Assembly: GCF_900106585.1 (NCBI RefSeq)
Contig: NZ_FNWH01000006.1
Coordinates: 558,001-622,000 of the forward strand
Length of the DNA: 64,000 bases
Reading direction: 5' to 3'
Source of the DNA: Acidaminococcus timonensis
Lineage (GTDB): Bacteria; Bacillota; Negativicutes; Acidaminococcales; Acidaminococcaceae
The stretch's first letter is position 1. Each line of letters opens with the position of its first letter. Below, piece by piece: positions 1 through 64,000 of this stretch. A program made the translations under genes and the position numbers. The notes beneath the pieces were generated by a model. That model was not told the origin of the DNA and did no database searches. It was given only the letters and a program-made list of their open reading frames with translations.

Positions 1-572
1 AAAGATACCTTGCTTATTTCTGCAATGGATTTTTTTAATCAAGGGAAGCTTATTGGAAACCTAAACCAGAAACAAGAGTATTATCATTTTCTATATGAAT
101 ATATTGATTGCATCGGACGTTGGGAGTTTATTCATTCTCTGGCACCATTGGAACTTGAGAATTGGAGAGTAATCAGCGGGTTTACTTTAACGAATGAACG
201 GTTGGTTAAAATATTAAAACAACTATGGGAGGATACAAACGATGAATTGAGAAAGAAAAATAATAAAAGGTTGATTAAAGAATTACAGATCATTCAGAAG
301 TTTATTCAAAAAAATATTGAGCTAATAGAAATGCAGAATCCATATTCAATAGATAGACCAAGCGTTGAGATGAAGGCAAAAACAATTCATACCCATCAAA
401 AAGAAGTGGATATGATTTATGAAATGTTGAACCAGTATCCTGATAACCCACAAGCACTGGTTGAATGTGAGAAAATGATGGATGAATTTTATGAAGAGGG
501 AAAGCTAACCATTTACGAACTGCGCTCTGCGCAACGTTCGGTGGCAAGAAAAAAGAAAATTACAATTAGGAA
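1..572 (+). pseudogene. Hypothetical protein, 5' end outside window, 3' end cut by IS21
   Basis: The frame is open from base 1, so the gene starts upstream. It encodes an AT-rich, charged, helix-looking protein of at least 190 residues with many Lys, Glu and Gln; I do not recognise the family. At 572 the coding sequence runs into the left end of the IS21 element and the frame then stops inside the element at 621, adding about 16 foreign residues. If the element and one copy of the TAGGAA duplication are removed, the frame continues for about 50 codons to a stop near 3149, so the original protein was probably longer. Base composition is clearly lower in GC than the core genes, which suggests an accessory region to the left. 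Confidence 0.6.
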
Positions 573-633
573 TGTGAATGCTAATATAAAAGTGAGCCAT
601 TTAAGATCTAAATGCTCATGAAAAAGTGAGCCA
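573..633. repeat. IS21 left end with multiple transposase-binding motifs
   Basis: The end starts TGTGAATG (573-580). The motif AAAGTGAGCCA is present twice in the same direction, ending at 599 and 633. The inner copy is part of a 21-bp sequence (613-633) that is perfectly inverted at 2900-2920. Multiple terminal repeats of this kind are the usual IstA binding sites. Confidence 0.85.
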
Positions 634-695
634 CTCTGAAACAAGTTCCCCTATACTAGAGTCAGTAATTTGATTCTAAGGGGATTGATGTTAGG

Positions 696-2138
696 ATGGT
701 CATCACTATGAAAGATTATGGTCAAATTCGCCAGATGTACATTCGCGATGGAAAATCTATCCGCCAGATTGCCAGAGAAATGCATATCTCCCGTAATACT
801 GTGGCCAAGTATTGCAAAGGAAATGCACTCCCGGGCATCCGCTGCGAATATCATCGGACATCTGCAGTGATTACAGAGGAGGTGACTCGATTCATCCAGA
901 GCTGTCTGGATGAAGATGCGAAAGAACCCAATAAGAAGCAGCACCACACAGCCAAGCGGATTTATGACCGCCTGGTAGAAGAAACTGGATTTACAGGAGG
1001 TGCAAGCACAGTCCGGCGCTGCGTTCATCTGTTACGTGGCAATCTTCAGGAAGCCTTCGTCCCTTTGGCTCACCTTCCAGGTGATGCGATGCAGATTGAT
1101 TGGGGTGAAGCTGTGGTTTACCTCAAAGGAGTGCGTACTAAAGTCAATTTCTTTTGTGCCCGCCTTTGCTACAGCTGTGCTCCTTTCGTGGTCTGTTTCC
1201 GCAGGAAGAATACGGAAGCTTTACTTGAAGCATTGAGAAAAGCTCTGGAATTCTTTGGGGGCGTCCCTGCTAAGGTCATTTTTGACAATGACCGGGTAGC
1301 CGTTAAGGAAAAAGGTGGCAAAGAAGCCATTGCCCAGGAAAAGTATGAAGCATTTGCAGCCCATTATTGCTTCCATACCGTTTTCTGCAATGTCCGGAGT
1401 GGAAATGAAAAAGGACTGGTGGAGAATCTCGTAGGCTGGGTCCGCCGGAATGTCTTTGTCCCTGTACCCAGAGTAGATGCGCTGGACGAATTGAACAGAC
1501 TCCTGCTGGATAAATGCAAGGTGTATGCGAATACGCATAAAATCCCTGGACGGGAGAACCCTGTAAAGGATCTGCTCCTGGAAGACCAGAAACGTCTCTG
1601 CCCACTGCCGGGCAGCCCTTTTGATGCAAGCAGAGCAGCAGTCTGCCGAGTAACACCCTTTTCTGTTGTCCGATTCGTCGCTAACGATTATTCTGTGCCC
1701 GTGAAATATGTGGGACAGGAGGTCACGGTGCGAGCCTATGCTGAACAGATTCGGATCTTTGCCAAGGGGGAACTGATTGCTGAACACGCCAGAAACTATG
1801 GGCAAAACCAGCAGATTCTGAAACTTGCGCATTATCTGCCGTTGCTGGAATACAAGCCGCGCAGCATCCTGGAAGCAAAACCGGTACGGCAGAACCTCAG
1901 TGCTGCCCTGCTACAGTTCCTGGAGACCAATGCATTCAGCAGCGAACAGCTGGTTGAGATTCTGCGGCTATGTGCTGCCGACGGAGAGAACGCTTTTTGG
2001 GAGCACAAAGAGCAATTTATGGTTTCCGACAGGAAAGCGCATATCCTTACCGACCCGGTAAAAGTGCAGCAGACAGATCTTTCAATGTATGACCAGCTTT
2101 TACAGGAAGGAGGCACTATGTGCAGGACGCAGGTGTAA
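696..2138 (+). CDS. istA: IS21 transposase IstA
   Basis: DDE transposase of about 480 residues, the normal IstA size. Residues 5-45 form a helix-turn-helix (KDYGQIRQMY and ISRNTVAKYC). The catalytic core shows D135 in QIDWGEA, D197 in IFDND and a glutamate in the GNEKGLVEN segment around 238-243. The C-terminal part is the usual beta-barrel-like region of the family. Translation could begin at 696 or at the ATG at 708 (MKDYGQ). The 3' end overlaps istB by 19 bases, suggesting translational coupling. IstA cuts and joins the element ends. Confidence 0.95.
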   Translation: MVITMKDYGQIRQMYIRDGKSIRQIAREMHISRNTVAKYCKGNALPGIRCEYHRTSAVITEEVTRFIQSCLDEDAKEPNKKQHHTAKRIYDRLVEETGFTGGASTVRRCVHLLRGNLQEAFVPLAHLPGDAMQIDWGEAVVYLKGVRTKVNFFCARLCYSCAPFVVCFRRKNTEALLEALRKALEFFGGVPAKVIFDNDRVAVKEKGGKEAIAQEKYEAFAAHYCFHTVFCNVRSGNEKGLVENLVGWVRRNVFVPVPRVDALDELNRLLLDKCKVYANTHKIPGRENPVKDLLLEDQKRLCPLPGSPFDASRAAVCRVTPFSVVRFVANDYSVPVKYVGQEVTVRAYAEQIRIFAKGELIAEHARNYGQNQQILKLAHYLPLLEYKPRSILEAKPVRQNLSAALLQFLETNAFSSEQLVEILRLCAADGENAFWEHKEQFMVSDRKAHILTDPVKVQQTDLSMYDQLLQEGGTMCRTQV

Positions 2139-2875
2139 AGGAAGCACTCCGTTTCTATGCGAAACAGCTTAAACTTCCCACTTTCAAAGACGTCGGTGAA
2201 CCAGCGGAAAAATTCCGCCCCGGACAAAGCCTGGAAGAATTCGTGCTCGGGTTGATGAAGCGGGAATATGCATCCCGTCAGGAAAAACAGCAGCAACGCA
2301 GGCTGAAGAGAGCGCACTTTCCCATGCTCAAGACCCTGGAAGAGTTTGATCTCACAAGGCTGGAACATGTTCGGCCTGAATATGTGAAGCAGCTGGCAAG
2401 CTGCGATTTCATAAAGAGGCATGAGAACCTGGTGATGATCGGTAATCCGGGGACGGGGAAAACACATCTGATGACAGCCCTTGGAGTGAAAGCCTGTCTG
2501 CTGGGCTGGAAGGTCATTTTCTGCAATGCCACAACGCTGGCAACTGAGCTATGTGAAGCCCATGATGATTACCAGTTGCGCAAGATGGAAAAAACTTTGA
2601 GCGGAGCAGACCTGCTGCTCATAGATGAATTAAGTTATGCAAGATTCAACCAGGAAGAATCTGAAATGTTGTTCAAAGTGATTGCCGAAAGGAGTGAAAG
2701 AGCCAGTACAGTGATTACGACAAACCTGGAGTTTTCCAAATGGACGGAGATGTTTGCCAGCGAGACGCTGGTTGCCGCATTGGTCGACCGGCTCACCTAC
2801 CACTCCAGTGTTTTAAATATGAATGGACAGTCTTACCGTTTGCACAGCAGCAAACAGAAGATGACGAATGCTTAA
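2120..2875 (+). CDS. istB: IS21 transposition helper ATPase IstB
   Basis: AAA+ ATPase of 251 residues with Walker A GNPGTGKTH, Walker B LLLIDEL and a sensor-like VITTNL segment, typical of IstB, which selects the target and activates IstA. The start is a GTG at 2120 within the last codons of istA, preceded by AGGAAGGAGG. An ATG just before it at 2118 is in the wrong frame. The gene is full length. Confidence 0.94.
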   Translation: MQDAGVKEALRFYAKQLKLPTFKDVGEPAEKFRPGQSLEEFVLGLMKREYASRQEKQQQRRLKRAHFPMLKTLEEFDLTRLEHVRPEYVKQLASCDFIKRHENLVMIGNPGTGKTHLMTALGVKACLLGWKVIFCNATTLATELCEAHDDYQLRKMEKTLSGADLLLIDELSYARFNQEESEMLFKVIAERSERASTVITTNLEFSKWTEMFASETLVAALVDRLTYHSSVLNMNGQSYRLHSSKQKMTNA

Positions 2876-2899
2876 GTGGCTCAAAAATTCGTGAGCAGG

Positions 2900-2974
2900 T
2901 GGCTCACTTTTTCATGAGCATGAGTGGCTCAAAAATTCGTGAGCAAGTGGCTCACTTTTTGGTTGACATTCACA
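2900..2974. repeat. IS21 right end with multiple transposase-binding motifs
   Basis: TGGCTCACTTTTT occurs at 2900-2912 and 2948-2960, the inverse of the left-end motif, with further TGGCTCAAAAATTCGTGAGC copies beginning at about 2876 and 2924. The end closes with CATTCACA at 2967-2974, matching the left tip. Confidence 0.85.
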
Positions 2975-2980
2975 TAGGAA

Positions 2981-3174
2981 TGAGTATTCCGGCCACATAA
3001 GGCAGATTTACTACCACCCTTGTAAAGAGCGGATCATCGCGGGCGGGGGCGTTGCGTTTCGATCCTTTTGTCATTTTGTGCCGTCTGGCTTTTTTGGCGC
3101 GCGCAGCACCACGGCGGTCTACGATTCTATTTCTGATTGCCAATCAAGCTGACATCTGACATCTTTCAGCCCCG
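2981..3174. other. Residual sequence between IS21 and rfbB
   Basis: No convincing gene. On the plus strand the frame of the gene interrupted by the IS would continue to a stop near 3149. On the minus strand there is an alternative open, Arg/Lys-rich reading of about 55 codons. I cannot decide which was functional. The segment ends against the rfbB stop. Confidence 0.35.
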
Positions 3175-4170
3175 TCAGGGGCGCTCTGACTTCTTAGCCA
3201 AGATCTCTTCCCACCATTCCCGATTCTCCAGATACCATTTGATGGTTTTCTTGATTCCGTCCGCAAATTTCGTTTCTGGAAGCCAGCCAAGCTCATTATG
3301 GATTTTTGTCGGGTCGATGGCGTATCGTCTGTCATGGCCTTTCCGGTCCTTCACATAGGTAACCAGGCTTTCCGGCTTGCCCAGTTCCTTACAGATTAGT
3401 TTTACGATGTGGAGGTTCTGCATTTCGTTGTGGCCGCCTACGTTATAGATTTCTCCTGGCCGTCCTTTTTGCAGGATCAGGTCGATGGCACGGCAATGGT
3501 CTTCCACATATAACCAGTCCCGGATGTTTTGCCCATCCCCGTATACCGGCAGGGGTTTGTCCTGCAGGGCGTTGATGATCATCAGGGGAATCAGTTTTTC
3601 CGGGAACTGGTAGGGACCATAGTTGTTGCTGCACCGGCTGATGGTCACCGGCAGCCCATAGGTCCGGTGGTAGGCCAGCGCCAGCAGATCGGCTCCGGCC
3701 TTGGAGCTGCTGTAGGGGCTGGAAGGATTGAGGGGTGAAGTCTCTGTAAAGAGCAGATCTGGACGGTCCAGGGGCAGGTCCCCGTAGACTTCATCTGTAG
3801 AAACCTGCTGGAAGCGCTGGATGCCATATTTCCGGCAGGCGTCCATGAGAACGGAAGTCCCGAGGATGTTCGTTTCCAGGAAAATTGCAGGATCCAAAAT
3901 GGATCGGTCCACATGGGATTCGGCCGCAAAGTTGACCACGATATCGGGGTGTCGTTCTTCGAAGAGAGCGTATACAGCCTTGCGGTCACAGATATCCAGC
4001 TTGCGGAACTGGAAATGGGAGTGGTCCATGATGGGCGCCAGGGTAGCAAGGTTCCCGGCATAGGTCAGTTTGTCCAGGCAGATGATGTTAGCCTCAGGGT
4101 GCTGCTTCAGCACATAAAAGATAAAATTGGAGCCGATGAACCCGGCACCACCGGTTACAAGAATTTTCAT
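3175..4170 (-). CDS. rfbB: dTDP-glucose 4,6-dehydratase
   Basis: Extended short-chain dehydrogenase of 331 residues, normal for RfbB/RmlB. The NAD-binding motif GGAGFIGS is at 7-14, the catalytic triad segment STDEVYG at 124-130 (Thr125, Asp126, Glu127) and the YxxxK pair at Tyr153/Lys157. The family converts dTDP-glucose to dTDP-4-keto-6-deoxyglucose, the second step towards dTDP-rhamnose. No other rhamnose gene is next to it; the IS and the interrupted gene lie on its 3' side. The start ATG is preceded by a GAGG-type ribosome site. Confidence 0.94.
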   Translation of the reverse strand: MKILVTGGAGFIGSNFIFYVLKQHPEANIICLDKLTYAGNLATLAPIMDHSHFQFRKLDICDRKAVYALFEERHPDIVVNFAAESHVDRSILDPAIFLETNILGTSVLMDACRKYGIQRFQQVSTDEVYGDLPLDRPDLLFTETSPLNPSSPYSSSKAGADLLALAYHRTYGLPVTISRCSNNYGPYQFPEKLIPLMIINALQDKPLPVYGDGQNIRDWLYVEDHCRAIDLILQKGRPGEIYNVGGHNEMQNLHIVKLICKELGKPESLVTYVKDRKGHDRRYAIDPTKIHNELGWLPETKFADGIKKTIKWYLENREWWEEILAKKSERP

Positions 4171-4811
4171 GAGCGTGTCCTCCCGGGATTCATTATAGCA
4201 AATGGGCAGTCACTAGTCTCTAGTCACTAGTCTGCAGCCAAAGGAACAAATTTGCCCAGGGGCAAATTTGTTTGAATGTATGGCCCGCTGGGCGACCTGG
4301 GCTCGGATGTCCCTTATGGGCCATCCCTACGCAGAAACGGATATGTTGGCGTTCTTCCGTAGGGCCTACCCGTAAGGGGAGTCCGTTCCCAGGTATCAGA
4401 CCGCGACAGCGGGCGGTTCACCGAATCGCCCCTAATTCGATGAGCCCGCCCCCTCGAACGCCTTTTGTACGATCGTAATGCTTACAGAGTGCGGCCGAAC
4501 GCCATTCCATTCAAAAAAGTCCGCCCTCGTCGGGCGGATTTTATCCTGAAGCAGAGTATTGCACTTTATAATGGAAATATAAAGTCGATTCCAAACCTCA
4601 AAAATGGTGATTTTTGAGGTCAACATTTTTTTAGGCCGCAATTTTTACAGATTTTGAGGTGACAGGATCATGCCATATGAATCATTATATAAACTTTATT
4701 ATATATCGTGTCTGGAACCCAGAAGGTCCTTCACAGGGGAGCTTATCCTGAAGCGGAAATCATCAAGCACCTGGATCAGGCACTGGCAATCCTGCATAAT
4801 GAAAGAAATAT
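4171..4811. repeat. Gene-free spacer with palindromes and short repeat families
   Basis: The 640-base spacer holds a CACTAGTC-rich direct repeat (4207-4232) that recurs at 37344-37367; a near-perfect palindrome of AAATTTGCC arms (4246-4271); a hairpin-bearing element (4289-4334) that recurs at 29777-29822; and a GC-rich hairpin followed by TTTTA (4519-4545). Near 4730-4830 a short frame reads like the tail of a protein (GAYPEAEIIKHLDQ...) but has no start and is probably a gene remnant. No intact gene seen. Confidence 0.5.
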
Positions 4812-4845
4812 AAAAAACTGGGCACCATCGAGGCGCCCAGTTTTT
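4812..4845 (-). terminator. Rho-independent terminator after metI
   Basis: ACTGGGC and GCCCAGT arms form a strong hairpin with A-runs on one side and T-runs on the other, so it works in both directions. It begins immediately at the metI stop codon. Confidence 0.85.
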
Positions 4846-5506
4846 ATTTGATCTTCGTCTTATTCAATTTGCTGGAAATCTTGTTCCCGATGCTCTGTAC
4901 CACCTGCACCAGGGCAATCAGCACGATGACGGTGGCAATCATGGTGTCAGCCTGGAACCGCTGGTATCCGTAGCGGATGGCCAGATCTCCCAGGCCGCCG
5001 CCGCCCAGGGCACCGGCCATGGCGCTGGAACCGATCAGGCTGATCACGGCCAGGGTGATGCCCAGGACGATGCTGTGCATGGCTTCGGGCAGCAACACTT
5101 TCCAGATGATCTGCATGGGGCTGGCTCCCATGCTCTGGGCGGCTTCGATGACGCCGGGGTCCACTTCCAACAGAGAGGATTCGATGATCCGGGAAATGAA
5201 CGGGGTGCAGGAAATGGTCAGGGGTACGATGGCGGCGGTGGTCCCGATGGAGCTGCCCACGATGAGGCGGGTCAGGGGGATGATGGCCACCATCAGGATG
5301 ATGAAGGGGATGGACCGGAGGGCGTTCACGATGGAGCCCAGGGTTTTGTGCAGGGCAGGGTTTTCTTTGATGTGGCCCTTGCCGGTAATGGTCAGGATCA
5401 CGCCCAGGGGGATGCCGCAGATTGTGGCGATGGCGGCGGACAGGGCCACCATGTACAGGGTTTCGCCCAGGGCTTTCACCAGCAGATGAATCATATTAGG
5501 AGACAT
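4844..5506 (-). CDS. metI: Methionine ABC transporter permease MetI
   Basis: Inner-membrane permease of 220 residues with five or so hydrophobic segments and the EAA-type loop (EAAQSMGASPMQIIWKV) that docks the ATPase. It pairs with MetN to import methionine. I take the ATG at 5506 (MSPNMIH), which has GAGGTG eight bases upstream; a TTG two codons earlier is possible. It overlaps the end of metN by about 11 bases. A terminator follows directly. The usual third gene, metQ for the substrate-binding lipoprotein, is not in the window. Confidence 0.93.
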   Translation of the reverse strand: MSPNMIHLLVKALGETLYMVALSAAIATICGIPLGVILTITGKGHIKENPALHKTLGSIVNALRSIPFIILMVAIIPLTRLIVGSSIGTTAAIVPLTISCTPFISRIIESSLLEVDPGVIEAAQSMGASPMQIIWKVLLPEAMHSIVLGITLAVISLIGSSAMAGALGGGGLGDLAIRYGYQRFQADTMIATVIVLIALVQVVQSIGNKISSKLNKTKIK

Positions 5507-6533
5507 AACCAATCACCTCGTCTTTGACTTTTCTAGAATGCAGGTAATCCAGGGCCTGTTTCAGATGGCCCTCGTCACCTTCCAGTTCGATGAGCAGGGT
5601 GCCGAAGGGGGTATCCTGCAGGTTTTCGATGTTGGCGGTCAGGATATTCACATTCGTGTCGTACTTCTTGATCAGTACGGCCACCACGGGCTCGCCGGCG
5701 CTGTCGCCGATGAAGCTCAGGCTGACCAGGGCCTTGTCGCCGCTCTTGTACTCTTTGTGCAGATCCAGTTTCTTGACGAAATCGGGCAGGTCGTTGTGTT
5801 GGATGCTGGCCACGAATTCCTTGGTGGTGGTCTTCTGGGGATTGGTGAAAAGGTCCACCATGGTGCCCTGTTCGATGATCTGGCCGTTTTCGATGACGGC
5901 CACCCGGTCGCAGATCTCTTTCACTACGTTCATCTGGTGGGTGATCATGACGATGGTGATGTGCAGCCGTTTGTTGATGTCACGGAGCAGGTTCAGGATG
6001 GATTCTGTGGTCTGGGGATCCAGGGCGGAAGTGGCTTCGTCGCACAGCAGCACTTTGGGGTCGCTGGCCAGGGCCCGGGCGATGCCCACCCGCTGTTTCT
6101 GCCCGCCGGACAGCTGACTGGGGTAGTGGTCGGCCCGGTCGGCCAGGCCCACCAGATCCAGCAGGGGATCTACCTTCTTTTTAATGGAAGCCTTGTCCAG
6201 GCCCTGGATTTCCAGGGGGAAGGCGATGTTGCCGTAGACGGTGCGGCTGGCCAGCAGGTTGAAGTGCTGGAAGATCATGCCGATGTTCTGCCGGGCTTTG
6301 CGCAGCTGTTCTTCGCTGAGGGCAGTCATTTCCTGGCCGTCTACGAAGACCTTGCCACTGGTGGGCCGTTCCAGCATGTTGATGCAGCGCACCAGGGTGG
6401 ATTTGCCGGCACCGGACAGGCCGATGATGCCGAAGATCTCACCTTCGTTGATGGTCAGGTTGATGTCTTTCAGGGCATGGAGATCGCCTGAGGCGGTGTG
6501 ATAGATTTTTTCAATGTGCTCCAATTGGATCAT
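5496..6533 (-). CDS. metN: Methionine ABC transporter ATP-binding protein MetN
   Basis: ABC ATPase of 345 residues: Walker A GLSGAGKST at 38-46, signature LSGGQKQR, Walker B VLLCDEAT, and a C-terminal NIL domain (about 265-345) that in MetN senses methionine. The ATG at 6531-6533 (MIQLEHIEKI) is chosen because GGAGGTG stands just upstream. The frame stays open for 23 more codons, but those cover the riboswitch terminator hairpin and are not coding. Expression should be switched off by S-adenosylmethionine through the leader. Confidence 0.95.
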   Translation of the reverse strand: MIQLEHIEKIYHTASGDLHALKDINLTINEGEIFGIIGLSGAGKSTLVRCINMLERPTSGKVFVDGQEMTALSEEQLRKARQNIGMIFQHFNLLASRTVYGNIAFPLEIQGLDKASIKKKVDPLLDLVGLADRADHYPSQLSGGQKQRVGIARALASDPKVLLCDEATSALDPQTTESILNLLRDINKRLHITIVMITHQMNVVKEICDRVAVIENGQIIEQGTMVDLFTNPQKTTTKEFVASIQHNDLPDFVKKLDLHKEYKSGDKALVSLSFIGDSAGEPVVAVLIKKYDTNVNILTANIENLQDTPFGTLLIELEGDEGHLKQALDYLHSRKVKDEVIGYVS

Positions 6534-6557
6534 GGGGTGGACACCTCCGTGGAAAAT

Positions 6558-6590
6558 AAAAAATTCCTCTTCAGCGAATGAAGAGGAATC
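6558..6590 (-). terminator. Riboswitch-controlled terminator in the metN leader
   Basis: On the minus strand TTCCTCTTCA and TGAAGAGGAA form a perfect hairpin followed by TTTTTTATTTT, just upstream of the metN ribosome site. The left arm can alternatively pair with the GATGAAGATGAG strand that closes the SAM aptamer, the usual antiterminator logic. Confidence 0.88.
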
Positions 6591-6602
6591 AGATTTGCTC
6601 AC

Positions 6603-6722
6603 TCATCTTCATCTTTCAGGCAATGCCTGATGGACTTAGCACCGTTCGTGGAAAGGAGCGCTTTCCAGATGGTTGCCGTAACTTCATAGGGCCAGTCCCT
6701 CCGTTACTCTGGATGAATTCCG
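6603..6722 (-). promoter_or_regulatory. SAM-I (S-box) riboswitch aptamer
   Basis: The minus strand shows the conserved S-box core in order: GGAGGGACTGGCCC, then TATGAAG, CGGCAACC, GGTGCTAAGTCC and AAAGATGA, closed by a TTCATC/GATGAA stem. This aptamer binds S-adenosylmethionine. A terminator hairpin follows and metNI is the target, so high SAM should stop transcription of methionine uptake. Confidence 0.95.
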
Positions 6723-6732
6723 TGTATCTCAA

Positions 6733-6761
6733 ATGATACTGTATAAAGTACAGTTTGTCAA
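6733..6761 (-). promoter_or_regulatory. Promoter for the SAM-riboswitch/metNI transcript
   Basis: On the minus strand a perfect TTGACA (6756-6761) is 17 bases from TATCAT (6733-6738). Transcription would start a few bases before the aptamer. Confidence 0.85.
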
Positions 6762-6773
6762 GCGCCACCTTGT

Positions 6774-7672
6774 GGCCCGGTGAGTTGGGGGGAGTTCAGT
6801 CGTCTGGACGACGAAGGCGAGAGTGCAGGGCTGGACCTATCCACCAGCCATACGGCTGGTCCCCCTTCCCTTCCAGGGAAGGACAAAGAACGTTGTGTCC
6901 CCTGCGACGGAGACGACGAATAGGAATGGAACGTTGTGTCCCCCTGAAAGGGGGAAAGGGCCCGCCTTTGGCGGGTAGGGGGTTTTTAGTAGAGTCTTAC
7001 GATAACAGGGGGAACTTTTTGAACGGGTGATGGGGGGTGCTGCAGTCGGTTGTACGACGAAGGCGAGAGTGTAGACTGGACCCATCCACCGTGCATGCGC
7101 ACGGTCCCCCTTCCCTTTCAGGGAAGGACAAAATATTGTGTCCCCCTGAAAGGGGGAAGGGGCCCGCCTTTGGCGGGTAGGGGGTTTTAGTAGAGCCTTA
7201 CGATAACAGGGGGAACTATTTGAACGGGTGGTGGGGGTGTGCTGCAGTCGTCTGGACGACGAAGGCGAGAGTGTAGTGCTGGACCTATCCACCGTGCATG
7301 CGCACGGTCCCCCTTCCCTTCCAGGGAAGGACAAAGACTTGTGTCCCCCGCGACGGAGACGATGAACAGGAGTCTTCCAGTCCGTGTCCCCCTGAAAGGG
7401 GGAAAGGACCCGCTTGCGGGTAGGGGGTTTTTAGTAGAGCCTCATGATAACAGGGGGAACTTTTTGAACGGGTGGTGGGGTGTGCAGTCGATCGTACGAC
7501 GAAGCCGAAAGTGTAGGGCTGGACCCATCCACCGTGCATGCGCACGGTCCCCTTCCCTTCCAGGGAAGGACAAAAGATATTGTGTCTCCCAGTCCGTGTC
7601 CCCCTGAAAGGGGGAAAGGGCCCGCTTGCGGGTAGGGGGTTTTTAGTAGAGCCTTACGATAACAGGGAAACC
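6774..7672 (+). repeat. Array of four modular hairpin repeat units
   Basis: Four units beginning near 6780, 7029, 7223 and 7473, about 195-250 bp each. Each unit has, in order: a GTCGTC/GACGAC-type hairpin followed by GAAGGCGAGAGTGTAG; a variable hairpin (ACCAGCC/GGCTGGT in unit 1, ACCGTGC/GCACGGT in units 2-4); a CCTTCCC/GGGAAGG hairpin; an optional CGACGGAGACGACGAA block; a CCCCCTGAAAGGGGG hairpin; a CCGC/GCGG hairpin; and a TAGTAGAGCCTTACGATAACAGG tail (the tail split over about 24 bases). Short open frames cross the array but change frame between units, so it is not coding. Confidence 0.9.
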
Positions 7673-7704
7673 TAAAACAATTTTCACAAATTCACAAAAA
7701 CTAC

Positions 7705-7733
7705 TTGCTTTTACTTCTTCATCGTAGTAAAGT
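7705..7733 (+). promoter_or_regulatory. Promoter of the his operon with overlapping dyad
   Basis: TTGCTT (7705-7710) and TAAAGT (7728-7733) are 17 bases apart. The dyad TTTACT (7710-7715) / AGTAAA (7726-7731) fills the spacer and touches both boxes, so a bound repressor would block RNA polymerase. The first gene of the operon encodes a TrpR-type DNA-binding protein, an obvious candidate for the ligand of this site (inference). Confidence 0.6.
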
Positions 7734-7800
7734 AATAAACAGCTAAAGCAAACGGCTGCAGAGCCGATTGCAATCCATCTAGGAGAAAGGGGCTTCGATC

Positions 7801-8106
7801 ATGGTAGCCGGACTAAACCAACGGGAACTGAAACAACTGGCCAATGCTTTCACCCTGCTGAAGGATGAAGCTGGGGCTCTGGCTTTCCTGGAAGACATCT
7901 GCACCCCCAACGAACTGAAGGCGCTGAGCCAGCGCCTGGAAGTGGCGGTGCGTCTTCACCGGGGCGAAAATTATGCCAGGATCGTCAAGGATACGGGCGC
8001 CAGCAGCACCACGGTATCCCGGGTGAATCGCTGTTTGAATTACGGGGCAGGGGGCTATCGGACCCTGATCCCGGAACTGACCAATAAAGGAGAAGAAACC
8101 AAATGA
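7801..8106 (+). CDS. TrpR-like regulator of the YerC/YecD family
   Basis: Protein of 101 residues with the all-helical TrpR fold: LEDICTPNELKALSQRLEVA precedes the recognition helix-turn-helix around 60-80 (ARIVKDTGASSTTVSRVNRC). It belongs to the YerC/YecD family, which in Firmicutes is often found beside histidine genes; the effector is not certain. GGAGAAAGGGG lies upstream of the ATG. Its stop overlaps the hisZ start by four bases, so it is the first gene of the operon and could autoregulate it through the dyad at 7710-7731. Confidence 0.85.
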   Translation: MVAGLNQRELKQLANAFTLLKDEAGALAFLEDICTPNELKALSQRLEVAVRLHRGENYARIVKDTGASSTTVSRVNRCLNYGAGGYRTLIPELTNKGEETK

Positions 8107-9272
8107 GTACTGTACTGCGGATCCCTTACGGGACGAGAGATATCCTGCCGGGAGAGGCCCGGGCCAAACGGGAGATCGAAGACAAGATCGCCAACAATTT
8201 CCTGAGCTGGGGCTATGATGAAGCCGTTACCCCCACCTTTGAATACGCGGATACCTTTGCCCTGAGCGGCGCCGGCATCAATGAAGAAAGCATGCGGTTC
8301 ATGGACCGGAACAACCGGACCCTGATGCTGCGCAGCGAAATGACCACGCCCCTGGCCCGGATGGTGGCTACCCGGCTGAAGAACGACAAGGGCGTGAAAC
8401 GACTGTTCTACATCGCCAACGTGTTCCGGCACGAACAGACCCAGGCGGGCCGCCAGTGCGAATTCTCCCAGGCGGGCATCGAACTCATCGGGGCCGAAGC
8501 TCCCATGGCGGACGCGGAAGTGCTGGCCCTGGCTGTGGAAAGCCTGAAGGCAGCGGGCCTGCAGGACTTTTTGATCAGCATCGGCCACAGCGGCTTTTTG
8601 GCCGGCCTGATGGAAGACGCCAAGCTGACGAAGAAGCAGGCGGATTTCGTGAAGAGCATGATCCTCTCCCACAATGCGGTGGGCCTGGAGGAAGCGGCGG
8701 AACGGTTCATCCCCAAACCGCTGAAGGACATGTTCCGCGACCTGCTGTACCTGCAGGGCGGCCGGGACCTGCTGGACAGCCTGGAAGCCCGGGTGACGAA
8801 CCCCAAGAGCCTGGATGCCCTGAAGAACCTGAAGGCCATCTACAAGCTGGCGGAAAGCTATGGCGTGGCTCCGTATCTGTCCTTCGACCTGTCCCTGATC
8901 CGCAATTTCGATTACTACACCGGCATGGTGTTCGAGGCCTATGCGCCCCAGATCGGGTTCAACATCTGCGGCGGCGGCCGGTATGACCATATGATGGAAG
9001 CCTTCGGGGATCCGGAACCGGCCACGGGCTTTGCCATGGGCATCGACCGGATCATCCTGTCCCTGCGGCGGGACGGCCGGCTGAACATGGATTCCAAGTG
9101 GGATATCTACGTGGCATGGGCTCCCGGGTGCCAGGCCAAGGCCATCCAGAAGGCCATGGAACTGAGAAACGGCGGCAAGAACGTGAAAGTGGGGACCAAT
9201 GCCATGACCCCGGAAGAAGCGGCCAAGGCCTGTGCGGCCAATCGGTGCGAAGCCGTAGCCTATGTAGGATAG
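8103..9272 (+). CDS. hisZ: ATP phosphoribosyltransferase regulatory subunit HisZ
   Basis: Paralogue of the histidyl-tRNA synthetase catalytic domain, 389 residues. Class II motif regions are visible (RSEMTTPLARMVA and FRHEQTQAGRQCEFSQAGIE), but the anticodon-binding domain of HisS is absent, as expected for HisZ. It forms the complex with short HisG and confers histidine feedback inhibition. The start overlaps the regulator stop by four bases. Confidence 0.93.
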   Translation: MSTVLRIPYGTRDILPGEARAKREIEDKIANNFLSWGYDEAVTPTFEYADTFALSGAGINEESMRFMDRNNRTLMLRSEMTTPLARMVATRLKNDKGVKRLFYIANVFRHEQTQAGRQCEFSQAGIELIGAEAPMADAEVLALAVESLKAAGLQDFLISIGHSGFLAGLMEDAKLTKKQADFVKSMILSHNAVGLEEAAERFIPKPLKDMFRDLLYLQGGRDLLDSLEARVTNPKSLDALKNLKAIYKLAESYGVAPYLSFDLSLIRNFDYYTGMVFEAYAPQIGFNICGGGRYDHMMEAFGDPEPATGFAMGIDRIILSLRRDGRLNMDSKWDIYVAWAPGCQAKAIQKAMELRNGGKNVKVGTNAMTPEEAAKACAANRCEAVAYVG

Positions 9273-9285
9273 GAGAGACGATACA

Positions 9286-9939
9286 ATGGATTATTTAACG
9301 ATTGCCCTGCCCAAAGGGAAACTGTTTGCAAAAAGCGTGGAGCTCCTGGCCAAAGTGGGCTACGCTGCGGAAAACGTGGTGGAGGATTCCCGGAAGCTGG
9401 TCATTACCAACGAAGAGACGAAAGTGAAGTTTTTGATCGTAAAGACCGTGGACCTGCCCACGTACGTGGAATACGGCGCCGCCGATATCGGGATCATCGG
9501 CAAGGATGTGCTGAACGAGGAACGGAAGGATATCTACGAGTTGCTGGATATGGGCTTCGGCGGCTGCCACCTGATGATGGCCGTGCCGGAGAACAAGGTG
9601 CTGCCGGAACTGACGGATTACGCCCACATGCGGGTGGCCACCAAGTATCCCCGGTGTGCGGCCGATTTCTTCGACAAGCTGGGTATGCAGATGGAGATCA
9701 TCAAACTGAACGGGTCCATCGAACTGGGGCCCATCGTGGGGCTCAGCGACAGCATCGTGGATATCGTGCAAACGGGCCGCACCCTGCGGGAAAATAAATT
9801 GAAGGAAATCGTCAGCGTATTCCCCAGCACGGCAAGACTGATCGCCAACAAGGTCAGCTTCAAGATGCAGTACGACCGGATCCGGAAACTGGTGGAAGAC
9901 CTGAAAGTGGTGCTGGCGGAAGAAAAGCCGGAAGAATAA
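9286..9939 (+). CDS. hisG: ATP phosphoribosyltransferase, short form HisG
   Basis: First enzyme of histidine synthesis, joining ATP and PRPP. At 217 residues it is the short form that lacks the C-terminal regulatory domain and needs HisZ, which is encoded just upstream. Conserved segments include ALPKGKLF at 8-15, YGAADIGIIGKDVL and SDSIVDIVQTGRTL, the PRPP-binding loop. AGGAGAGACG stands before the ATG. Confidence 0.96.
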   Translation: MDYLTIALPKGKLFAKSVELLAKVGYAAENVVEDSRKLVITNEETKVKFLIVKTVDLPTYVEYGAADIGIIGKDVLNEERKDIYELLDMGFGGCHLMMAVPENKVLPELTDYAHMRVATKYPRCAADFFDKLGMQMEIIKLNGSIELGPIVGLSDSIVDIVQTGRTLRENKLKEIVSVFPSTARLIANKVSFKMQYDRIRKLVEDLKVVLAEEKPEE

Positions 9940-9940
9940 T

Positions 9941-9975
9941 TTGTGTCCCCCGCGACGGAGGGGCGGACAAAAATC
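9941..9975 (+). repeat. Fragment of the modular hairpin repeat between hisG and hisC
   Basis: TGTCCCCCGCGACGGAG is identical to the optional block of the large repeat units (compare 7341-7360 and 16057-16075) and is followed by GGGGCGGACAAAAA. It sits inside the operon, just where many relatives carry hisD. Confidence 0.75.
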
Positions 9976-9992
9976 CAAGGAGGCATCCCCCC

Positions 9993-11144
9993 ATGAGCAA
10001 CATACAAGCCCGGGACACGTTAGCCCGGATCGAAGAGTATCAGGTGGAAACGGTACCTGATGCGGATATCATTGTCAATGCCAACGAAACCAACTGGGAC
10101 ATGACCCCGGAACTGCGGCTGGAACTGAACAGCCGGCTGGCAGAGCACCTGTTCAACCGGTATCCCTCCATGCACGGGGAGGACCTGTGCGCCGCCATCG
10201 CCGCCAAGCTGGGCTTTGACCCGGAACTGGTGGCCATCGGCAACGGTTCCAGCGAGCTCCTGGAAAAGGCCTGCTACGCCTTCGGGGGCCCGGGCCGCAA
10301 AATCGCCTGCCCCACCCCCAGCTTCAGCATGTACCAGACCTACGCCATCCTGGCGGACAGCGAACCGGTGCTGTTTCCCCTGACGGCGGATGGGTTCGTG
10401 GATCCGGATACGGTCATCGACTTTGCCAGAGAGCAGCAGCCGGCCCTTTTGATCATCTGCAACCCCAACAACCCTACGGGCAACTATAACCGCCGGGAAG
10501 GCATGGAAAAGATCATCCGGGGCGTGGACTGCCCGGTGATCATGGATGAAGCCTATCTGGAATTTGCTGTGGAAGAAGGGGACCCCCGGGAACTTTCCAC
10601 CATGGACCTGGTGAAGGAAGTGGACAACCTGCTGGTGCTGCGGACGTTCTCCAAGGCCTACGGGCTGGCCAACCTGCGGATCGGCTACGGCATCGGCAGC
10701 GCTGCGGTCATGAAGGTACTGAAAAAGGTGCTGCTGCCCTACACGGTGAACGGGTTCTCCATCATGGCGGCGGAACTGCTGTTCAGCAAACCGGACGTGC
10801 TGAAGGAACGGGTGGACATGGTGGTCAGCGGCCGCCGGTACCTGCGGGAACATCTGGAAGCCATGGGCTTTCGGGTGCTGCCCAGCGCCACGAACTTCCT
10901 GCTGGCTTTGCCGGCAGGGAAGGTGCTGGACAAACTGGCGGACGGCGCCGGTGCCCGGGATCTGCCCAGTGCGGAAAAGGCCAAGGCGGCAGGCAGCTAT
11001 CTGTTCCATGAACTGCTGAAGAAACGGGTACTGATCCGGGACTTCAGCCAGAACAACCGTCTGCCGGGCGGTCTGCGGATCTCCGTGGGCACGGCGGAAG
11101 AAAACCCCAAGATCATCGGGGCCATCAAAGAAATCGTACAATAA
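9993..11144 (+). CDS. hisC: Histidinol-phosphate aminotransferase
   Basis: PLP-dependent class II aminotransferase of 383 residues. NPNNPTGN around residue 160, the DEAYLEF segment binding the cofactor, and the Schiff-base lysine in [14 protein letters not shown] are all present. It converts imidazole acetol phosphate to histidinol phosphate. The C-terminal region contains a somewhat Ala/Gly/Asp-rich insertion ([17 protein letters not shown]) compared with the typical enzyme. AAGGAGG precedes the ATG. Confidence 0.94.
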
Positions 11145-11160
11145 CAGGAGGCATAGGGCT

Positions 11161-11748
11161 ATGCGGGAAGGTTGTATCGAACGGAATACGAAAGAGACCC
11201 AGATCAGCGTGAAGCTGAACCTGGACGGCACCGGCAAGGCAGACATCAAGACCGGTGTGGGATTTCTGGATCATATGCTGACCCTGCTGGCGGTCCATTC
11301 CTTTATGGACCTGACGGTGCGGGCCAAGGGCGACCTGGAAGTGGACTGCCACCATACGGTGGAGGACGTGGGCATCGCCCTGGGGCAGGCCATCGCGCAG
11401 GCCCTGGGAGATAAAAAGGGCATCCACCGGTACGGCAGTTTCCTGCTGCCCATGGATGAAGCCCTGGCCGAAATCGCCCTGGACTTTTCCGGACGGCCCT
11501 ATCTGGTGTGGAATGCGGACCTGATTCCCCGGGTGACCCTGGGCAATTTCGACACGGAAATGGGCGAGGACTTTTTCCGGGCCCTGGCCATGAACTGCGG
11601 CCTGACCCTGCACATCAACGTGCCCTACGGCAAGAACACCCACCATATGCTGGAAGCCATCTTCAAGGGCGTGGCCCGGGCCATGAGTGAGGCCGTGGCC
11701 ATGGATCCCCGGGTGCACGGGGTCATGAGCAGCAAGGGGGCACTGTAA
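11161..11748 (+). CDS. hisB: Imidazoleglycerol-phosphate dehydratase
   Basis: Monofunctional HisB of 195 residues, without the phosphatase domain of enteric bacteria. The metal-binding motifs DHML (near 38-41), DCHHTVED and the second half motifs ([15 protein letters not shown]) are present. It dehydrates IGP to imidazole acetol phosphate. ACAGGAGG lies upstream; two bases separate it from hisH. Confidence 0.95.
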
Positions 11749-11749
11749 T

Positions 11750-12364
11750 ATGGAAAAAGACACCATCGTCATCATCGACTACGGCCGGGGCAACCTGCAC
11801 TCGGTGTACAACGGGCTGCTGAAGATCGGGGCGAATCCGGTGGTCTCCGCGGACCCGAAAGTGATCAAGGAAGCCCCCAAGGTGATCCTGCCCGGGGTGG
11901 GCTCTTTCGGCGACTGCATGGAGACCATGCGGGCCCGGGGCCTGGAGGAAGCGGTCCAGGAAGCCCTGGCCAGCGGCAAACCCTTCCTGGGCATCTGCCT
12001 GGGCGAACAGCTGCTGTTCGAAAGCAGCGAGGAAAGCCCCGGCGTCAAGGGCTTGGGCTATTTCAAGGGCCAGGTGAAGAAAATCGTCACCCCGTACAAG
12101 ATTCCCCACATGGGCTGGAACCGGATCACCACGGTGAATCCGTCGCCCCTCATGAAGGACGCGGACGGCCAATACGTCTACTTCGTTCACAGCTATCATG
12201 CGGTGCCGGAGGACCCGGGGATCATCACCTCCGTCTGCGAGTACGGCACGAAAATTACGGCCAGTGTGGGCCGGGGCAGCGTACAGGGCTTCCAGTTCCA
12301 TCCGGAAAAGTCCAGCTTTGCAGGCCTGGCCATGCTGACGGCCTTTAAGGAGTGGAAGCTATGA
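11750..12364 (+). CDS. hisH: Imidazole glycerol phosphate synthase, glutaminase subunit HisH
   Basis: Class I glutamine amidotransferase of 204 residues. The catalytic triad is Cys83 in GICLGEQ and His184/Glu186 in FQFHPEKS. It feeds ammonia to HisF, encoded two genes downstream. The stop overlaps the hisA start by four bases (ATGA). Confidence 0.96.
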   Translation: MEKDTIVIIDYGRGNLHSVYNGLLKIGANPVVSADPKVIKEAPKVILPGVGSFGDCMETMRARGLEEAVQEALASGKPFLGICLGEQLLFESSEESPGVKGLGYFKGQVKKIVTPYKIPHMGWNRITTVNPSPLMKDADGQYVYFVHSYHAVPEDPGIITSVCEYGTKITASVGRGSVQGFQFHPEKSSFAGLAMLTAFKEWKL

Positions 12365-13089
12365 ACATCTATCCTGCCATCGATCTGCGGGGCGGCAACT
12401 GTGTCCGCCTGGTGAAGGGGGATTTTTCCCGGGAGACCATCTACAGCAGGGATCCGGGGGCCATGGCCAGAGAATGGGCCGCCGCCGGAGCCAGCTCCAT
12501 CCACGTGGTGGACCTGGACGGGGCCCTGGCCGGTGAAAGCCGGAACCTGACGGCCATCAGGGCTATTATGGAACAGGGAGGCATCCCCATTGAAGTGGGG
12601 GGCGGCATCCGGAACATGAGCCACATTGAACGGCTGCTTGCGGCCGGGGTCCACCAGGTGATCCTGGGCTCTGCGGCGGTGAAGGATCCCCAGCTGGTGA
12701 AGGATGCCTGCAGGGCCTATCCGGGCCGCATTGTGGTGGGCATCGACGCCAAAAACGGGGACGTGGCCGTAGAGGGCTGGGAAGCCAGCGGCCACATCCA
12801 GGCGGAAGAACTGGCTAAAAAAATGGCTGATGCCGGGGTGGAGCGCATCATCTTTACGGACATCGCCCGGGACGGCATGCTCAGCGGGGTGAATGTGGAA
12901 GCCACCGTGGCGGTGGCAAAGGCTTCGGGCCTGAAGGTCACTGCCAGCGGCGGGGTGGCCAGCCTGGAAGATTTGAAGATTTTGAAAAAAAGAGAAACAG
13001 ATGGCGTCGAAGGGTGTATTATAGGAAAGGCGTTATATACCGGCGCCATTGACCTTCGCCAGGCTGTAGCGATTGCGAAGGAGGCGTAG
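12361..13089 (+). CDS. hisA: ProFAR isomerase HisA
   Basis: TIM-barrel isomerase of 242 residues. Catalytic Asp8 lies in YPAIDLR and the second acid in [10 protein letters not shown] start at the ATG at 12361 with AAGGAG nine bases upstream; an in-frame GTG three codons earlier is less likely. It converts ProFAR to PRFAR. Confidence 0.96.
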
Positions 13090-13093
13090 AGCC

Positions 13094-13852
13094 ATGTTGG
13101 CAAAACGGATCATACCCTGTCTGGACGTAAAAGATGGACGGGTGGTAAAGGGGACCAATTTCGTGGGCCTGCGGGATGCAGGCGACCCGGTGGAACTGGC
13201 CAGCCAGTACGAAAAGGAACAGGCCGATGAGCTGGTGTTCCTGGATATCACCGCGTCCCTGGAAAAACGCAAATCCATGGTGAAGACCATCGAACGGACG
13301 GCCCGGGAGGTGTTCATGCCCCTGACGGTAGGCGGCGGCATCGGTTCCATTGAAGATATGCGGGCGGTGCTCCTGGCCGGAGCCGACAAGACCAGCCTGA
13401 ACACGGCGGCCGTGAAGGATCCGGATCTGATCCGCCGGGGCGCGGAAGCCTTCGGGAACCAGTGTGTGGTCCTGGCTGTGGATGCCAAACGACGGGGAGA
13501 AGATTCCTGGGAAGTGTACATCAACGGGGGCCATACCCCCACGGGCCTGGATGCCCTGGAGTGGATCAGGAAGGCCGTGAGCCTGGGAGCGGGAGAAATC
13601 CTGCTGACCAGCATGGATGCGGACGGCACCAAGGATGGCTTCGACATCGAACTGACCCGGAAAGTAGCCGAAGCGGTGCCCGTGCCTGTGATCGCCAGCG
13701 GCGGGGCAGGCTCCCTGGAAGACTTCTACGATGTACTCACAACCGGCAAGGCTGATGCGGCTCTGGCCGCTTCCGTATTCCATTATGGAACGTTTACCAT
13801 CCGCCAGGTGAAGGAATACTTGCGGAATAAAGGAGTGGACGTACGGTTATGA
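13094..13852 (+). CDS. hisF: Imidazole glycerol phosphate synthase, cyclase subunit HisF
   Basis: TIM-barrel cyclase of 252 residues. Catalytic Asp11 is in [11 protein letters not shown] and the second catalytic aspartate in [10 protein letters not shown]. It makes IGP and AICAR from PRFAR with ammonia from HisH. The ATG at 13094 (MLAKRI) follows AAGGAGGC; the open frame before it is an Arg-rich overlap with hisA. It overlaps hisI by four bases. Confidence 0.96.
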
Positions 13853-14499
13853 AACTGGATGTAAGCAAATTGAAATTCGATGACCGGGGCCTGATCCCGG
13901 CCATTGTGCAGGATGTAAAGACCGACAAGGTCCTGATGCTGGCCTATATGAACGGCGAAAGCCTGGCCCGCACCATTGAGACCGGGTATACCTGGTTCTG
14001 GAGCCGCAGCCGGCAGGAACTGTGGAACAAAGGTGCCACCAGCGGCCATACCCAGAAGGTGTACAGCATTACCTACGACTGCGACGGGGATACCCTTTTG
14101 GTGAAGGTGGAGCAGAAGGGTGCCGCCTGCCATACGGGCCATTATTCCTGCTTCTTCAATCCCCTGTGGAACAGTGCCTCCGGCGAGAGCCTGCCTGTGG
14201 CCGACAACCGGCTGCCCCAGGTGATCAACGAACTGTACAAACAGATCCAGTGCTACCAGGAACGGCAGAAAGCCCAGCACAAGCTGCTGCAGGCGCCCAG
14301 CCAGGACCCGCTGCTGGAACAGATGGGGGCCGATGTGACCCGGACCCTGCTGGCTTCCAAGAACCACGATGCGGACCAGGTTGTTTACGAAATGGGCGAT
14401 TTATGGTATCATTGCCTAGTACTGCTGGCTTACCATAACATTACACCGGGCGAGATGCTGGTGGAAATGGCAGGCCGCAAAGAAGAAGACGAAAAATAA
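13849..14499 (+). CDS. hisI: Bifunctional phosphoribosyl-AMP cyclohydrolase / phosphoribosyl-ATP pyrophosphatase
   Basis: Fused HisIE of 216 residues. The cyclohydrolase half (about 1-115) has the zinc/magnesium motif [19 protein letters not shown] and [10 protein letters not shown]. The pyrophosphatase half (about 130-216) ends with the characteristic [19 protein letters not shown] segment of the MazG-like fold. It performs steps 2 and 3 of the pathway and closes the operon. A His/Asn-rich linker (QAQ... region) joins the halves. Confidence 0.95.
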
Positions 14500-14532
14500 G
14501 CAGCAAAATACCTGAAAAGCTGGAGGGCTCAT

Positions 14533-15879
14533 ATGGCTAGATTGTTTGGAACGGACGGCGTACGCGGCGTCGCCAATGGTCCTGTACTGAATGCGGAACT
14601 GGCATATAAACTGGGGCGGGCAGCGGCCCAGTATTTTGGACGGGAAGTGAAGACTCCCAAGATCCTGATCGGGCGGGATACCCGTCTTTCCGGCACCATG
14701 CTGGAAAGTGCCCTGGCGGCTGGCATCTGCAGTGCCGGGGGCAATGCCCACCTGCTGGGGGTGATCCCCACACCGGCGGTTTCCTATCTGACGGAAAAGC
14801 TGGAAGCCAATGCGGGGGTGGTAATTTCTGCCTCCCACAATCCCTTTGAGGACAACGGGATCAAGTTCTTTGCCCGTACCGGGTACAAGCTGCCCGATGC
14901 GGTGGAGGACGAAATCGAAGCCATCGTGAAGCAGCCGGTGGATTATACCCGGACGGTCACCGGCAGCAATCTGGGCCATGTCATCGACGAACCGGACATG
15001 GGCATGGAATACGTGCAGCACATTGTGGACAGCTGCCCGGTGAAGCTGAACGGGCTGAAGGTGGTCATGGACTGCGCCAACGGAGCCAACAGCGAAATCG
15101 CTCCGGCCATCCTGCGCACCCTGGGGGCCCACGTGATCCCCATCTTCCATGAACCCAACGGCATCAACATCAACAACGGCTGCGGCTCCACCCATCTGGA
15201 AGCCCTGCAGGCCAAGGTGCGGGAAGAGGGGGCCGATGTGGGCCTGGCCAACGACGGCGACGCCGATCGCCTGCTGGCTGTGGACGAAAACGGCGAACCC
15301 CTGGACGGGGACCAGATCATGCTGATCTGCGCCCTGGATCTGATGAAGGCCGGCAAGCTGAAGGACAACGTGCTGGTGACCACGGTCATGAGCAACGTGG
15401 GCCTGGCGAAAGCCATGAAGGAACACGGCGGCCGTACGGTGAAGACCAGCGTGGGAGATCGCTATGTGCTGGAAGAAATGCTGAAGCACGATTACAAGCT
15501 GGGTGGCGAACAGAGCGGCCACATCATCTTCGGCGACCTGGTACGGACCGGGGACGGCATGATGACGGCCGTGAACCTGTTGAGCAGCCTGGTGCGGCAT
15601 AACCAGACCCTGAGCCAGCTGGGTGCCCTGATGGTGAAATATCCCCAGACCCTGCTGAACGTGCGGGTGAAGGACAAGAACGGCTGGCAGGAGAATACCG
15701 CCATCGCCGATGTGGTCCGCCGGTATACAGAAGAACTGGGAGAAGACGGCCAGGTGCTGGTACGGGCCAGCGGCACCGAACCCCTGATCCGGATCATGGC
15801 CCAGGGCCCCAACCAGGTGGAACTGGATCACATCACCGAAGCCATTGCCGAAGTGGTGAGACGGGAACTGGCAGAGTAA
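14533..15879 (+). CDS. glmM: Phosphoglucosamine mutase
   Basis: Alpha-D-phosphohexomutase of 448 residues, the usual GlmM length. The phosphoserine loop ISASHNPFEDNG places the active Ser at 101, the metal loop is DGDADR, the sugar-binding loop GEQSGH and the phosphate-binding loop RASGTEPLIRI. It interconverts glucosamine-6-P and glucosamine-1-P for peptidoglycan and lipid A precursors. A strong terminator follows directly. glmS lies 20 kb away. Confidence 0.97.
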   Translation: MARLFGTDGVRGVANGPVLNAELAYKLGRAAAQYFGREVKTPKILIGRDTRLSGTMLESALAAGICSAGGNAHLLGVIPTPAVSYLTEKLEANAGVVISASHNPFEDNGIKFFARTGYKLPDAVEDEIEAIVKQPVDYTRTVTGSNLGHVIDEPDMGMEYVQHIVDSCPVKLNGLKVVMDCANGANSEIAPAILRTLGAHVIPIFHEPNGININNGCGSTHLEALQAKVREEGADVGLANDGDADRLLAVDENGEPLDGDQIMLICALDLMKAGKLKDNVLVTTVMSNVGLAKAMKEHGGRTVKTSVGDRYVLEEMLKHDYKLGGEQSGHIIFGDLVRTGDGMMTAVNLLSSLVRHNQTLSQLGALMVKYPQTLLNVRVKDKNGWQENTAIADVVRRYTEELGEDGQVLVRASGTEPLIRIMAQGPNQVELDHITEAIAEVVRRELAE

Positions 15880-15900
15880 AGGAAATAAGGATAGAGTGAA

Positions 15901-15936
15901 AAAAACCGAGAGCGCCGGCCGGCGCTCTCGGTTTTT
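15901..15936 (+). terminator. Rho-independent terminator after glmM
   Basis: A perfect inverted repeat with arms of about 16 bases (AACCGAGAGCGCC and its complement), flanked by A5 and T5. It should work in both directions. Confidence 0.95.
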
Positions 15937-15939
15937 GTG

Positions 15940-16763
15940 TATGGTGGGGGAAGGGCTTCAATCGTCAGTACGACGAAGGCGAGAGTGTAGTACTGGACCT
16001 ATCCACCGTGCTGCGCACGGTCCCCCTTCCCTTCCAGGGAAGGACAAAAAAATATTGTGTCCCCCGCGACGGAGACGACGAATAGGAGTCTCCTAGTCCG
16101 GTGGGACGTTGTGTCCCCCTGAAAGGGGGAAAGGACCCAGGGGGTTTTTAGTAGTGTCGTACGATAACAGGGAAACCATTTGAACGGGTAGTGGGGTGTG
16201 CAGTCGTTTGTACGACGAAGCCGAGAATGTAGTACTGGACCCATCCACCGTGCTGGGCACGGTCCCCCTTCCCTTCCAGGGAAGGACAAAAGAGATTGTA
16301 TCCCCCGTGACGGAGACGACGAATAGGAGTCTCCTAGTCCGGTGGGACGTTGTGTCCCCCTGAAAGGGGGAAAGGACCCGCTTGCGGGTAGGGGGTTTTT
16401 AGTAGAGACTTACGATAACAGGAGGAACTTTTTGAATGGATAGTGGGGGACTTCAATCGTTTGTATGATGAAGGCGAAAGTGTAGGGCTGGACCTATCCA
16501 CCGTGCTGGGCACGGTCCCCCCTTCCCTTCCCTTCCAGGGAAGGACAAAAGATATTGTGTCCCCCTGAAAGGGGGAAAGGACCCGCTTGCGGGTAGGGGG
16601 TTTTTAGTAGCGCCTTACGATAACAGAGGAACCTTTGAACGGATGGTGGGGGACTTCGATCGTTTGTACGACGAAGGCGAGAGTGTAGTGCTGGACCCAT
16701 CCACCGTGCATAAGCACGGTCCCCCTTCCCTTCCAGGGAAGGACAAAAGATATTGTGTCCCCC
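15940..16763 (+). repeat. Array of modular hairpin repeat units, last one interrupted
   Basis: Units start near 15945, 16189, 16438 and 16644 in the same direction as those at 6774-7672. The variable hairpin here is ACCGTGC/GCACGGT with loops of different length. The fourth unit stops after TTGTGTCCCCC at 16763, where the DUF559 gene begins; the missing right half is found at 17213-17343. Confidence 0.9.
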
Positions 16764-17132
16764 TTATACCCCCAGCCTTTTCTTCATCTCCCGGTAAATA
16801 TACTCCTTTACCCCCTGAAAATTCTTCCATATTTCCCGATTGGGGATCCGGATGACTTTATATCCCAGCTGCTCAATCCGCCGGGTCCGCAGGGCATCCC
16901 GCTCTTTTTCCACGGGATCGGCGTGCTGCTCGCCATCCAGTTCCACAATCAGTTTTGCTCTGGAACAGTAAAAATCGGCGATATAATCCAGGATGATTTC
17001 CTGACGGCGGAAGCGCACGGGATAGTCCCTTAAGCATTCGAACCAGAGCTTCCGTTCTTCTTTTGTCATCTGTTTTCGCAGTTCTTTTCTGAATCGAAGA
17101 CGTTGAGGGGTACGGTGGGAATAAAAGGGCAT
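16764..17132 (-). CDS. DUF559 domain protein (Vsr-like endonuclease fold)
   Basis: Protein of 122 residues with the DUF559 pattern: an N-terminal basic helix pair (LRKQMTKEERKLWFECLR), then a restriction-endonuclease-like core IILDYIADFYCSRAKLIVELDGEQHAD, in which Asp and ELDGEQH are the likely metal-binding positions, and the RIEQLGYKVIRIPN strand. AAAGGAG precedes the ATG. Proteins of this family resemble very-short-patch repair nucleases; cellular roles are mostly unknown. The gene is embedded in a chromosomal repeat unit and bounded by 29-bp direct repeats, with its stop codon abutting the left one. It may be a passenger or the driver of repeat mobility (inference). Confidence 0.85.
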   Translation of the reverse strand: MPFYSHRTPQRLRFRKELRKQMTKEERKLWFECLRDYPVRFRRQEIILDYIADFYCSRAKLIVELDGEQHADPVEKERDALRTRRIEQLGYKVIRIPNREIWKNFQGVKEYIYREMKKRLGV

Positions 17133-17212
17133 GAGTGTCTCCTTTAAAAATAACTGAATTTTATGGTTTTTATTACTATAGCAGAAGGGCGGATAAAAGG
17201 CAACCGGGGAAA

Positions 17213-17343
17213 AGGGAAGGACAATAGATATTGTGTCCCCCGCGACGGAGACAACGAATAGGAGTCTCCTAGTCCCGTGGAAAAGGGGGAAGGGGCCCGC
17301 TTTTGGCGGGTAGGGGGTTTTTAGTAGAGCCTTACGATCACAA
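17213..17343 (+). repeat. Right half of the repeat unit interrupted by the DUF559 gene
   Basis: 17213-17241 repeats 16735-16763 with one mismatch in 29 bases. The unit then continues with the CGACGGAGACAACGAA block, a CCCGCTTTTGGCGGG hairpin and the GTAGAGCCTTACGATCACA tail. Together with 16644-16763 it makes up one complete unit. Confidence 0.85.
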
Positions 17344-17477
17344 ATGTGACCAAAAGTTGAACTTGCCGGTGTTTTTGCGTTTAATGACGGTTGGCTTTTT
17401 TGGGGGTAGGAATTTTACCGCTGGATGGCGAACTAGGGTTGGGAGGGGCATTTTCTTCTGGAAGGAGGTGATCGGAT

Positions 17478-18452
17478 ATGGCACTTTCCACGCTGCAGCG
17501 GGAAACCTTGTTCCGCCGGCTGGGGCTTTTGCTCCAGGGCGGTCTGCCCCTGCTGTCGGCCCTGGAGGCCCTGGGCCGGCAGGGCAGCGGCGAGACGGGA
17601 CGAGTCTGCAGTTTACTGGCTGCCCAGCTGCGCCGGGGAAGCTCTCTTTCCCAGGCGCTGCACCGCCAGCGCACTCAGGTGGGTGACCTGGCCTGGGTGC
17701 TGGCGGAAGGTGGGGAGCTGAGCGGTCAGCTCCCGGCTGTATTCCAGCAATTGGCCGTATTTTATCAGAAAAAACGGGAAAATCAAAAGGCCCTGCTTCA
17801 GGCTTCTCTGTACCCGGCTCTGGTGCTGGGCATCACGGGCCTGCTGGGCCTGTACTTTCTGTGGAGCATCCTGCCCCTGTTCGGGGATCTGTATGCCTCC
17901 CTGCACCTTCCCATGAGCCCGGGCTTGCGCTTTTTCCTGTCTCTGAGCCGCCTGCTCCATGGGCGGCCCTGGCTGCTGCCGGTGGGGCTGCTGGCAGCAG
18001 CTTTCCTGCTCCGGCTGGCCTGGCAGCGCCGCTCCCGCTGGCTGCTCCGCTGTCCGGGCCTGACCAGCCTGAACCGGAAGTTCTGGGAAATCCGCTACCT
18101 GGGGCTGCTGTCCCTGCTGCTCCGGGGCGGGCTGGCGTTGGAGACGGCCAGCCGGCTGAGCCGCCAGGTGGTGGCCGGGCGTCCCTTTTCCCACTGTGCC
18201 CGGGAGGGGGACCGGCTGTTCAGTCCGCTGACCGTGGAATTTCTGGCCCTGGGCGAAGAGAGCGGAAATCTATCCGGACTGCTCATGGAAGCCGCCTGCA
18301 TCCTGGAACAGGATTTCCAGAGCCGTTTGAAGCAGCTGAAGACCCTGCTGGAACCGGCTCTGCTGCTCACCCTTGCCTTGGGCTGCGGGGGGATGCTGCT
18401 TTTTCTGCTGACCCCGCTCTTCGAACTGATGAATGGCATATCGTTTTTGTAA
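17478..18452 (+). CDS. Type II secretion / type IV pilus inner-membrane platform protein (GspF/PilC/ComGB family)
   Basis: Protein of 324 residues with two T2SSF domains (about 5-125 and 205-320) and three hydrophobic segments near 110-140, 165-185 and 295-320. Motifs LRRGSSLSQAL, LAEGGELSGQL and LALGEESGNL are typical of the family. It anchors pilus or pseudopilus assembly in the inner membrane. It is shorter than most PilC proteins (about 400), lacking some of the N-terminal part, like ComGB. GGAAGGAGG lies upstream. No assembly ATPase gene is adjacent. Confidence 0.88.
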   Translation: MALSTLQRETLFRRLGLLLQGGLPLLSALEALGRQGSGETGRVCSLLAAQLRRGSSLSQALHRQRTQVGDLAWVLAEGGELSGQLPAVFQQLAVFYQKKRENQKALLQASLYPALVLGITGLLGLYFLWSILPLFGDLYASLHLPMSPGLRFFLSLSRLLHGRPWLLPVGLLAAAFLLRLAWQRRSRWLLRCPGLTSLNRKFWEIRYLGLLSLLLRGGLALETASRLSRQVVAGRPFSHCAREGDRLFSPLTVEFLALGEESGNLSGLLMEAACILEQDFQSRLKQLKTLLEPALLLTLALGCGGMLLFLLTPLFELMNGISFL

Positions 18453-18467
18453 GGAAAGGAGAACAAG

Positions 18468-18866
18468 ATGCAAACAGACCTGAAATCTAACGGGAAACCC
18501 CATAAGAAATCCGGAGGCTTCACCCTGATCGAAATCATCGCCGTCATGGCCATCATCGGGGGATTGGCGGCCGCCCTGCTGCCTTCCATCAACACAGCCA
18601 TGAACAAATCCCGGGACAGCCAGTTGATTTCCAATCTGGCCGTACTGGAAAGCGGTGCCAAAATGTACCAGCTGGAAACGGGCAAGGCCCCGGGGGATAT
18701 CGATACCCTGCGGAAGGGCAAGTACGTGCCTGACCGGGAATACCAGGACATCCAGATGGAGGGAGCCGGCGAAGACGGGGAAATCGTATTCCAGGGCAGG
18801 CTTTCTGACGGACGTACCGTCAAGAGCAACGAACTGGGCACCACCAAAAACGGAGAAGGGGCATGA
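18468..18866 (+). CDS. Prepilin/pseudopilin with type IV N-methylation motif (ComGC/GspG-like)
   Basis: Protein of 132 residues. After an unusually long 17-residue leader rich in Lys the class III signal GGFTLIEIIAVMAIIGGLAAALLPSI gives the cleavage site Gly-Phe and Glu at +5. The C-terminal part has a GspG-like helix then a short sheet region (KAPGDIDTLRKGKYVP). It is probably the major pseudopilin of this operon. AAAGGAG stands upstream; it overlaps the next gene by four bases. Confidence 0.88.
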   Translation: MQTDLKSNGKPHKKSGGFTLIEIIAVMAIIGGLAAALLPSINTAMNKSRDSQLISNLAVLESGAKMYQLETGKAPGDIDTLRKGKYVPDREYQDIQMEGAGEDGEIVFQGRLSDGRTVKSNELGTTKNGEGA

Positions 18867-19315
18867 GACCACGGAAAGCGCCGGGGTATCTGCTGCTGGA
18901 GCTGCTGCTGGAACTGGGACTCTGGATGACGGGACTTCTGCTGGCGGGCCCCGCCCTGTTCCAACTGGAGGGCCTGGCTCGGCAGACCCAGCTGGACCTG
19001 GCCACCCAGACCACAGCGGATACCCTGTCGGCGCTGCAGCAGCGGAACCTGTTCCTGACCGGCCATCATCTGCAGTTCATCGTAACGGAGGAGGGATCCA
19101 GGGCCTACGCCTGGCGGGACCTGGTCCATACAAAGATCCTGGACCTGCCCCGGCTGGGGCTGGGGGATTTTACCCTGGTAGGAAAGGGCGGCGGCTTCAC
19201 TTCCACCGGGAATGTGGAAGAAAGCTTCTGCATCGGGCTGCGGGACCGGAGAGACGGGCGGCGGTGCAAAATGATCCGCTTCCAGCCGGTGCAGGGGAGG
19301 ATGGTCTATGAATAG
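18863..19315 (+). CDS. Pseudopilin-like protein with N-terminal membrane helix
   Basis: Protein of 150 residues. The start (PGYLLLELLLELGLWMTGLLL) resembles a type IV prepilin N-terminus with Glu at the expected place, but the residue before the hydrophobic stretch is Gly-Tyr rather than Gly-Phe. The remainder looks like a beta-rich minor pilin head of the ComGD/GspH kind. It overlaps genes on both sides by 4 and 8 bases. Confidence 0.7.
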   Translation: MRPRKAPGYLLLELLLELGLWMTGLLLAGPALFQLEGLARQTQLDLATQTTADTLSALQQRNLFLTGHHLQFIVTEEGSRAYAWRDLVHTKILDLPRLGLGDFTLVGKGGGFTSTGNVEESFCIGLRDRRDGRRCKMIRFQPVQGRMVYE

Positions 19316-19622
19316 AAAGAGCGGCGGGTTCTTTCTGCTGGACGGGCTCCTGGCGTCCCTGCTGCTGGGAATGGGGACCCTGGTGGCGCTTATGGGCTGG
19401 CAGCAGGCGGCTGGGCTGGGAGCCTGGCGGCAGAAACGGGAGGAGGCCCAGGAACTGGCCCTGGAACGTCTGCAGGGGGAATGCACTACCCTGGAGACGG
19501 GGTACCGGGTGGAGGAGGAAGTGCAGGCCGTTCCCGGGCTGCCGGGGGTGCAGCTGCGGCAGGTACGGCTGTACTGGAAAGACCATCTGGTGGGCTGCGG
19601 GGCGGGCTATGAAAAAGGCTAG
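19308..19622 (+). CDS. Minor pseudopilin (PilV/GspI-like)
   Basis: Protein of 104 residues starting with the signal SGGFFLLDGLLASLLLGMGTLVALM: Gly-Phe cleavage, but Asp rather than Glu at the fifth position. The rest is a helix and a short sheet ending in two Cys-containing turns (VGCGAGYEKG). Overlaps with both neighbours show a tightly coupled operon. Confidence 0.7.
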   Translation: MNRKSGGFFLLDGLLASLLLGMGTLVALMGWQQAAGLGAWRQKREEAQELALERLQGECTTLETGYRVEEEVQAVPGLPGVQLRQVRLYWKDHLVGCGAGYEKG

Positions 19623-20139
19623 GGGGTTCCTTCTGGCAGAAGGGGCCCTGGCCCTGCTGCTGGTCCTGCTGGCGGCAGGCCGTCTGCTCCAGGCCCTGCC
19701 CGGTGCGGCCCTGTCCCTGCAGCGGCCCGGTGCGGCCCTGTCCCTGCAGCGCCTGGTGGGGCGCCGGGAACTGCTGCGGACCCGCCAGGACCTGCACACC
19801 CGTCTGGAGGCGGCTCTTCTGACGTCGGTCTCCCAGACCCGGGTGGTACAGGGAAAGCATGGAACGGAACTGGAGTGTTACCACCGGTACTCCCAGGCCC
19901 AGTGGACCTTTTTTGTGGCAGAATCGGCCTCCACCCACCTTCCCACCCTGTACAAGGGCACCTGGAACCAGGACAGCCGGCAGAAAGGGGTCAATCCCCT
20001 GACCCCGCCCCATGTGGAGGTAACCGGGTTTGCAGTGGAAGCCCTGCCGGAGAAACGGATTCGCTGGCACCTGGGCCTGCGGCACCGGCAGACCGGTCAG
20101 GAAACGGAACTGGCAAAGGTGTATCGCTATGGGAGGTAG
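19609..20139 (+). CDS. Pseudopilin-like protein with internal 9-residue duplication
   Basis: Protein of 176 residues with a prepilin-like start (RGFLLAEGALALLLVLLAAG; Glu at position 5 after the cleavage site). Just after the helix the sequence PGAALSLQR appears twice, the result of a 27-bp tandem duplication at 19699-19752. The C-terminal half is a beta-rich head. It probably corresponds to a PilW/GspJ-type minor pilin. Confidence 0.68.
   Translation: MKKARGFLLAEGALALLLVLLAAGRLLQALPGAALSLQRPGAALSLQRLVGRRELLRTRQDLHTRLEAALLTSVSQTRVVQGKHGTELECYHRYSQAQWTFFVAESASTHLPTLYKGTWNQDSRQKGVNPLTPPHVEVTGFAVEALPEKRIRWHLGLRHRQTGQETELAKVYRYGR
19699..19752 (+). repeat. 27-bp tandem duplication inside a pseudopilin gene
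   Basis: Two back-to-back 27-base copies (19699-19725 and 19726-19752) differ only at the last base. The repeat keeps the reading frame and adds nine residues after the membrane helix. Confidence 0.9.
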
Positions 20140-20971
20140 GAAAGAGCCCGGGCTGGCAAGCCTTATGGTGCTGGTGTGCCTGCTGTTGGTTTCGGGGCTG
20201 GCGGGAATCCTGGTCCGGACGGCCAGACAGGAACTGGCGGCCCAGACCCTGCGGCAGGAGGCCCGGTTGTGGGCAGAACTGTTGTGGAGCCTGGAGCAGG
20301 TGCGGACGGGCGAACCGATGCTGGCACCGGGAGAAACCCGGCTTCTGCCGGCGGTCCGGTTCCGGCCGGACTGTCCTCCTGTATCCCTGCGGCTGGAAGG
20401 GGAGAAAAAAGGGTTGATCCACCGGGAACGACTGCAGCTGCTGGATCTGAAGAACTGGCCCCTCCTTACGGGAGTACGGCTGGCAGTGACCATGCCCGGG
20501 GTGGAGGAGAGGCTTCCCTTTCTGCCCGGGGGGATGGTGGGGGATGGACGGGCCAGCCGGACCCTGGCGGTGGACTGGAACCAGCTGCAGCAGGCAGCCC
20601 CCTGCCAGCTGCCCCAATCCCGCCGGCTGGCACTGCCCCTTAGCGGCGAATTCTGCAAGGGCCGCACCGGATGGCAGCTGGAAAAACGGCTGACCGGCCG
20701 GGGCATCCTGGTGGTCAGCGGGCCTGTGACTTTTCAGCGGGGCAGCCGGGTACTGGGGGATTTTCGGATTTTGAGCCAGGGGGATGTGACCGTGCACCCC
20801 GGCGCCCGGCTGGAAAACGTATACCTGTATGCCGGGGGCGATATGCGCCTCATGGCCGGGTGCCAGGTGAAAGGGATCCTGGCGGCCCGGGGCAGGATCA
20901 CCGTGGAGGAAGGGGCCAGTTTCACCCCGGAGGCGAAGGTGCTGGAGGCGTTTGTGACCAGCTGGAAATAG
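20129..20971 (+). CDS. Membrane-anchored protein with beta-helix (bactofilin-like) C-terminus, pilus operon
   Basis: Protein of 280 residues when started at the ATG at 20129, which overlaps the preceding gene by 11 bases. After GGRKEPG comes a hydrophobic segment (LASLMVLVCLLLVSGLAGIL), like PilX or ComGG minor components. Residues about 200-275 are a run of short strands (GILVVSGPVTF, GDFRILSQGDVTV, VYLYAGGDMRL, GILAARGRITV) with Gly turns, as in bactofilin or polymer-forming folds. A role at the tip or base of the pseudopilus is inferred from position. Confidence 0.65.
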   Translation: MGGRKEPGLASLMVLVCLLLVSGLAGILVRTARQELAAQTLRQEARLWAELLWSLEQVRTGEPMLAPGETRLLPAVRFRPDCPPVSLRLEGEKKGLIHRERLQLLDLKNWPLLTGVRLAVTMPGVEERLPFLPGGMVGDGRASRTLAVDWNQLQQAAPCQLPQSRRLALPLSGEFCKGRTGWQLEKRLTGRGILVVSGPVTFQRGSRVLGDFRILSQGDVTVHPGARLENVYLYAGGDMRLMAGCQVKGILAARGRITVEEGASFTPEAKVLEAFVTSWK

Positions 20972-21037
20972 CCTTTTCACACTTTTTCCATGGATGTGTG
21001 GTATGATAAAGCCATGCGAAAAAAGGAGGAACTGCCC

Positions 21038-21898
21038 ATGCATCTGCGAAAATCTCTCACGGCTCTGGCACTGGGGCTTTCTATGTCCCTGCCCCTTTCT
21101 GCCTTTGCTTTTGGCCATACCACCCTGCTTTCGGAATCCTACAGCAGCGGCAGGGCTTCCGGGACCGTTCCCTTTGCGGACGGACTGAAGGAAGCCTACC
21201 AGCAGAACAACCTGAACCACATCATCAAGGAAAAGGCCAACGCCCTGGGCAAGGCCGCCGGAGGCCAGGCCACCCTGAGCTATGAAGTGACCGTGAACCG
21301 GCCCAGCCTGTTCAGTGTGATCTTGAAGGCCCAGGGGGACCGGACCGTCTACGGGGGACTGAACCTGGACACCACCGATGGCAATGTGATCGAGGACAAG
21401 GATCTGTTCTATACCAACAGCGCCGAGTATGCCCAAAACATCCAGGGCCGATCCTACGTATTTGCCGAAGACGGGGTGCGCATCGCCAGTACCCCGGATG
21501 GCCCGTATGATACGCTGGTGCCCTATACCCGGATCCTGAAAGCCCTGAATGTGGCGGAAGGAGCCCGGCTGCTGACCAGTTACAAGCTGGATTCCCTGGC
21601 GGAGAACATGACCCTGCCCCTGAAGAAGGGCGAACTGGTGGCCCTGTACATGGAATCCAACCCCACCAGCGGCAACCAGTGGGTACTGGCAGACCAGAGC
21701 GGCCATGAGGGATTTGTGAACCTGGGCCACTCCTTTACCTTGCCCATGCAGAACCCCACCGGCCAGGCCGGTTCCCCCGGTGTGACCATCCTGTTTGCCA
21801 GTTTCGACCGGCCCGGGGATTACCAGCTGAAAGCCCTGTACGGCAAGACCCTGGCGGCTCCCCTGCGGGAACGGGTATACAGGTTCCACGTGGAGTAG
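21038..21898 (+). CDS. Secreted protein with C-terminal chagasin-like (I42) protease-inhibitor domain
   Basis: Protein of 286 residues with a clear signal peptide (KSLTALALGLSMSLPLSAFAF). Residues about 25-170 contain YEVTVNRPSLFSVILKAQ and GGLNLDTTDGNVI, reminiscent of the DUF3298/RsiV type of fold. The last 100 residues match the chagasin pattern: ESNPTSGNQWVL (the NPTTGY loop), then GSPGVTILFASFDRPGDYQL and a final RVYRFHVE strand. Chagasins inhibit papain-like cysteine proteases. The start at 21038 has AAAGGAGGA upstream; earlier in-frame codons lack the signal-peptide geometry. Monocistronic by position. Confidence 0.75.
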   Translation: MHLRKSLTALALGLSMSLPLSAFAFGHTTLLSESYSSGRASGTVPFADGLKEAYQQNNLNHIIKEKANALGKAAGGQATLSYEVTVNRPSLFSVILKAQGDRTVYGGLNLDTTDGNVIEDKDLFYTNSAEYAQNIQGRSYVFAEDGVRIASTPDGPYDTLVPYTRILKALNVAEGARLLTSYKLDSLAENMTLPLKKGELVALYMESNPTSGNQWVLADQSGHEGFVNLGHSFTLPMQNPTGQAGSPGVTILFASFDRPGDYQLKALYGKTLAAPLRERVYRFHVE

Positions 21899-22002
21899 GG
21901 GGCTTTCCCGCCAGACCGATTTATGGTATGATGGAGTTGTAGAGCAGGCTTTTGGCCTGATGGGATGACAACAAGAAGTTTAGACTGCGAGGAGGCTTTT
22001 TT

Positions 22003-22377
22003 ATGGAACAAAAATTCTACAAATGTGCCCATTGTGGGAAAATCATTGCTGTTGTAAAAGAGACCGGCGTACCGGTGATGTGCTGCGGCCAGAAAATGGA
22101 TGAACTGGTACCCAACACTACGGACGCTGCCCAGGAAAAACACGTTCCGGTGGTGGAAGTGAAAGGGAACCTGGTCACTGTGACTGTGGGTTCTGTGCTG
22201 CACCCTATGCAGCCGGAACATTACATTGAATGGATCAGCCTGCACACCAAACAGGGGAACCAGAGAAAGGAACTGCATCCGGGGGATGCGCCCAAAGCTG
22301 AATTTGCCCTGGTGGATGGGGACGAAGTGGAATCCGCTTACGCCTATTGCAACCTGCACGGACTGTGGAAGAAGTAA
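22003..22377 (+). CDS. dfx: Desulfoferrodoxin (superoxide reductase)
   Basis: Protein of 124 residues with both iron centres. Centre I ligands are Cys8, Cys11, Cys27 and Cys28 (CAHC and MCCG). Centre II ligands are His47, His67, His73, Cys116 and His119 (EKHVPVV, VLHPM, EHYIEWI, CNLHGLW). It reduces superoxide to peroxide without making oxygen, as expected in a strict anaerobe. GAGGAGGC lies upstream and a terminator downstream, so it is transcribed alone. Confidence 0.95.
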   Translation: MEQKFYKCAHCGKIIAVVKETGVPVMCCGQKMDELVPNTTDAAQEKHVPVVEVKGNLVTVTVGSVLHPMQPEHYIEWISLHTKQGNQRKELHPGDAPKAEFALVDGDEVESAYAYCNLHGLWKK

Positions 22378-22403
22378 TCCATCTCTGAGAAATCAATCAG
22401 CAG

Positions 22404-22458
22404 AGACTGTGGAAGGTGCCGGACATTTTGCCCGGCTTCCTGCCGCAGTCTTTTTTTT
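22404..22458 (+). terminator. Rho-independent terminator after dfx
   Basis: AGACTGTGGAAGGTGCCGG pairs with CCCGGCTTCCTGCCGCAGTC apart from a few wobble or mismatch positions, followed by T8. Confidence 0.88.
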
Positions 22459-22659
22459 ACACCATAATGATGAAAAACTTCTATCTTTTTTTCACAGAAC
22501 AAAAAGCAGACAAATTTGTTCTATAGGAAATAGTTATATGACATGATTCCAACCTTCCTGTAATCTTTGTCCGCATAAATCCATAGTTTTATCCACTGAA
22601 TAAAATATGTAAATATTGACAATGACGTTTTTTTACATATGCAATATAAATATATATCG
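22459..22659. other. AT-rich spacer upstream of the autotransporter
   Basis: Strongly AT-rich, unlike the surroundings, with TTGACA at 22616 and several TATA-like stretches but no well-spaced second box for it. No gene seen. Such AT-rich upstream regions are common binding grounds for nucleoid proteins (inference). Confidence 0.5.
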
Positions 22660-22688
22660 TTGCAATGTACACGAAATAATTATATAAT
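22660..22688 (+). promoter_or_regulatory. Promoter of the autotransporter gene
   Basis: TTGCAA (22660-22665) and a perfect TATAAT (22683-22688) are 17 bases apart, giving a leader of about 130 bases before the start at 22828. Confidence 0.75.
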
Positions 22689-22771
22689 AGCTTGCAAGAA
22701 AAAGACACAAGACAGAAATGCAACTACCCATCCAGTTTGGACACGGTATATCCATACATAAGATTTGCTGC

Positions 22772-22797
22772 AAAGAAGCCAGCCACCGGCTTCTTTT
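22772..22797 (+). terminator. Terminator-like hairpin in the autotransporter leader
   Basis: AAAGAAGCC (22772-22780) pairs with GGCTTCTTT (22788-22796) and is followed by TTGTTTTG. It lies between promoter and gene, where it could act as an attenuator. It also begins 30 bases ahead of the ribosome site. Confidence 0.6.
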
Positions 22798-22827
22798 TGT
22801 TTTGGCCGAAAGGGGAAAAGAAAGGAT

Positions 22828-25800
22828 ATGATGAGGATGAAAAACAAGAAACAGCTGACTATGGCGTTGGCCCTGACTCTGGCACTGGGGGGAAGTGTGC
22901 CGGTATGGGCGGCGGTGCAGAGTGGGCCCTTGGTGGTGACGGAAAAAGGGCAGACCGTGACCGATGATTTTGATGTGACAAACTGCGGTAATCGGGCGAT
23001 TCTGGAGATTGGCTCTACTGCTGCCGCTGGTACAGATGACGTGACTACCGTAAATTCCAAGACCATTTCCGGTACCTATTCAAATAAGGGAGAAGCCAAC
23101 GGCATCTGGGTACATGATGAGTATCCCGGCAAAGTGAACCTGGCCGATGGGATGACCGTGAAGGTAGATGCCACCGGTAATGACTACAACGCTACCGGTA
23201 TCTACCTGGAAGGGGTGGACCGTAGGCATGATCCTAAAAGTACAGACGAATCGGTGAATGCCAATGAAGAATATAAAAATAATGGCAATCAGATTTCTTC
23301 GACTACCGTGAATGTGGGAAGTGGGACTACTATTACGGTGAATGCCGAGGCTCCGGAGAGAAAAACGGGAGTGCGTTTGGACGCCCATGCGTTAGAAAAC
23401 CACTTTGGTCATATGACAGTAGGAGATAACGTGAATCTCTCGGTGAAATCAGGGGCTTTCTCGTACAATCAGACATCTGGCTTTTATTCCCTTTTTTATG
23501 GAGATACCGTCATTGGCAATCATTTTACCAGCACCGCAGAAGCGGTGGCCAACAAGGATACGGGAGAAACGCTCATCAGAGCCATGGAAAGTCTGCATGA
23601 CTATTTTCATTTGAATAGGCAACAAGTAGAGGCTCTTTCTCATGATCAACTGACCATGGGGAGCGATGCCCATTTGACTTCCACGCTCTTAGTACAGTCA
23701 CCGGACAACGGGCAACAGCTGATTAATAATGAAGGGTTGGTTCTTTCCAGAACGGATTTCTCCATTGGAGACAGGCTGACCGTTGACACTACGCAGAAGG
23801 GTGTAGAACAGGATCCTGAAAAAGAGAGTTCCTATGGTCAAGGACATACTGTGGGTATTTTCGTACACGATACAAAGACGGGTACCATAGGAGCCGGTCT
23901 GAAAAATACAGTAACAGTTGCCAATCGTACTGATGATTTTGCAGATGGAATCTTTTTGTCGGGGTGGGAGATGACAAAACGTAGGTATCCGGATTATAAC
24001 CCGACAGAAGAAGATAAAAAGAAGGATACGACGGAGATTTCCATCAAGGAAGACAGTCATAACGATGTTACCGTGACAGACAGCGCAGTGGGGACGATTC
24101 GTGGAATTGAAATGGAATCTAACTCCAAGCTGAATCTGGGAAAAAATGGAGAAATGACGGTTGCGCAAATCCGTGGAAAAGCAGACGCAGTCGATGGGAT
24201 ATATATTGATTCCGCCTCTACCATCCACATGGGAGACAATAGCCAGAATCATATCGTGATTGATTCCGGCAATGCAGGATCTATATATGGGATTAATGCG
24301 CAGTCCCAGTCAAAGGTCACCTTAGGAGACGGTAATCAGCAGACAATCCGCATCAATGGTGGTACGGTTACGGATGTATACGGTATTAACCCTTATTCAT
24401 CTTCGGAAGTGGATGTGGGAGAAAGAGGAACAGCATCAATCTGCATCAATGATGGTACGGTTAGGAATGTATATGGCATCAGCCCTCATTCATCTTCCGA
24501 AGTCAATGTGGGAGAAAGAGGAAATGTATCTATCACACAGACGGGTGGAACTGTTTCCCAGCTGTATGGAGTTTATGTATTAGATGATTCCAAATTACAA
24601 ATCCAAAAGAACGGAACCATATCCATCAGCCAGAAGGACGGGAAATCTTCCAGCATGATCTATGGATTGGAAGCGTATAACAGCTCTACCGTCTCTGCAG
24701 AGGATGGGCTGCAGATTCACATTGATTCGGAAAACGACGAATCCACAGGCAATGTAAATGGCCTTTACAACTTCTTTAAAAGTCATATGACCCTTGGGAA
24801 TAACAGCGATATTTCTGTCGTCGTTAAAAATACCAGTCAGCAACCTGCAAAGGCTGTGGTCAGCGGCATGCGGAATATTCTGGCAAAATCCAGATTTGGC
24901 AATGACCTCCACGTGCAGGTGCAGGCTGATAATTATGGAACTGCAGAGGGTATCCGGAATACCGGCGTTGATCTTAACTCCGGAAATAAGAAAAATGGGT
25001 CTCCTGCCACTATGATCATCGGCGACAATCTGTCCGTTGACGTAAAAGCGTCTGAACTGTCCAACGGCGGAGCTCCTACCGTGGAAGGCATCCGCAACGG
25101 CACAAATCATCTTCCGGGATATACCTTTACGGATGGGAAAAATACGCTGCTTACGGTAGGGAAGAATGCCCAGATTACGGTTACAGCTCCTGATCAGGTG
25201 ACCGATGTATCGGCGCTCCATTCCTTCAACCATGCCGATGCGGAGATTGGTGACGGTGCCGTCCTCACAGTGAACAGCCATGCGCAGAACAGCAAAGGCA
25301 GCATCATCAATCATGTAGTCAAAGCGGATGATGCAGGCAAAGTCACCTTCGACGGCGCCATGACGCTCTCCGGCAGCCAGAATGCCATCTACAGCACCGG
25401 TGATGGCAGCTCTGTCACTGCTGTGGGCGAAGGACGCAAGGTGATTCTGGGGAACCTGGAATCGGCTGATAAAGGCACCATCAAGGTCAAGCTCCATACA
25501 GGAGATTCTCTCTTCCGTGGGGCATCCACAGTGGACAAGGGCGATACGGAACTGGCCCTGGCCAATGGGGCCCTTTGGGATATGACGGACAGCAGTACGG
25601 TGACGACACTGGACCACAGCAATGGCGGCATCGTCGATATGGCCTATAACAAGGATTACCAGCGCCTTGACATGGATGCCTACAGCGGCCGGGATGGCAT
25701 GTTCTTAATGAAGACGGACCTTGACAGCCAGACCGACGGCGACAAGGTCTATATGAAGCGTGCAGAGGCAGGCTCCCAGGGCCTTGTCCAGGTGCATGAT

Positions 25801-26913
25801 GAAAGTTTCCTCAAGGGAAAGGAAGTCACCGGCACGAAGCATCTGCTGCTCATTACGGATGACAGTAAGAATGCCACCTTCAGCGGCCTGACCCTTGACA
25901 AAGGCGGCCTCTGGGATGTGACGCCCACCATCCAGAACGGGCAGTATGTCCATGATGTGATGGGCGTGAAGGATGCCAATGACAAACAGTGGTACCTGAC
26001 CAAACTGGAAAAGAAAGCCAACAAAGACACCATCCCCCTCATGAAAGCTGCCGATAACAGCTATGCCCGCTACCGCCTGGACATCGACAGCCTGAGAAAG
26101 CGCATGGGAGATCTCCGTTTCCGGAATAGTAAGGACGATTCCGGCATCTGGGTCCGGGATTTCCATGGCGCCTATGAAGGACAGGGCACAGACAGCCGAT
26201 ACAACGGTTTCCAGCTGGGCTATGACCACGCTGCCAATGAAAAGAGCGTTTACGGGTTCTTCGGAGAGCGGACCATTTCCAATCCGAAATACAGCTATGG
26301 TTCCTCCAAAGACCACGGCCTTTCCGGCGGCCTCTACGGCACCTGGTTCGGGGACAGCGGTGTATATACCGACGTGGTGGCCAAATGGGGCCGGGACGAT
26401 ACCAGCCTCAGGACCTGGGGCGACTATCCTGACAGGGCCGACTATCGCACCCGCAGCGAAAGTCTTTCTGTGGAATGGGGCAAAACCTTCACTAGAAACG
26501 ACGGTCTCTTCCTGGAACCGGAAGCACAGATGGTGCTGGGCCGCCTGGCAAGCAAAGACTACACCACCAGCCGTGGCAGGACGGTGCACATGGGGAACTA
26601 TGACAGCGCCATCGGCCGCCTGGGCATCCTTCTGGGCAAACGGGTAACGGAAGGAAAACATCCTTACGACTATTACCTGAAATTCTCTGTGCTCCACGAA
26701 TTCGGCGGGGAAAGGAAGTTCCATCTGGCAGCGCCCGACGGAGAAACCATGGACTACAGCGAAGACTACGGAGACACATGGCAGGAAGCCGGTTTCGGCG
26801 GCACCTGGCACATCAATGATCACACCAGTCTTTACGCGGACGCAGAAAGAAGCTTTGGGGGGAACTGGAATAAGAAATGGCAGTGGAACGTGGGCGTCAA
26901 CTGGCAGTTCTGA
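22828..26913 (+). CDS. Autotransporter with outer-membrane beta-barrel
   Basis: Type Va secreted protein of 1361 residues. The start at 22828 (MMRMKNKKQ) follows GAAAGGA and gives a signal peptide ending VPVWA-AV. The passenger (about 30-1070) is a repetitive beta-helix, with Gly/Asn/Asp turns and a 93-base repeat around 24375-24560 (VYGI.P.SSSEV.VGERG twice). The C-terminal 270 residues (from RKRMGDLRFRN) are the translocator: alternating aromatic strands ending in the obligatory terminal Phe (WNVGVNWQF). Likely a surface adhesin; the ligand is unknown. The passenger front half is more AT-rich than the barrel, which suggests recombination of passengers. Confidence 0.93.
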   Translation: MMRMKNKKQLTMALALTLALGGSVPVWAAVQSGPLVVTEKGQTVTDDFDVTNCGNRAILEIGSTAAAGTDDVTTVNSKTISGTYSNKGEANGIWVHDEYPGKVNLADGMTVKVDATGNDYNATGIYLEGVDRRHDPKSTDESVNANEEYKNNGNQISSTTVNVGSGTTITVNAEAPERKTGVRLDAHALENHFGHMTVGDNVNLSVKSGAFSYNQTSGFYSLFYGDTVIGNHFTSTAEAVANKDTGETLIRAMESLHDYFHLNRQQVEALSHDQLTMGSDAHLTSTLLVQSPDNGQQLINNEGLVLSRTDFSIGDRLTVDTTQKGVEQDPEKESSYGQGHTVGIFVHDTKTGTIGAGLKNTVTVANRTDDFADGIFLSGWEMTKRRYPDYNPTEEDKKKDTTEISIKEDSHNDVTVTDSAVGTIRGIEMESNSKLNLGKNGEMTVAQIRGKADAVDGIYIDSASTIHMGDNSQNHIVIDSGNAGSIYGINAQSQSKVTLGDGNQQTIRINGGTVTDVYGINPYSSSEVDVGERGTASICINDGTVRNVYGISPHSSSEVNVGERGNVSITQTGGTVSQLYGVYVLDDSKLQIQKNGTISISQKDGKSSSMIYGLEAYNSSTVSAEDGLQIHIDSENDESTGNVNGLYNFFKSHMTLGNNSDISVVVKNTSQQPAKAVVSGMRNILAKSRFGNDLHVQVQADNYGTAEGIRNTGVDLNSGNKKNGSPATMIIGDNLSVDVKASELSNGGAPTVEGIRNGTNHLPGYTFTDGKNTLLTVGKNAQITVTAPDQVTDVSALHSFNHADAEIGDGAVLTVNSHAQNSKGSIINHVVKADDAGKVTFDGAMTLSGSQNAIYSTGDGSSVTAVGEGRKVILGNLESADKGTIKVKLHTGDSLFRGASTVDKGDTELALANGALWDMTDSSTVTTLDHSNGGIVDMAYNKDYQRLDMDAYSGRDGMFLMKTDLDSQTDGDKVYMKRAEAGSQGLVQVHDESFLKGKEVTGTKHLLLITDDSKNATFSGLTLDKGGLWDVTPTIQNGQYVHDVMGVKDANDKQWYLTKLEKKANKDTIPLMKAADNSYARYRLDIDSLRKRMGDLRFRNSKDDSGIWVRDFHGAYEGQGTDSRYNGFQLGYDHAANEKSVYGFFGERTISNPKYSYGSSKDHGLSGGLYGTWFGDSGVYTDVVAKWGRDDTSLRTWGDYPDRADYRTRSESLSVEWGKTFTRNDGLFLEPEAQMVLGRLASKDYTTSRGRTVHMGNYDSAIGRLGILLGKRVTEGKHPYDYYLKFSVLHEFGGERKFHLAAPDGETMDYSEDYGDTWQEAGFGGTWHINDHTSLYADAERSFGGNWNKKWQWNVGVNWQF
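24375..24560 (+). repeat. 93-base direct repeat in the autotransporter passenger
   Basis: Two copies of a 31-codon unit (24375-24467 and 24468-24560) encode VYGI, SSSEV and VGERG at the same spacing, with a more diverged third start at about 24561. This is one extra pair of coils in the beta-helix. Confidence 0.75.
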
Positions 26914-26993
26914 GGCAGGCAAAACAGGCGATGGGAAGAAATGGGGCCTTTCACAAAATATTCCATTAATTTGTATACAAAATACGAAAAACA

Positions 26994-27022
26994 TTGGAAA
27001 ATATCCTTTTCCATGCTACAAT
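26994..27022 (+). promoter_or_regulatory. Promoter of hgdH
   Basis: TTGGAA (26994-26999) is 17 bases from TACAAT (27017-27022). A perfect 10-bp palindrome TTGTATACAA lies just upstream at 26971-26980 and could be an operator. Confidence 0.75.
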
Positions 27023-27090
27023 AAAGACAACGGGCGTAGCCGGTATTTGGCTTGCCCAAATCGCGTTTCCCATTTATAGGAGGTATTGGT

Positions 27091-28086
27091 ATGAAGGTTT
27101 TATGTTATGGTGTAAGAGATGTTGAACTGCCGATTTTTGAAGCCTGCAACAAAGAATTTGGCTATGACATCAAATGCGTTCCTGATTATCTGAATACGAA
27201 AGAAACCGCTGAAATGGCCAAAGGGTTTGATGCAGTCATTCTGCGTGGCAACTGCTTCGCCAACAAACAAAACCTGGACATTTACAAAAAACTGGGCGTA
27301 AAATACATCCTGACCCGTACTGCCGGCACGGATCATATCGATAAGGAATATGCCAAACAACTGGGCTTCCCCATGGCTTTCGTTCCCCGTTATTCTCCCA
27401 ACGCCATTGCTGAACTGGCTGTAACCCAAGCTATGATGCTGCTGCGTCATACGGCTTATACCACCAGCCGTACGTCCAAAAAGAACTTCAAAGTAGATGC
27501 TTTCATGTTCTCCAAAGAAGTACGGAACTGCACCGTGGGTGTTGTGGGCCTGGGCCGTATCGGCCGTGTGGCTGCCCAGATCTTCCATGGCATGGGCGCT
27601 ACCGTCATCGGCGAAGACGTATTCCAGATCAAAGGCATCGAAGATTACTGCACCCAGGTTTCCCTGGATGAACTGCTGGCCAAATCCGACATCATCACCA
27701 TCCACGCTCCGTACATCAAAGAAAACGGCGCTGTGGTTACGAAAGAATTCCTGAACAAGATGAAGGACGGGGCCATCCTGGTGAACTGCGCCCGTGGTCA
27801 GCTGGCTGATACCGCAGCTGTCATCGAAGCCGTTGAAAGCGGCAAACTGGGCGGTTATGGCTGCGACGTTATCGACGGGGAAGCTGAACTGTTCGGCAAA
27901 GACCTGGAAGGTCAAAAACTGACCAACCCCCTGTTCGAAAAACTGATCGACCTGTATCCCAGAGTCCTGATCACTCCCCATCTGGGTTCCTACACCGACG
28001 AAGCCGTGAAGAACATGGTGGAAATCTCCTATCAGAACCTGAAGGAACTGTCCGAAGGCAAGGAATGCCCCAACCAGATCAAATAA
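27091..28086 (+). CDS. hgdH: (R)-2-hydroxyglutarate dehydrogenase (D-2-hydroxyacid dehydrogenase family)
   Basis: NAD-dependent enzyme of 331 residues. The nucleotide-binding GLGRIG is at 153-158 and the catalytic set is Arg235 (NCARGQL), Glu264 and His297 (TPHLGSY). The N-terminus [14 protein letters not shown] and overall sequence match my memory of the A. fermentans enzyme, which reduces 2-oxoglutarate to (R)-2-hydroxyglutarate in glutamate fermentation. The family also includes D-lactate dehydrogenases, so substrate is inferred. TAGGAGGTATTGGT precedes the ATG. Codon use is strongly biased, as for an abundant protein. It is single, with its own promoter and terminator. Confidence 0.88.
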
Positions 28087-28099
28087 GTCCGACCCTTCC

Positions 28100-28129
28100 A
28101 AAGGCACCGCAGAGAGCGGTGCCTTTTTT
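28100..28129 (+). terminator. Rho-independent terminator after hgdH
   Basis: AAGGCACCGC and GCGGTGCCTT form a perfect hairpin followed by T6. Confidence 0.93.
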
Positions 28130-28133
28130 GTGC

Positions 28134-28139
28134 TATAAT
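28134..28139 (+). promoter_or_regulatory. Extended -10 promoter element before ppk2
   Basis: TGCTATAAT is a perfect -10 with the TGn extension, placed right after the hgdH terminator. No good -35 box is visible because the terminator occupies that position. Confidence 0.55.
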
Positions 28140-28175
28140 GGAAAAGAAATAGGCTGTTGGAAAGAAGGGGTTTCT

Positions 28176-29651
28176 GTGTTAGATATGATCGACTTGAAAA
28201 CAAAGCTTTCCAAAGAAGCATATAATGAAAGAATCGGGGACGAGGAAAACCGTCTGGGATTTCTGCAGCGGGCCATCCGGGATGCCAGGATCCCGGTGAT
28301 CATCCTGTTCGAGGGGTTCCGTGCCTCCTGGCGCAGCCAGCTGATCAACAAGGTGATCCATGCCCTGGACCCCCGGGGCTTTCGGGTGTATTCGGCTTCC
28401 AAAACCACGGAAAAGCAGAAGGAAAGTCCGTTCTTCCTCCAGTTCTGGAAAGAACTGCCGCCGGCAGGACAGATCTCCATCCATCACCGTGCCTGGTATT
28501 TCCTGCGGAACGAACACGCTGTGGGGGATCCGGACGAAGCGGCGGAATGGTACCATGTGAGCTTTGATGAGATCAACAACTTCGAACGGGAACTGGTCCA
28601 GGGTGGGTATGTGGTGATCAAAATCTTCACCCACATTTCCAAGAAGCAGCAGCGGGAGAATCTGGCCAAAGGCATGGAGGCCCTGGGCAGCCGCTGGGAA
28701 AAACTGGCACCAGCAGGCATCGAGGGCGTGGATTACGACGCCTATAGGGATGTGTATGAAAAGATGCTGGCGGCCACCAATACGGATGTGGCGCCCTGGC
28801 ATATCGTCCCCATGGAGGATAAACGTACCGGCATCGAAAGGGTGTTCCAGGTACTGATCACGGCGCTGGAAGAAGCCCTGAAGGACAGACAGCGACCGAT
28901 GGATCCGGAAAAGGGCCCGGTGAAAGATCTGAGCATCCCCAACATCCTGAGCCGGTACAATCCGGACCAGCCCATGGATGAAGAAGAATATGAGAAAAAG
29001 CTGAAAAAGTACCAGAAACGGCTGGGCGAACTGCAGTATGAACTGGCCAAACGGAAGATCGGTACCATCATTGCCTTCGAAGGACAGGATGCCGGTGGCA
29101 AGGGCGGCGCCATCAAGCGGCTGTCCGAATCCTTCGATCCCCTGGGGTATCGGGTGAACCCGGTGAGTGCCCCCAATGAATGGGAAAAGCAGTTCCACTA
29201 CCTGTGGCGGTTCTGGACAAAGGTGCCCCGTCCGGGGGAAATCGCCATTTTCGACCGGACCTGGTATGGCCGGGTGCTGGTGGAGCGGATCGAGGGCTTT
29301 GCCAAGATCAGCGAATGGCGCCGGGCCTATGAGGAAATCAACGACATGGAACGCCAGTGGGTGAAACAGGGGATCATCGTCCAGAAATTCTGGATGCAGA
29401 TCAGCAATGAGGAACAGCTGAAGCGGTTCCAGGACCGGGAAAATGATCCCAACAAGACCTGGAAGATCACGCAGGAAGACTGGCGGAACCGGTCCAAATG
29501 GGACCAGTACGTGGAAGCGGAGAATGAGATGCTGTACCGCACGGATACCCGCGAAGCCCCCTGGACGGTGGTGGAGGCCAACAACAAACTGTTTGCCCGT
29601 CTGAAGGTGCTGGAAACCATGATCCGGCGCATGGAGAGTGCGTTGAAATAA
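28176..29651 (+). CDS. Two-domain polyphosphate kinase 2 family protein (polyphosphate:AMP phosphotransferase type)
   Basis: Protein of about 491 residues made of two PPK2 domains (about 10-250 and 290-491). The C-terminal copy has the intact P-loop FEGQDAGGKGGAIKRL, lid arginines and the FDRTWYGRVLVER motif. In the N-terminal copy these are changed to FEGFRASWRSQLINKV and HHRAWYFL, so it has lost catalytic residues. Such tandem proteins phosphorylate AMP with polyphosphate. Start: GTG at 28176 with AAAGAAGGGG close upstream; the ATG at 28185 is an alternative. Confidence 0.9.
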   Translation: MLDMIDLKTKLSKEAYNERIGDEENRLGFLQRAIRDARIPVIILFEGFRASWRSQLINKVIHALDPRGFRVYSASKTTEKQKESPFFLQFWKELPPAGQISIHHRAWYFLRNEHAVGDPDEAAEWYHVSFDEINNFERELVQGGYVVIKIFTHISKKQQRENLAKGMEALGSRWEKLAPAGIEGVDYDAYRDVYEKMLAATNTDVAPWHIVPMEDKRTGIERVFQVLITALEEALKDRQRPMDPEKGPVKDLSIPNILSRYNPDQPMDEEEYEKKLKKYQKRLGELQYELAKRKIGTIIAFEGQDAGGKGGAIKRLSESFDPLGYRVNPVSAPNEWEKQFHYLWRFWTKVPRPGEIAIFDRTWYGRVLVERIEGFAKISEWRRAYEEINDMERQWVKQGIIVQKFWMQISNEEQLKRFQDRENDPNKTWKITQEDWRNRSKWDQYVEAENEMLYRTDTREAPWTVVEANNKLFARLKVLETMIRRMESALK

Positions 29652-29960
29652 GGGTGCTTTTGCGTTTACAAACAGGAGAAAAAACAGTAAAATAAAGGTT
29701 ACTGTAAGTGGTTAGTGAATCGTGGATAGTGATTCGTGAAGGAAGCCAGTTGACGCTGGCTATGAAGCAATCCCTCTGGGCGACCTGAGAACGGACGTCC
29801 CTCATGGGCCGTCCCTACGCAGTTTGTTGCAAATCATATGAAACGGGAACTTTGATAACAGGGATATCCGCCCTTTTCAAGGGCGGGGGACCAGCCGAAT
29901 GGCTGGTGGTGGGTTCCCATCACTAGCCACTCATCACTAACAACTGGCAACTAAAATCGA
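29652..29960. repeat. Spacer composed of short hairpin repeats
   Basis: Contains a GAAGCCAG/CTGGC hairpin (from 29741; related copy at 37374), an element (29777-29822) that matches 4289-4334 with paired stem changes GGACG/CGTCC versus GGATG/CATCC, and a partial copy of the large repeat (29868-29912: CCGCCCTT/AAGGGCGG hairpin then ACCAGCC/GGCTGGT hairpin). CACTAGCCACT-type repeats follow. No gene seen. Confidence 0.7.
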
Positions 29961-29970
29961 GGTGAGGAAA

Positions 29971-30774
29971 ATGGCGGGATTTGCTTTCGAAGAAAAAGAC
30001 GGGATCCGGTGGGGCTGTTTTCCTGCCTGGAAAGACCTGGGCGTGGGGCACGGATTCACCTGCCGCAGGGGCGGGGAAAGCAACCTGACCCCGGGGGGTC
30101 TCAATATGGCCCTCCATGTGGGGGATGATCCGGAAAAAGTCCTGAGGAACCGGCAGAAAGCGGCCCGGGCCATGGGCTTTGCGCTGAACCGGACGGCCAC
30201 CTGTGCCCAGGTACATGGCACCGTGCTGGCCCGAGTCACGGAAGAGGAAGCCGGCCGGGGTGCCCTGGAACTGGATACCACCCTTCCGGGTACCGACGGG
30301 CTGCTGACCGATTGCAGGGATCTGCCCCTGATGCTTTTTTATGCGGACTGTACGCCGGTACTGCTGGTGGATACGGAAAGCCCTGCCATCGCCGTGCTCC
30401 ATGCAGGCTGGCGGGGCAGCGTGGGCCGGATTGCCCAGAAAGGTGTACAGGCGATGCACCAGTGGTACGGCACCAGGCCGGAAGCTATCCTGGCGGGCAT
30501 CGGACCCAGCATCGGGCCCTGCTGTTACGAGGTGGATGAAAAGGTACGGGACCGGGCCAGCGGGTTTGAAGGGTGCTTCACCCCCCACGGGACAGGACAT
30601 TATCTGCTCAACCTGTGGGAACTGAACCGGCAGCAGCTGGTGGAGGCAGGCGTTCGCCCGGAACACATCAGCGTGGCCGGGATCTGTACCAGTTGCCGGA
30701 ATGAAGCCTATTTTTCCTACCGGAAGGAAAAGGGAAAAACGGGCCGCCTGGCGGCGGTACTGTGGCGAAAGTAA
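29971..30774 (+). CDS. pgeF: Peptidoglycan editing factor PgeF (YlmD/YfiH, laccase-domain family)
   Basis: Cu-oxidase_4 family protein of 267 residues. The conserved metal site is His82 (QVHGT), Cys127 (ADCTPV) and His144 (HAGWRGS). Family members hydrolyse wrongly built UDP-MurNAc-L-Ser or act as purine nucleoside phosphorylases. I choose the ATG at 29971, which GAGGTGAGG precedes, over the GTG at 29962. It is the ylmD position of a ylm cluster; yggS follows after a repeat-containing gap. Confidence 0.92.
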   Translation: MAGFAFEEKDGIRWGCFPAWKDLGVGHGFTCRRGGESNLTPGGLNMALHVGDDPEKVLRNRQKAARAMGFALNRTATCAQVHGTVLARVTEEEAGRGALELDTTLPGTDGLLTDCRDLPLMLFYADCTPVLLVDTESPAIAVLHAGWRGSVGRIAQKGVQAMHQWYGTRPEAILAGIGPSIGPCCYEVDEKVRDRASGFEGCFTPHGTGHYLLNLWELNRQQLVEAGVRPEHISVAGICTSCRNEAYFSYRKEKGKTGRLAAVLWRK

Positions 30775-30900
30775 TTGTCCTTCCCTGCGACGGCTGTGAC
30801 GAATAGGAACAGCCTAGTCCCGTGGGAAAGGGAAGGGGGACCGTCCGTATGGACGGTGGATGGGTTTTACACCAGATGTGAGACTCCTGCCCGCTTCCTT
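30775..30900 (+). repeat. Partial modular hairpin repeat between pgeF and yggS
   Basis: TTGTCCTTCCC, the CGACGG...GACGAATAGGA block and a variable hairpin ACCGTCC/GGACGGT (30840-30857) are recognisable, the last a third pairing version of this stem. Confidence 0.75.
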
Positions 30901-30939
30901 TCAGAGGGATACAAATTCATAAAGGAGATGGGGTTTCCC

Positions 30940-31644
30940 ATGTTACAAGACAATATTGCAACGGTGCAGGCCAGAATCAACGAGGCTCTGGCCAGACGGA
31001 CCGAACCCAAGATCACCGGGAATACGGTGACCATCCTGGCAGTGACCAAGAACCATCCTGCTTCTGTAATCACCGATACCCTGGCCTGCGGGCTGACGGA
31101 AATCGGTGAAAACCGGGTGCAGGAAGCCATGCACAAACAGGCCGTGTTGCCTGCCGGCGGCCACTGGCATCTGATCGGCCATCTGCAGACCAACAAGGCC
31201 AAACATGCGGTGGAACATTTTGACATGATCGAAAGTGTGGACAGTCTGAAGATCCTGGACCATCTGGAAAAGGCGGCTGTGGAACTGGGCAAGATGCAGG
31301 ATGTGCTGCTGCAGATCAACGAGGCCGGGGAAGAGCAGAAAAGCGGCTTTGCCCCCGAAGACTTCCGGGCCGCCATTCCGGAACTGAAGAACTATCCCCA
31401 TATCCGGGTGCGGGGGGTCATGGTGATCGCCCAGGCGACGGACCATGTGGAAGAGACCCGTCCGGTATTCGCCGCCGGGTACAAGGATTTCGTCTATCTG
31501 AAAGAGGCTCTGAAGAGCGACGCCGTGGATACCCTTTCCATGGGCATGACCCACGATTACTGGATCGCCGTGGAAGAAGGGGCCAATGAGGTGCGGGTAG
31601 GGTCCGCCCTGTTCGGCGCCCGGGATTACTCCCTGAAATTTTAA
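30940..31644 (+). CDS. yggS: PLP homeostasis protein YggS/YlmE
   Basis: PLP-binding TIM-barrel of 234 residues. The cofactor lysine is Lys37 in LAVTKNHP; GENRVQEA, WHLIGHLQTNKAK, SMGMTHDYWIAVEEGANEVRVGSALFG are family signatures. It controls free PLP and amino-acid balance. An ATG at 30928 is in frame but touches the AAAGGAG site, so 30940 is more likely. It heads a run of genes with sepF and proC. Confidence 0.94.
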   Translation: MLQDNIATVQARINEALARRTEPKITGNTVTILAVTKNHPASVITDTLACGLTEIGENRVQEAMHKQAVLPAGGHWHLIGHLQTNKAKHAVEHFDMIESVDSLKILDHLEKAAVELGKMQDVLLQINEAGEEQKSGFAPEDFRAAIPELKNYPHIRVRGVMVIAQATDHVEETRPVFAAGYKDFVYLKEALKSDAVDTLSMGMTHDYWIAVEEGANEVRVGSALFGARDYSLKF

Positions 31645-31662
31645 ACAGAAATGGTGGAAAAC

Positions 31663-32295
31663 ATGAAAAACAAATTGAAGAAGTTCCTGTCCTATTTCGG
31701 CCTGTCCAACAGCCAGGACCTGCAGGAGGATGCACCGCTGGAAGATACGGAAGAACAGGACGACAGCAAGGTGGTGCCCATGTTCGGCAGCGGTTCCAGC
31801 TGGCGGGATAAAAGTTATGAGAAGGACAGCGATCCTTCCTATGACAAGCCCTATGAAAAATCCTACGAGAAGCCTTATGACAAGGTGTTCGACAAGGATT
31901 ACGGCAAGGACTACACCAAGGAGTACAGCAGGGACTACGGCCGTGAGGAAGAATCCCGCGGTACGACCACCCGCAGCGGGGACAAGGTACTGTCCATGCC
32001 GGTGAACCGGAATCCGGTCAGTGTGGTGGTCATCGAACCCATCGACTTCAATGACAGCCAGAAAATGGCCGATTACCTGTGCAAGAACCAGCCGGTGGTG
32101 ATCAATTTCGAAGACACCGATGCGGATGTACGGAAACGGATCATCGACTTCATCAGCGGCACCATCTATGCCCTGGACGGCACCCTGCGGAAAATCGGAC
32201 GGAACCTGCTGGTGTGCGCTCCGCCCAATGTGGATATCGATACGGAAAATACCAATTTTGGTTCGGAAGGGAGTAATGATCCGTGGCAGCGTTAA
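31663..32295 (+). CDS. sepF: Cell division protein SepF
   Basis: Protein of 210 residues. The N-terminal amphipathic helix (MKNKLKKFLSYFGL) is the membrane anchor, and residues about 110-200 are the SepF core (SVVVIEPIDFNDSQKMADYL, NFEDTD, RIIDFISGTIYALDGTLRKIG). SepF binds FtsZ and tethers it to the membrane. The linker 48-95 is an unusual Tyr/Lys/Asp-rich periodic stretch (SYDKPYEKSYEKPYDKVFDK). The start at 31663 gives the canonical N-terminus; one at 31651 has no ribosome site. It overlaps proC. Confidence 0.94.
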   Translation: MKNKLKKFLSYFGLSNSQDLQEDAPLEDTEEQDDSKVVPMFGSGSSWRDKSYEKDSDPSYDKPYEKSYEKPYDKVFDKDYGKDYTKEYSRDYGREEESRGTTTRSGDKVLSMPVNRNPVSVVVIEPIDFNDSQKMADYLCKNQPVVINFEDTDADVRKRIIDFISGTIYALDGTLRKIGRNLLVCAPPNVDIDTENTNFGSEGSNDPWQR

Positions 32296-33101
32296 ACAAT
32301 ACGAAAATCACCTTCATTGGTTGTGGCGCCATGGGGGAAGCCATTTTGAAAGGGATCCTGAACGGGGGTCTGGTGACGAAGGAACAGGTGACCGCTGCCG
32401 TGCCCACGGCCAGACGGCAGGCGTATCTGAAGGATACCTATGCCATTGCTGTGACCGGTGACAACAAAGAAGCAGTCAAGGATGCCGACCTGGTGATTCT
32501 GGCGGTGAAACCGCAGATGGCCAGGACGGCTGTGACGAAGGAACTGGTGGATGCGTTGCCGGAAGGGGCCCGGATCCTGTCCATCATGGGCAGCTATGAC
32601 CTGGCCATGCTCCATGACCTGGTGCCGGATCATCCGGTGATCCGCACCATGCCCAACACCCCGCTGGCTGTGGGGATGGGAATGACGGCCCTGACCGGTG
32701 ACGACCAGGTGAGCGAAGATTTCATGGAAGCGGCGGAAGCCATCTTCAACAGCTGTGGCGAAACGGTGCGGGTGGACGAAAAATCCATGGAAGCCATCAC
32801 GGCCATCAGCGGTTGCGGTCCCGGCTACCTGTTCGTGGTCATCGATGCCCTGGCAGATGCCGGTGTCATGGCCGGACTGCCCCGGGCCATGGCCATCAAA
32901 CTGGCGGCCCAGACCATGGCCGGCAGCGGCATGATGGCCCTGAAGACCGGGCTGCATCCGGCCCAGTTGCGGGATCAGGTGACCAGCCCCGGTGGCACCA
33001 CCATTGCAGGGATCAAGGCCCTGGAAAACCACGGAGTGAGAGGAGCGTTTTACGATGCGGTACAGGCCGTTCTGGACCGGAGCGCCGCATTGAAGAAATA
33101 A
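32283..33101 (+). CDS. proC: Pyrroline-5-carboxylate reductase
   Basis: NAD(P)-dependent reductase of 272 residues, last step of proline synthesis. The Rossmann motif ITFIGCGAMGEAIL is at the start, VKPQ and MPNTP follow, and the signature GGTTIAGIKALENHGVRGAFYDAV is near the end. The start is a GTG at 32283, 13 bases inside sepF, with GAAGGGAG upstream. In this cluster it occupies the place of ylmG. Confidence 0.94.
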   Translation: MAALNNTKITFIGCGAMGEAILKGILNGGLVTKEQVTAAVPTARRQAYLKDTYAIAVTGDNKEAVKDADLVILAVKPQMARTAVTKELVDALPEGARILSIMGSYDLAMLHDLVPDHPVIRTMPNTPLAVGMGMTALTGDDQVSEDFMEAAEAIFNSCGETVRVDEKSMEAITAISGCGPGYLFVVIDALADAGVMAGLPRAMAIKLAAQTMAGSGMMALKTGLHPAQLRDQVTSPGGTTIAGIKALENHGVRGAFYDAVQAVLDRSAALKK

Positions 33102-33102
33102 T

Positions 33103-33900
33103 ATGGCAAACAATCAACAACAACGGGAAACGGTATTGCGCTATTTCAAGGCCAGCGGAGACGAGGAGCTGGCAGCCCAGTTGCTGGATCTGGCCGACGG
33201 GGCAAGGAAGAGCCGCCGGTTCAGGGTGACAGGGTTCCTGGATCCCCATGGCCAGAATGTGGCGGAGATCGTGGCCGCCAACTTTCCCCAGGTGCGGTAT
33301 GAACTGAATGGGGGCTTCCACAATGGGGAACGGCAGAAGGTGGCTTTCGTCAGCGAAGACTTTTACGGCCAGCCGGACTTTGCCATTACGGCCCTGGAAA
33401 TCCTGTGGGACAAGCGGTACTATGAAATCGGCCACCGGGATGTGCTGGGGGCCTTCATGGGTCTGGGCTGCAAACGGGAGATCCTGGGCGACATCGTGTT
33501 CATCGATGAGGGGGCCCAGATCGTGGTGGATACCCCCATGGTGGAGTACGTGCTCAGCAACCTGACCAAAATCGGTGCGGCCACGGTGGAAGTGAAGGAA
33601 ATCCCTCTCAGCGACCTGAAGGAAAAGGAACAGAAGATCAAACTGATCAGCGCCACGGTGGCGGCCCTGCGGCTGGATGCGGTGGCAGCCAGCGGGTACG
33701 GGGCCAGCCGCAGCCGGATGGCGGACGAAATCAAGGGCCAGAACGTGAAACTGAACTGGCAGGACGCCAAGAGTCCGTCCCAGACCGTGAAGGAGGGGGA
33801 TGTGATTTCCTTCCGCAGCCGGGGAAGAGTGGAGCTGGCCGAAGTGCGGGGCACCACGAAGAAGGGGCGGTACGCCATTACACTGAAGAGATATATCTAA
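33103..33900 (+). CDS. S4-domain RNA-binding protein YlmH
   Basis: Protein of 265 residues. The first 170 residues are the YlmH-specific region (FLDPHGQNVAEIVAAN, LGAFMGLGCKREILGDI), and residues about 180-245 are an S4 domain (LRLDAVAASGYGASRSRMADEIKGQNVKLN, VKEGDVISFRSRGR). Members are tied to division and, more recently, to ribosome-associated quality control. It follows proC with one base between. Confidence 0.92.
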   Translation: MANNQQQRETVLRYFKASGDEELAAQLLDLADGARKSRRFRVTGFLDPHGQNVAEIVAANFPQVRYELNGGFHNGERQKVAFVSEDFYGQPDFAITALEILWDKRYYEIGHRDVLGAFMGLGCKREILGDIVFIDEGAQIVVDTPMVEYVLSNLTKIGAATVEVKEIPLSDLKEKEQKIKLISATVAALRLDAVAASGYGASRSRMADEIKGQNVKLNWQDAKSPSQTVKEGDVISFRSRGRVELAEVRGTTKKGRYAITLKRYI

Positions 33901-33912
33901 GGGGAAATCATC

Positions 33913-34575
33913 ATGATCCTATTGATCCGACACGGAGAAGCTGATCATCATATCCATGAACTGACCGGGGGCTGGACGGATTCGGCCCTGACCGAAAAGG
34001 GCCTTTCCCAGTTCGCCCAACTGGCGGAATGCCTGGCCAGGGATTTTGCCGGCCATCCGGTGCCCAGGGTGGTGGCCAGCGACCTGCAACGGGCCCGCAC
34101 CGGAGCCCAGATCATTGCCGAGAAGCTTCAGGCCGGGCCGGTACAGTGTTTTTCCTTTTTGCGGGAAAAGAACAATGGAAGGGCGGCCGGATTGTCCAAA
34201 AAAGAGGCCCGGGCGTTCTACCATCCGCCGGTGACTGGCCGGGAACTGGATCACATCAACTACGACGGGGGTGAGACCCGGCGCAGTTTCTATGAGCGGA
34301 CGGTGGCAGGATTCCGGAAGCTGGTGGAGCAGCAGAAAGGGGACCTGATCATCGTGTCCCACAAAGGGACCATCCAGAACATGCTGTTCGCCTGGCTGGG
34401 GCTCAGCATCCAGGAAGTGGCGGACAAGAAGATCTCCTTTGACATCCGGCCCGGGTCCGTAACGGTGCTGGGGGTGAACAAGTGGGGCGAACATGCTGTG
34501 TTCGACCTGAATGATACCAGTTATCTGTACGGCAGACCCCAGTTCCAGCTGTTCGGGTTTCCTTTTGAAGAATGA
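33913..34575 (+). CDS. Histidine phosphatase family protein
   Basis: Phosphoglycerate-mutase-like fold of 220 residues. The phospho-accepting His7 is in LIRHGEAD; SDLQRARTGAQI and SHKGTIQNML supply the second arginine and histidine. The substrate is unclear. It ends the ylm cluster; a repeat array follows. Confidence 0.88.
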   Translation: MILLIRHGEADHHIHELTGGWTDSALTEKGLSQFAQLAECLARDFAGHPVPRVVASDLQRARTGAQIIAEKLQAGPVQCFSFLREKNNGRAAGLSKKEARAFYHPPVTGRELDHINYDGGETRRSFYERTVAGFRKLVEQQKGDLIIVSHKGTIQNMLFAWLGLSIQEVADKKISFDIRPGSVTVLGVNKWGEHAVFDLNDTSYLYGRPQFQLFGFPFEE

Positions 34576-34580
34576 GGGTA

Positions 34581-35156
34581 AAGGGGGACACAAAGATTTG
34601 TCCTTCCCTGGAAGGGAAGGGGGACCGTGCGTATGCACGGTGGATAGGTCCAGTCTACACTATGGGTTTCATCGTACGATCGACTGCAGCACCTCATTCC
34701 TCATTTAAAAAGGGTACTCCTGTTTTCTTTTGGCAGGTGTGCGAATCCCCTAACCGCCATAGGCGGGCCCCTTCCCCCTTTCAGGGGGACACAATATTCC
34801 AAGGGAGTAGGAGACACAACGTCTTTTGTCCTTCCCTGGAAGGGAAGGGGGACCAGCCGAATGGCTGGTGGATAGGTCCAGTCTGCACTATGGGCTTAGT
34901 CGTGCCATCGATTGCAGCATTTCATTTCTCATTTAAAAAGGATACTTCTGTTTTCGATTGGCAGGTGTGCGAACCCCCTACCCGCTGAAGCGGGTCCTTT
35001 CCCCCTTTCAGGGGGACACAAAATCTTTTTCCTTTCCTTCTTTCCCCGGGACTAGGAGACTCCTGCTCGTCGTCTCCGTCGCGGGGGACACAAAGATTTG
35101 TCCTTCCCTGAAAGGGAAGGGGGACCAGCCGAATGGCTGGTGGATGGGTTTTTACC
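34581..35156 (-). repeat. Modular hairpin repeat units, reverse orientation
   Basis: About two and a half units in the opposite direction to those at 6774-7672. Variable hairpins are ACCGTGC/GCACGGT (34624-34641) and ACCAGCC/GGCTGGT (two further copies). The tail in this direction reads TTTAAAAAGG...GGCAGGTGTGCGAA, a diverged subtype. Confidence 0.85.
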
Positions 35157-35193
35157 CCGACCATACGAATTGCACCGGCGGATTCCCCTCATC

Positions 35194-35222
35194 TTGCTTT
35201 CCTGGGCTATATAGTGTATGAT
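35194..35222 (+). promoter_or_regulatory. Promoter of glmS
   Basis: TTGCTT (35194-35199) is 17 bases from TATGAT (35217-35222). About 95 bases of leader precede the ribozyme cleavage site. Confidence 0.7.
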
Positions 35223-35320
35223 AAAGTATCTGCAGTGACATGTCAGCCGGGGATGCCGATCTGGCTGGCCGCCTGTTCTTTTGGGAGGGGAATGGGAACG
35301 GGATCATTGTAAATCATTGA

Positions 35321-35490
35321 GCGCAGGTGCCGGAACGCTGTTCCGGCCGACGAGGAAGAGGTTCATCGATACGTCAGCGGATGCCTCTCGGTAAGCTGCA
35401 AACCGTAAACGGCTCTACAAATCCCTCCGGCAACGGGGGCATACAGAAGGAGCCGCGGCAGACGGTAACTACGAACACATCAGGAGGAAT
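35321..35490 (+). ncRNA. glmS ribozyme (glucosamine-6-phosphate activated)
   Basis: The conserved core is present in order: ATTGA/GCGCAGG at the cleavage point (between 35320 and 35321), a CCGGAAC/GTTCCGG hairpin, CGACGAGGAAGAGG, TCATCGA, AGCGGATGCCTCTCGG, then ACCGTAAACGGC and the CCCTCC/GGGGGC hairpin. It cuts the glmS mRNA when glucosamine-6-phosphate is abundant, marking the message for decay. Confidence 0.95.
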
Positions 35491-35498
35491 TTCACACA

Positions 35499-37328
35499 AT
35501 GTGCGGTATTGTTGGTTACATCGGACGTCATCAGGCCACGCCTTTTCTGATGGAAGGGCTGAGCAAACTGGAATATAGAGGGTATGATTCTGCGGGCATC
35601 GCCGTTTACAACGACGGCAAGATCGACGTGGAAAAATGCGTGGGCCGTCTGGACGCCCTGCGGCAGAAAATCGTGGGCCATGAACCGGTGGGTACCATCG
35701 GCATCGGTCACACCCGGTGGGCCACCCACGGAAAACCCAGCGACATCAATGCCCATCCCCATATGGACGAAAGCGGCCAATTTGCCGTGGTGCATAACGG
35801 GATCATCGAAAACTACATGCCCCTGAAACAGGCACTGCTGAAGAAGGGTCATCATTTTCTGTCCGAAACGGATACGGAAATCGTGCCCCATCTGATGGCC
35901 GACCTGTGGGACGGGGACTTTGAAAGCACGGTCCGGAAGGTGCTGCACACCATCCAGGGTTCCTATTCCCTGGTGTTCCTGTGCGCCAAGGACCCCAGCA
36001 AGCTGATCTGCGCCAAGAAGAACAACCCGCTGGTCATCGGTCTGGGCAAGGGCGAGAACTACATCGCTTCCGACATCCCGGCCATCATCAACAAGACCCG
36101 GGACACCTACATCCTCAGCGATGGGGAAATGGCCGTTGTGGAAGCGGACAAGGTGACGGTCAAAGATCTGGACGGCAAGAAGATCAACAAGGAAGTGTTC
36201 CGGGTGAACTGGGATGCTGAAGCAGCTGAAAAAGGCGGCTTTGAACACTTCATGCTGAAGGAAATCTATGAACAGCCCAAGGCGGTCCGGGATACCCTGC
36301 GGGGCCGGGTGAGCCGGGACAGCGACAAGGTGACGTTCAACGAACTGAACTGGACCGCGGAAACCTTCAAGGACCTGAAGAAGATCTTTATCGTGGCCTG
36401 CGGCACGGCTTATCATGCGGGCATCGTGGGCAAGTATTACATCGAAAAGATGGCCCGAATCCCGGTGGAAGTGGACATCGCTTCTGAATTCCGGTATCGG
36501 GACCCGATCATCGACGAACACTGCATGTGCATCGTGGTGAGCCAGAGCGGCGAGACCAGCGATACCCTGGAAGCCCTGAAGGAAGCCAAACGGCGGGGGG
36601 CCAGGACCATGGCCGTGACCAACGTGGTGGGGTCCTCCATCGCCCGGGAAGCCGACCAGGTGGTATACACCTACGCCGGTCCGGAAATCGCCGTGGCCTC
36701 CACCAAAGCTTATACCACCCAGCTGATCGTCATGCTGCTGCTCAGCATGTACATTTCCCATCTGGTGGGCAAGCTGAGCGATGAACGGCTGCACGAACTG
36801 ATCCAGGCTGTACTGGCTGTGCCGGAACGGATGCACGACATCCTGGACCATGTGGATCAGATTAAGGTGTACGCCAACAACTACGCTAACCGGGAAGACG
36901 CCTTCTTCCTGGGCCGGAGCCTGGACTATGCCGTGGCTCTGGAAGGGGCTCTGAAGCTGAAGGAAATCTCCTACATCCATGCAGAAGCCTATGCGGCCGG
37001 TGAACTGAAACACGGGACCCTGGCTCTGATCACGGAAGGGGTGCCGGTGATCGTGCTGGCCACCCAGAGCAACATCTATGACAAGACCATCAGCAACCTG
37101 GTGGAAGTGAAGAGCCGTGGTGCCATCGTCATCGGTATCGGCATGGAAGGGGATACGGAGCTGGCCAAACATGCGGACAGCGTGATCATCATCCCGAAAG
37201 CGGATGAAGACCTGGCCCCGATCCTGGCGGTGATCCCCCTGCAGCTGCTGGCTTACTATGCAGCCCTGGCCAGAGGATGCGATGTGGATAAACCCCGGAA
37301 CCTGGCAAAGAGTGTGACCGTGGAATAA
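35499..37328 (+). CDS. glmS: Glutamine--fructose-6-phosphate aminotransferase (isomerizing)
   Basis: Protein of 609 residues. After removal of Met the catalytic Cys is first (CGIVGYIGR), with the glutaminase domain to about 240 and two SIS isomerase domains after it (ACGTAYHAG, SQSGETSDT, the C-terminal RNLAKSVTVE). It makes glucosamine-6-phosphate, which then goes through GlmM. CAGGAGG precedes the ATG. Expression is under the ribozyme. Confidence 0.98.
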   Translation: MCGIVGYIGRHQATPFLMEGLSKLEYRGYDSAGIAVYNDGKIDVEKCVGRLDALRQKIVGHEPVGTIGIGHTRWATHGKPSDINAHPHMDESGQFAVVHNGIIENYMPLKQALLKKGHHFLSETDTEIVPHLMADLWDGDFESTVRKVLHTIQGSYSLVFLCAKDPSKLICAKKNNPLVIGLGKGENYIASDIPAIINKTRDTYILSDGEMAVVEADKVTVKDLDGKKINKEVFRVNWDAEAAEKGGFEHFMLKEIYEQPKAVRDTLRGRVSRDSDKVTFNELNWTAETFKDLKKIFIVACGTAYHAGIVGKYYIEKMARIPVEVDIASEFRYRDPIIDEHCMCIVVSQSGETSDTLEALKEAKRRGARTMAVTNVVGSSIAREADQVVYTYAGPEIAVASTKAYTTQLIVMLLLSMYISHLVGKLSDERLHELIQAVLAVPERMHDILDHVDQIKVYANNYANREDAFFLGRSLDYAVALEGALKLKEISYIHAEAYAAGELKHGTLALITEGVPVIVLATQSNIYDKTISNLVEVKSRGAIVIGIGMEGDTELAKHADSVIIIPKADEDLAPILAVIPLQLLAYYAALARGCDVDKPRNLAKSVTVE

Positions 37329-37343
37329 TAGCCATGGCTGGAT

Positions 37344-37396
37344 CAGTCACTAGTCTCTAGTCACCAGCCGATGGAAGCCAGCTCTTGCTGGCAAAG
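37344..37396. repeat. CACTAGTC repeat and GCCAG hairpin
   Basis: 37344-37367 matches 4207-4230 and the following GGAAGCCAG...CTGGC hairpin resembles that at 29738-29757. These are short intergenic repeats distinct from the large modular family. Confidence 0.6.
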
Positions 37397-37399
37397 AGA

Positions 37400-37434
37400 G
37401 AAGCTGTGAAGGATTTTTTCACAGCTTCTTTTTT
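37400..37434 (+). terminator. Rho-independent terminator after glmS
   Basis: GAAGCTGTGAA and TTCACAGCTTC form a perfect hairpin followed by T6. Confidence 0.92.
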
Positions 37435-37498
37435 CTTGCACAAAATCTCAAAACAGGCTACAATGGAGTCATTGCATTATCTGTTGCCATCTGCTGAC

Positions 37499-37527
37499 AT
37501 GACAATGGAATCAAAATCGTGTATAAT
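37499..37527 (+). promoter_or_regulatory. Promoter of the nad operon
   Basis: ATGACA (37499-37504) is 17 bases from a perfect TATAAT (37522-37527). A small dyad GTATA/TATAC lies on the -10 box (37521-37533). Confidence 0.78.
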
Positions 37528-37586
37528 GTATACCAAATAAACTTCGGGGTTGCGCTGCGGCCCCCTCCAAAAAGGAGTCCTGATCC

Positions 37587-38489
37587 ATGGAAGACTTGTA
37601 TGATGCCATTGCCCGGCTGAAAAAAGAACGGAACGCGGTGATCCTGGCCCACGTGTACCAGCCGGAAGAAATCCAGGAAATCGCCGATTTCTGCGGTGAT
37701 TCTTTCGGCCTGAGCCAGGAGGCGGCCAGGACCGACGCAGACGTCATTGTGTTCTGTGGGGTCCGGTTCATGGCGGAAACGGCCAACATCCTGTCGCCTG
37801 ACAAGATTACCCTGCTGCCGGCCCCCGATGCCACCTGCCGGATGTTCGACGACACCCTGGAGGCCAGGGTGAAGGCGGTACTGGCACAGCACCCGGAATA
37901 TAAAGTGGTTTCCTACGTCAATACGCCGGCCAGTGTAAAGGCCCTCAGTGAAATCTGCTGCACCAGTTCCAATGCGGTGAAGGTGGTGGAGAGCCTGCCG
38001 AAGGATCAGGAGCTGCTGTTCGTGCCCGACCAGGACCTGGCTTCTTTTACGGCGGAACAGACCCATGCCCGCATCATCCCCTGGCAGAGTGCCTGCCCCA
38101 CCCATTTCAACCTGACGGTGGAAGAGGTGGAAGCGGCGAAAAAGGCCCATCCGGGGGCTCTGGTGCTGATGCATCCGGAATGCCGGCCCCAGGTGCGGGC
38201 CCTGGCTGATTACGTGGGCAGCACCACGGGCATCGTGAAATATGCGGAGCAGAGCGACCGGGAGGAATTCATCATCGCCACAGAATGCGGGGTACTGACC
38301 CAGCTGGCGTGGAAATGCCCCCACAAGAAATTCTACATGGCCGGGGACATGGTGTGCCCCAATATGAAGAAGACCACGTTGGAAAAAGTGAAACAGGCGC
38401 TGGAGACCCTGGAACCCCGGGTTGTGGTCCCCGAACCCATCGCTGAAAAGGCAAGGGTGGCCCTTGAACGGATGCTGGCAGTGAAGTAG
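37587..38489 (+). CDS. nadA: Quinolinate synthase
   Basis: Iron-sulfur enzyme of 300 residues that condenses iminoaspartate with dihydroxyacetone phosphate. HVYQPEEIQEIADFCGDS, FCGVRFMAETANIL, MHPECRP and the CPNMKKTTLEKV segment carry the conserved residues including the three [4Fe-4S] cysteines. GGAGTCCTGATCC precedes the ATG. First gene of nadA-nadB-nadC. Confidence 0.95.
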   Translation: MEDLYDAIARLKKERNAVILAHVYQPEEIQEIADFCGDSFGLSQEAARTDADVIVFCGVRFMAETANILSPDKITLLPAPDATCRMFDDTLEARVKAVLAQHPEYKVVSYVNTPASVKALSEICCTSSNAVKVVESLPKDQELLFVPDQDLASFTAEQTHARIIPWQSACPTHFNLTVEEVEAAKKAHPGALVLMHPECRPQVRALADYVGSTTGIVKYAEQSDREEFIIATECGVLTQLAWKCPHKKFYMAGDMVCPNMKKTTLEKVKQALETLEPRVVVPEPIAEKARVALERMLAVK

Positions 38490-38492
38490 AAA

Positions 38493-38530
38493 AAATTTGT
38501 CCTTCCCCCTTTCAGGGGGACACAACGAAA
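38493..38530 (+). repeat. Fragment of the modular hairpin repeat between nadA and nadB
   Basis: TTGTCCTTCCCCCTTTCAGG plus GGGACACAACG joins two hairpin modules of the large repeat. It lies within the operon. Confidence 0.75.
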
Positions 38531-38551
38531 AGACTACGGAGGCGTTTCCCA

Positions 38552-40150
38552 ATGGAAACTTATTGGACTTCTTTTGATACGAAAACGGCACCCTGCATCA
38601 GTACCGATGTGCTGGTCATCGGATCCGGTGCGGCCGGATTGCAGGCTGCCTGGTCGGCGGCAGAAGCCGGACGCCGGGTGCTGGTGGTGGTCCGGGACGA
38701 GCTGGCGGACAGCAACACGGCCAAGGCACAGGGCGGCATTGCCGCGGCACTGGGCCACGACGATGATCCCCGGCTGCACTTCCATGATACCCTGGTGGCC
38801 GGTGCCGGGCTGACGGACGAGACCATGGCGGAAATCGTGGTCACCGAGGGACCCGGGGCGGTGCTGGATCTGCTGCATCACGGAGCCCGGTTCGACAGGA
38901 ACCCGGACGGGACGCTGGCCCTGGGCCGGGAAGGCTGCCACAGCCGGAACCGGATCGTCCATGCCAATGGGGACAGCACCGGGGCGGAAGTGTCCCGGGC
39001 CTTGCGGGAGATTACAGGCAAAGAATCCCGGATCAAAAGCCTGGAACACTGCTATGTCACGGACCTGCTGGTGAAACAGGGGACCTGTTACGGCGCCATG
39101 GCCCTCCATGAGGGGAACATGGTGCACCTGAAAGCCCATGATGTGGTCATCGCCACCGGTGGGGTGGGGCGCCTCTTTGCCCATACCACCAATCCGGAAG
39201 GGGCCACGGGCAGCGGCATCGCCCTGGCGTACCGGGCCGGTGCGGAACTGATGGATATGGAATTTGTCCAGTTCCATCCCACGGCCCTGGCCCTGCCCGG
39301 CCATCCCAGCTTCCTGGTTTCGGAGGCGGTGCGGGGGGCCGGCGCCCTGCTGTATAACACCAGGGGCGAACGGTTCATGCCCGGGTACCACCCCATGAAG
39401 GAGCTGGCGCCCCGGGATGTGGTGGCCCGGGCCATTGCCACGGAAATGAAGCATTGCGGCAGTGATCATGTGCTGCTGGACGCCACGGTCATCGACCGGG
39501 TGGAACAGAAATTCCCCATGATCTACAAGACTCTGAAGGAATATGGGGTGGATATGAAGAAGGAACGGATCCCCATCGCTCCGGCGGCCCATTATATGAT
39601 GGGAGGCATCCGTACGGATGCCTGGGGCCGTACCAATATCAACCACCTGTACGCCTGCGGGGAAGCGGCCTGCACCGGATTGCAGGGGGCCAACCGGCTG
39701 GCCAGTAATTCCCTGCTGGAAGGGCTGGTCTTTGGCCGCCGCACGGCCCAGGCCATCTGCAATGAACGGCAGCCGGAAGCCGGGGAAGGTTTGGAATGGC
39801 GTTCGGCCCTGGCGGCCTGCACCACCACCCCGGAACAGTGGGCCGAAGACCGGAAAGCTGCCCAGGAACGGATGAGCCGGCAGCTGGGCATCGCCCGGGA
39901 TCAGGAAGATATCCAGGAGGCCCGGAACTGCTTTGCCGCCAGACTGGCGCAGTATGAAAAAGAAACGGCCACCACCTATGAGCTGCTGGATCTGAAATCC
40001 CAGCTCCTGGTGTCCTGGCTGATTGCCGGAGCAGCCCTGGAGCGGCAGGAAAGCCGGGGCGCCCATTACCGTCTGGACTTTCCGAAACCTCGGGAATGCT
40101 GGCGGCATCACAGCGTGGAAGAACGGGAAGGAGGTATGGCTCATGCGTAA
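38552..40150 (+). CDS. nadB: L-aspartate oxidase
   Basis: Flavoprotein of 532 residues. The FAD motif VLVIGSGAAGLQAA is at about 22-35, SNTAKAQGGIAAAL and the catalytic HRPE-like region RNRIVHANGDSTG follow, and GEAACTGLQGANRLASNSLLEGLVFG binds the second half of FAD. It makes iminoaspartate for NadA, using fumarate as oxidant in an anaerobe. GGAGGCG stands upstream; the 3' end overlaps nadC by eight bases. Confidence 0.95.
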   Translation: METYWTSFDTKTAPCISTDVLVIGSGAAGLQAAWSAAEAGRRVLVVVRDELADSNTAKAQGGIAAALGHDDDPRLHFHDTLVAGAGLTDETMAEIVVTEGPGAVLDLLHHGARFDRNPDGTLALGREGCHSRNRIVHANGDSTGAEVSRALREITGKESRIKSLEHCYVTDLLVKQGTCYGAMALHEGNMVHLKAHDVVIATGGVGRLFAHTTNPEGATGSGIALAYRAGAELMDMEFVQFHPTALALPGHPSFLVSEAVRGAGALLYNTRGERFMPGYHPMKELAPRDVVARAIATEMKHCGSDHVLLDATVIDRVEQKFPMIYKTLKEYGVDMKKERIPIAPAAHYMMGGIRTDAWGRTNINHLYACGEAACTGLQGANRLASNSLLEGLVFGRRTAQAICNERQPEAGEGLEWRSALAACTTTPEQWAEDRKAAQERMSRQLGIARDQEDIQEARNCFAARLAQYEKETATTYELLDLKSQLLVSWLIAGAALERQESRGAHYRLDFPKPRECWRHHSVEEREGGMAHA

Positions 40151-40982
40151 TTTTGCTCTGGACGACAGCCTGCGCCGCTGGCTGGAAGAGGACATCGGAA
40201 CCGGCGATCTGACCAGCCAGGCCCTGATTCCGGAGGATGCGGTGACCACCGGCCTGATCCATTCCAAGGATACAGGCATCCTGTGCGGGGTGGAAGTGGC
40301 TCGGCGGGTGTTCCAGCTGCTGGACCCCGGCCTGGAATTCACGGCCCTCGCCAAAGACGGGGATCCCCTGTCCTATGGCACGAAGATCGCTGAGATCAGG
40401 GGCAGCGCCCGCAGTGTGCTCACCGGAGAACGGCTGGCCCTGAACCTGCTGCAGCATCTCAGCGGAGTAGCTACCCAGACCAGACAGCTGGCAGACCTGG
40501 CCAGACCTTACGGCACCCGGGTGGTGGATACCCGGAAGACCACGCCGGGCCTGCGGCAGCTGGAAAAATATGCGGTCCGGGTGGGCGGCGGCCACAACCA
40601 CCGGCTGGGACTGTACGACGCCATCCTGATCAAGGACAACCACATCGCCGTGGCCGGCGGGGTGAAGGAGGCCCTGGCACGGGCCAAAGCCTATGCCAGC
40701 CACATGACGAAAATCGAGATCGAGGTGGAGAGCCTGGAACAGGCCAGAGAGGCGGTGGCCGGTGGCGCCGACGTGATCATGCTGGATAACATGGCGCCGG
40801 AAGCTATGAAGGAATGTGTGGCCATGATCGCTCACCGGGCCGTGGTGGAAGCCAGTGGCGGCATTAACGCCGCCAACCTGCAGGCGGCGGCAGCTGCCGG
40901 GGTGGATGTGATCAGCGTAGGGGCTCTGACCCACAGCGTAAAGGCCGTGGATATCAGTCTGGATGTGGGGAAGATCAAATGA
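40143..40982 (+). CDS. nadC: Nicotinate-nucleotide pyrophosphorylase (carboxylating)
   Basis: Quinolinate phosphoribosyltransferase of 279 residues. DIGTGDLTS, ERLALNLLQHLSGVATQTR, DTRKTTPGLRQLEKYAVRVGGGHNHR and IKDNHI are the family signatures. The ATG at 40143 follows GAAGGAGGTATG and gives the normal N-terminus. It completes the de novo route to nicotinate mononucleotide. Confidence 0.96.
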   Translation: MRNFALDDSLRRWLEEDIGTGDLTSQALIPEDAVTTGLIHSKDTGILCGVEVARRVFQLLDPGLEFTALAKDGDPLSYGTKIAEIRGSARSVLTGERLALNLLQHLSGVATQTRQLADLARPYGTRVVDTRKTTPGLRQLEKYAVRVGGGHNHRLGLYDAILIKDNHIAVAGGVKEALARAKAYASHMTKIEIEVESLEQAREAVAGGADVIMLDNMAPEAMKECVAMIAHRAVVEASGGINAANLQAAAAAGVDVISVGALTHSVKAVDISLDVGKIK

Positions 40983-41014
40983 TGGAGCTTATCTCTTTTT
41001 TACAGAGTTAAAAG

Positions 41015-42055
41015 TTGCTTTTGTGATCATTTGGCAGTACTAAAAACCCCCTACCCGCTGAAGCGGGTCCTTTCCCCCTTTCAGGGGGACACAAGTTCTT
41101 TGTCCTTCCCTGGAAGGGAAGGGGGACCAGCCGAATGGCTGGTGGATGGGTCCAGTACTACACTTTCGGCATCGTCGTCCTGACGACTGGAGGTCCATCA
41201 CCTATTTAAATGTTGCTTTTGTGATCATTTGGCAGTACTAAAACCCCCCTACCCGCAAGCGGGTCCTTTCCCCCTTTCAGGGGGACACAACGTCTTTTGT
41301 CCTTCCCTGAAAGGGAAGGGGGACCAGCCGAATGGCTGGTGGATAGGTCCAGTACTACACTTTCGACTTCGTTGTCCTGACGACTGCAGGTCCATCACCT
41401 ATTTATAAGTTGCTTTTGTGATCATTTGGCAGTACTAAAAACCCCCTACCCGCAAGCGGGTCCTTTCCCCCTTTCAGGGGGACACAACGTCTTTTGTCCT
41501 TCCCTGAAAGGGAAGGGGGACCAGCCGAATGGCTGGTGGATAGGTCCAGTACTACACTTTCGGCATCGTCGTCCTGACGACTGGAGGTCCATCACCTATT
41601 TAAATGTTGCTTTTGTGATCATTTGGCAGTACTAAAAACCCCCTACCCGCAAGCGGGTCCTTTCCCCCTTTCAGGGGGACACAATATTCCACAGGACCAG
41701 GAGACTCCTGCTCGTGTCTTCGTTGCGGGGGACACAAATTTTTGTCCTTCCCTGAAAGGGAAGGGGGACCAGCCGAATGGCTGGTGGATGGGTCCAGTCT
41801 ACACTTTCGGCATCGTCGTACGATCGACTGCAGCACCCAGCACCCGTTCAAATGGTTTCCCTGTTATCGTAAAGGCAGTACTAAAAACCCCCTACCCGCA
41901 AGCGGGCCCTTTCCCCCTTTCAGGGGGACACAACGTCTTTTGTCCTTCCCTGAAAGGGAAGGGGGACCAGCCGAATGGCTGGTGGATGGGTCCAGTACTA
42001 CACTTTCGGCATCGTCGTCCTGACGACTGCAGCACACCCACCACCCATCGCATTG
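41015..42055 (-). repeat. Tandem array of five modular hairpin repeat units, reverse orientation
   Basis: Units start at 41015, 41213, 41410, 41607 and about 41851, giving periods of 198, 197, 197 and 244. The first units are almost identical, including TTGCTTTTGTGATCATTTGG at their left end. Each has the ACCCGC/GCGGGT, CCCCCTTTCAGGGGG, CCTTCCC/GGGAAGG, ACCAGCC/GGCTGGT and CGTCGTC/GACGAC hairpins. The fourth unit alone carries the extra GACCAGGAGACTCCTGCTCG block. This fills the 1.2-kb gap between nadC and cggR; no gene seen. Confidence 0.92.
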
Positions 42056-42070
42056 GACACAATTATAAAA

Positions 42071-42110
42071 GGGGATGTGTAAAAACATTTTTACACACCC
42101 CCTTTCTTTT
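42071..42110 (+). terminator. Hairpin with T-rich tail between the repeat array and cggR
   Basis: GGGGATGTGTAAAAA (42071-42085) pairs with TTTTTACACACCCCC (42088-42102), one mismatch, followed by TTTCTTTT. It may end transcription from upstream or serve as an operator for the cggR promoter, whose -10 box TATAAT is at 42125-42130. Confidence 0.65.
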
Positions 42111-42124
42111 TCTGTCCAATATGT

Positions 42125-42130
42125 TATAAT
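42125..42130 (+). promoter_or_regulatory. -10 element of the glycolytic operon promoter
   Basis: A perfect TATAAT stands 68 bases before cggR. The best -35 candidate, TTTCTT at 42103-42108, is weak, which suits a regulated promoter. Confidence 0.55.
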
Positions 42131-42197
42131 GAACCCGTAAGACGATTTATTTTTTTTTCGAACAGGGTGGGACATAAAAAGTACCACGAGGGACAAA

Positions 42198-43262
42198 ATG
42201 TGCAACATCAGTTTGGATCGGATCATCAACTTACAAAATAAACTGGTTCCGGAAATGGTGGAGCTTCTGACGGAGCGCTATAAGGTGCTGCGCCAGATCA
42301 GCCACGACCAGCCCATCGGGCGCCGGACCCTGGCCAAGAAGCTGGGGCTCAGCGAACGGATCCTCCGCTCCCATGTGGACTTCCTCAAGGAAGCGGGGCT
42401 GCTGGACTTTACTCTCACGGGGATGAGCATTACTGATGAGGGGGCCGTGCTTCTCCAGGAACTCCGGGACTATGTGAACCGGCTGCAGAAACTTTCCAGC
42501 CTGGAATCCGTCCTGGAGGAGAAACTCCACTTGCAGAAAGTGGTGGTACTGCCCGGGAATGCGGACCAGGATCAGGTGGTTACCCGGGAAATCGGACGGG
42601 TGGCAGCCGGTATTTTGTTGCATTTGCTGAGCGATCACAAACCCCACATCGTGGCGGTCACCGGTGGGACTACGGTGGCGGCCATGGCCCAGAACACCTA
42701 CGGCAACGAACCGGAAACGGTGGTGGTGCCGGCCCGGGGAGGTCTGGGAGACCGGATGGAACTGCAGGCCAATACCATTGCCACGGTGCTGGCCGGCCGG
42801 CTAAAAACCCGGTACCTGCAGCTGTACGTGCCCGACAGTGTCAGCGAGGATGTGCTGCGCAAGATCCTGGAGGAAGATGCCCGGGTGAAACAGGTGGTGG
42901 AAACCATCAAAAGCGCGGACATCCTGGTCCATGGCATGGGACAGGCCCAGGTGATGGCGAAGAAACGGGGCGTGGGGCCCGCACTGATGAAGGAACTGGA
43001 AAGCAGGGGTGCCATCGGCGAAGCCCTGGGCCAGTATTTTGACCTGAATGGGCAGGTGGTGCACAGCACCGACACCCTGGGGCTCATGGTGAACGATCTG
43101 GAAACGATCCACACGGTTATGGGCATCGGAGGGGGACGCTCCAAGGGACGCGCCATCCTTTCCGTACTGCGCAGCGGCCAGGATGATATCCTGGTCACCG
43201 ACGAGGCCGCTGCCCGGGAAATCATATGTTGTTTACAGGACGGAAACCGTCACACTGTATAA
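42198..43262 (+). CDS. cggR: Central glycolytic genes regulator CggR (SorC family)
   Basis: Protein of 354 residues. Residues 25-85 form a winged helix-turn-helix (RRTLAKKLGLSERILRSHVDFLKEAGLL). Residues about 95-350 are the sugar-phosphate binding SorC domain (VAVTGGTTVAAMA, PARGGLGDRMELQANTIA, HGMGQAQ, GIGGGRSKGRAILS). In Bacillus, CggR represses gapA-eno and is released by fructose-1,6-bisphosphate. Its place directly before gap, 23 bases away, supports the same role. Confidence 0.94.
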   Translation: MCNISLDRIINLQNKLVPEMVELLTERYKVLRQISHDQPIGRRTLAKKLGLSERILRSHVDFLKEAGLLDFTLTGMSITDEGAVLLQELRDYVNRLQKLSSLESVLEEKLHLQKVVVLPGNADQDQVVTREIGRVAAGILLHLLSDHKPHIVAVTGGTTVAAMAQNTYGNEPETVVVPARGGLGDRMELQANTIATVLAGRLKTRYLQLYVPDSVSEDVLRKILEEDARVKQVVETIKSADILVHGMGQAQVMAKKRGVGPALMKELESRGAIGEALGQYFDLNGQVVHSTDTLGLMVNDLETIHTVMGIGGGRSKGRAILSVLRSGQDDILVTDEAAAREIICCLQDGNRHTV

Positions 43263-43285
43263 ATTTTTTAGGAGGAATGGTAAAA

Positions 43286-44290
43286 ATGGTAAAAATCGGT
43301 ATCAATGGATTTGGTCGTATTGGTCGCTGCGTGCTGCGGATCGCGGTGAAGAACCCGGAAGTGGAAGTCGTAGCAGTCAATGCCCGTTCCGGCATCGATA
43401 CCTATGCCCATCTGCTGAAGTATGATTCCATCCATGGCACCTTCGATGAAGACATCTCCGTGGATGGGGATATCATGCATGTGGGCGACAAGGCCATCAA
43501 ATTCACCCGTTTCAACAGCCCGGCTGAAATCCCCTGGGGCGACATGGGCGTGGACGTGGTCCTGGAAACCACCGGTAAATTCAAGACCCGTGAAACCGTA
43601 CAACCCCATCTGGACAACGGTGCCAAAAAAGTGATCATTGCAGCTCCGGCCAAAGGCGAAGATATCACCATGGTCATGGGCGTCAACGATGACAAGTATG
43701 ATCCCAAACATCACAACATCATCTCCAACGCCTCCTGCACCACCAACTGCCTGGCTCCGTTCACCAAGGTGCTGCAGGACAACTTCGGCATTGAAGAGGG
43801 CATGATGACCACCGTCCATTCCTACACCAATGACCAGAAGATCCTGGATGCTGCCCACAAAGACCTGCGTCGTGCCCGGGCCGGTGCCTGCTCCATCATT
43901 CCCACCACCACCGGGGCTGCCAAGGCCATCGGTCTGGTGCTGCCGGAACTGCAGGGCAAACTGAAGGGTATGGCCATCCGTGTCCCGACTCCGGATGTTT
44001 CTCTGACCGATCTGGTGGTAACCCTGAAGAAAGACACCACCAAGGAAGAAATCAACGAAGCCATGCGCGTGGCTTCTGAAACCACCATGAAAGGCATCCT
44101 GGGCTACAACGAACTGCCTCTGGTTTCCTGCGACTACAGTGGCTGCCCGCTGAGCTCCATTGTGGACGGCCTGTCCACAATGATGGTGGGCCCTCGTATG
44201 GCCAAAGTGGTTTCCTGGTATGATAACGAATGGGGCTATTCCAACCGGATGGTTGACATGGCCGTGTTCGTGGCCTCCAAAGGGCTTTAA
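43286..44290 (+). CDS. gap: Glyceraldehyde-3-phosphate dehydrogenase
   Basis: Protein of 334 residues. INGFGRIGR is the NAD-binding loop; catalytic Cys151 is in SNASCTTNC and its partner His lies in TVHSYTNDQ. WYDNEWGYSNR is near the end. The ATG at 43286 has AGGAGG ten bases upstream; an in-frame ATG at 43277 is too close to that site. Codon use is that of a highly expressed gene. Confidence 0.97.
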   Translation: MVKIGINGFGRIGRCVLRIAVKNPEVEVVAVNARSGIDTYAHLLKYDSIHGTFDEDISVDGDIMHVGDKAIKFTRFNSPAEIPWGDMGVDVVLETTGKFKTRETVQPHLDNGAKKVIIAAPAKGEDITMVMGVNDDKYDPKHHNIISNASCTTNCLAPFTKVLQDNFGIEEGMMTTVHSYTNDQKILDAAHKDLRRARAGACSIIPTTTGAAKAIGLVLPELQGKLKGMAIRVPTPDVSLTDLVVTLKKDTTKEEINEAMRVASETTMKGILGYNELPLVSCDYSGCPLSSIVDGLSTMMVGPRMAKVVSWYDNEWGYSNRMVDMAVFVASKGL

Positions 44291-44317
44291 TTGAGAGAAA
44301 GGTGGGTGTGGGTTCTT

Positions 44318-46243
44318 ATGGATAAGAAAACCATCAAAGATATTTCACTGACGGGGAAACGGGTACTGGTCCGGGTGGACTATAACGTACCCATGAACGA
44401 CAAGGGGGAAATCACGGATTCTACTCGTATGGAAGCCTCCCTGCCCACCCTTCAATATTTGCTGGACCAGGGCGCTGCCGTCATCCTGATGGCACACTTG
44501 GGCCGTCCCAAAGGAAAGGTCAATCCCAAGTACAGCCTGAAACCGGTGGCCGAAGCCCTGAGCAAGCTGATCCATCGTCCGGTGCAGTTCTGCCCGGACT
44601 GCGTGGGCAAAGAAGCCAAAGAAGCGGCGGAAAACCTGGGCAACGGAGAAATCCTCATGCTGGAGAACCTGCGGTTCCATCCGGAAGAGGAGAAGAACGA
44701 CCCGAAATTCTCCCAGGAACTGGCTTCCCTGGCGGATGTGTATGTGAACGACGGCTTCGGTGTATCCCACCGGGCCCATGCTTCCGTAGAAGGGGTGACC
44801 CATTATCTGCCCGCAGTGGCCGGCTTCCTGCTGGAAAAGGAAATCGCCTATCTGGGCAATGCCGTGGATAACCCTGCCCGTCCGTTCGCAGCCATCATCG
44901 GCGGCGCCAAAGTGGCCGACAAGATTGCCGTCATCCGCAGCCTGATCAAGAAAGCGGATGTGATCCTGATCGGCGGTGGCATGGCCAATACCTTCCTGGT
45001 GGCCCAAGGCTACAACCTGGGCAAATCCCTGGTGGAACAGGAAAGCATCGGCGTTGCCAAAGACCTGCTGGCCGAAGCTGCCGAAAACAAGACGAAGATG
45101 CTGCTGCCCGTGGACCTGGTCATGGCTGCCAAGTTCGACAACGATGCAGATCATGAAGCCGAAGACCTGGATCATCTGAATCCGGAATACATGGCCCTGG
45201 ATATCGGTCCCAAGACCGCAGACCTGTATGCGGAAACCCTGGCCGGCATGAAGACCATCGTGTGGAACGGGCCCATGGGCGTGTTCGAAATGCCCAACTT
45301 CGCAGCCGGTACACGCAAGGTGGCCGAAGCTCTGGCAGCTTCTGACGGCATCACCATTGTGGGTGGTGGCGACAGCGCTGCTGCTGTGAAACAAATGGGC
45401 CTGGGTGACAAAATGAGTCACGTTTCCACCGGCGGCGGTGCTTCCCTGGAATACCTGGAAGGCAAAGTCCTGCCCGGGGTGGCTGCTCTGGATGACCTGA
45501 GGACCCCTATTGTAGCCGGTAACTGGAAATGCCACAAGACCGTGGAAGAAGCCATGGAACTGGCTCACAAGATCGCCCATAACACGGAAATGGCCCAGGC
45601 GGAAATCGTGCTGTTCCCGCCGTTCACCGCGCTGGAAAGCGTCGCTGCCATGGTGGATGAAGACGGGATCGGCTACGGTGCCCAGGACCTGTACTATGAG
45701 GACGAAGGTGCCTTCACGGGTGCTGTGTCCGGTCCCATGATCGCCGAGATCGGTTCCCGGTACGTCATTGTGGGTCACAGCGAACGGCGTGCGCTGTTCG
45801 GTGACACCGACGACATCGTGGTGAAGAAGGTCCAGGCTGCCTACCGGAACGAACTGGATCCGGTGCTGTGCGTGGGCGAAAACGAAGAAGAACACGCCAA
45901 GGGTGCTGCAAAGGACAAGATCCTGAGCCAGCTGAAACCGGTATTGGATGTACTGGATGACAAACAGATCGAACATCTGCTGGTTGCCTACGAACCCATC
46001 TGGGCCATCGGCACCGGCAAGACTGCTGAAGTGGCGGATGCTGTGGCAGCCGCTGAAGTAATCCGCAAGGTTGTGGAAGACAAATTCGGTAAGGAAGCAG
46101 CCCGCCGGGTACGCATCCTGTACGGCGGCAGCGTGAACAGCAAGAACGCTCATGCCTTCCATGTGGACGGCATCGATGGTGTCCTGGTAGGCGGTGCCAG
46201 CCTGGATGCCAATGAATTCAGCGCCATTGCCAATACGTTCTGA
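44318..46243 (+). CDS. pgk-tpi: Fused phosphoglycerate kinase / triosephosphate isomerase
   Basis: One frame of 641 residues holds both enzymes. The PGK part (1-395) has [15 protein letters not shown], the [13 protein letters not shown] segment and the [13 protein letters not shown] nucleotide loop. The TPI part (about 396-641) starts [14 protein letters not shown] with Asn402 and Lys404, His487 in VGHSERR and Glu559 in [12 protein letters not shown], so both halves keep catalytic residues. There is no stop or start between them. Such a fusion is known from Thermotoga. The ATG at 44318 is chosen over an in-frame TTG at 44291 since it gives the standard PGK N-terminus. Confidence 0.95.
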
Positions 46244-46252
46244 GGCGCACTG

Positions 46253-47779
46253 ATGAAAAAGAAACCTGTAGTGCTGATGATCCTGGACGGATGGGGGATC
46301 GCTCCCCCTTCGCCCACCAATGCAGTGACCCGTGCCCGGACACCGCATCTGGACTATTATTTCAACCGGTACCCCCACGCCCAGCTGAAATGCAGCGGAG
46401 AGGCTGTGGGACTGCCGGAGGGACAGATGGGCAACTCGGAGGTGGGCCATCTGTCCATCGGTTCCGGCCGCATCATCTACCAGAGTCTGACTCGGATCAG
46501 CCGGGCGGTGAAGGACGGCAGCCTGGAAACCAATCCGGTGCTGGTGAAGGCCATGGAACAGGCCCGGGATGGGGGCAAAAAGCTCCATCTGCTGGGGCTT
46601 TTGAGCGATGGGGGCGTACATAGCCACATCGACCATTTGCTGGGGTTGCTGGCCATGGCGAAGAAGCTGGGTGTGAAGGACGTGTATGTCCATGCTTTTC
46701 TGGATGGACGGGACACGCCGCCCCAAAGTGCCCTGCCTTATCTGCAGCAGGTGGAAAAAGCCTGCCGGGAACTGGGAGTGGGGCAGATCGCCACTGTTTC
46801 CGGCCGGTACTATGCCATGGACCGGGACAAACGGTGGGAACGGATCCAGAAAGCTTTCGACGTGATGACCGGGGGCGAGAGCCTTACGGCCGCTACCCCG
46901 GAAGCCGGGCTGGAGGCTGCCTACGCAGCAGGCCAGACCGACGAATTTGTGGTCCCCTTCCGGGTGGAGGGGGTCAATGGCAAGGTCGAAACCGGCGACA
47001 GCATGGTGTTCTTCAACTTCCGGCCCGACCGGGCCCGGGAACTGACCCACGCCTTTACGGATACGGACTTTGCCGGGTTCCAACGGCCAGCCGATGCCCT
47101 GCCGGTGCATTTCGTCTCCATGACGGAATACGAAAAGACCCTCCAGGCTGCGGTGGCCTTTCCGCCGGAAGAGATCCGGGATACCCTGGCAGAAGTGGTT
47201 TCCAAAGCCGGGTTGCACCAGCTGCACATTGCGGAAACGGAAAAATACGCCCATGTGACGTTCTTCTTCAATGGGGGACGGGAACAGCCCTTCCCTGGAG
47301 AAGACCGGATCCTGGTACCTTCTCCCAAAGTGGCCACCTATGACCTGCAGCCGGAGATGAGTGCCTACATTGTGACGGAAAAGCTCCAGGAAGCCCTGGA
47401 GAAGGACCTGTACGACCTGGTGATCCTGAATTTCGCCAATCCGGACATGGTGGGCCATACAGGCAGCCTGAAGGCTGCCATTGCGGCCCTGGAAGCCGTG
47501 GATGAATGTGTGGGCAGCCTGGTGGATACCATCCTGAAAAAGGGCGGGGCCGTGTGCATTACGGCGGATCACGGGAACCTGGAAGAAATGGAAGACCCGG
47601 TGACCCATGCACCCATGACCAGCCATACCACCAATCCGGTGCCGTTCCTGGTGGCAGGGGCGGACGCCGGCACAAAGGTAGAAAACGGGGGCCTGAGCGA
47701 TATTTCGCCCACCCTGCTGGATCTGCTGGGCCTGCCGAAACCGGAGGCCATGACAGGCCATTCCCTGCTGATGAAATAA
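46253..47779 (+). CDS. gpmI: 2,3-bisphosphoglycerate-independent phosphoglycerate mutase
   Basis: Manganese enzyme of 508 residues. Asp12 (LDGWG) and the phospho-accepting Ser62 (MGNSEVGH) start the metal site; HSHIDHL, FLDGRDTPP, DHGNLEEM and the TSHTTNPVPF segment complete it. It converts 3- to 2-phosphoglycerate. Nine bases separate it from pgk-tpi. Confidence 0.96.
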   Translation: MKKKPVVLMILDGWGIAPPSPTNAVTRARTPHLDYYFNRYPHAQLKCSGEAVGLPEGQMGNSEVGHLSIGSGRIIYQSLTRISRAVKDGSLETNPVLVKAMEQARDGGKKLHLLGLLSDGGVHSHIDHLLGLLAMAKKLGVKDVYVHAFLDGRDTPPQSALPYLQQVEKACRELGVGQIATVSGRYYAMDRDKRWERIQKAFDVMTGGESLTAATPEAGLEAAYAAGQTDEFVVPFRVEGVNGKVETGDSMVFFNFRPDRARELTHAFTDTDFAGFQRPADALPVHFVSMTEYEKTLQAAVAFPPEEIRDTLAEVVSKAGLHQLHIAETEKYAHVTFFFNGGREQPFPGEDRILVPSPKVATYDLQPEMSAYIVTEKLQEALEKDLYDLVILNFANPDMVGHTGSLKAAIAALEAVDECVGSLVDTILKKGGAVCITADHGNLEEMEDPVTHAPMTSHTTNPVPFLVAGADAGTKVENGGLSDISPTLLDLLGLPKPEAMTGHSLLMK

Positions 47780-47784
47780 TCGAT

Positions 47785-49218
<1,434 letters not shown>

Positions 49219-49243
49219 TAAAGCCATGAGCTGTGGCTGAAGG

Positions 49244-49279
49244 AAAGGACCTGCCTCTGTGAGGGGACAGGTCCTTTTT
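49244..49279 (+). terminator. Rho-independent terminator after eno
   Basis: AAAGGACCTG and CAGGTCCTTT form a perfect ten-pair stem followed by T5. Confidence 0.93.
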
Positions 49280-49282
49280 GCA

Positions 49283-49350
49283 TGGGGGAGAACCCACCAC
49301 CATTGCGCTTTGGCGCAATGGTCCCCCGCCCTTGAAAAGGGCGGATATCC
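49283..49350 (-). repeat. Partial modular hairpin repeat
   Basis: Two modules remain: ACCATTGCGC/GCGCAATGGT (49299-49322, perfectly paired) and CCGCCCTT/AAGGGCGG, followed by GATATCCC. The same pair of modules in the other direction is at 29868-29912. Confidence 0.8.
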
Positions 49351-49446
49351 CATTATCAGAGGCTCTGCTTTTTCACTGAAATTCCACAAAGCTATGGTAC
49401 AATAAAAAGAAAACGTCGGAACATTCCTGCAAAAGGAGGAAATGCC

Positions 49447-50070
49447 TTGAACGAACATCCGGACAATACCTACGAAGCCTGGCGGCCGGTCCTGGAACAG
49501 GTGATGCAGCGCCTGGTGGGGGCCATCGAACAGTACAACGAAACAGAAAAGCAAAAAACAGGGCAGAGTGCCTACGAACATCTGATTTACCGGGTGAAGG
49601 ATGTGGCCAGCATGGAAGAAAAATGCAGGCGGAAGGGACTGCCGGTGAATGCGGTATCGGCCCTGCACACCATCCATGACGCCATCGGACTGCGGATCGT
49701 CTGCCGCTTTTTAAGCGACATTGAACGGAACATTGCTGACATCCGGAAGATCCCCGGCTGCACCATCATCCAGGAAAAGGACTACATCCGCAACGTCAAG
49801 CCCAATGGGTACCGGTCGTACCACATGATCCTGCGGCTGGAGATGCCCTTTGCCGACGTGGAAGGCCACGAGCCGGGCATTTTCTACGCGGAAATCCAGC
49901 TGCGCACCATCGCCATGGATTCCTGGGCCAGTCTGGAACATGAAATGAAGTACAAACATGAAATCAGGAACCCGGAACTGATCGGCCGGGAACTGAAACG
50001 GTGTGCCGATGAACTGGCCGCCTGTGACCTGTCCATGGAAACCATCCGGAAACTGATCCGGGAAGCCTGA
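49447..50070 (+). CDS. Small alarmone synthetase (GTP pyrophosphokinase, RelA/SpoT domain)
   Basis: Protein of 207 residues with a synthetase domain only: YRVKDVASMEEKCRRKG, the HDAIGLRIVCRF motif, the VKPNGYRSYHMIL loop and YAEIQLRTIAMDSWASLEH with the catalytic Glu. There is no hydrolase or regulatory domain, as in YjbM/YwaC. It makes (p)ppGpp. The start is a TTG at 49447 with AAAGGAGG seven bases upstream. An extended -10 (TGGTACAAT, 49396-49403) may be its promoter. A two-component pair follows after 19 bases and may be cotranscribed. Confidence 0.9.
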   Translation: MNEHPDNTYEAWRPVLEQVMQRLVGAIEQYNETEKQKTGQSAYEHLIYRVKDVASMEEKCRRKGLPVNAVSALHTIHDAIGLRIVCRFLSDIERNIADIRKIPGCTIIQEKDYIRNVKPNGYRSYHMILRLEMPFADVEGHEPGIFYAEIQLRTIAMDSWASLEHEMKYKHEIRNPELIGRELKRCADELAACDLSMETIRKLIREA

Positions 50071-50089
50071 GGAAAGGAGCCATCCCTCT

Positions 50090-50767
50090 ATGAAAATCCT
50101 GCTTGCAGAAGATGAAAAACCCATGTCCATGGCCCTGGTGGCGGTGCTGGAACACAGCGGCTACCAGGTGGACGCCGTATACGACGGCCAGGCGGCTGTG
50201 GACAAAGCCCGCCAGAATATCTATGACGCCATGGTCTTTGACATTATGATGCCTGTGAAGGACGGCATTACCGCACTGACGGAACTGCGGAAGGAAGGGG
50301 ACCGGACCCCGGTGATCATGCTGACGGCCAAAGCCGAGGTGGATGACCGGATCACGGGCCTGGACGCCGGTGCCGATGACTACCTGACGAAACCCTTTGC
50401 CATGGGGGAACTGCTGGCCCGGCTGCGGAGCCTGACCCGGCGCCAGGAGGACTTTAACCGGGATACCCTCCAGGCGGGCAGCGTGACCCTGAACTGCGCC
50501 GAAGGGGAACTATCCAGCAAGAGTGCAGTACGCCTTTCTCCCAAGGAAACCCAGTTGATGAAGTACTTTATGCAGCATCCCAATAAGCCCTGCGACACCC
50601 AGCTGCTGTTCAACCATGTGTGGCAGGATGAGCAGGAGGACCGGGGCGTTGTCTGGATCTACGTTTCCTACCTGCGGGAGAAACTCCATGCCATCGGAGG
50701 CAATCTGACCATCACCGGGCACCAGGACGGGGCTTTTACCCTGCAGAGTGCCGCAGTGGCCAATTAA
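50090..50767 (+). CDS. OmpR/PhoB-family response regulator
   Basis: Protein of 225 residues. The receiver has the acid pair at 8-9, phospho-acceptor Asp51 (VFDIMMP), Thr79 and Lys101. The C-terminal winged helix (about 130-220) has LSPKETQLMKYFMQHPNKPCDTQLL and VWIYVSYLREKL. It is likely phosphorylated by the kinase encoded nine bases downstream. Targets are unknown. Confidence 0.93.
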   Translation: MKILLAEDEKPMSMALVAVLEHSGYQVDAVYDGQAAVDKARQNIYDAMVFDIMMPVKDGITALTELRKEGDRTPVIMLTAKAEVDDRITGLDAGADDYLTKPFAMGELLARLRSLTRRQEDFNRDTLQAGSVTLNCAEGELSSKSAVRLSPKETQLMKYFMQHPNKPCDTQLLFNHVWQDEQEDRGVVWIYVSYLREKLHAIGGNLTITGHQDGAFTLQSAAVAN

Positions 50768-50776
50768 GGAGCGGCC

Positions 50777-52045
50777 ATGGACATCATCCATCGCCTGCGG
50801 CGGAAATTCCTGTTCCTGGCGTTCATCGCCGTGGTCCTAATCCTGGCAGGGGCCCTGGGATTGATCAACACCATCACTTATATGAAGATGCGGGGAGAGG
50901 TGGATACCCTGCTGGATGTGATCGTGCAGAACGACGGGGTCCTGCCCGTACACCAGCCGGGGACCAGTACCCAGAGCTGGCTCAGCGATCCGGAATGGTT
51001 CAATGACACCCCGGAATTCGCCCACCAGACCCGGTATTTCAGCGTGGTGATGGACGAAAAAGGGAAGATCCAGCGGCTGAATCTTTCCAATATCTCTGCC
51101 TTTACTGAGCTCCAGGCCCTGGAAATTGCCAGCAGGCTGGCGGAAGCAAATGCCAGCCAGCCGGTACGGGGAATGTTCAAGAACAAACGGGCCAGCTATG
51201 CCTATGAAGTGTCCGGAAGGGATGCGGGGGGCAAGCTGGTGGTGGTCATGGACTGCACCCGGGACGTGGGGGCCGTGGAGGCTTTCAGCCGGTATTCCCT
51301 GCGGTTCGGCCTTGTCTGTGTGATCCTGTACCTGCTGGTCCTGGGCTTTTTGTCCAACTATGCCATCCGTCCTTTTGTGGAGAACATGGAGAGCCAGAAG
51401 CGGTTCATCACCAATGCCGGCCATGAGCTGAAGACGCCGGTGGCCATTATTTCCGCCAATGCGGAGGCTCTGGAACTGATCAGCGGCAAGAGCCAGTGGA
51501 CGGATAACATCCTGGTCCAGGTGAAGCGGGTGACCCGGCTGATCAACGAACTGATCATGCTGGCCAGGATGGGAGAAAAGAACCAGAAGCAGCTGAAGCT
51601 GGAGCCGGTGGATGTGAGCCAGTGCTTCACAGACGCGGTCCATTCTTTTGCCCCCCTGGTGGAAAATGAAAAGAAGAAGCTGGAAAGCCAGATTCCCGAG
51701 GGCATCGAAGCGGAATCGGACCCCAAATACCTGTACGAGATCTTCACCATTTTCATGGACAATGCGGCCAAGTACTGCGACGATGGCGGAACCATCCGGG
51801 CTGTGCTGGAACCCCATGGGAAGAAGGGGTTCCGGGCCCTGGTGTCCAATGACTACAAAAATGGGGCAGGACAGGATTACACCCATTTCTTTGAACGGTT
51901 CTACCGGGGCGACGAAAGCCACAACAGCCAGAAAGCCGGCTACGGCATCGGCCTTTCCATGGCCCAGGAAGCCACCCGGCTGCTGGGCGGCAAAATTCAG
52001 GTGGAATACAGGGACGGGGTGATTACCTTCGGGGTGAGTTTTTAG
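50777..52045 (+). CDS. Membrane sensor histidine kinase
   Basis: Protein of 422 residues with two membrane helices (about 12-33 and 175-197) enclosing a 140-residue extracytoplasmic sensor. The H-box NAGHELKTPVAI contains the phosphorylated His; FMDNAAKYCDDGG is the N-box and GYGIGLSMAQEATRLLGG the G-box. No HAMP domain is obvious. It resembles kinases of the VicK/ResE layout; the signal is unknown. It is the last chromosomal gene before the prophage. Confidence 0.92.
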   Translation: MDIIHRLRRKFLFLAFIAVVLILAGALGLINTITYMKMRGEVDTLLDVIVQNDGVLPVHQPGTSTQSWLSDPEWFNDTPEFAHQTRYFSVVMDEKGKIQRLNLSNISAFTELQALEIASRLAEANASQPVRGMFKNKRASYAYEVSGRDAGGKLVVVMDCTRDVGAVEAFSRYSLRFGLVCVILYLLVLGFLSNYAIRPFVENMESQKRFITNAGHELKTPVAIISANAEALELISGKSQWTDNILVQVKRVTRLINELIMLARMGEKNQKQLKLEPVDVSQCFTDAVHSFAPLVENEKKKLESQIPEGIEAESDPKYLYEIFTIFMDNAAKYCDDGGTIRAVLEPHGKKGFRALVSNDYKNGAGQDYTHFFERFYRGDESHNSQKAGYGIGLSMAQEATRLLGGKIQVEYRDGVITFGVSF

Positions 52046-52245
52046 GGGGGGAGAACACCTGTTGGCTCAAGTCTCCTAGTCCTGTGGAAAAGGGGGAAAG
52101 GGCCTGCTTGGCGGGAAATATGGTATATAATTGAAGAAAACACGGTGGTCACGCAATGGCCACCGTGAATTATACTATGGTTTAGAAACTCTGGACAAAA
52201 CGCCTCTGTATGGGCTATAATGATAGAATCTAACAATAAAGTATA
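52046..52245. other. Chromosome-prophage junction region
   Basis: 52066-52112 is a worn fragment of the modular repeat (AAGTCTCCTAGTCCTGTGG, then AAGGGGGAAAGGGCCTG). A hairpin with CACGGTGG/CCACCGTG arms is at 52141-52167. The left attachment site should lie between here and the integrase gene, but with the other end outside the window I cannot define it. Confidence 0.5.
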
Positions 52246-52272
52246 AAACCCCGCATTCTTGCGGGGTTTTTC
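52246..52272 (-). terminator. Bidirectional terminator downstream of the integrase
   Basis: AAAACCCCGC and GCGGGGTTTTT pair perfectly; the hairpin stands 33 bases beyond the integrase stop and also faces the kinase gene. Confidence 0.85.
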
Positions 52273-52304
52273 TTGTTTACGGCAGACAGACGGCAAAAAT
52301 AATT

Positions 52305-53378
52305 TTAAAAAATATCGTTGACCGCTTTTGCCGCAGCCAACTGGATGTCTTTTGTGTTGTTGGCGTACGTGGTACTGACGGTTTGGATGGTATCACCCAG
52401 CAGGTTGGCCACCAGGTTGATGTCACCGGTTTCATGGAGCATCAGTGTGGCGTAGGTGTGCCGGAAGGCATGGAGGGAACGGCCAGGGTAATGCTTATGG
52501 ATGTAGGAATTGATGTAGACCTGGATGGTGCGCAGCCGCTCGGGAGGGAAGACCATACCGTCAATTCGGAACGGCTTCGAGTCCTTCCATTTGCGGAGCG
52601 CAGCCAGTACGACCTTTGGCACTGGTATCGTCCGGTTACTGTTCTTCGTCTTGCAGGGGGTCAGCCCGTAAGATGTGCGGCTGGTCCTGGCCCACTGCTT
52701 GCAGATCTTGAACGTTCCGGCCGCAAAGTTGACACAGTCCCACGTCAGCCCCCGGATCTCTCCGATTCTCATACCCGTCCGGCTGGCCACCAGCACCACA
52801 AGGTAGTAGAGAGGGTCCCGGCCATGCTTCTGGAAGTGGTCCAGAATCTGAGCGACTTCCTCCCGGCTGAAGGCTCTGATCGTCTGTTCTCTCCGGTCCT
52901 GTACCTGGGGGACTTCCGCAGCCGGGTTCGTCTTGATGATCTTGTATGTCATGGCATGGCGGAGTACACGGCCAACAGCTGCCAGGGAGAGGTTCTTCGT
53001 TTTGGCGGCAAAGGGCAGGCCATTGATTTCATTCATCAGCACCGGCGGTGTGATATCCTTGATGGGCAGGTCCAATATATTCGGCAGCCGTTTAACTCTG
53101 TCCTCATAAGCCAGGATAGAGCCATAGGTCAGCCGTCCTTGCATATCACGCTTGAACATGGTCCAGAACTGGCGCAAGGTGATTGCCTTCAGGGTTTTAT
53201 CGAGTGTGGTTCCAATCTCTTTCTGGGCGGCCTCCAGAAGTTCATCCTGGTGCTGCCTGGCCTCCCGTTGGGTCTTGAAGCCCTGCCGGGTCTTCTGCCG
53301 CCAGCGGCTGCCGACTTTGTAGGACAAGATCAAACACACAGAGCCGTTCTTGTCACGGTAGCTGAAATGGTAATCCAT
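52305..53378 (-). CDS. int: Phage integrase, tyrosine recombinase
   Basis: Protein of 357 residues: an AP2-like arm-binding start (RWRQKTRQGFKTQREARQHQ), a core-binding domain (about 60-160) and a catalytic domain with the first Arg in SRTGMRIGEIRG, HAFRHTYAT for His-x-x-Arg, and the nucleophilic Tyr in VSTTYANNT near the end. It is divergent from the rest of the early genes and borders the chromosome. GGAGGTATGACCT precedes the ATG. Confidence 0.95.
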   Translation of the reverse strand: MDYHFSYRDKNGSVCLILSYKVGSRWRQKTRQGFKTQREARQHQDELLEAAQKEIGTTLDKTLKAITLRQFWTMFKRDMQGRLTYGSILAYEDRVKRLPNILDLPIKDITPPVLMNEINGLPFAAKTKNLSLAAVGRVLRHAMTYKIIKTNPAAEVPQVQDRREQTIRAFSREEVAQILDHFQKHGRDPLYYLVVLVASRTGMRIGEIRGLTWDCVNFAAGTFKICKQWARTSRTSYGLTPCKTKNSNRTIPVPKVVLAALRKWKDSKPFRIDGMVFPPERLRTIQVYINSYIHKHYPGRSLHAFRHTYATLMLHETGDINLVANLLGDTIQTVSTTYANNTKDIQLAAAKAVNDIF

Positions 53379-53568
53379 AGGTCATACCTCCTTCTATGGA
53401 TAGGGCAGGGGCTCCTGTGGTAAAATAATACAGTAAGCCCCTTGTGGAAAGGGTGGTTACACTGTCCCTGCTGGTATTTGCGGTACCGGCAGGGAATTTT
53501 TAATGGCTTGGAATCTCATAACCACAATATATAGCTTGATATAGCTTGACAAAAACTATATCTTGTGC
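53379..53568 (+). promoter_or_regulatory. Spacer with plus-strand terminator and dyad
   Basis: 53466-53494 is a strong hairpin (CCCTGCTGGTA with TACCGGCAGGG) followed by T5, oriented for plus-strand transcripts although the only gene to its left is on the minus strand; a small antisense transcript starting near 53420 is possible. Further right, CACAATATATAG (53523-53534) and CTATATCTTGTG (53556-53567) make an 11-of-12 dyad just before the small-RNA promoter, a likely operator. Confidence 0.55.
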
Positions 53569-53596
53569 TTGTGATTTTCTAGATTCCTGATATAAT
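53569..53596 (+). promoter_or_regulatory. Promoter of the small RNA
   Basis: TTGTGA (53569-53574) is 16 bases from a perfect TATAAT (53591-53596). The predicted start falls at about 53603, which is exactly the first paired base of the RNA. Confidence 0.75.
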
Positions 53597-53602
53597 AATT
53601 AT

Positions 53603-53694
53603 AGAGCAACTCGTGAAGGATATAGGCTGGGTTCCCGAATGGGAGTAGGCGTAACGCTTAGAATTCCTTTGCCCCTGGGGTTAGCTCTTTTTTT
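53603..53694 (+). ncRNA. Structured small RNA convergent with the DUF3644 gene
   Basis: About 92 bases with its own promoter and terminator. The first bases AGAGCAAC pair with GTTAGCTCT right before T7, closing the molecule. Inside, AAGGA (around 53617) can pair with TCCTT (around 53665), enclosing two hairpins: TTCCC-GAAT-GGGAG and AGGCG-TAA-CGCTT; CCCCTGGGG adds a small hairpin or a pseudoknot strand. No ORF or ribosome site. Its last 14 bases overlap the 3' end of the DUF3644 gene on the other strand. The pairing of a HEPN protein with a compact RNA recalls AbiF-type systems; function is inferred. Confidence 0.7.
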
Positions 53695-54697
53695 GTTTAC
53701 TTCTCAGATTCTGAATGATATGTTCAGGATCTTTTTTTATTTCTTCTACTATTAATTCAATGGCAGCATCGCTATACGAATATAGTGTTTGTGTCCCTAT
53801 TTCGTATTTATAACACAGCTTTGGGTTTTCTTTAATCTGATAGAATTTGACGATACAATCAAAATTGTTAGTCGTAAATGTATTATATTTTTCATCCGTT
53901 GGTAATTTTGAAGGATTTATAAAATTTATCCCTTCCATTTTTAACTTTTTATTTATTAATTCGATACATTTACCTCTTCTATGAGGACATAATTTTTGCA
54001 TATCTTTAGTATCTTTTATGATAAAAGCTGCTTCTTTCGCATCTTTTGCAATTCGTACGGTAGTTGAAGCTAAATCAGCTTTTTTAGTAATATAAATATC
54101 ATGTTTAATCATAACCGCATATCTATCGTTCCCATTTTCTGGCATAGAATCATTTAACCTGCCAACAGTTTGTAAAACACGATTAGCAATTTCCTGCGGA
54201 TAACGAGCATGTACCTCTTCCGGGCTGATTGGCGATAGCTTAACAGACAGTACTAGGAAATTAGATGGAATATTTTTTGTTATATCGATACCAAAAAATT
54301 CGGCAAGTTTATTCGTATAATTCAGCACACAAGACTGAAAAAAAGGAACATAGATTTGTTCATATTCTTCGGTAATAAAATGAGTACTGGTATTCCTTAA
54401 ATCAATAATTTGTTCAAGATTCATACGAAGAGGATCTTTTTTATTTGTGAAGACTTGTTCAATGCAGTTGAAAAGAGTCTTTGTTCTTTTCTTATCGTTC
54501 GAGTAGTAAATGCTTTCTTCCCCATCTCTCTTTATTAAATACGCTTTTAGCATTAATTCCCATGCATTGCAAATAAAGAAGGAGAAACCTTCTACGCGAT
54601 ATTTAATAGTTGGTTTGTTATACAACTCAATTCCTACGATAAAAGCTTCCTGGCTTTTTTCGAGCAATTGATTGATTAGATTCTGTTTTTTATCCAT
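53681..54697 (-). CDS. DUF3644 protein with HEPN-type RNase motif
   Basis: Protein of 338 residues. The N-terminal 120 residues match the DUF3644 pattern (SFFICNAWELMLKAYLIKRDG) and contain Arg104-Asn105-x-x-x-His109 (LRNTSTHF), the R-x4-H signature of HEPN ribonucleases. The C-terminal 150 residues are beta/alpha, unassigned. The gene is far more AT-rich than its neighbours, typical of a phage-borne defence or abortive-infection cargo gene. The ATG at 54697 has AGAAAGG nine bases upstream; upstream in-frame ATGs overlap that site. It lies between integrase and repressor, where prophages often carry such genes, and probably is expressed in the lysogen. Confidence 0.75.
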   Translation of the reverse strand: MDKKQNLINQLLEKSQEAFIVGIELYNKPTIKYRVEGFSFFICNAWELMLKAYLIKRDGEESIYYSNDKKRTKTLFNCIEQVFTNKKDPLRMNLEQIIDLRNTSTHFITEEYEQIYVPFFQSCVLNYTNKLAEFFGIDITKNIPSNFLVLSVKLSPISPEEVHARYPQEIANRVLQTVGRLNDSMPENGNDRYAVMIKHDIYITKKADLASTTVRIAKDAKEAAFIIKDTKDMQKLCPHRRGKCIELINKKLKMEGINFINPSKLPTDEKYNTFTTNNFDCIVKFYQIKENPKLCYKYEIGTQTLYSYSDAAIELIVEEIKKDPEHIIQNLRSKQKKS

Positions 54698-54755
54698 AAT
54701 CATCATCCTTTCTGTAACATTTGACCTCTCGATATCGAGGGGCTTTTTCTTTCCC

Positions 54756-55415
54756 TCAAAACTTCCTTCTCAGCTCCACCACCTTGCCGATGATCCGGAT
54801 GGGGAGGTCCTGGATTTGCTCCCTGGTATAAAAATGGGGGCTGTACACGCCGACGTTATGACCAATCAACGTCAGCCCGTCCGGCCCTTCTTTGACTTCC
54901 TTCACTGTGGCATCGTTGCCGTTCACCAGCACGATGGCGATTTCTCCGTTCTCCACCTCCGGCTGCTGCCTGACGATGACCACATCACCCTCGTGGAGCG
55001 TGGGCTCCATGCTTCGCCCCTTGACCTGCAAGGCGAAATAGGTTCCGCTTTTGGCCATCTGGGCGGGGATCTCTTCGTAGTCGATGATGTCAGTGATGGC
55101 CTCGATGGGGATGCCCGCCACCACACGGCCTAGCACCGGAATGCGGACGCCACGGGTGGGCTGGGGCTTACTGGACACCACAACGGGCTGGTTGGTGTTC
55201 AATGCCTTCAGCATTTCATCCAGGCTCATTCCCATCGCACTTGCAATAGCTTTCATTTTTTCGAGAGTGGGGGCTACGGGCTCTTTAGTTTTCGGATTAT
55301 AAATTTTTTCAAGTACGCCGATATATGCTTTACTAATACCAGAAATATTAGCAAAATCTTGCATTGATAAATTGTGATTCTTCCTATATTCTTTAATTAA
55401 TTCACCTACATACAT
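54756..55415 (-). CDS. CI-type prophage repressor with S24 (LexA-like) peptidase domain
   Basis: Protein of 219 residues. An XRE helix-turn-helix occupies 1-65 (MQDFANISGISKAYIGVLE). Residues about 95-219 are the self-cleaving domain: Ala-Gly cleavage site in VVAGIPIE, nucleophile Ser in GRSMEPTLHEGD and Lys in ATVKEV. RecA-stimulated cleavage would induce the prophage. The ATG at 55415 has GGAGGTG upstream. It is transcribed away from cro across the operators at 55448-55516. Confidence 0.93.
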   Translation of the reverse strand: MYVGELIKEYRKNHNLSMQDFANISGISKAYIGVLEKIYNPKTKEPVAPTLEKMKAIASAMGMSLDEMLKALNTNQPVVVSSKPQPTRGVRIPVLGRVVAGIPIEAITDIIDYEEIPAQMAKSGTYFALQVKGRSMEPTLHEGDVVIVRQQPEVENGEIAIVLVNGNDATVKEVKEGPDGLTLIGHNVGVYSPHFYTREQIQDLPIRIIGKVVELRRKF

Positions 55416-55447
55416 GAGAAACACCTCCATGCCTGTATTGTATAAAA

Positions 55448-55480
55448 TTTTAGACAAGAAAACAAGTTTTTTGTCTAAAA
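55448..55480. promoter_or_regulatory. Operator O1 in the repressor-cro intergenic region
   Basis: Perfect 10-base inverted arms TTTTAGACAA (55448-55457) and TTGTCTAAAA (55471-55480) with a 13-base spacer. The half site TTGTCTA is shared with the other operators. Confidence 0.75.
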
Positions 55481-55483
55481 TAG

Positions 55484-55512
55484 TTGACATTCCCTCACTT
55501 GTCTAATATAAT
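55484..55512 (+). promoter_or_regulatory. Early rightward promoter of the prophage
   Basis: Perfect consensus TTGACA (55484-55489) and TATAAT (55507-55512) with 17-base spacing. Such strength requires the repressor to be held down. It drives cro and probably the replication genes. Confidence 0.92.
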
Positions 55513-55516
55513 AGAC
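55501..55516. promoter_or_regulatory. Operator O2 covering the early promoter -10 box
   Basis: GTCTA-ATATAA-TAGAC is a perfect dyad lying on TATAAT. Repressor bound here would block the early promoter directly. Confidence 0.8.
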
Positions 55517-55537
55517 GCATAGAAAGGAGGGAGCTAC

Positions 55538-55726
55538 ATGTATAAGGTAAAACTGATGAGAGAAAAGTTAGGGTGGACACAAGAAAAACTATCCGAAATT
55601 AGCGGTGTGTCTAGAGCCTTGATTTCCATGCTCGAAACGTCTGACGAAACAAAAACTTCTACCGGCACTCTGCTGAAATTGGCGAAGGCGATGAATTGCA
55701 AAGTAGCAGATATTTTTGTGGCTTAA
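55538..55726 (+). CDS. Cro-like XRE-family regulator
   Basis: Protein of 62 residues that is a single helix-turn-helix (MREKLGWTQEKLSEISGVSRALISMLE) plus two closing helices. It is the first gene from the early promoter and divergent from the repressor, so a Cro role is likely. AGAAAGGAGGGAGC precedes the ATG. Confidence 0.88.
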   Translation: MYKVKLMREKLGWTQEKLSEISGVSRALISMLETSDETKTSTGTLLKLAKAMNCKVADIFVA

Positions 55727-55728
55727 CC

Positions 55729-55744
55729 GTCCAATATAATAGAC
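55729..55744. promoter_or_regulatory. Operator O3 between cro and the next gene
   Basis: GTCCAATATAATAGAC differs from O2 at one of 16 bases. It lies just behind cro and contains TATAAT, so it may cover a second promoter for the following genes. Confidence 0.7.
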
Positions 55745-55777
55745 GATACATAAAAAAGACAAGAAAGGAGGTCCGCC

Positions 55778-56101
55778 ATGGAATCGCCGCTGATGAATGT
55801 GAAAGAAACGGCAGCGTATCTCCACGTGGGGAAATCCACCGTTTACAAGCTGGAAGCCGATGGGGTGCTGCACCGGGTCAACAGTGCAGGGCGCATCCGG
55901 TTTTCCAGGGATGAAGTCGAAAAAACCGTCATGGACAAGGTCCACAACGGTTGGAAAAGCTCCCGGGAAAGGGAGCTGGAGCGGGAAATTGCCCGCAAGG
56001 ATGCCACCATCCAGAAGCTGAAAAGCCTGCTGTACAGGCTGGCGTCTGGGGTCATGGATGGGCTGGGAAAGGAAGGACTACTTGAACCAGAAAAACGATG
56101 A
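55778..56101 (+). CDS. Excisionase-type helix-turn-helix protein
   Basis: Protein of 107 residues. The first 55 are a winged-helix of the HTH_17/excisionase type (LMNVKETAAYLHVGKSTVYKLEADGVLHRVNSAGRIRFSRDEVE). The rest is a charged coiled coil (SRERELEREIARKDATIQKLKSLL). It could be the excisionase for the integrase or an early regulator. AAGGAGG precedes the ATG. Confidence 0.78.
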   Translation: MESPLMNVKETAAYLHVGKSTVYKLEADGVLHRVNSAGRIRFSRDEVEKTVMDKVHNGWKSSRERELEREIARKDATIQKLKSLLYRLASGVMDGLGKEGLLEPEKR

Positions 56102-56258
56102 AACCTACCAGCGCCGGGACGTGTGCTGGTACGGGCACATCTTCCGCCGCTATGAGGACGCAGTGACAGCCCGGCAGTATAGCCGCTGGCACAGCGACTT
56201 TGACCGGATTGTCAAGGTCTGGGGCGGCTGGAAGATCGTGCCAGCAGGAAGGGAGTGA
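56082..56258 (+). CDS. Small phage protein, function unknown
   Basis: About 58 residues from a TTG at 56082, which AAAGGAAGGA precedes; an upstream ATG at 56058 is in frame but lies deep in the previous gene. Trp/Tyr/Arg-rich (DVCWYGHIFRRYEDAV, WGGWKIVPAG). No family recognised. It overlaps the previous gene by 20 bases and ends seven before the next. Confidence 0.55.
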   Translation: MNQKNDETYQRRDVCWYGHIFRRYEDAVTARQYSRWHSDFDRIVKVWGGWKIVPAGRE

Positions 56259-56264
56259 AAGAGC

Positions 56265-56714
56265 ATGGATGCGGAAATGATGGAGAACGTCCGGCAGAAC
56301 GAAAAATACTACCGGATCAAAGCAGGGGTCTCCGCCAAGCACATCGGCGAGATCACAGGACACTATGATTCCTGGATCATCATGTTTGAATCCAGCGTGA
56401 TCAAGAACCTGAGAGAGCAGGATCTGCAGAAGATTGCCGAGGCCCTGGGGGTGAAGCTCAAGGACCTGGTGAAGCCAGCAAGGAAACCGGTCCTTTCCAT
56501 CACGAAGGAAGAACACGAGAGAGGGCTGAAGAATCTGGAGAAGATCCGGATCCACCGGAAACTGACCCGGCAGCAGTTCAACGCCATCCTGGGGCTGAGC
56601 AAGGACTATTTCCGGAAGGTCATGGTCGGCTACAGCCACTTCGGAATCAAGTCCTGGTGGCGGATTGCCGATGCCCTTCACATGGATCTGAAAGTACTGA
56701 TAGGGAGGGAATGA
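56265..56714 (+). CDS. Phage protein with two helix-turn-helix-like halves
   Basis: Protein of 149 residues. Both halves resemble XRE domains: IKAGVSAKHIGEITGHYDSWIIMFE...DLQKIAEALGVKLKDLV and RIHRKLTRQQFNAILGLSKDYFRKVM...WWRIADALHMDLKVLI, each ending with the same alpha-helical tail. An internal duplication seems likely. Probably a phage regulator; target unknown. GAAGGGAG stands upstream. Confidence 0.65.
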   Translation: MDAEMMENVRQNEKYYRIKAGVSAKHIGEITGHYDSWIIMFESSVIKNLREQDLQKIAEALGVKLKDLVKPARKPVLSITKEEHERGLKNLEKIRIHRKLTRQQFNAILGLSKDYFRKVMVGYSHFGIKSWWRIADALHMDLKVLIGRE

Positions 56715-56716
56715 AG

Positions 56717-56998
56717 ATGGAGCTGAACAAGATTTGCGCTGCGGCCATCATCACCCTGGGCGCACTCACCATGGCATGCCACGCCGGGCAGGCCGTCCAG
56801 GAACGCCGGAATCCCCAGTACACGATGGTATCCCGCCGGGTGATGGCCGGGGAAACGCTGTGGGAAATCTGCAGCAAGGTCAACCAGGGCCGTGAGGACG
56901 TCTGGGAAGTCATCGACCGGGTTCGCCTGGACAACGACATCAAAGACCCGGGAGCCCTGGAACCGGGTCAGATCATCACGATTAGGGTAAAAAAATAA
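56717..56998 (+). CDS. Small membrane-anchored LysM-like protein
   Basis: Protein of 93 residues with a hydrophobic N-terminus (ICAAAIITLGALTMACHAG) and one LysM-like domain (YTMVSRRVMAGETLWEICSKVN...ALEPGQIITIRV). It might sit in the envelope of the lysogen or assist exclusion or lysis; unknown. The ATG at 56717 has GGAGG eight bases upstream; the ATG at 56711 overlaps the previous stop but is too close to that site. Confidence 0.7.
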   Translation: MELNKICAAAIITLGALTMACHAGQAVQERRNPQYTMVSRRVMAGETLWEICSKVNQGREDVWEVIDRVRLDNDIKDPGALEPGQIITIRVKK

Positions 56999-56999
56999 T

Positions 57000-57028
57000 G
57001 GCTACCAGCACTGCAATGCTGATAGCCA
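57000..57028. other. Hairpin upstream of gam
   Basis: GGCTA-CAGCA and TGCTG-TAGCC arms pair with one unpaired base on each side. No T-run follows, so it is more likely an RNA processing or protection element than a terminator. Confidence 0.45.
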
Positions 57029-57077
57029 GGAAATGAAGTTGGAACCTTCGTCTCCATTATAACATGGAGGAATGACT

Positions 57078-57641
57078 ATGAATAGCTTGAAACAGCCTGA
57101 AACGTTCAGGTATATGACAAATGAAGAATCTTTCCTGGCTGCAACAGCGCCAGAGGAACCGGATCGTTGGCAACCAACGGATGACAGCGGAGCAGAGTGG
57201 TGCCTGAAGAAAATTTCCGAAAAACAATTGGAAATCATGCAGAAAGAGCAATTCGTCAGACAGCAGATCCAGCAACTCAACGATTGGCTGAACAGCGAAA
57301 CAAAGACGCTGAAAGACGAACAGGCCCACCTGGAATCCTTGCTTCAGGGATACGCTGTGAAAGCCCTGGAAGGAAAGAAAAAGCGCTCCATCTCTTTACC
57401 ATCCGGGCGGTTTGGCTTTAGGAAGCAGCCTCCGAAAATTGAAAAGGACGATGCTGCATTACTGGATTATTGTGATCACTATCAGTCAGAGTTTATCAAG
57501 GTGAAAAAATCGGTTGACTGGGCTGGGCTGAAAAAATCCTGTACCCTTGATGGCAATCATTATGTGACGAAAGACGGAGAGATTTTACCTGGCGTAACGG
57601 TTACCGAACAAGATCCGAAATTCACGGTGGAGGTGAAGTGA
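57078..57641 (+). CDS. Host-nuclease inhibitor Gam-like protein
   Basis: Protein of 187 residues with the Mu-Gam pattern: a long central coiled coil (KISEKQLEIMQKEQFVRQQIQQLNDWLNSETKTLKDEQAHLESLLQGY) followed by RSISLPSGRFGFRKQPPKIEKDD and a small C-terminal sheet. Gam binds DNA ends and shields them from RecBCD/AddAB. The ATG at 57078 is eight bases from GGAGG; that at 57072 is adjacent to it. Confidence 0.85.
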   Translation: MNSLKQPETFRYMTNEESFLAATAPEEPDRWQPTDDSGAEWCLKKISEKQLEIMQKEQFVRQQIQQLNDWLNSETKTLKDEQAHLESLLQGYAVKALEGKKKRSISLPSGRFGFRKQPPKIEKDDAALLDYCDHYQSEFIKVKKSVDWAGLKKSCTLDGNHYVTKDGEILPGVTVTEQDPKFTVEVK

Positions 57642-57643
57642 TC

Positions 57644-58276
57644 ATGGGAATGGCTGTATTCGTAATTGGATTTTCTGGCAGCGGGAAATCTGCCAGCCTT
57701 CGAAATTTCCAGCCGGACGAGGTTGGTGTGTTCAGCGTTGCCGGGAAACGGCTGCCGTTTCAGTCTGATCTTAAGGTAGCAATGAATTCCAACTACCAAA
57801 CCATTGAAGCCTCATTGAAACGGAACGGGCTCCGTGCCTATGTGATTGATGACAGCCAGTATCTCCTGGCATTCGACAGTTTCCGGAGAGCGAAGGAGAC
57901 CAGCTATCAGAAGTTCACCGATTATGCTGTTAGCTTCTATCAGCTTCTGGACACAATCAAGCAGACTGACCCGGACACCATCGTTTATCTGCTGCACCAT
58001 GCAGAAGAAACCGACCGGGGCATGATCAAAGCAAAGACCATCGGCAAGATGCTGGACAACCAGCTTGTGCTGGAAGGGCTGTGCGAAATCGTACTGTATG
58101 CCGAAACGGACGGTAAGAAATATCAGTTTCTTACCCAAAGCAATGGCTTTACGACAGCCAAGAGCCCAATGGGGATGTTCCCTTTGGAAATTCCCAATGA
58201 CCTGAAGGCTGTAGACAGCCGGATCCGTGAATTTTACCACATGAAACCTACTGTTGATAAGGAGGAAACGAAATGA
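57644..58276 (+). CDS. Phage P-loop ATPase (Sak4-like or phage nucleotide-binding protein)
   Basis: Protein of 210 residues with Walker A IGFSGSGKSAS near the start and Walker B-like YVIDDSQYLL. The layout matches the family of small phage ATPases that act in recombination or annealing next to an SSB. It overlaps DUF669 by four bases. GGTGGAGGTG precedes the chosen ATG. Confidence 0.75.
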   Translation: MGMAVFVIGFSGSGKSASLRNFQPDEVGVFSVAGKRLPFQSDLKVAMNSNYQTIEASLKRNGLRAYVIDDSQYLLAFDSFRRAKETSYQKFTDYAVSFYQLLDTIKQTDPDTIVYLLHHAEETDRGMIKAKTIGKMLDNQLVLEGLCEIVLYAETDGKKYQFLTQSNGFTTAKSPMGMFPLEIPNDLKAVDSRIREFYHMKPTVDKEETK

Positions 58277-58851
58277 GACAAATCGACTGGGACAATGTTC
58301 AAGAAAAACAAGCTGGCAGCTTCGACCGGCCGCCTGTTGGTGGTTACGTGCTGACCATCATGGAAGCACATGAGGACGAACCCAAGGAGTACTATCGGCT
58401 GTACTGGGACTATGCTGAAGGCGAATGGGAAGGCTACCGGGAAGCCCTGTTCCAGACCCGTGGCTGGAATCTACCGATTTTTTATCGTTCCTACAAGAAT
58501 TCTGCCCAAGGTTTCTTCAAAACCTTCATGCAGGTGCTGCAGGACAGCAACCCACGGTTCGATTGGCATGCCTGGACGAAGGCAGGCGGTAAAGATGCAG
58601 CCCTGAACGGTCTGAAGTTCGGTGCGGTTATCGGTGAAGAAGAATACATTGGACGGGACGGAAAAACGAAAATCCGCCAGGTTATCACTGAGGTTCTGCC
58701 CATTGCCAAAATCCACGCCGGTGATTTCAAGGTTCCTGAACTGAAGAAGCTGAAAGGTGATGCTCAGAAGCCCATTCCTGATGTTAAGCCGGCCGCTCCT
58801 GCTGCGGCAGCTCCGTCCCCGACTTATGACGAGACGCAATGTCCGTTCTGA
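58273..58851 (+). CDS. DUF669 phage protein with SSB-like acidic tail
   Basis: Protein of 192 residues matching DUF669 (DWDNVQEKQAGSFDRPPVGGYVLTI, GRDGKTKIRQVITEVLPIAKIHAGDFKVPELKKL). A Pro/Ala-rich linker leads to the tail YDETQCPF, like the acidic tip ending Pro-Phe of single-strand DNA-binding proteins. A role as phage SSB is inferred. It lies between the ATPase and primase genes and overlaps both. Confidence 0.78.
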   Translation: MRQIDWDNVQEKQAGSFDRPPVGGYVLTIMEAHEDEPKEYYRLYWDYAEGEWEGYREALFQTRGWNLPIFYRSYKNSAQGFFKTFMQVLQDSNPRFDWHAWTKAGGKDAALNGLKFGAVIGEEEYIGRDGKTKIRQVITEVLPIAKIHAGDFKVPELKKLKGDAQKPIPDVKPAAPAAAAPSPTYDETQCPF

Positions 58852-61442
58852 CTGAAGGAGAAATCCTTTCGAAACTGAACAATGTGCACAAACGGGGCAA
58901 TGGCCTGGTTGCCGAGTGCCCCGTTTGCCATGATGATCATCATCTGTACATCAACCGGGAAGGAGATAAGCTGCTGCTGTACTGCCAGAAGTGCAAAGCA
59001 AAATATCCGGAGATCATAAAAGCCCTGGATATCCAGCCAGCAGTGCAGCAGCCAAAACCGTCCCGGAAACCAAAAGACCACGGCAAACAAATCGAAGAGA
59101 TCCGCTATACGTACCGGGCGCCGTCGGGGAAGCCTGAGTATCAGAAGGTACGGAGAAAATTCGAAGACGGGCACAAGGTGTTCAGTTTCTGTTTCACCAA
59201 TGAAAACGGTCAGGTGCAGTATAAAAAGCCAGAAGGCTGTGACAACCTGTATAACCTGGACCGGATGGCAGCGGCGGATCCTTCTACCATCCTGTATATC
59301 GTAGAAGGGGAAAAATGTGCCGATGCCATGACTTCGCAGGGTTTTTTGGCTACCAGTACCAACACGGGAAGCCAGAAGAACCTGAAGCTGTCGGACGTTG
59401 ACCGGCAGATGCTGGATAAGTTCAAGCGGAAAGTCATCATTCCAGATCATGATGACCCGGGTATGGACTATGCCCATGCCTGGGAAAATTTGGGAGCGAA
59501 GATCTTTCCCTGGGAAGAAATCTGGCCCACCATCCAGAAAAAGCAGGATGTGGCCGACTACTTCCAGCAGGGCGGGGACCCGGAACGTATCCGGAACTGG
59601 AAATACCCTGCAGCCGATTTCACGGAGGAATATTTTTCTGGTCTGGATCGGGCTGAGATGATCAAGCCGGCGCTCTTTGCTGGAATCAATGCTATCAGCG
59701 ATCCCATGGAACGGCAGCAGGCGGAAAGCCTGGCGTCATTCCGGGCCAAAGAGCTGGGGATTACACGAGAGTACCAGAAAAACTACAAGGCGTGGAGGGC
59801 TGCCCAGGCTCAGGCCAATAAAGGAAGCAAGAATACCACGAAATTCAGCAACCAGCCGGTTGTGCTGGAATGCGGCGACTGGATTGCTGATGATGACGGT
59901 GTGAGAAAGATGGAAGCCTCTGGCAACGGTGAATTCCGTTATGCGTGGGCCAGCCCCATCCCTATCCTGCCGACGGAGATCCTGATGAACCAGGAAACCG
60001 CCACGGAGAAAATCAGGCTGAGCTACTACAAGCCGGACGGCTGGCGTTCCTGTGTAGTGCCCAGGGAAATCGCTGCCAACAGCAGCAAGATTGTTGCCCT
60101 GGCCAACATGGGAGTTGAGGTAAACAGCGACAACGCCAAGAATCTGGTGAAGTACCTGGCAGGCTGTGTGGCCCTGAACCCGGTCAATTTGCCCAGGGTA
60201 AAGAGCGTGGGGCACTGCGGCTGGGTAGGCGGGGAATTTGTCCCTTATACAGACGAAATCAGCCTGGACAGCACCGATGAATACGGCACGCTGATTGACT
60301 CTATTACGGAGAAAGGAACACTGGGGGAATGGCTGGCAGCGGTAAAACCGCTGCTGGGAAACTTGTACCTTCGGTTAGCCATTGCTGCCAGCCTGGCAGC
60401 CCCGCTGATTAAGCCTCTGGGGGCGCTGTCTTTTGTCTTCCATCTGTGGGGCGGCACCGGGGCAGGGAAGACTGTGGGTCTAATGGTTGCGGCCTCCGTA
60501 TGGGGGAATCCGGCACCCGGGAAGCTGGTGCAGAGCATGAACAACACGGTGAACTTCACCACCGGCTGTGCTGCCACGTTGGGAAATCTGCCGTTTTTCG
60601 GGGACGAACTTCAGACCATCAAATCGAAATTCGATGATTATGATCAGTTCATCCACCAGATTACAGCTGAAGTAAGCCGGGGCCGGATGGACCAGACGGG
60701 CAGGATACAGCTGCAGAAAAGCTGGAAAACGGCCTTCCTTTTTACCGGAGAAGAACCCATCAGCCAGACCACCAGCGGTGGCGGCGTGGAAAACCGGCTG
60801 ATTGAAATCGAATGCGTTGACAAGGTAGTGGAGAATGGGCCGGAAACAGTCCAGGCTATTACGAACCAATACGGTACCCTGGGGCCGGCCTACATTGCCA
60901 AACTGCAGGAGAAGGTGGCAGATGGCATCGACCTTCGGGAGGTGTTCAACGACTACCACAGGAAGCTGCTGCAGGCAGAGACGACGGAAAAACAGGCCAT
61001 GGCCATGGGCATCATGATGACTGCGGATGAATTTTTCCGGATGTACTTTGCTCCAGAGCTTCCACCGCTCACGATTTCCCAGGTACAGCCGTTCCTGAAG
61101 ACGACCAGGGAAGTGGACACAGCAGAGCGGGCCTATAACCTGGTCATCGACCTGATTGCCCAGAATAACGAAAACTTCTTCTACAGTATCAAGAATAATT
61201 ACAACGATAAGCAATATCATCATGCTCCTGTTCGGGAGGTGTGGGGGAAGATAGACGGGAATCACGTGTGGATTATCAAGCGAGTATTGGAAAAGCTGCT
61301 CTCTGATAACGGATTAAGCTTCCGGGCGGTATCCAAGAAGTGGGCAACTACAGGCCGGCTGATTCCTACGAAACAGGGAAAGTTTGCTTCTAAGCTCTCA
61401 ATGTCTGGAATCTTTGGGTACTATGTGGAACTTGTCAGATAA
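58839..61442 (+). CDS. Phage primase-helicase (zinc finger, TOPRIM-like, DUF927 ATPase)
   Basis: Protein of 867 residues. A zinc finger is at 27-55 (CPVCHDD...LYCQKCKA). A TOPRIM-like region follows (LYIVEGEKCADAM, VIIPDHDDPGMDYA). The C-terminal half is a DUF927-type ATPase with Walker A WGGTGAGKTVG and LPFFGDELQ. Together it would prime and unwind phage DNA. The iteron region lies just behind it, arguing for an origin there. Confidence 0.88.
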   Translation: MSVLTEGEILSKLNNVHKRGNGLVAECPVCHDDHHLYINREGDKLLLYCQKCKAKYPEIIKALDIQPAVQQPKPSRKPKDHGKQIEEIRYTYRAPSGKPEYQKVRRKFEDGHKVFSFCFTNENGQVQYKKPEGCDNLYNLDRMAAADPSTILYIVEGEKCADAMTSQGFLATSTNTGSQKNLKLSDVDRQMLDKFKRKVIIPDHDDPGMDYAHAWENLGAKIFPWEEIWPTIQKKQDVADYFQQGGDPERIRNWKYPAADFTEEYFSGLDRAEMIKPALFAGINAISDPMERQQAESLASFRAKELGITREYQKNYKAWRAAQAQANKGSKNTTKFSNQPVVLECGDWIADDDGVRKMEASGNGEFRYAWASPIPILPTEILMNQETATEKIRLSYYKPDGWRSCVVPREIAANSSKIVALANMGVEVNSDNAKNLVKYLAGCVALNPVNLPRVKSVGHCGWVGGEFVPYTDEISLDSTDEYGTLIDSITEKGTLGEWLAAVKPLLGNLYLRLAIAASLAAPLIKPLGALSFVFHLWGGTGAGKTVGLMVAASVWGNPAPGKLVQSMNNTVNFTTGCAATLGNLPFFGDELQTIKSKFDDYDQFIHQITAEVSRGRMDQTGRIQLQKSWKTAFLFTGEEPISQTTSGGGVENRLIEIECVDKVVENGPETVQAITNQYGTLGPAYIAKLQEKVADGIDLREVFNDYHRKLLQAETTEKQAMAMGIMMTADEFFRMYFAPELPPLTISQVQPFLKTTREVDTAERAYNLVIDLIAQNNENFFYSIKNNYNDKQYHHAPVREVWGKIDGNHVWIIKRVLEKLLSDNGLSFRAVSKKWATTGRLIPTKQGKFASKLSMSGIFGYYVELVR

Positions 61443-61445
61443 TTT

Positions 61446-61738
61446 TCCTACCTTTATTTTTAAGGTAGGAAGAAGGTAGGAGCTTTTAAAATCCGAAACA
61501 CCGCATGGAGGCTAGTCATTTGATTACCATTCCTACCTTCCTACCATTCCTACCTACATATAAAGATACACGGAAATCAATTTAATTTGAATATCAAAAA
61601 GTCAAGTATGACTCAAATTAAATTATTTTTATATAGCTGTATCTGGAAAAGGTAGGAGGTAGGAAAAACGATGTCGAACTTGATGTGATGCGGGTTTCGA
61701 GTTCCTACCTTTGATTTTCAAAAGGTAGGAAGGTAGGA
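61446..61738. repeat. Iteron array, probable prophage replication origin
   Basis: Eleven copies of the heptamer GGTAGGA or its complement lie at 61446, 61464, 61475, 61531, 61539, 61548, 61651, 61658, 61703, 61724 and 61732 (left ends). In the middle is an AT-rich stretch with a perfect 12-base inverted repeat AATTTAATTTGA (61579-61590) / TCAAATTAAATT (61613-61624). Clustered iterons beside an AT-rich unwinding region and the primase gene fit a replication origin. Confidence 0.78.
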
Positions 61739-61764
61739 AATTTCAACGAAAGTGAGTGTAAAAA

Positions 61765-62046
61765 ATGGATAAAATGACGATTCAGAGGACTGGGCATGCT
61801 ATCCATAATGCCCTGGCATCTATCCATTACCGGAAAGATGACCTGGAACTACTGCAGGCAATGGCTGACCGGATGGCACATCAGAAGCGTCAAGGTGATG
61901 ACGCTGCCATGATAACCATCATCCGGCAGCTGAATTTTACTGGTGCCTGCATGGTCAGAGCTGGCAGTCAGCTCCTGGCAGAATCAAAGTGTATCGAGGT
62001 AATGATGAATGGAACTAAGGCCGTATCAAAAAGATCTGGTGAATAA
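61765..62046 (+). CDS. Hypothetical phage protein
   Basis: Protein of 93 residues, helical and charged (IHNALASIHYRKDDLELLQAMADRMAHQKRQ). No recognised domain. It starts right after the iteron array and overlaps the helicase gene by 38 bases, so it is cotranscribed with it. An accessory replication role is possible. Confidence 0.6.
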   Translation: MDKMTIQRTGHAIHNALASIHYRKDDLELLQAMADRMAHQKRQGDDAAMITIIRQLNFTGACMVRAGSQLLAESKCIEVMMNGTKAVSKRSGE

Positions 62047-63433
62047 GATCCGCCAGGCAATCTGTGAAGGCTGCCACCGTGTGTGTGCCGTCCTGGGATG
62101 TGGAGGCGGGAAATCCGTGATCATCGCTACCATTGCCAAGGCAGCCACCGATAAAGGCAACCGGGTGCTGTTCCTGGTCCACCGCAAGGAGCTGGTTAAC
62201 CAGATCAAACGGACCATGGATCGGCAGGGCGTAAATCCGTTTCTGTGCTCTGTGTCCATGGTACAGACCGTAAGCCGGATGAAGACCCTTGCCCGGACTA
62301 CGCCGCCTTCTCTCATCATTGTGGACGAAGCCCATCATGCACTGGCAGCCGGCTACCTCCGGATTTTCGATTATTTTCCCCAGGCAACGGTTGTTGGCTT
62401 TACCGCCACCCCACAGCGGATGGGAACCGGCGGGCTGGGCAAAGTGTTCCAGCAGCTGGCAGAATCGGTATCTACGAAGTGGCTGATCCAGAATCACTAC
62501 CTGGCTCCCTATCACCTGTACAGCGTTCCGCTGACGGATGTGAAAGGGATCCGGACCAGTCATGGTGATTATGATCAGAAAGAGATTGCCAAGCTGATGG
62601 ACAAGGGGACGATTTTTGGCGACACGGTAGCTTCCTGGCTGCAGCAGGCAAAGGGCAAGAAGACCATTGTCTACTGTGCCAGTATCAAGACCAGCCGTGC
62701 TACTGCTGAAGCGTTCCAGTCTCATGGAATCCCCGCAGCACACCTGGACGGAGAAACGCCAAAGGCAGAGCGGGACAGGATCGTACAGGAATTCCGGGAG
62801 GGAAAAATCCTGGTACTGTGCAATGTGGACCTGTTCGGTGAAGGCTTCGACGTGCCGGACTGCGAGGCTGTGCAGCTGCTCCGGCCTACAAAATCCCTGA
62901 CACTGTTCATCCAGCAGGCCATGCGGCCTATGAGAATCAATCCGGCGGATCCAAACAAAGAGGCCATCATCCTGGATCACGTGGGGAACTACACCCGTCA
63001 TGGTTTTCCAGACGATGATCACGACTGGAGCCTGGCAGAAAAGAAGAAAAAGAAGAAGGCAGAAACCACTACACGGCAATGCCCGATCTGTTATCACGTA
63101 TTCATTCCAGCACCTGGCCTAGGGCAGATTAAATGTCCATTTTGTGGTCATTTGTTCGAAGATGAGCGAGCCCCCAGGGCGGAACAGGAAGAACTGGATG
63201 GCGTGACTCTGGAAGAAATCAAAGAATCCCCGTACAGTGATTATCGCAAGGCAACGACCTGGCAGCAGCTTGAATTTTTCCGCAAGGGGAAACACTACAA
63301 GCTGGGGTGGAGCCTGCATAAAGCGCTTGAGCTGCATATTCCGATACCGTCGAAATATCAGTATGCGGCCAGTAAGATGGGTATCCATACAGGGAACTGG
63401 TTCAATAATGCGAGAGGGAGGCAACAAGGATGA
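62009..63433 (+). CDS. Phage SF2 DNA helicase with C-terminal zinc motif
   Basis: DEAD/H-type helicase of 474 residues. Motif I is GCGGGKSVI, motif II DEAHHA, motif III GFTATPQR, motif VI QQAMRPMRI. After the helicase lobes come a Lys-rich strip and a zinc ribbon CPICYHVF...CPFCGHLF, then a tail of 90 residues. Such proteins serve as the replicative or recombination helicase in siphophages. GAGGTAATG precedes the start. Confidence 0.9.
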   Translation: MELRPYQKDLVNKIRQAICEGCHRVCAVLGCGGGKSVIIATIAKAATDKGNRVLFLVHRKELVNQIKRTMDRQGVNPFLCSVSMVQTVSRMKTLARTTPPSLIIVDEAHHALAAGYLRIFDYFPQATVVGFTATPQRMGTGGLGKVFQQLAESVSTKWLIQNHYLAPYHLYSVPLTDVKGIRTSHGDYDQKEIAKLMDKGTIFGDTVASWLQQAKGKKTIVYCASIKTSRATAEAFQSHGIPAAHLDGETPKAERDRIVQEFREGKILVLCNVDLFGEGFDVPDCEAVQLLRPTKSLTLFIQQAMRPMRINPADPNKEAIILDHVGNYTRHGFPDDDHDWSLAEKKKKKKAETTTRQCPICYHVFIPAPGLGQIKCPFCGHLFEDERAPRAEQEELDGVTLEEIKESPYSDYRKATTWQQLEFFRKGKHYKLGWSLHKALELHIPIPSKYQYAASKMGIHTGNWFNNARGRQQG

Positions 63434-63669
63434 AGGTTAAGGAAGTGCTGGATTTATTATCTATTAATGGAAACGGGTTTGTTGGTTTTGAAAGTGCAGA
63501 AACTTTAAGTGAAAATCCAAAACTGCAAACAGCAATGTTAGAAGTGGATACGTTAAAGTATTGGCAGGTAAACGACTTCCTCGATAAAGACGTTCTGGAG
63601 TTAAAACTGGTTCCAGGCGGGATAATTATCGTTATCAACGAAGGGGGTTACTATGAACAACGAAACTGA
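63430..63669 (+). CDS. Hypothetical phage protein
   Basis: Protein of 79 residues (MKVKEVLDLLSINGNGFVGFE...LELKLVPGGIIIVINEGGYY), a small alpha/beta domain of unknown function. It starts four bases before the end of the helicase gene and overlaps the nuclease gene. Confidence 0.7.
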   Translation: MKVKEVLDLLSINGNGFVGFESAETLSENPKLQTAMLEVDTLKYWQVNDFLDKDVLELKLVPGGIIIVINEGGYYEQRN

Positions 63670-64000
63670 CCTGATGCACCGGATCGAAGAGGCCGTCAGC
63701 AAGCGTGGCTGCCTGGTGTTCCGGGCAAACGTGGGCAAGATAAAAATGGCGGATGGCCGGTGGTTTGACACCGGCCTCCCCAAAGGATTTTCGGATCTCT
63801 TTGGATTCATCCCCCGTTCCGGAAAATTCTTTGCTATTGAATGCAAGGTGAAGCCCAACAAACCAACACCGGAGCAAATTCAATTCCTGCATGTAATCCG
63901 CCGGCTGGGGGCTATCGGCATGGTAGTCTACAGCGTGGAAGAAGTCGAGGCCGCCCTTGACAATGCGGCCTGGTCTGATTTTGGCCTGGTGATTGAAGAT
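63653..64000 (+). CDS. VRR-NUC domain nuclease (runs off the right edge)
   Basis: At least 116 residues without a stop before 64000. The VRR-NUC pattern is clear: an N-terminal helix (DLMHRIEEAVSKRGC), VFRANVGKIKMADGRWFDTGLPKGFSDLFGF with the catalytic Asp, and FAIECKVKPNKPTPEQIQFL with the Glu-x-Lys pair. It is a PD-(D/E)XK nuclease usually found in phage replication modules, acting on branched DNA. AAGGGGG lies upstream. Confidence 0.88.
   Translation, partial: MNNETDLMHRIEEAVSKRGCLVFRANVGKIKMADGRWFDTGLPKGFSDLFGFIPRSGKFFAIECKVKPNKPTPEQIQFLHVIRRLGAIGMVVYSVEEVEAALDNAAWSDFGLVIED

Follow-up and report, generated by a model that had tools for sequence, protein, structure and literature searches.

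The DUF3644 gene and its surroundings

The window, a stretch of 64,000 nucleotides from Acidaminococcus timonensis, carries a prophage locus with the following layout. A gene for an S24-type phage repressor (54756–55490, minus strand) lies upstream of, and on the same strand as, an open reading frame at 53681–54706 that encodes a protein of 341 residues with a DUF3644 (HEPN) domain and a C-terminal EC042_2821 domain, a member of the PDC-S19 family. A structured RNA is encoded on the plus strand at the 3′ end of this gene, and beyond the RNA lies the gene for a tyrosine integrase (52305–53378, minus strand); repressor and integrase were assigned with Pfam. The likelier start of the DUF3644 gene is at 54697, as in the first-pass annotation of this DNA, and is backed by a Shine–Dalgarno-like AAAGGA. 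The order repressor then DUF3644 recurs in other loci (L032, L037, L038, and L042), and the full order repressor–DUF3644–RNA–integrase is repeated in many phages. A palindrome, CCTCTCGATATCGAGGGG, in the gap separating the repressor from the start of DUF3644 (54725–54742), is a possible operator or attenuator.

The Pfam DUF3644 match extends over residues 13–187 (1.2e-59; 201 bits, with a cut-off of 27.6) and that to EC042_2821 over residues 235–335. All nine PDC-S19 models in PADLOC match the protein, the best at 1.7e-135 and 449.8 bits, and the DUF3644 and PDC-S19 profile matches span its whole length. DUF3644 was classed as a HEPN family by Anantharaman et al. 2013 (PMC3710099). The R-x4-H motif that had been noticed at Arg104 and His109 is confirmed. 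That is, the protein has an R-N-x-S-T-H motif, with R104 and H109 in the 341-residue numbering (Arg101 and His106 counted from 54697), that is invariant in 22 of 22 aligned relatives, and the R and H of R-x4-H are invariant in 46 of 46 sequences. An AlphaFold2 model (pLDDT 82.8) found no match below E 0.001 when compared with the PDB by Foldseek, so the assignment of a HEPN four-helix fold rests on further structural alignment together with Pfam. In that alignment, residues 1–151 of the model fit solved HEPN domains, with residues 6–140 matching the structures 2hsb, MntA–HepT, Csm6′, and AbiV. The top aligned chains are HEPN proteins, the best being 2hsb (Z 9.7, rmsd 2.9, 118 residues), with all HEPN-fold alignments at Z < 10, a modest value given that helical bundles are being compared. 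Searching the PDB with the protein sequence gave no useful match, and a literature search on PDC-S19 found nothing, while one on DUF3644 found a single paper.

A structured RNA convergent with the gene

The predicted 92-base RNA at 53603–53694 is borne out by a covariance model, R1, built from homologous loci. The model places a structured non-coding RNA, a probable antitoxin or cognate RNA convergent with the gene, at 53601–53694 of the plus strand (likely 53603–53694) with a score of 101.1 bits; gene-linked loci score roughly 72–108 bits. The RNA's sigma-70 type promoter, TTGTGA-16-TATAAT, was found by promoter scan where it had been expected, at 53569–53596 of the plus strand, and a −10 box with at least five of six matches lies upstream of the RNA in 52 of 55 homologous loci, as against 26% in shuffled sequence. 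An intrinsic terminator, made up of the 3′ strand of the closing stem P1 and a T7 run (53678–53694, plus strand; T7 at 53688–53694), extends into the last codons of DUF3644, again as predicted. The RNA overlaps the gene end in 37 of the 39 loci measured, mostly by 2–13 nt, and because the overlap is usually so short, conservation of the RNA goes beyond coding constraint. A dyad that the first-pass annotation had placed before the promoter did not hold up: compared with shuffles, it is within chance (z −1.16).

The same RNA is found, antisense to the gene end, in relatives from Streptococcus satellites and prophages, from phages of Staphylococcus, Listeria, and Flavonifractor, and from Negativicutes. 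Folded alone, the window RNA is no better than its shuffles (z −0.92). This result alone would favour a chance hairpin, and it follows that proof of structure is comparative; the comparative data overturn the chance hairpin. The consensus fold is as follows. P1, the closing stem and terminator, pairs 53603–53612 with 53678–53688, leaving A53683 bulged, and 8 of its 10 pairs are changed on both sides among homologues. Inside it, the long-range helix P2 forms the boundary of a core, pairs 53625–53631 with 53666–53673 (4 of 6 pairs changed on both sides), and encloses two hairpins supported by covariation. The first, P2b (UCCC-GAAU-GGGA, 53633–53644), has 3 of 4 pairs changed on both sides, including a UGCC/GGCA swap in L061, L109, and L113. 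The second, P3 (53648–53658), is variable in sequence, likewise with 3 of 4 pairs changed on both sides and with many pair types. P3 is flanked by AGUA (53644–53647) and AGAA (53660–53663), which may resemble a loop-E motif. The earlier description of the fold stands for the closing stem, which covaries, and needs a qualification for the interior, where the fold of the single sequence differs from the consensus P2 around P2b and P3.

Across 89 distinct sequences and 26 pairs, in an alignment that was fitted to the structure, 97.5% of cells are paired, compared with 83.7% after shuffling; both-side changes occur in 18 of the 26 pairs, none of 500 shuffles is as good, and the covariation score is 0.430, as against 0.167 after shuffling and no more than 0.094 in slid versions. 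A MAFFT alignment of 25 distinct sequences, not fitted to the structure, gives 93.2% paired cells and a score of 0.331 versus 0.182, and RNAalifold independently recovers P1, P2, and P2b. The strand of the RNA is fixed by 326 G-U cells; reading the opposite strand drops pairing from 97.5% to 83.7%. In 92 sequences, the unpaired segments are conserved, and variation is confined to the stems and to the hairpin and loop of P3. Since every single-stranded stretch is conserved, the RNA has no spacer-like guide, and a guide RNA of a Cas13-like RNA-guided effector is ruled out.

Rfam has no family for the RNA in the window or at ten homologous loci, nor, with E allowed to rise to 10, in the 400 bases surrounding it, so a known Rfam family is ruled out; the lack of a match to RF03085 at E up to 10 excludes identity with the AbiF RNA in the same way. 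Elsewhere in the window, Rfam matches above gathering score are a SAM riboswitch (6606–6719) and a glmS ribozyme (35309–35465).

The gene with its RNA, and the RNA without the gene

So that the test of linkage would not be circular, the protein alone was used to search viral contigs, which gave 80 loci. Three (L157, L186, and L188) were left out since their contigs stop at the gene end; in the remaining 77 of 77 testable loci, the RNA is present at the 3′ end of the gene on the opposite strand. The same is true of 46 of 46 DUF3644-positive phage records, matched by host group and accession, and of all eight close full-length DUF3644 copies in 300 genomes of the class, these record counts not being independent events. 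The RNA accompanies close DUF3644 genes in satellites, prophages, and chromosomal contexts alike. Thus, the conserved, covarying RNA beside other DUF3644 genes that the first-pass annotation had proposed as a check was found. Within this DUF3644 clade, linkage to the RNA is obligate, and the structure and promoter of the RNA are conserved. Distant DUF3644 loci from 14 sources, scanned with the covariance model, all lack the RNA, so it is not a requirement across the PDC-S19 family.

The linkage is asymmetric: the gene of this clade was never seen without the RNA, whereas the RNA without the gene is common. Solitary RNAs are of two classes. In the first, the full RNA lies between phage repressor and integrase genes, with another gene in the place of DUF3644: SIR2 (L069 and L094), DUF2326 (L101), NYN (L150), SHOCT/PH (L130 and L147), or Bro-N (L125). 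In two staphylococcal phages (L041, 1098–1240; L075, 2998–3110), the RNA is accompanied by PGA_cap and a ten-codon relic of DUF3644, and here the putative toxin gene has been replaced. L074 and L076 have the RNA with no gene in the DUF3644 place, and the remaining solitary full RNAs lie close to the end of a contig or lack an evident partner. One solitary RNA (L065, 6001–6093) is convergent with a truncated-looking gene of the Abi_2 (AbiF) family at 5191–5853. In a Listeria phage (L035), the Listeria sRNA rli48 is found at 3564–3713, about 0.5 kb past a DUF3644-linked RNA.

The second class consists of bare cores, running from P2 to P2 inclusive (P2–P2b–P3), in the lytic regions of phages; they were detected by four core-pattern scans. 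The core follows a tRNA by about 6–9 nt in L090, L117, L126, and L243, and it follows tRNA-Ile in L122 and tRNA-Trp in L113. In L090, L117, and L126, the tRNA directly before the core has a predicted four-base CCCC anticodon. TerS/TerL or HNH genes lie downstream of the core in L077, L122, L126, L127, L081, and L073, and an HNH gene in L090, while in L109, a 207-kb contig, the RNA adjoins a gene for a single-strand-binding protein. The closing stems of the cores are unrelated in sequence. When tested against shuffles, the stem is significant in L113, L109, L091, L092, L112, L104, L098, L060, L061, and L245 and not significant in L090, L122, and L127.

A cassette of this kind is found in streptococcal phages, in which a tRNA-Ser-like sequence is followed about 10 nt on by a core in 21 viral contigs, 19 of them with a tRNA called by ARAGORN. 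The cassette is matched by about 80 records of streptococcal phages, which are not independent events, including SMP, MismyG, phiARI0399, IPP9, K13, and 34117; SMP has been described as virulent (PMC8637289). In the annotated phage regions examined, the cassette lies between the early genes and terminase, and no match to it was found in plasmids. The closing-stem test, run with one sequence each, was not significant except for phiSS12 (L077). Covariance model scores of these cores are weak, at 20–26 bits, and their homology therefore rests also on sequence, as follows. Two core alleles are 84% identical to the RNAs of an S. mitis satellite (L032) and an S. halotolerans satellite (L076), respectively, compared with 61–69% to the window RNA, so that they are nearest to the two streptococcal types of full RNA. 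DUF3644 satellites and core-carrying phages share species, for example S. pneumoniae.

A proposed protein–RNA module and its alternatives

We propose, with a probability of roughly two in three, that the locus is a two-component protein–RNA toxin–antitoxin (abortive-infection) module of the prophage. Linkage and covariation make a two-component RNA/HEPN locus, as first suggested, the best reading. The DUF3644 protein would be a ribonuclease of the HEPN type whose gene is read on the lysogenic side, beside the repressor. The RNA of about 92 nt, made from its own strong promoter, would fold with P1 around the core (P2, P2b, and P3), bind the protein, and hold it inactive, as RCd22 does AbiF (PMC12373285); infection would disturb the balance of protein and RNA and so free the ribonuclease. 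In this scheme, we infer ribonuclease activity, toxicity, RNA–protein binding, neutralisation, and phage defence. As in protein–RNA toxin–antitoxin systems, a conserved structured RNA is adjacent to the gene, and the gene is not found without the RNA; the HEPN fold, the invariant R-x4-H, and the listing of the protein by PADLOC as candidate defence also speak for the proposal. A toxin and its antitoxin would be expected to show the asymmetry described above, since the RNA persists where the gene is lost. Set against this reading are the frequency of solitary full RNAs, by which the RNA may have another role, the lack of the RNA beside distant PDC-S19 proteins, and the modest Z of the fold alignments.

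The closest known parallel is the AbiF (Abi_2)/RCd22 (RF03085) pair of the C. difficile phage phi027, likewise a phage-borne HEPN protein with a structured RNA of about 100 nt that has its own sigma-A promoter, and in which RCd22 binds and neutralises AbiF (PMC12373285). The two differ in that AbiF belongs to Abi_2 (PF07751), whereas the protein here matches only DUF3644 and EC042_2821 in Pfam, and in that RCd22 lies upstream of AbiF and is co-transcribed with it, whereas the present RNA is convergent at the 3′ end of DUF3644. ToxIN also combines an RNA antitoxin with a protein RNase, as proposed here, but with a ToxN fold in place of HEPN; ToxIN, CptIN, and TenpIN have a tandem-repeat RNA upstream in an operon, in contrast to the present single folded RNA, which is encoded opposite the gene at its 3′ end. 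In PADLOC, PDC-S19 is a protein-only defence candidate with no RNA component, unlike the pair found here. The suggestion that this is an undescribed DUF3644 variety agrees with Rfam and with the literature searched, neither of which holds a description; coverage was partial, and an earlier one may exist.

Gene–RNA linkage alone is not decisive because an RNA required for activity would give the same linkage. On this alternative, which we regard as unlikely, the RNA would not be an antitoxin but would activate the protein as a cofactor, or be a sensor, and DUF3644 would be an RNA-dependent ribonucleoprotein that phage cores jam or that detects phages through them. Obligate linkage and core mimicry fit equally well, and AbiD/F proteins, which also have an RNA, are close to the HEPN domains of Cas13 (PMC12165695). 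With the gene gone, however, one would expect a cofactor to decay, and the RNA is kept; nor does the RNA have a variable guide-like segment. The link to Cas13 ancestry raised at the outset is one described for AbiD/F proteins.

We consider it improbable that the element serves phage biology apart from DUF3644, as an RNA or DNA site for packaging, attachment, or host-factor binding to which the gene is merely adjacent. The position of bare cores just upstream of terminase genes would suit such a role, as would full RNAs that stand alone between repressor and integrase alongside other cargo. Against this, every close DUF3644 gene has the RNA regardless of its setting (satellite, prophage, or chromosome), streptococcal cores are most like streptococcal gene-linked RNAs, and G-U pairs and distant helices indicate RNA, which disfavours a DNA attachment or packaging site in particular. 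Least probable of all is a cis regulator only, that is, an antisense RNA or a terminator shared by convergent genes: the terminator and the short overlap with the gene end agree with it, but conservation, long-range helices, and covariation far exceed a terminator, and cores distant from the gene, closed by unrelated stems, persist.

Under the toxin–antitoxin proposal, the bare cores may plausibly be read as mimics of the antitoxin, by analogy with two known systems. Phages carry pseudo-ToxI RNA mimics to escape ToxIN (PMC3475682), and Racrs, RNA anti-CRISPRs, are solitary phage RNA units that mimic a defence RNA (PMC10651486). Bare cores would act like pseudo-ToxI on ToxIN or Racrs on CRISPR; they are solitary, match the RNA component, and have no cognate gene nearby. 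Racrs mimic CRISPR repeats, whereas the cores resemble an antitoxin RNA, and their likeness to pseudo-ToxI extends to mimic activity only by inference. It is tempting, though somewhat short of an even bet, to propose that phages use re-stemmed cores, which in several cassettes lie directly behind tRNA genes and upstream of terminase, as an RNA counter-defence against the DUF3644 of rival prophages and satellites, with a hint of a tRNA-cleaving toxin. The position of cores beside phage tRNAs suggests that the DUF3644 protein may target tRNA; the tRNAs differ between cassettes, and the hint is a weak one for this reason. Phage tRNAs are described as counteracting tRNA-cutting defences (PMC12409363). 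If the proposal is true, the tRNA-plus-mimic cassette would counter a tRNA-cleaving toxin in two ways, replacing the tRNA and supplying an antidote RNA.

With this analysis, DUF3644/PDC-S19, a widespread but uncharacterised HEPN family, becomes testable as a two-component RNA–protein system. A structured RNA family outside Rfam is added as well; phages and satellites that carry it come from Streptococcus, Staphylococcus, Listeria, Corynebacterium, Flavonifractor, and Negativicutes. The results further suggest an anti-defence role for an RNA that is common, though unannotated, next to the tRNAs of pneumococcal and other phages. Such a pairing of HEPN protein and RNA, the second beside AbiF and independent of it, would bear on the origin of RNA-controlled HEPN nucleases and, ultimately, of Cas13.

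Three further observations concern the cores. In the streptococcal phages L267–L274, the interval from the core to tRNA-Lys/Tyr contains a conserved stretch of about 130 nt with a T-arm-like hairpin (around 1575–1700), for which Rfam has no family when the copy in L269 is searched. In L073 (G246), the core at 6001–6113, upstream of the terminase genes, has a much enlarged P3 region and a GC-rich closing stem. A third streptococcal core allele, at 1501–1570 of L273 and L274 (phages 34117 and IPP16), has a rearranged interior (CCCAGAA...TTCTGGG) between the same flanks and is a possible arms-race variant.
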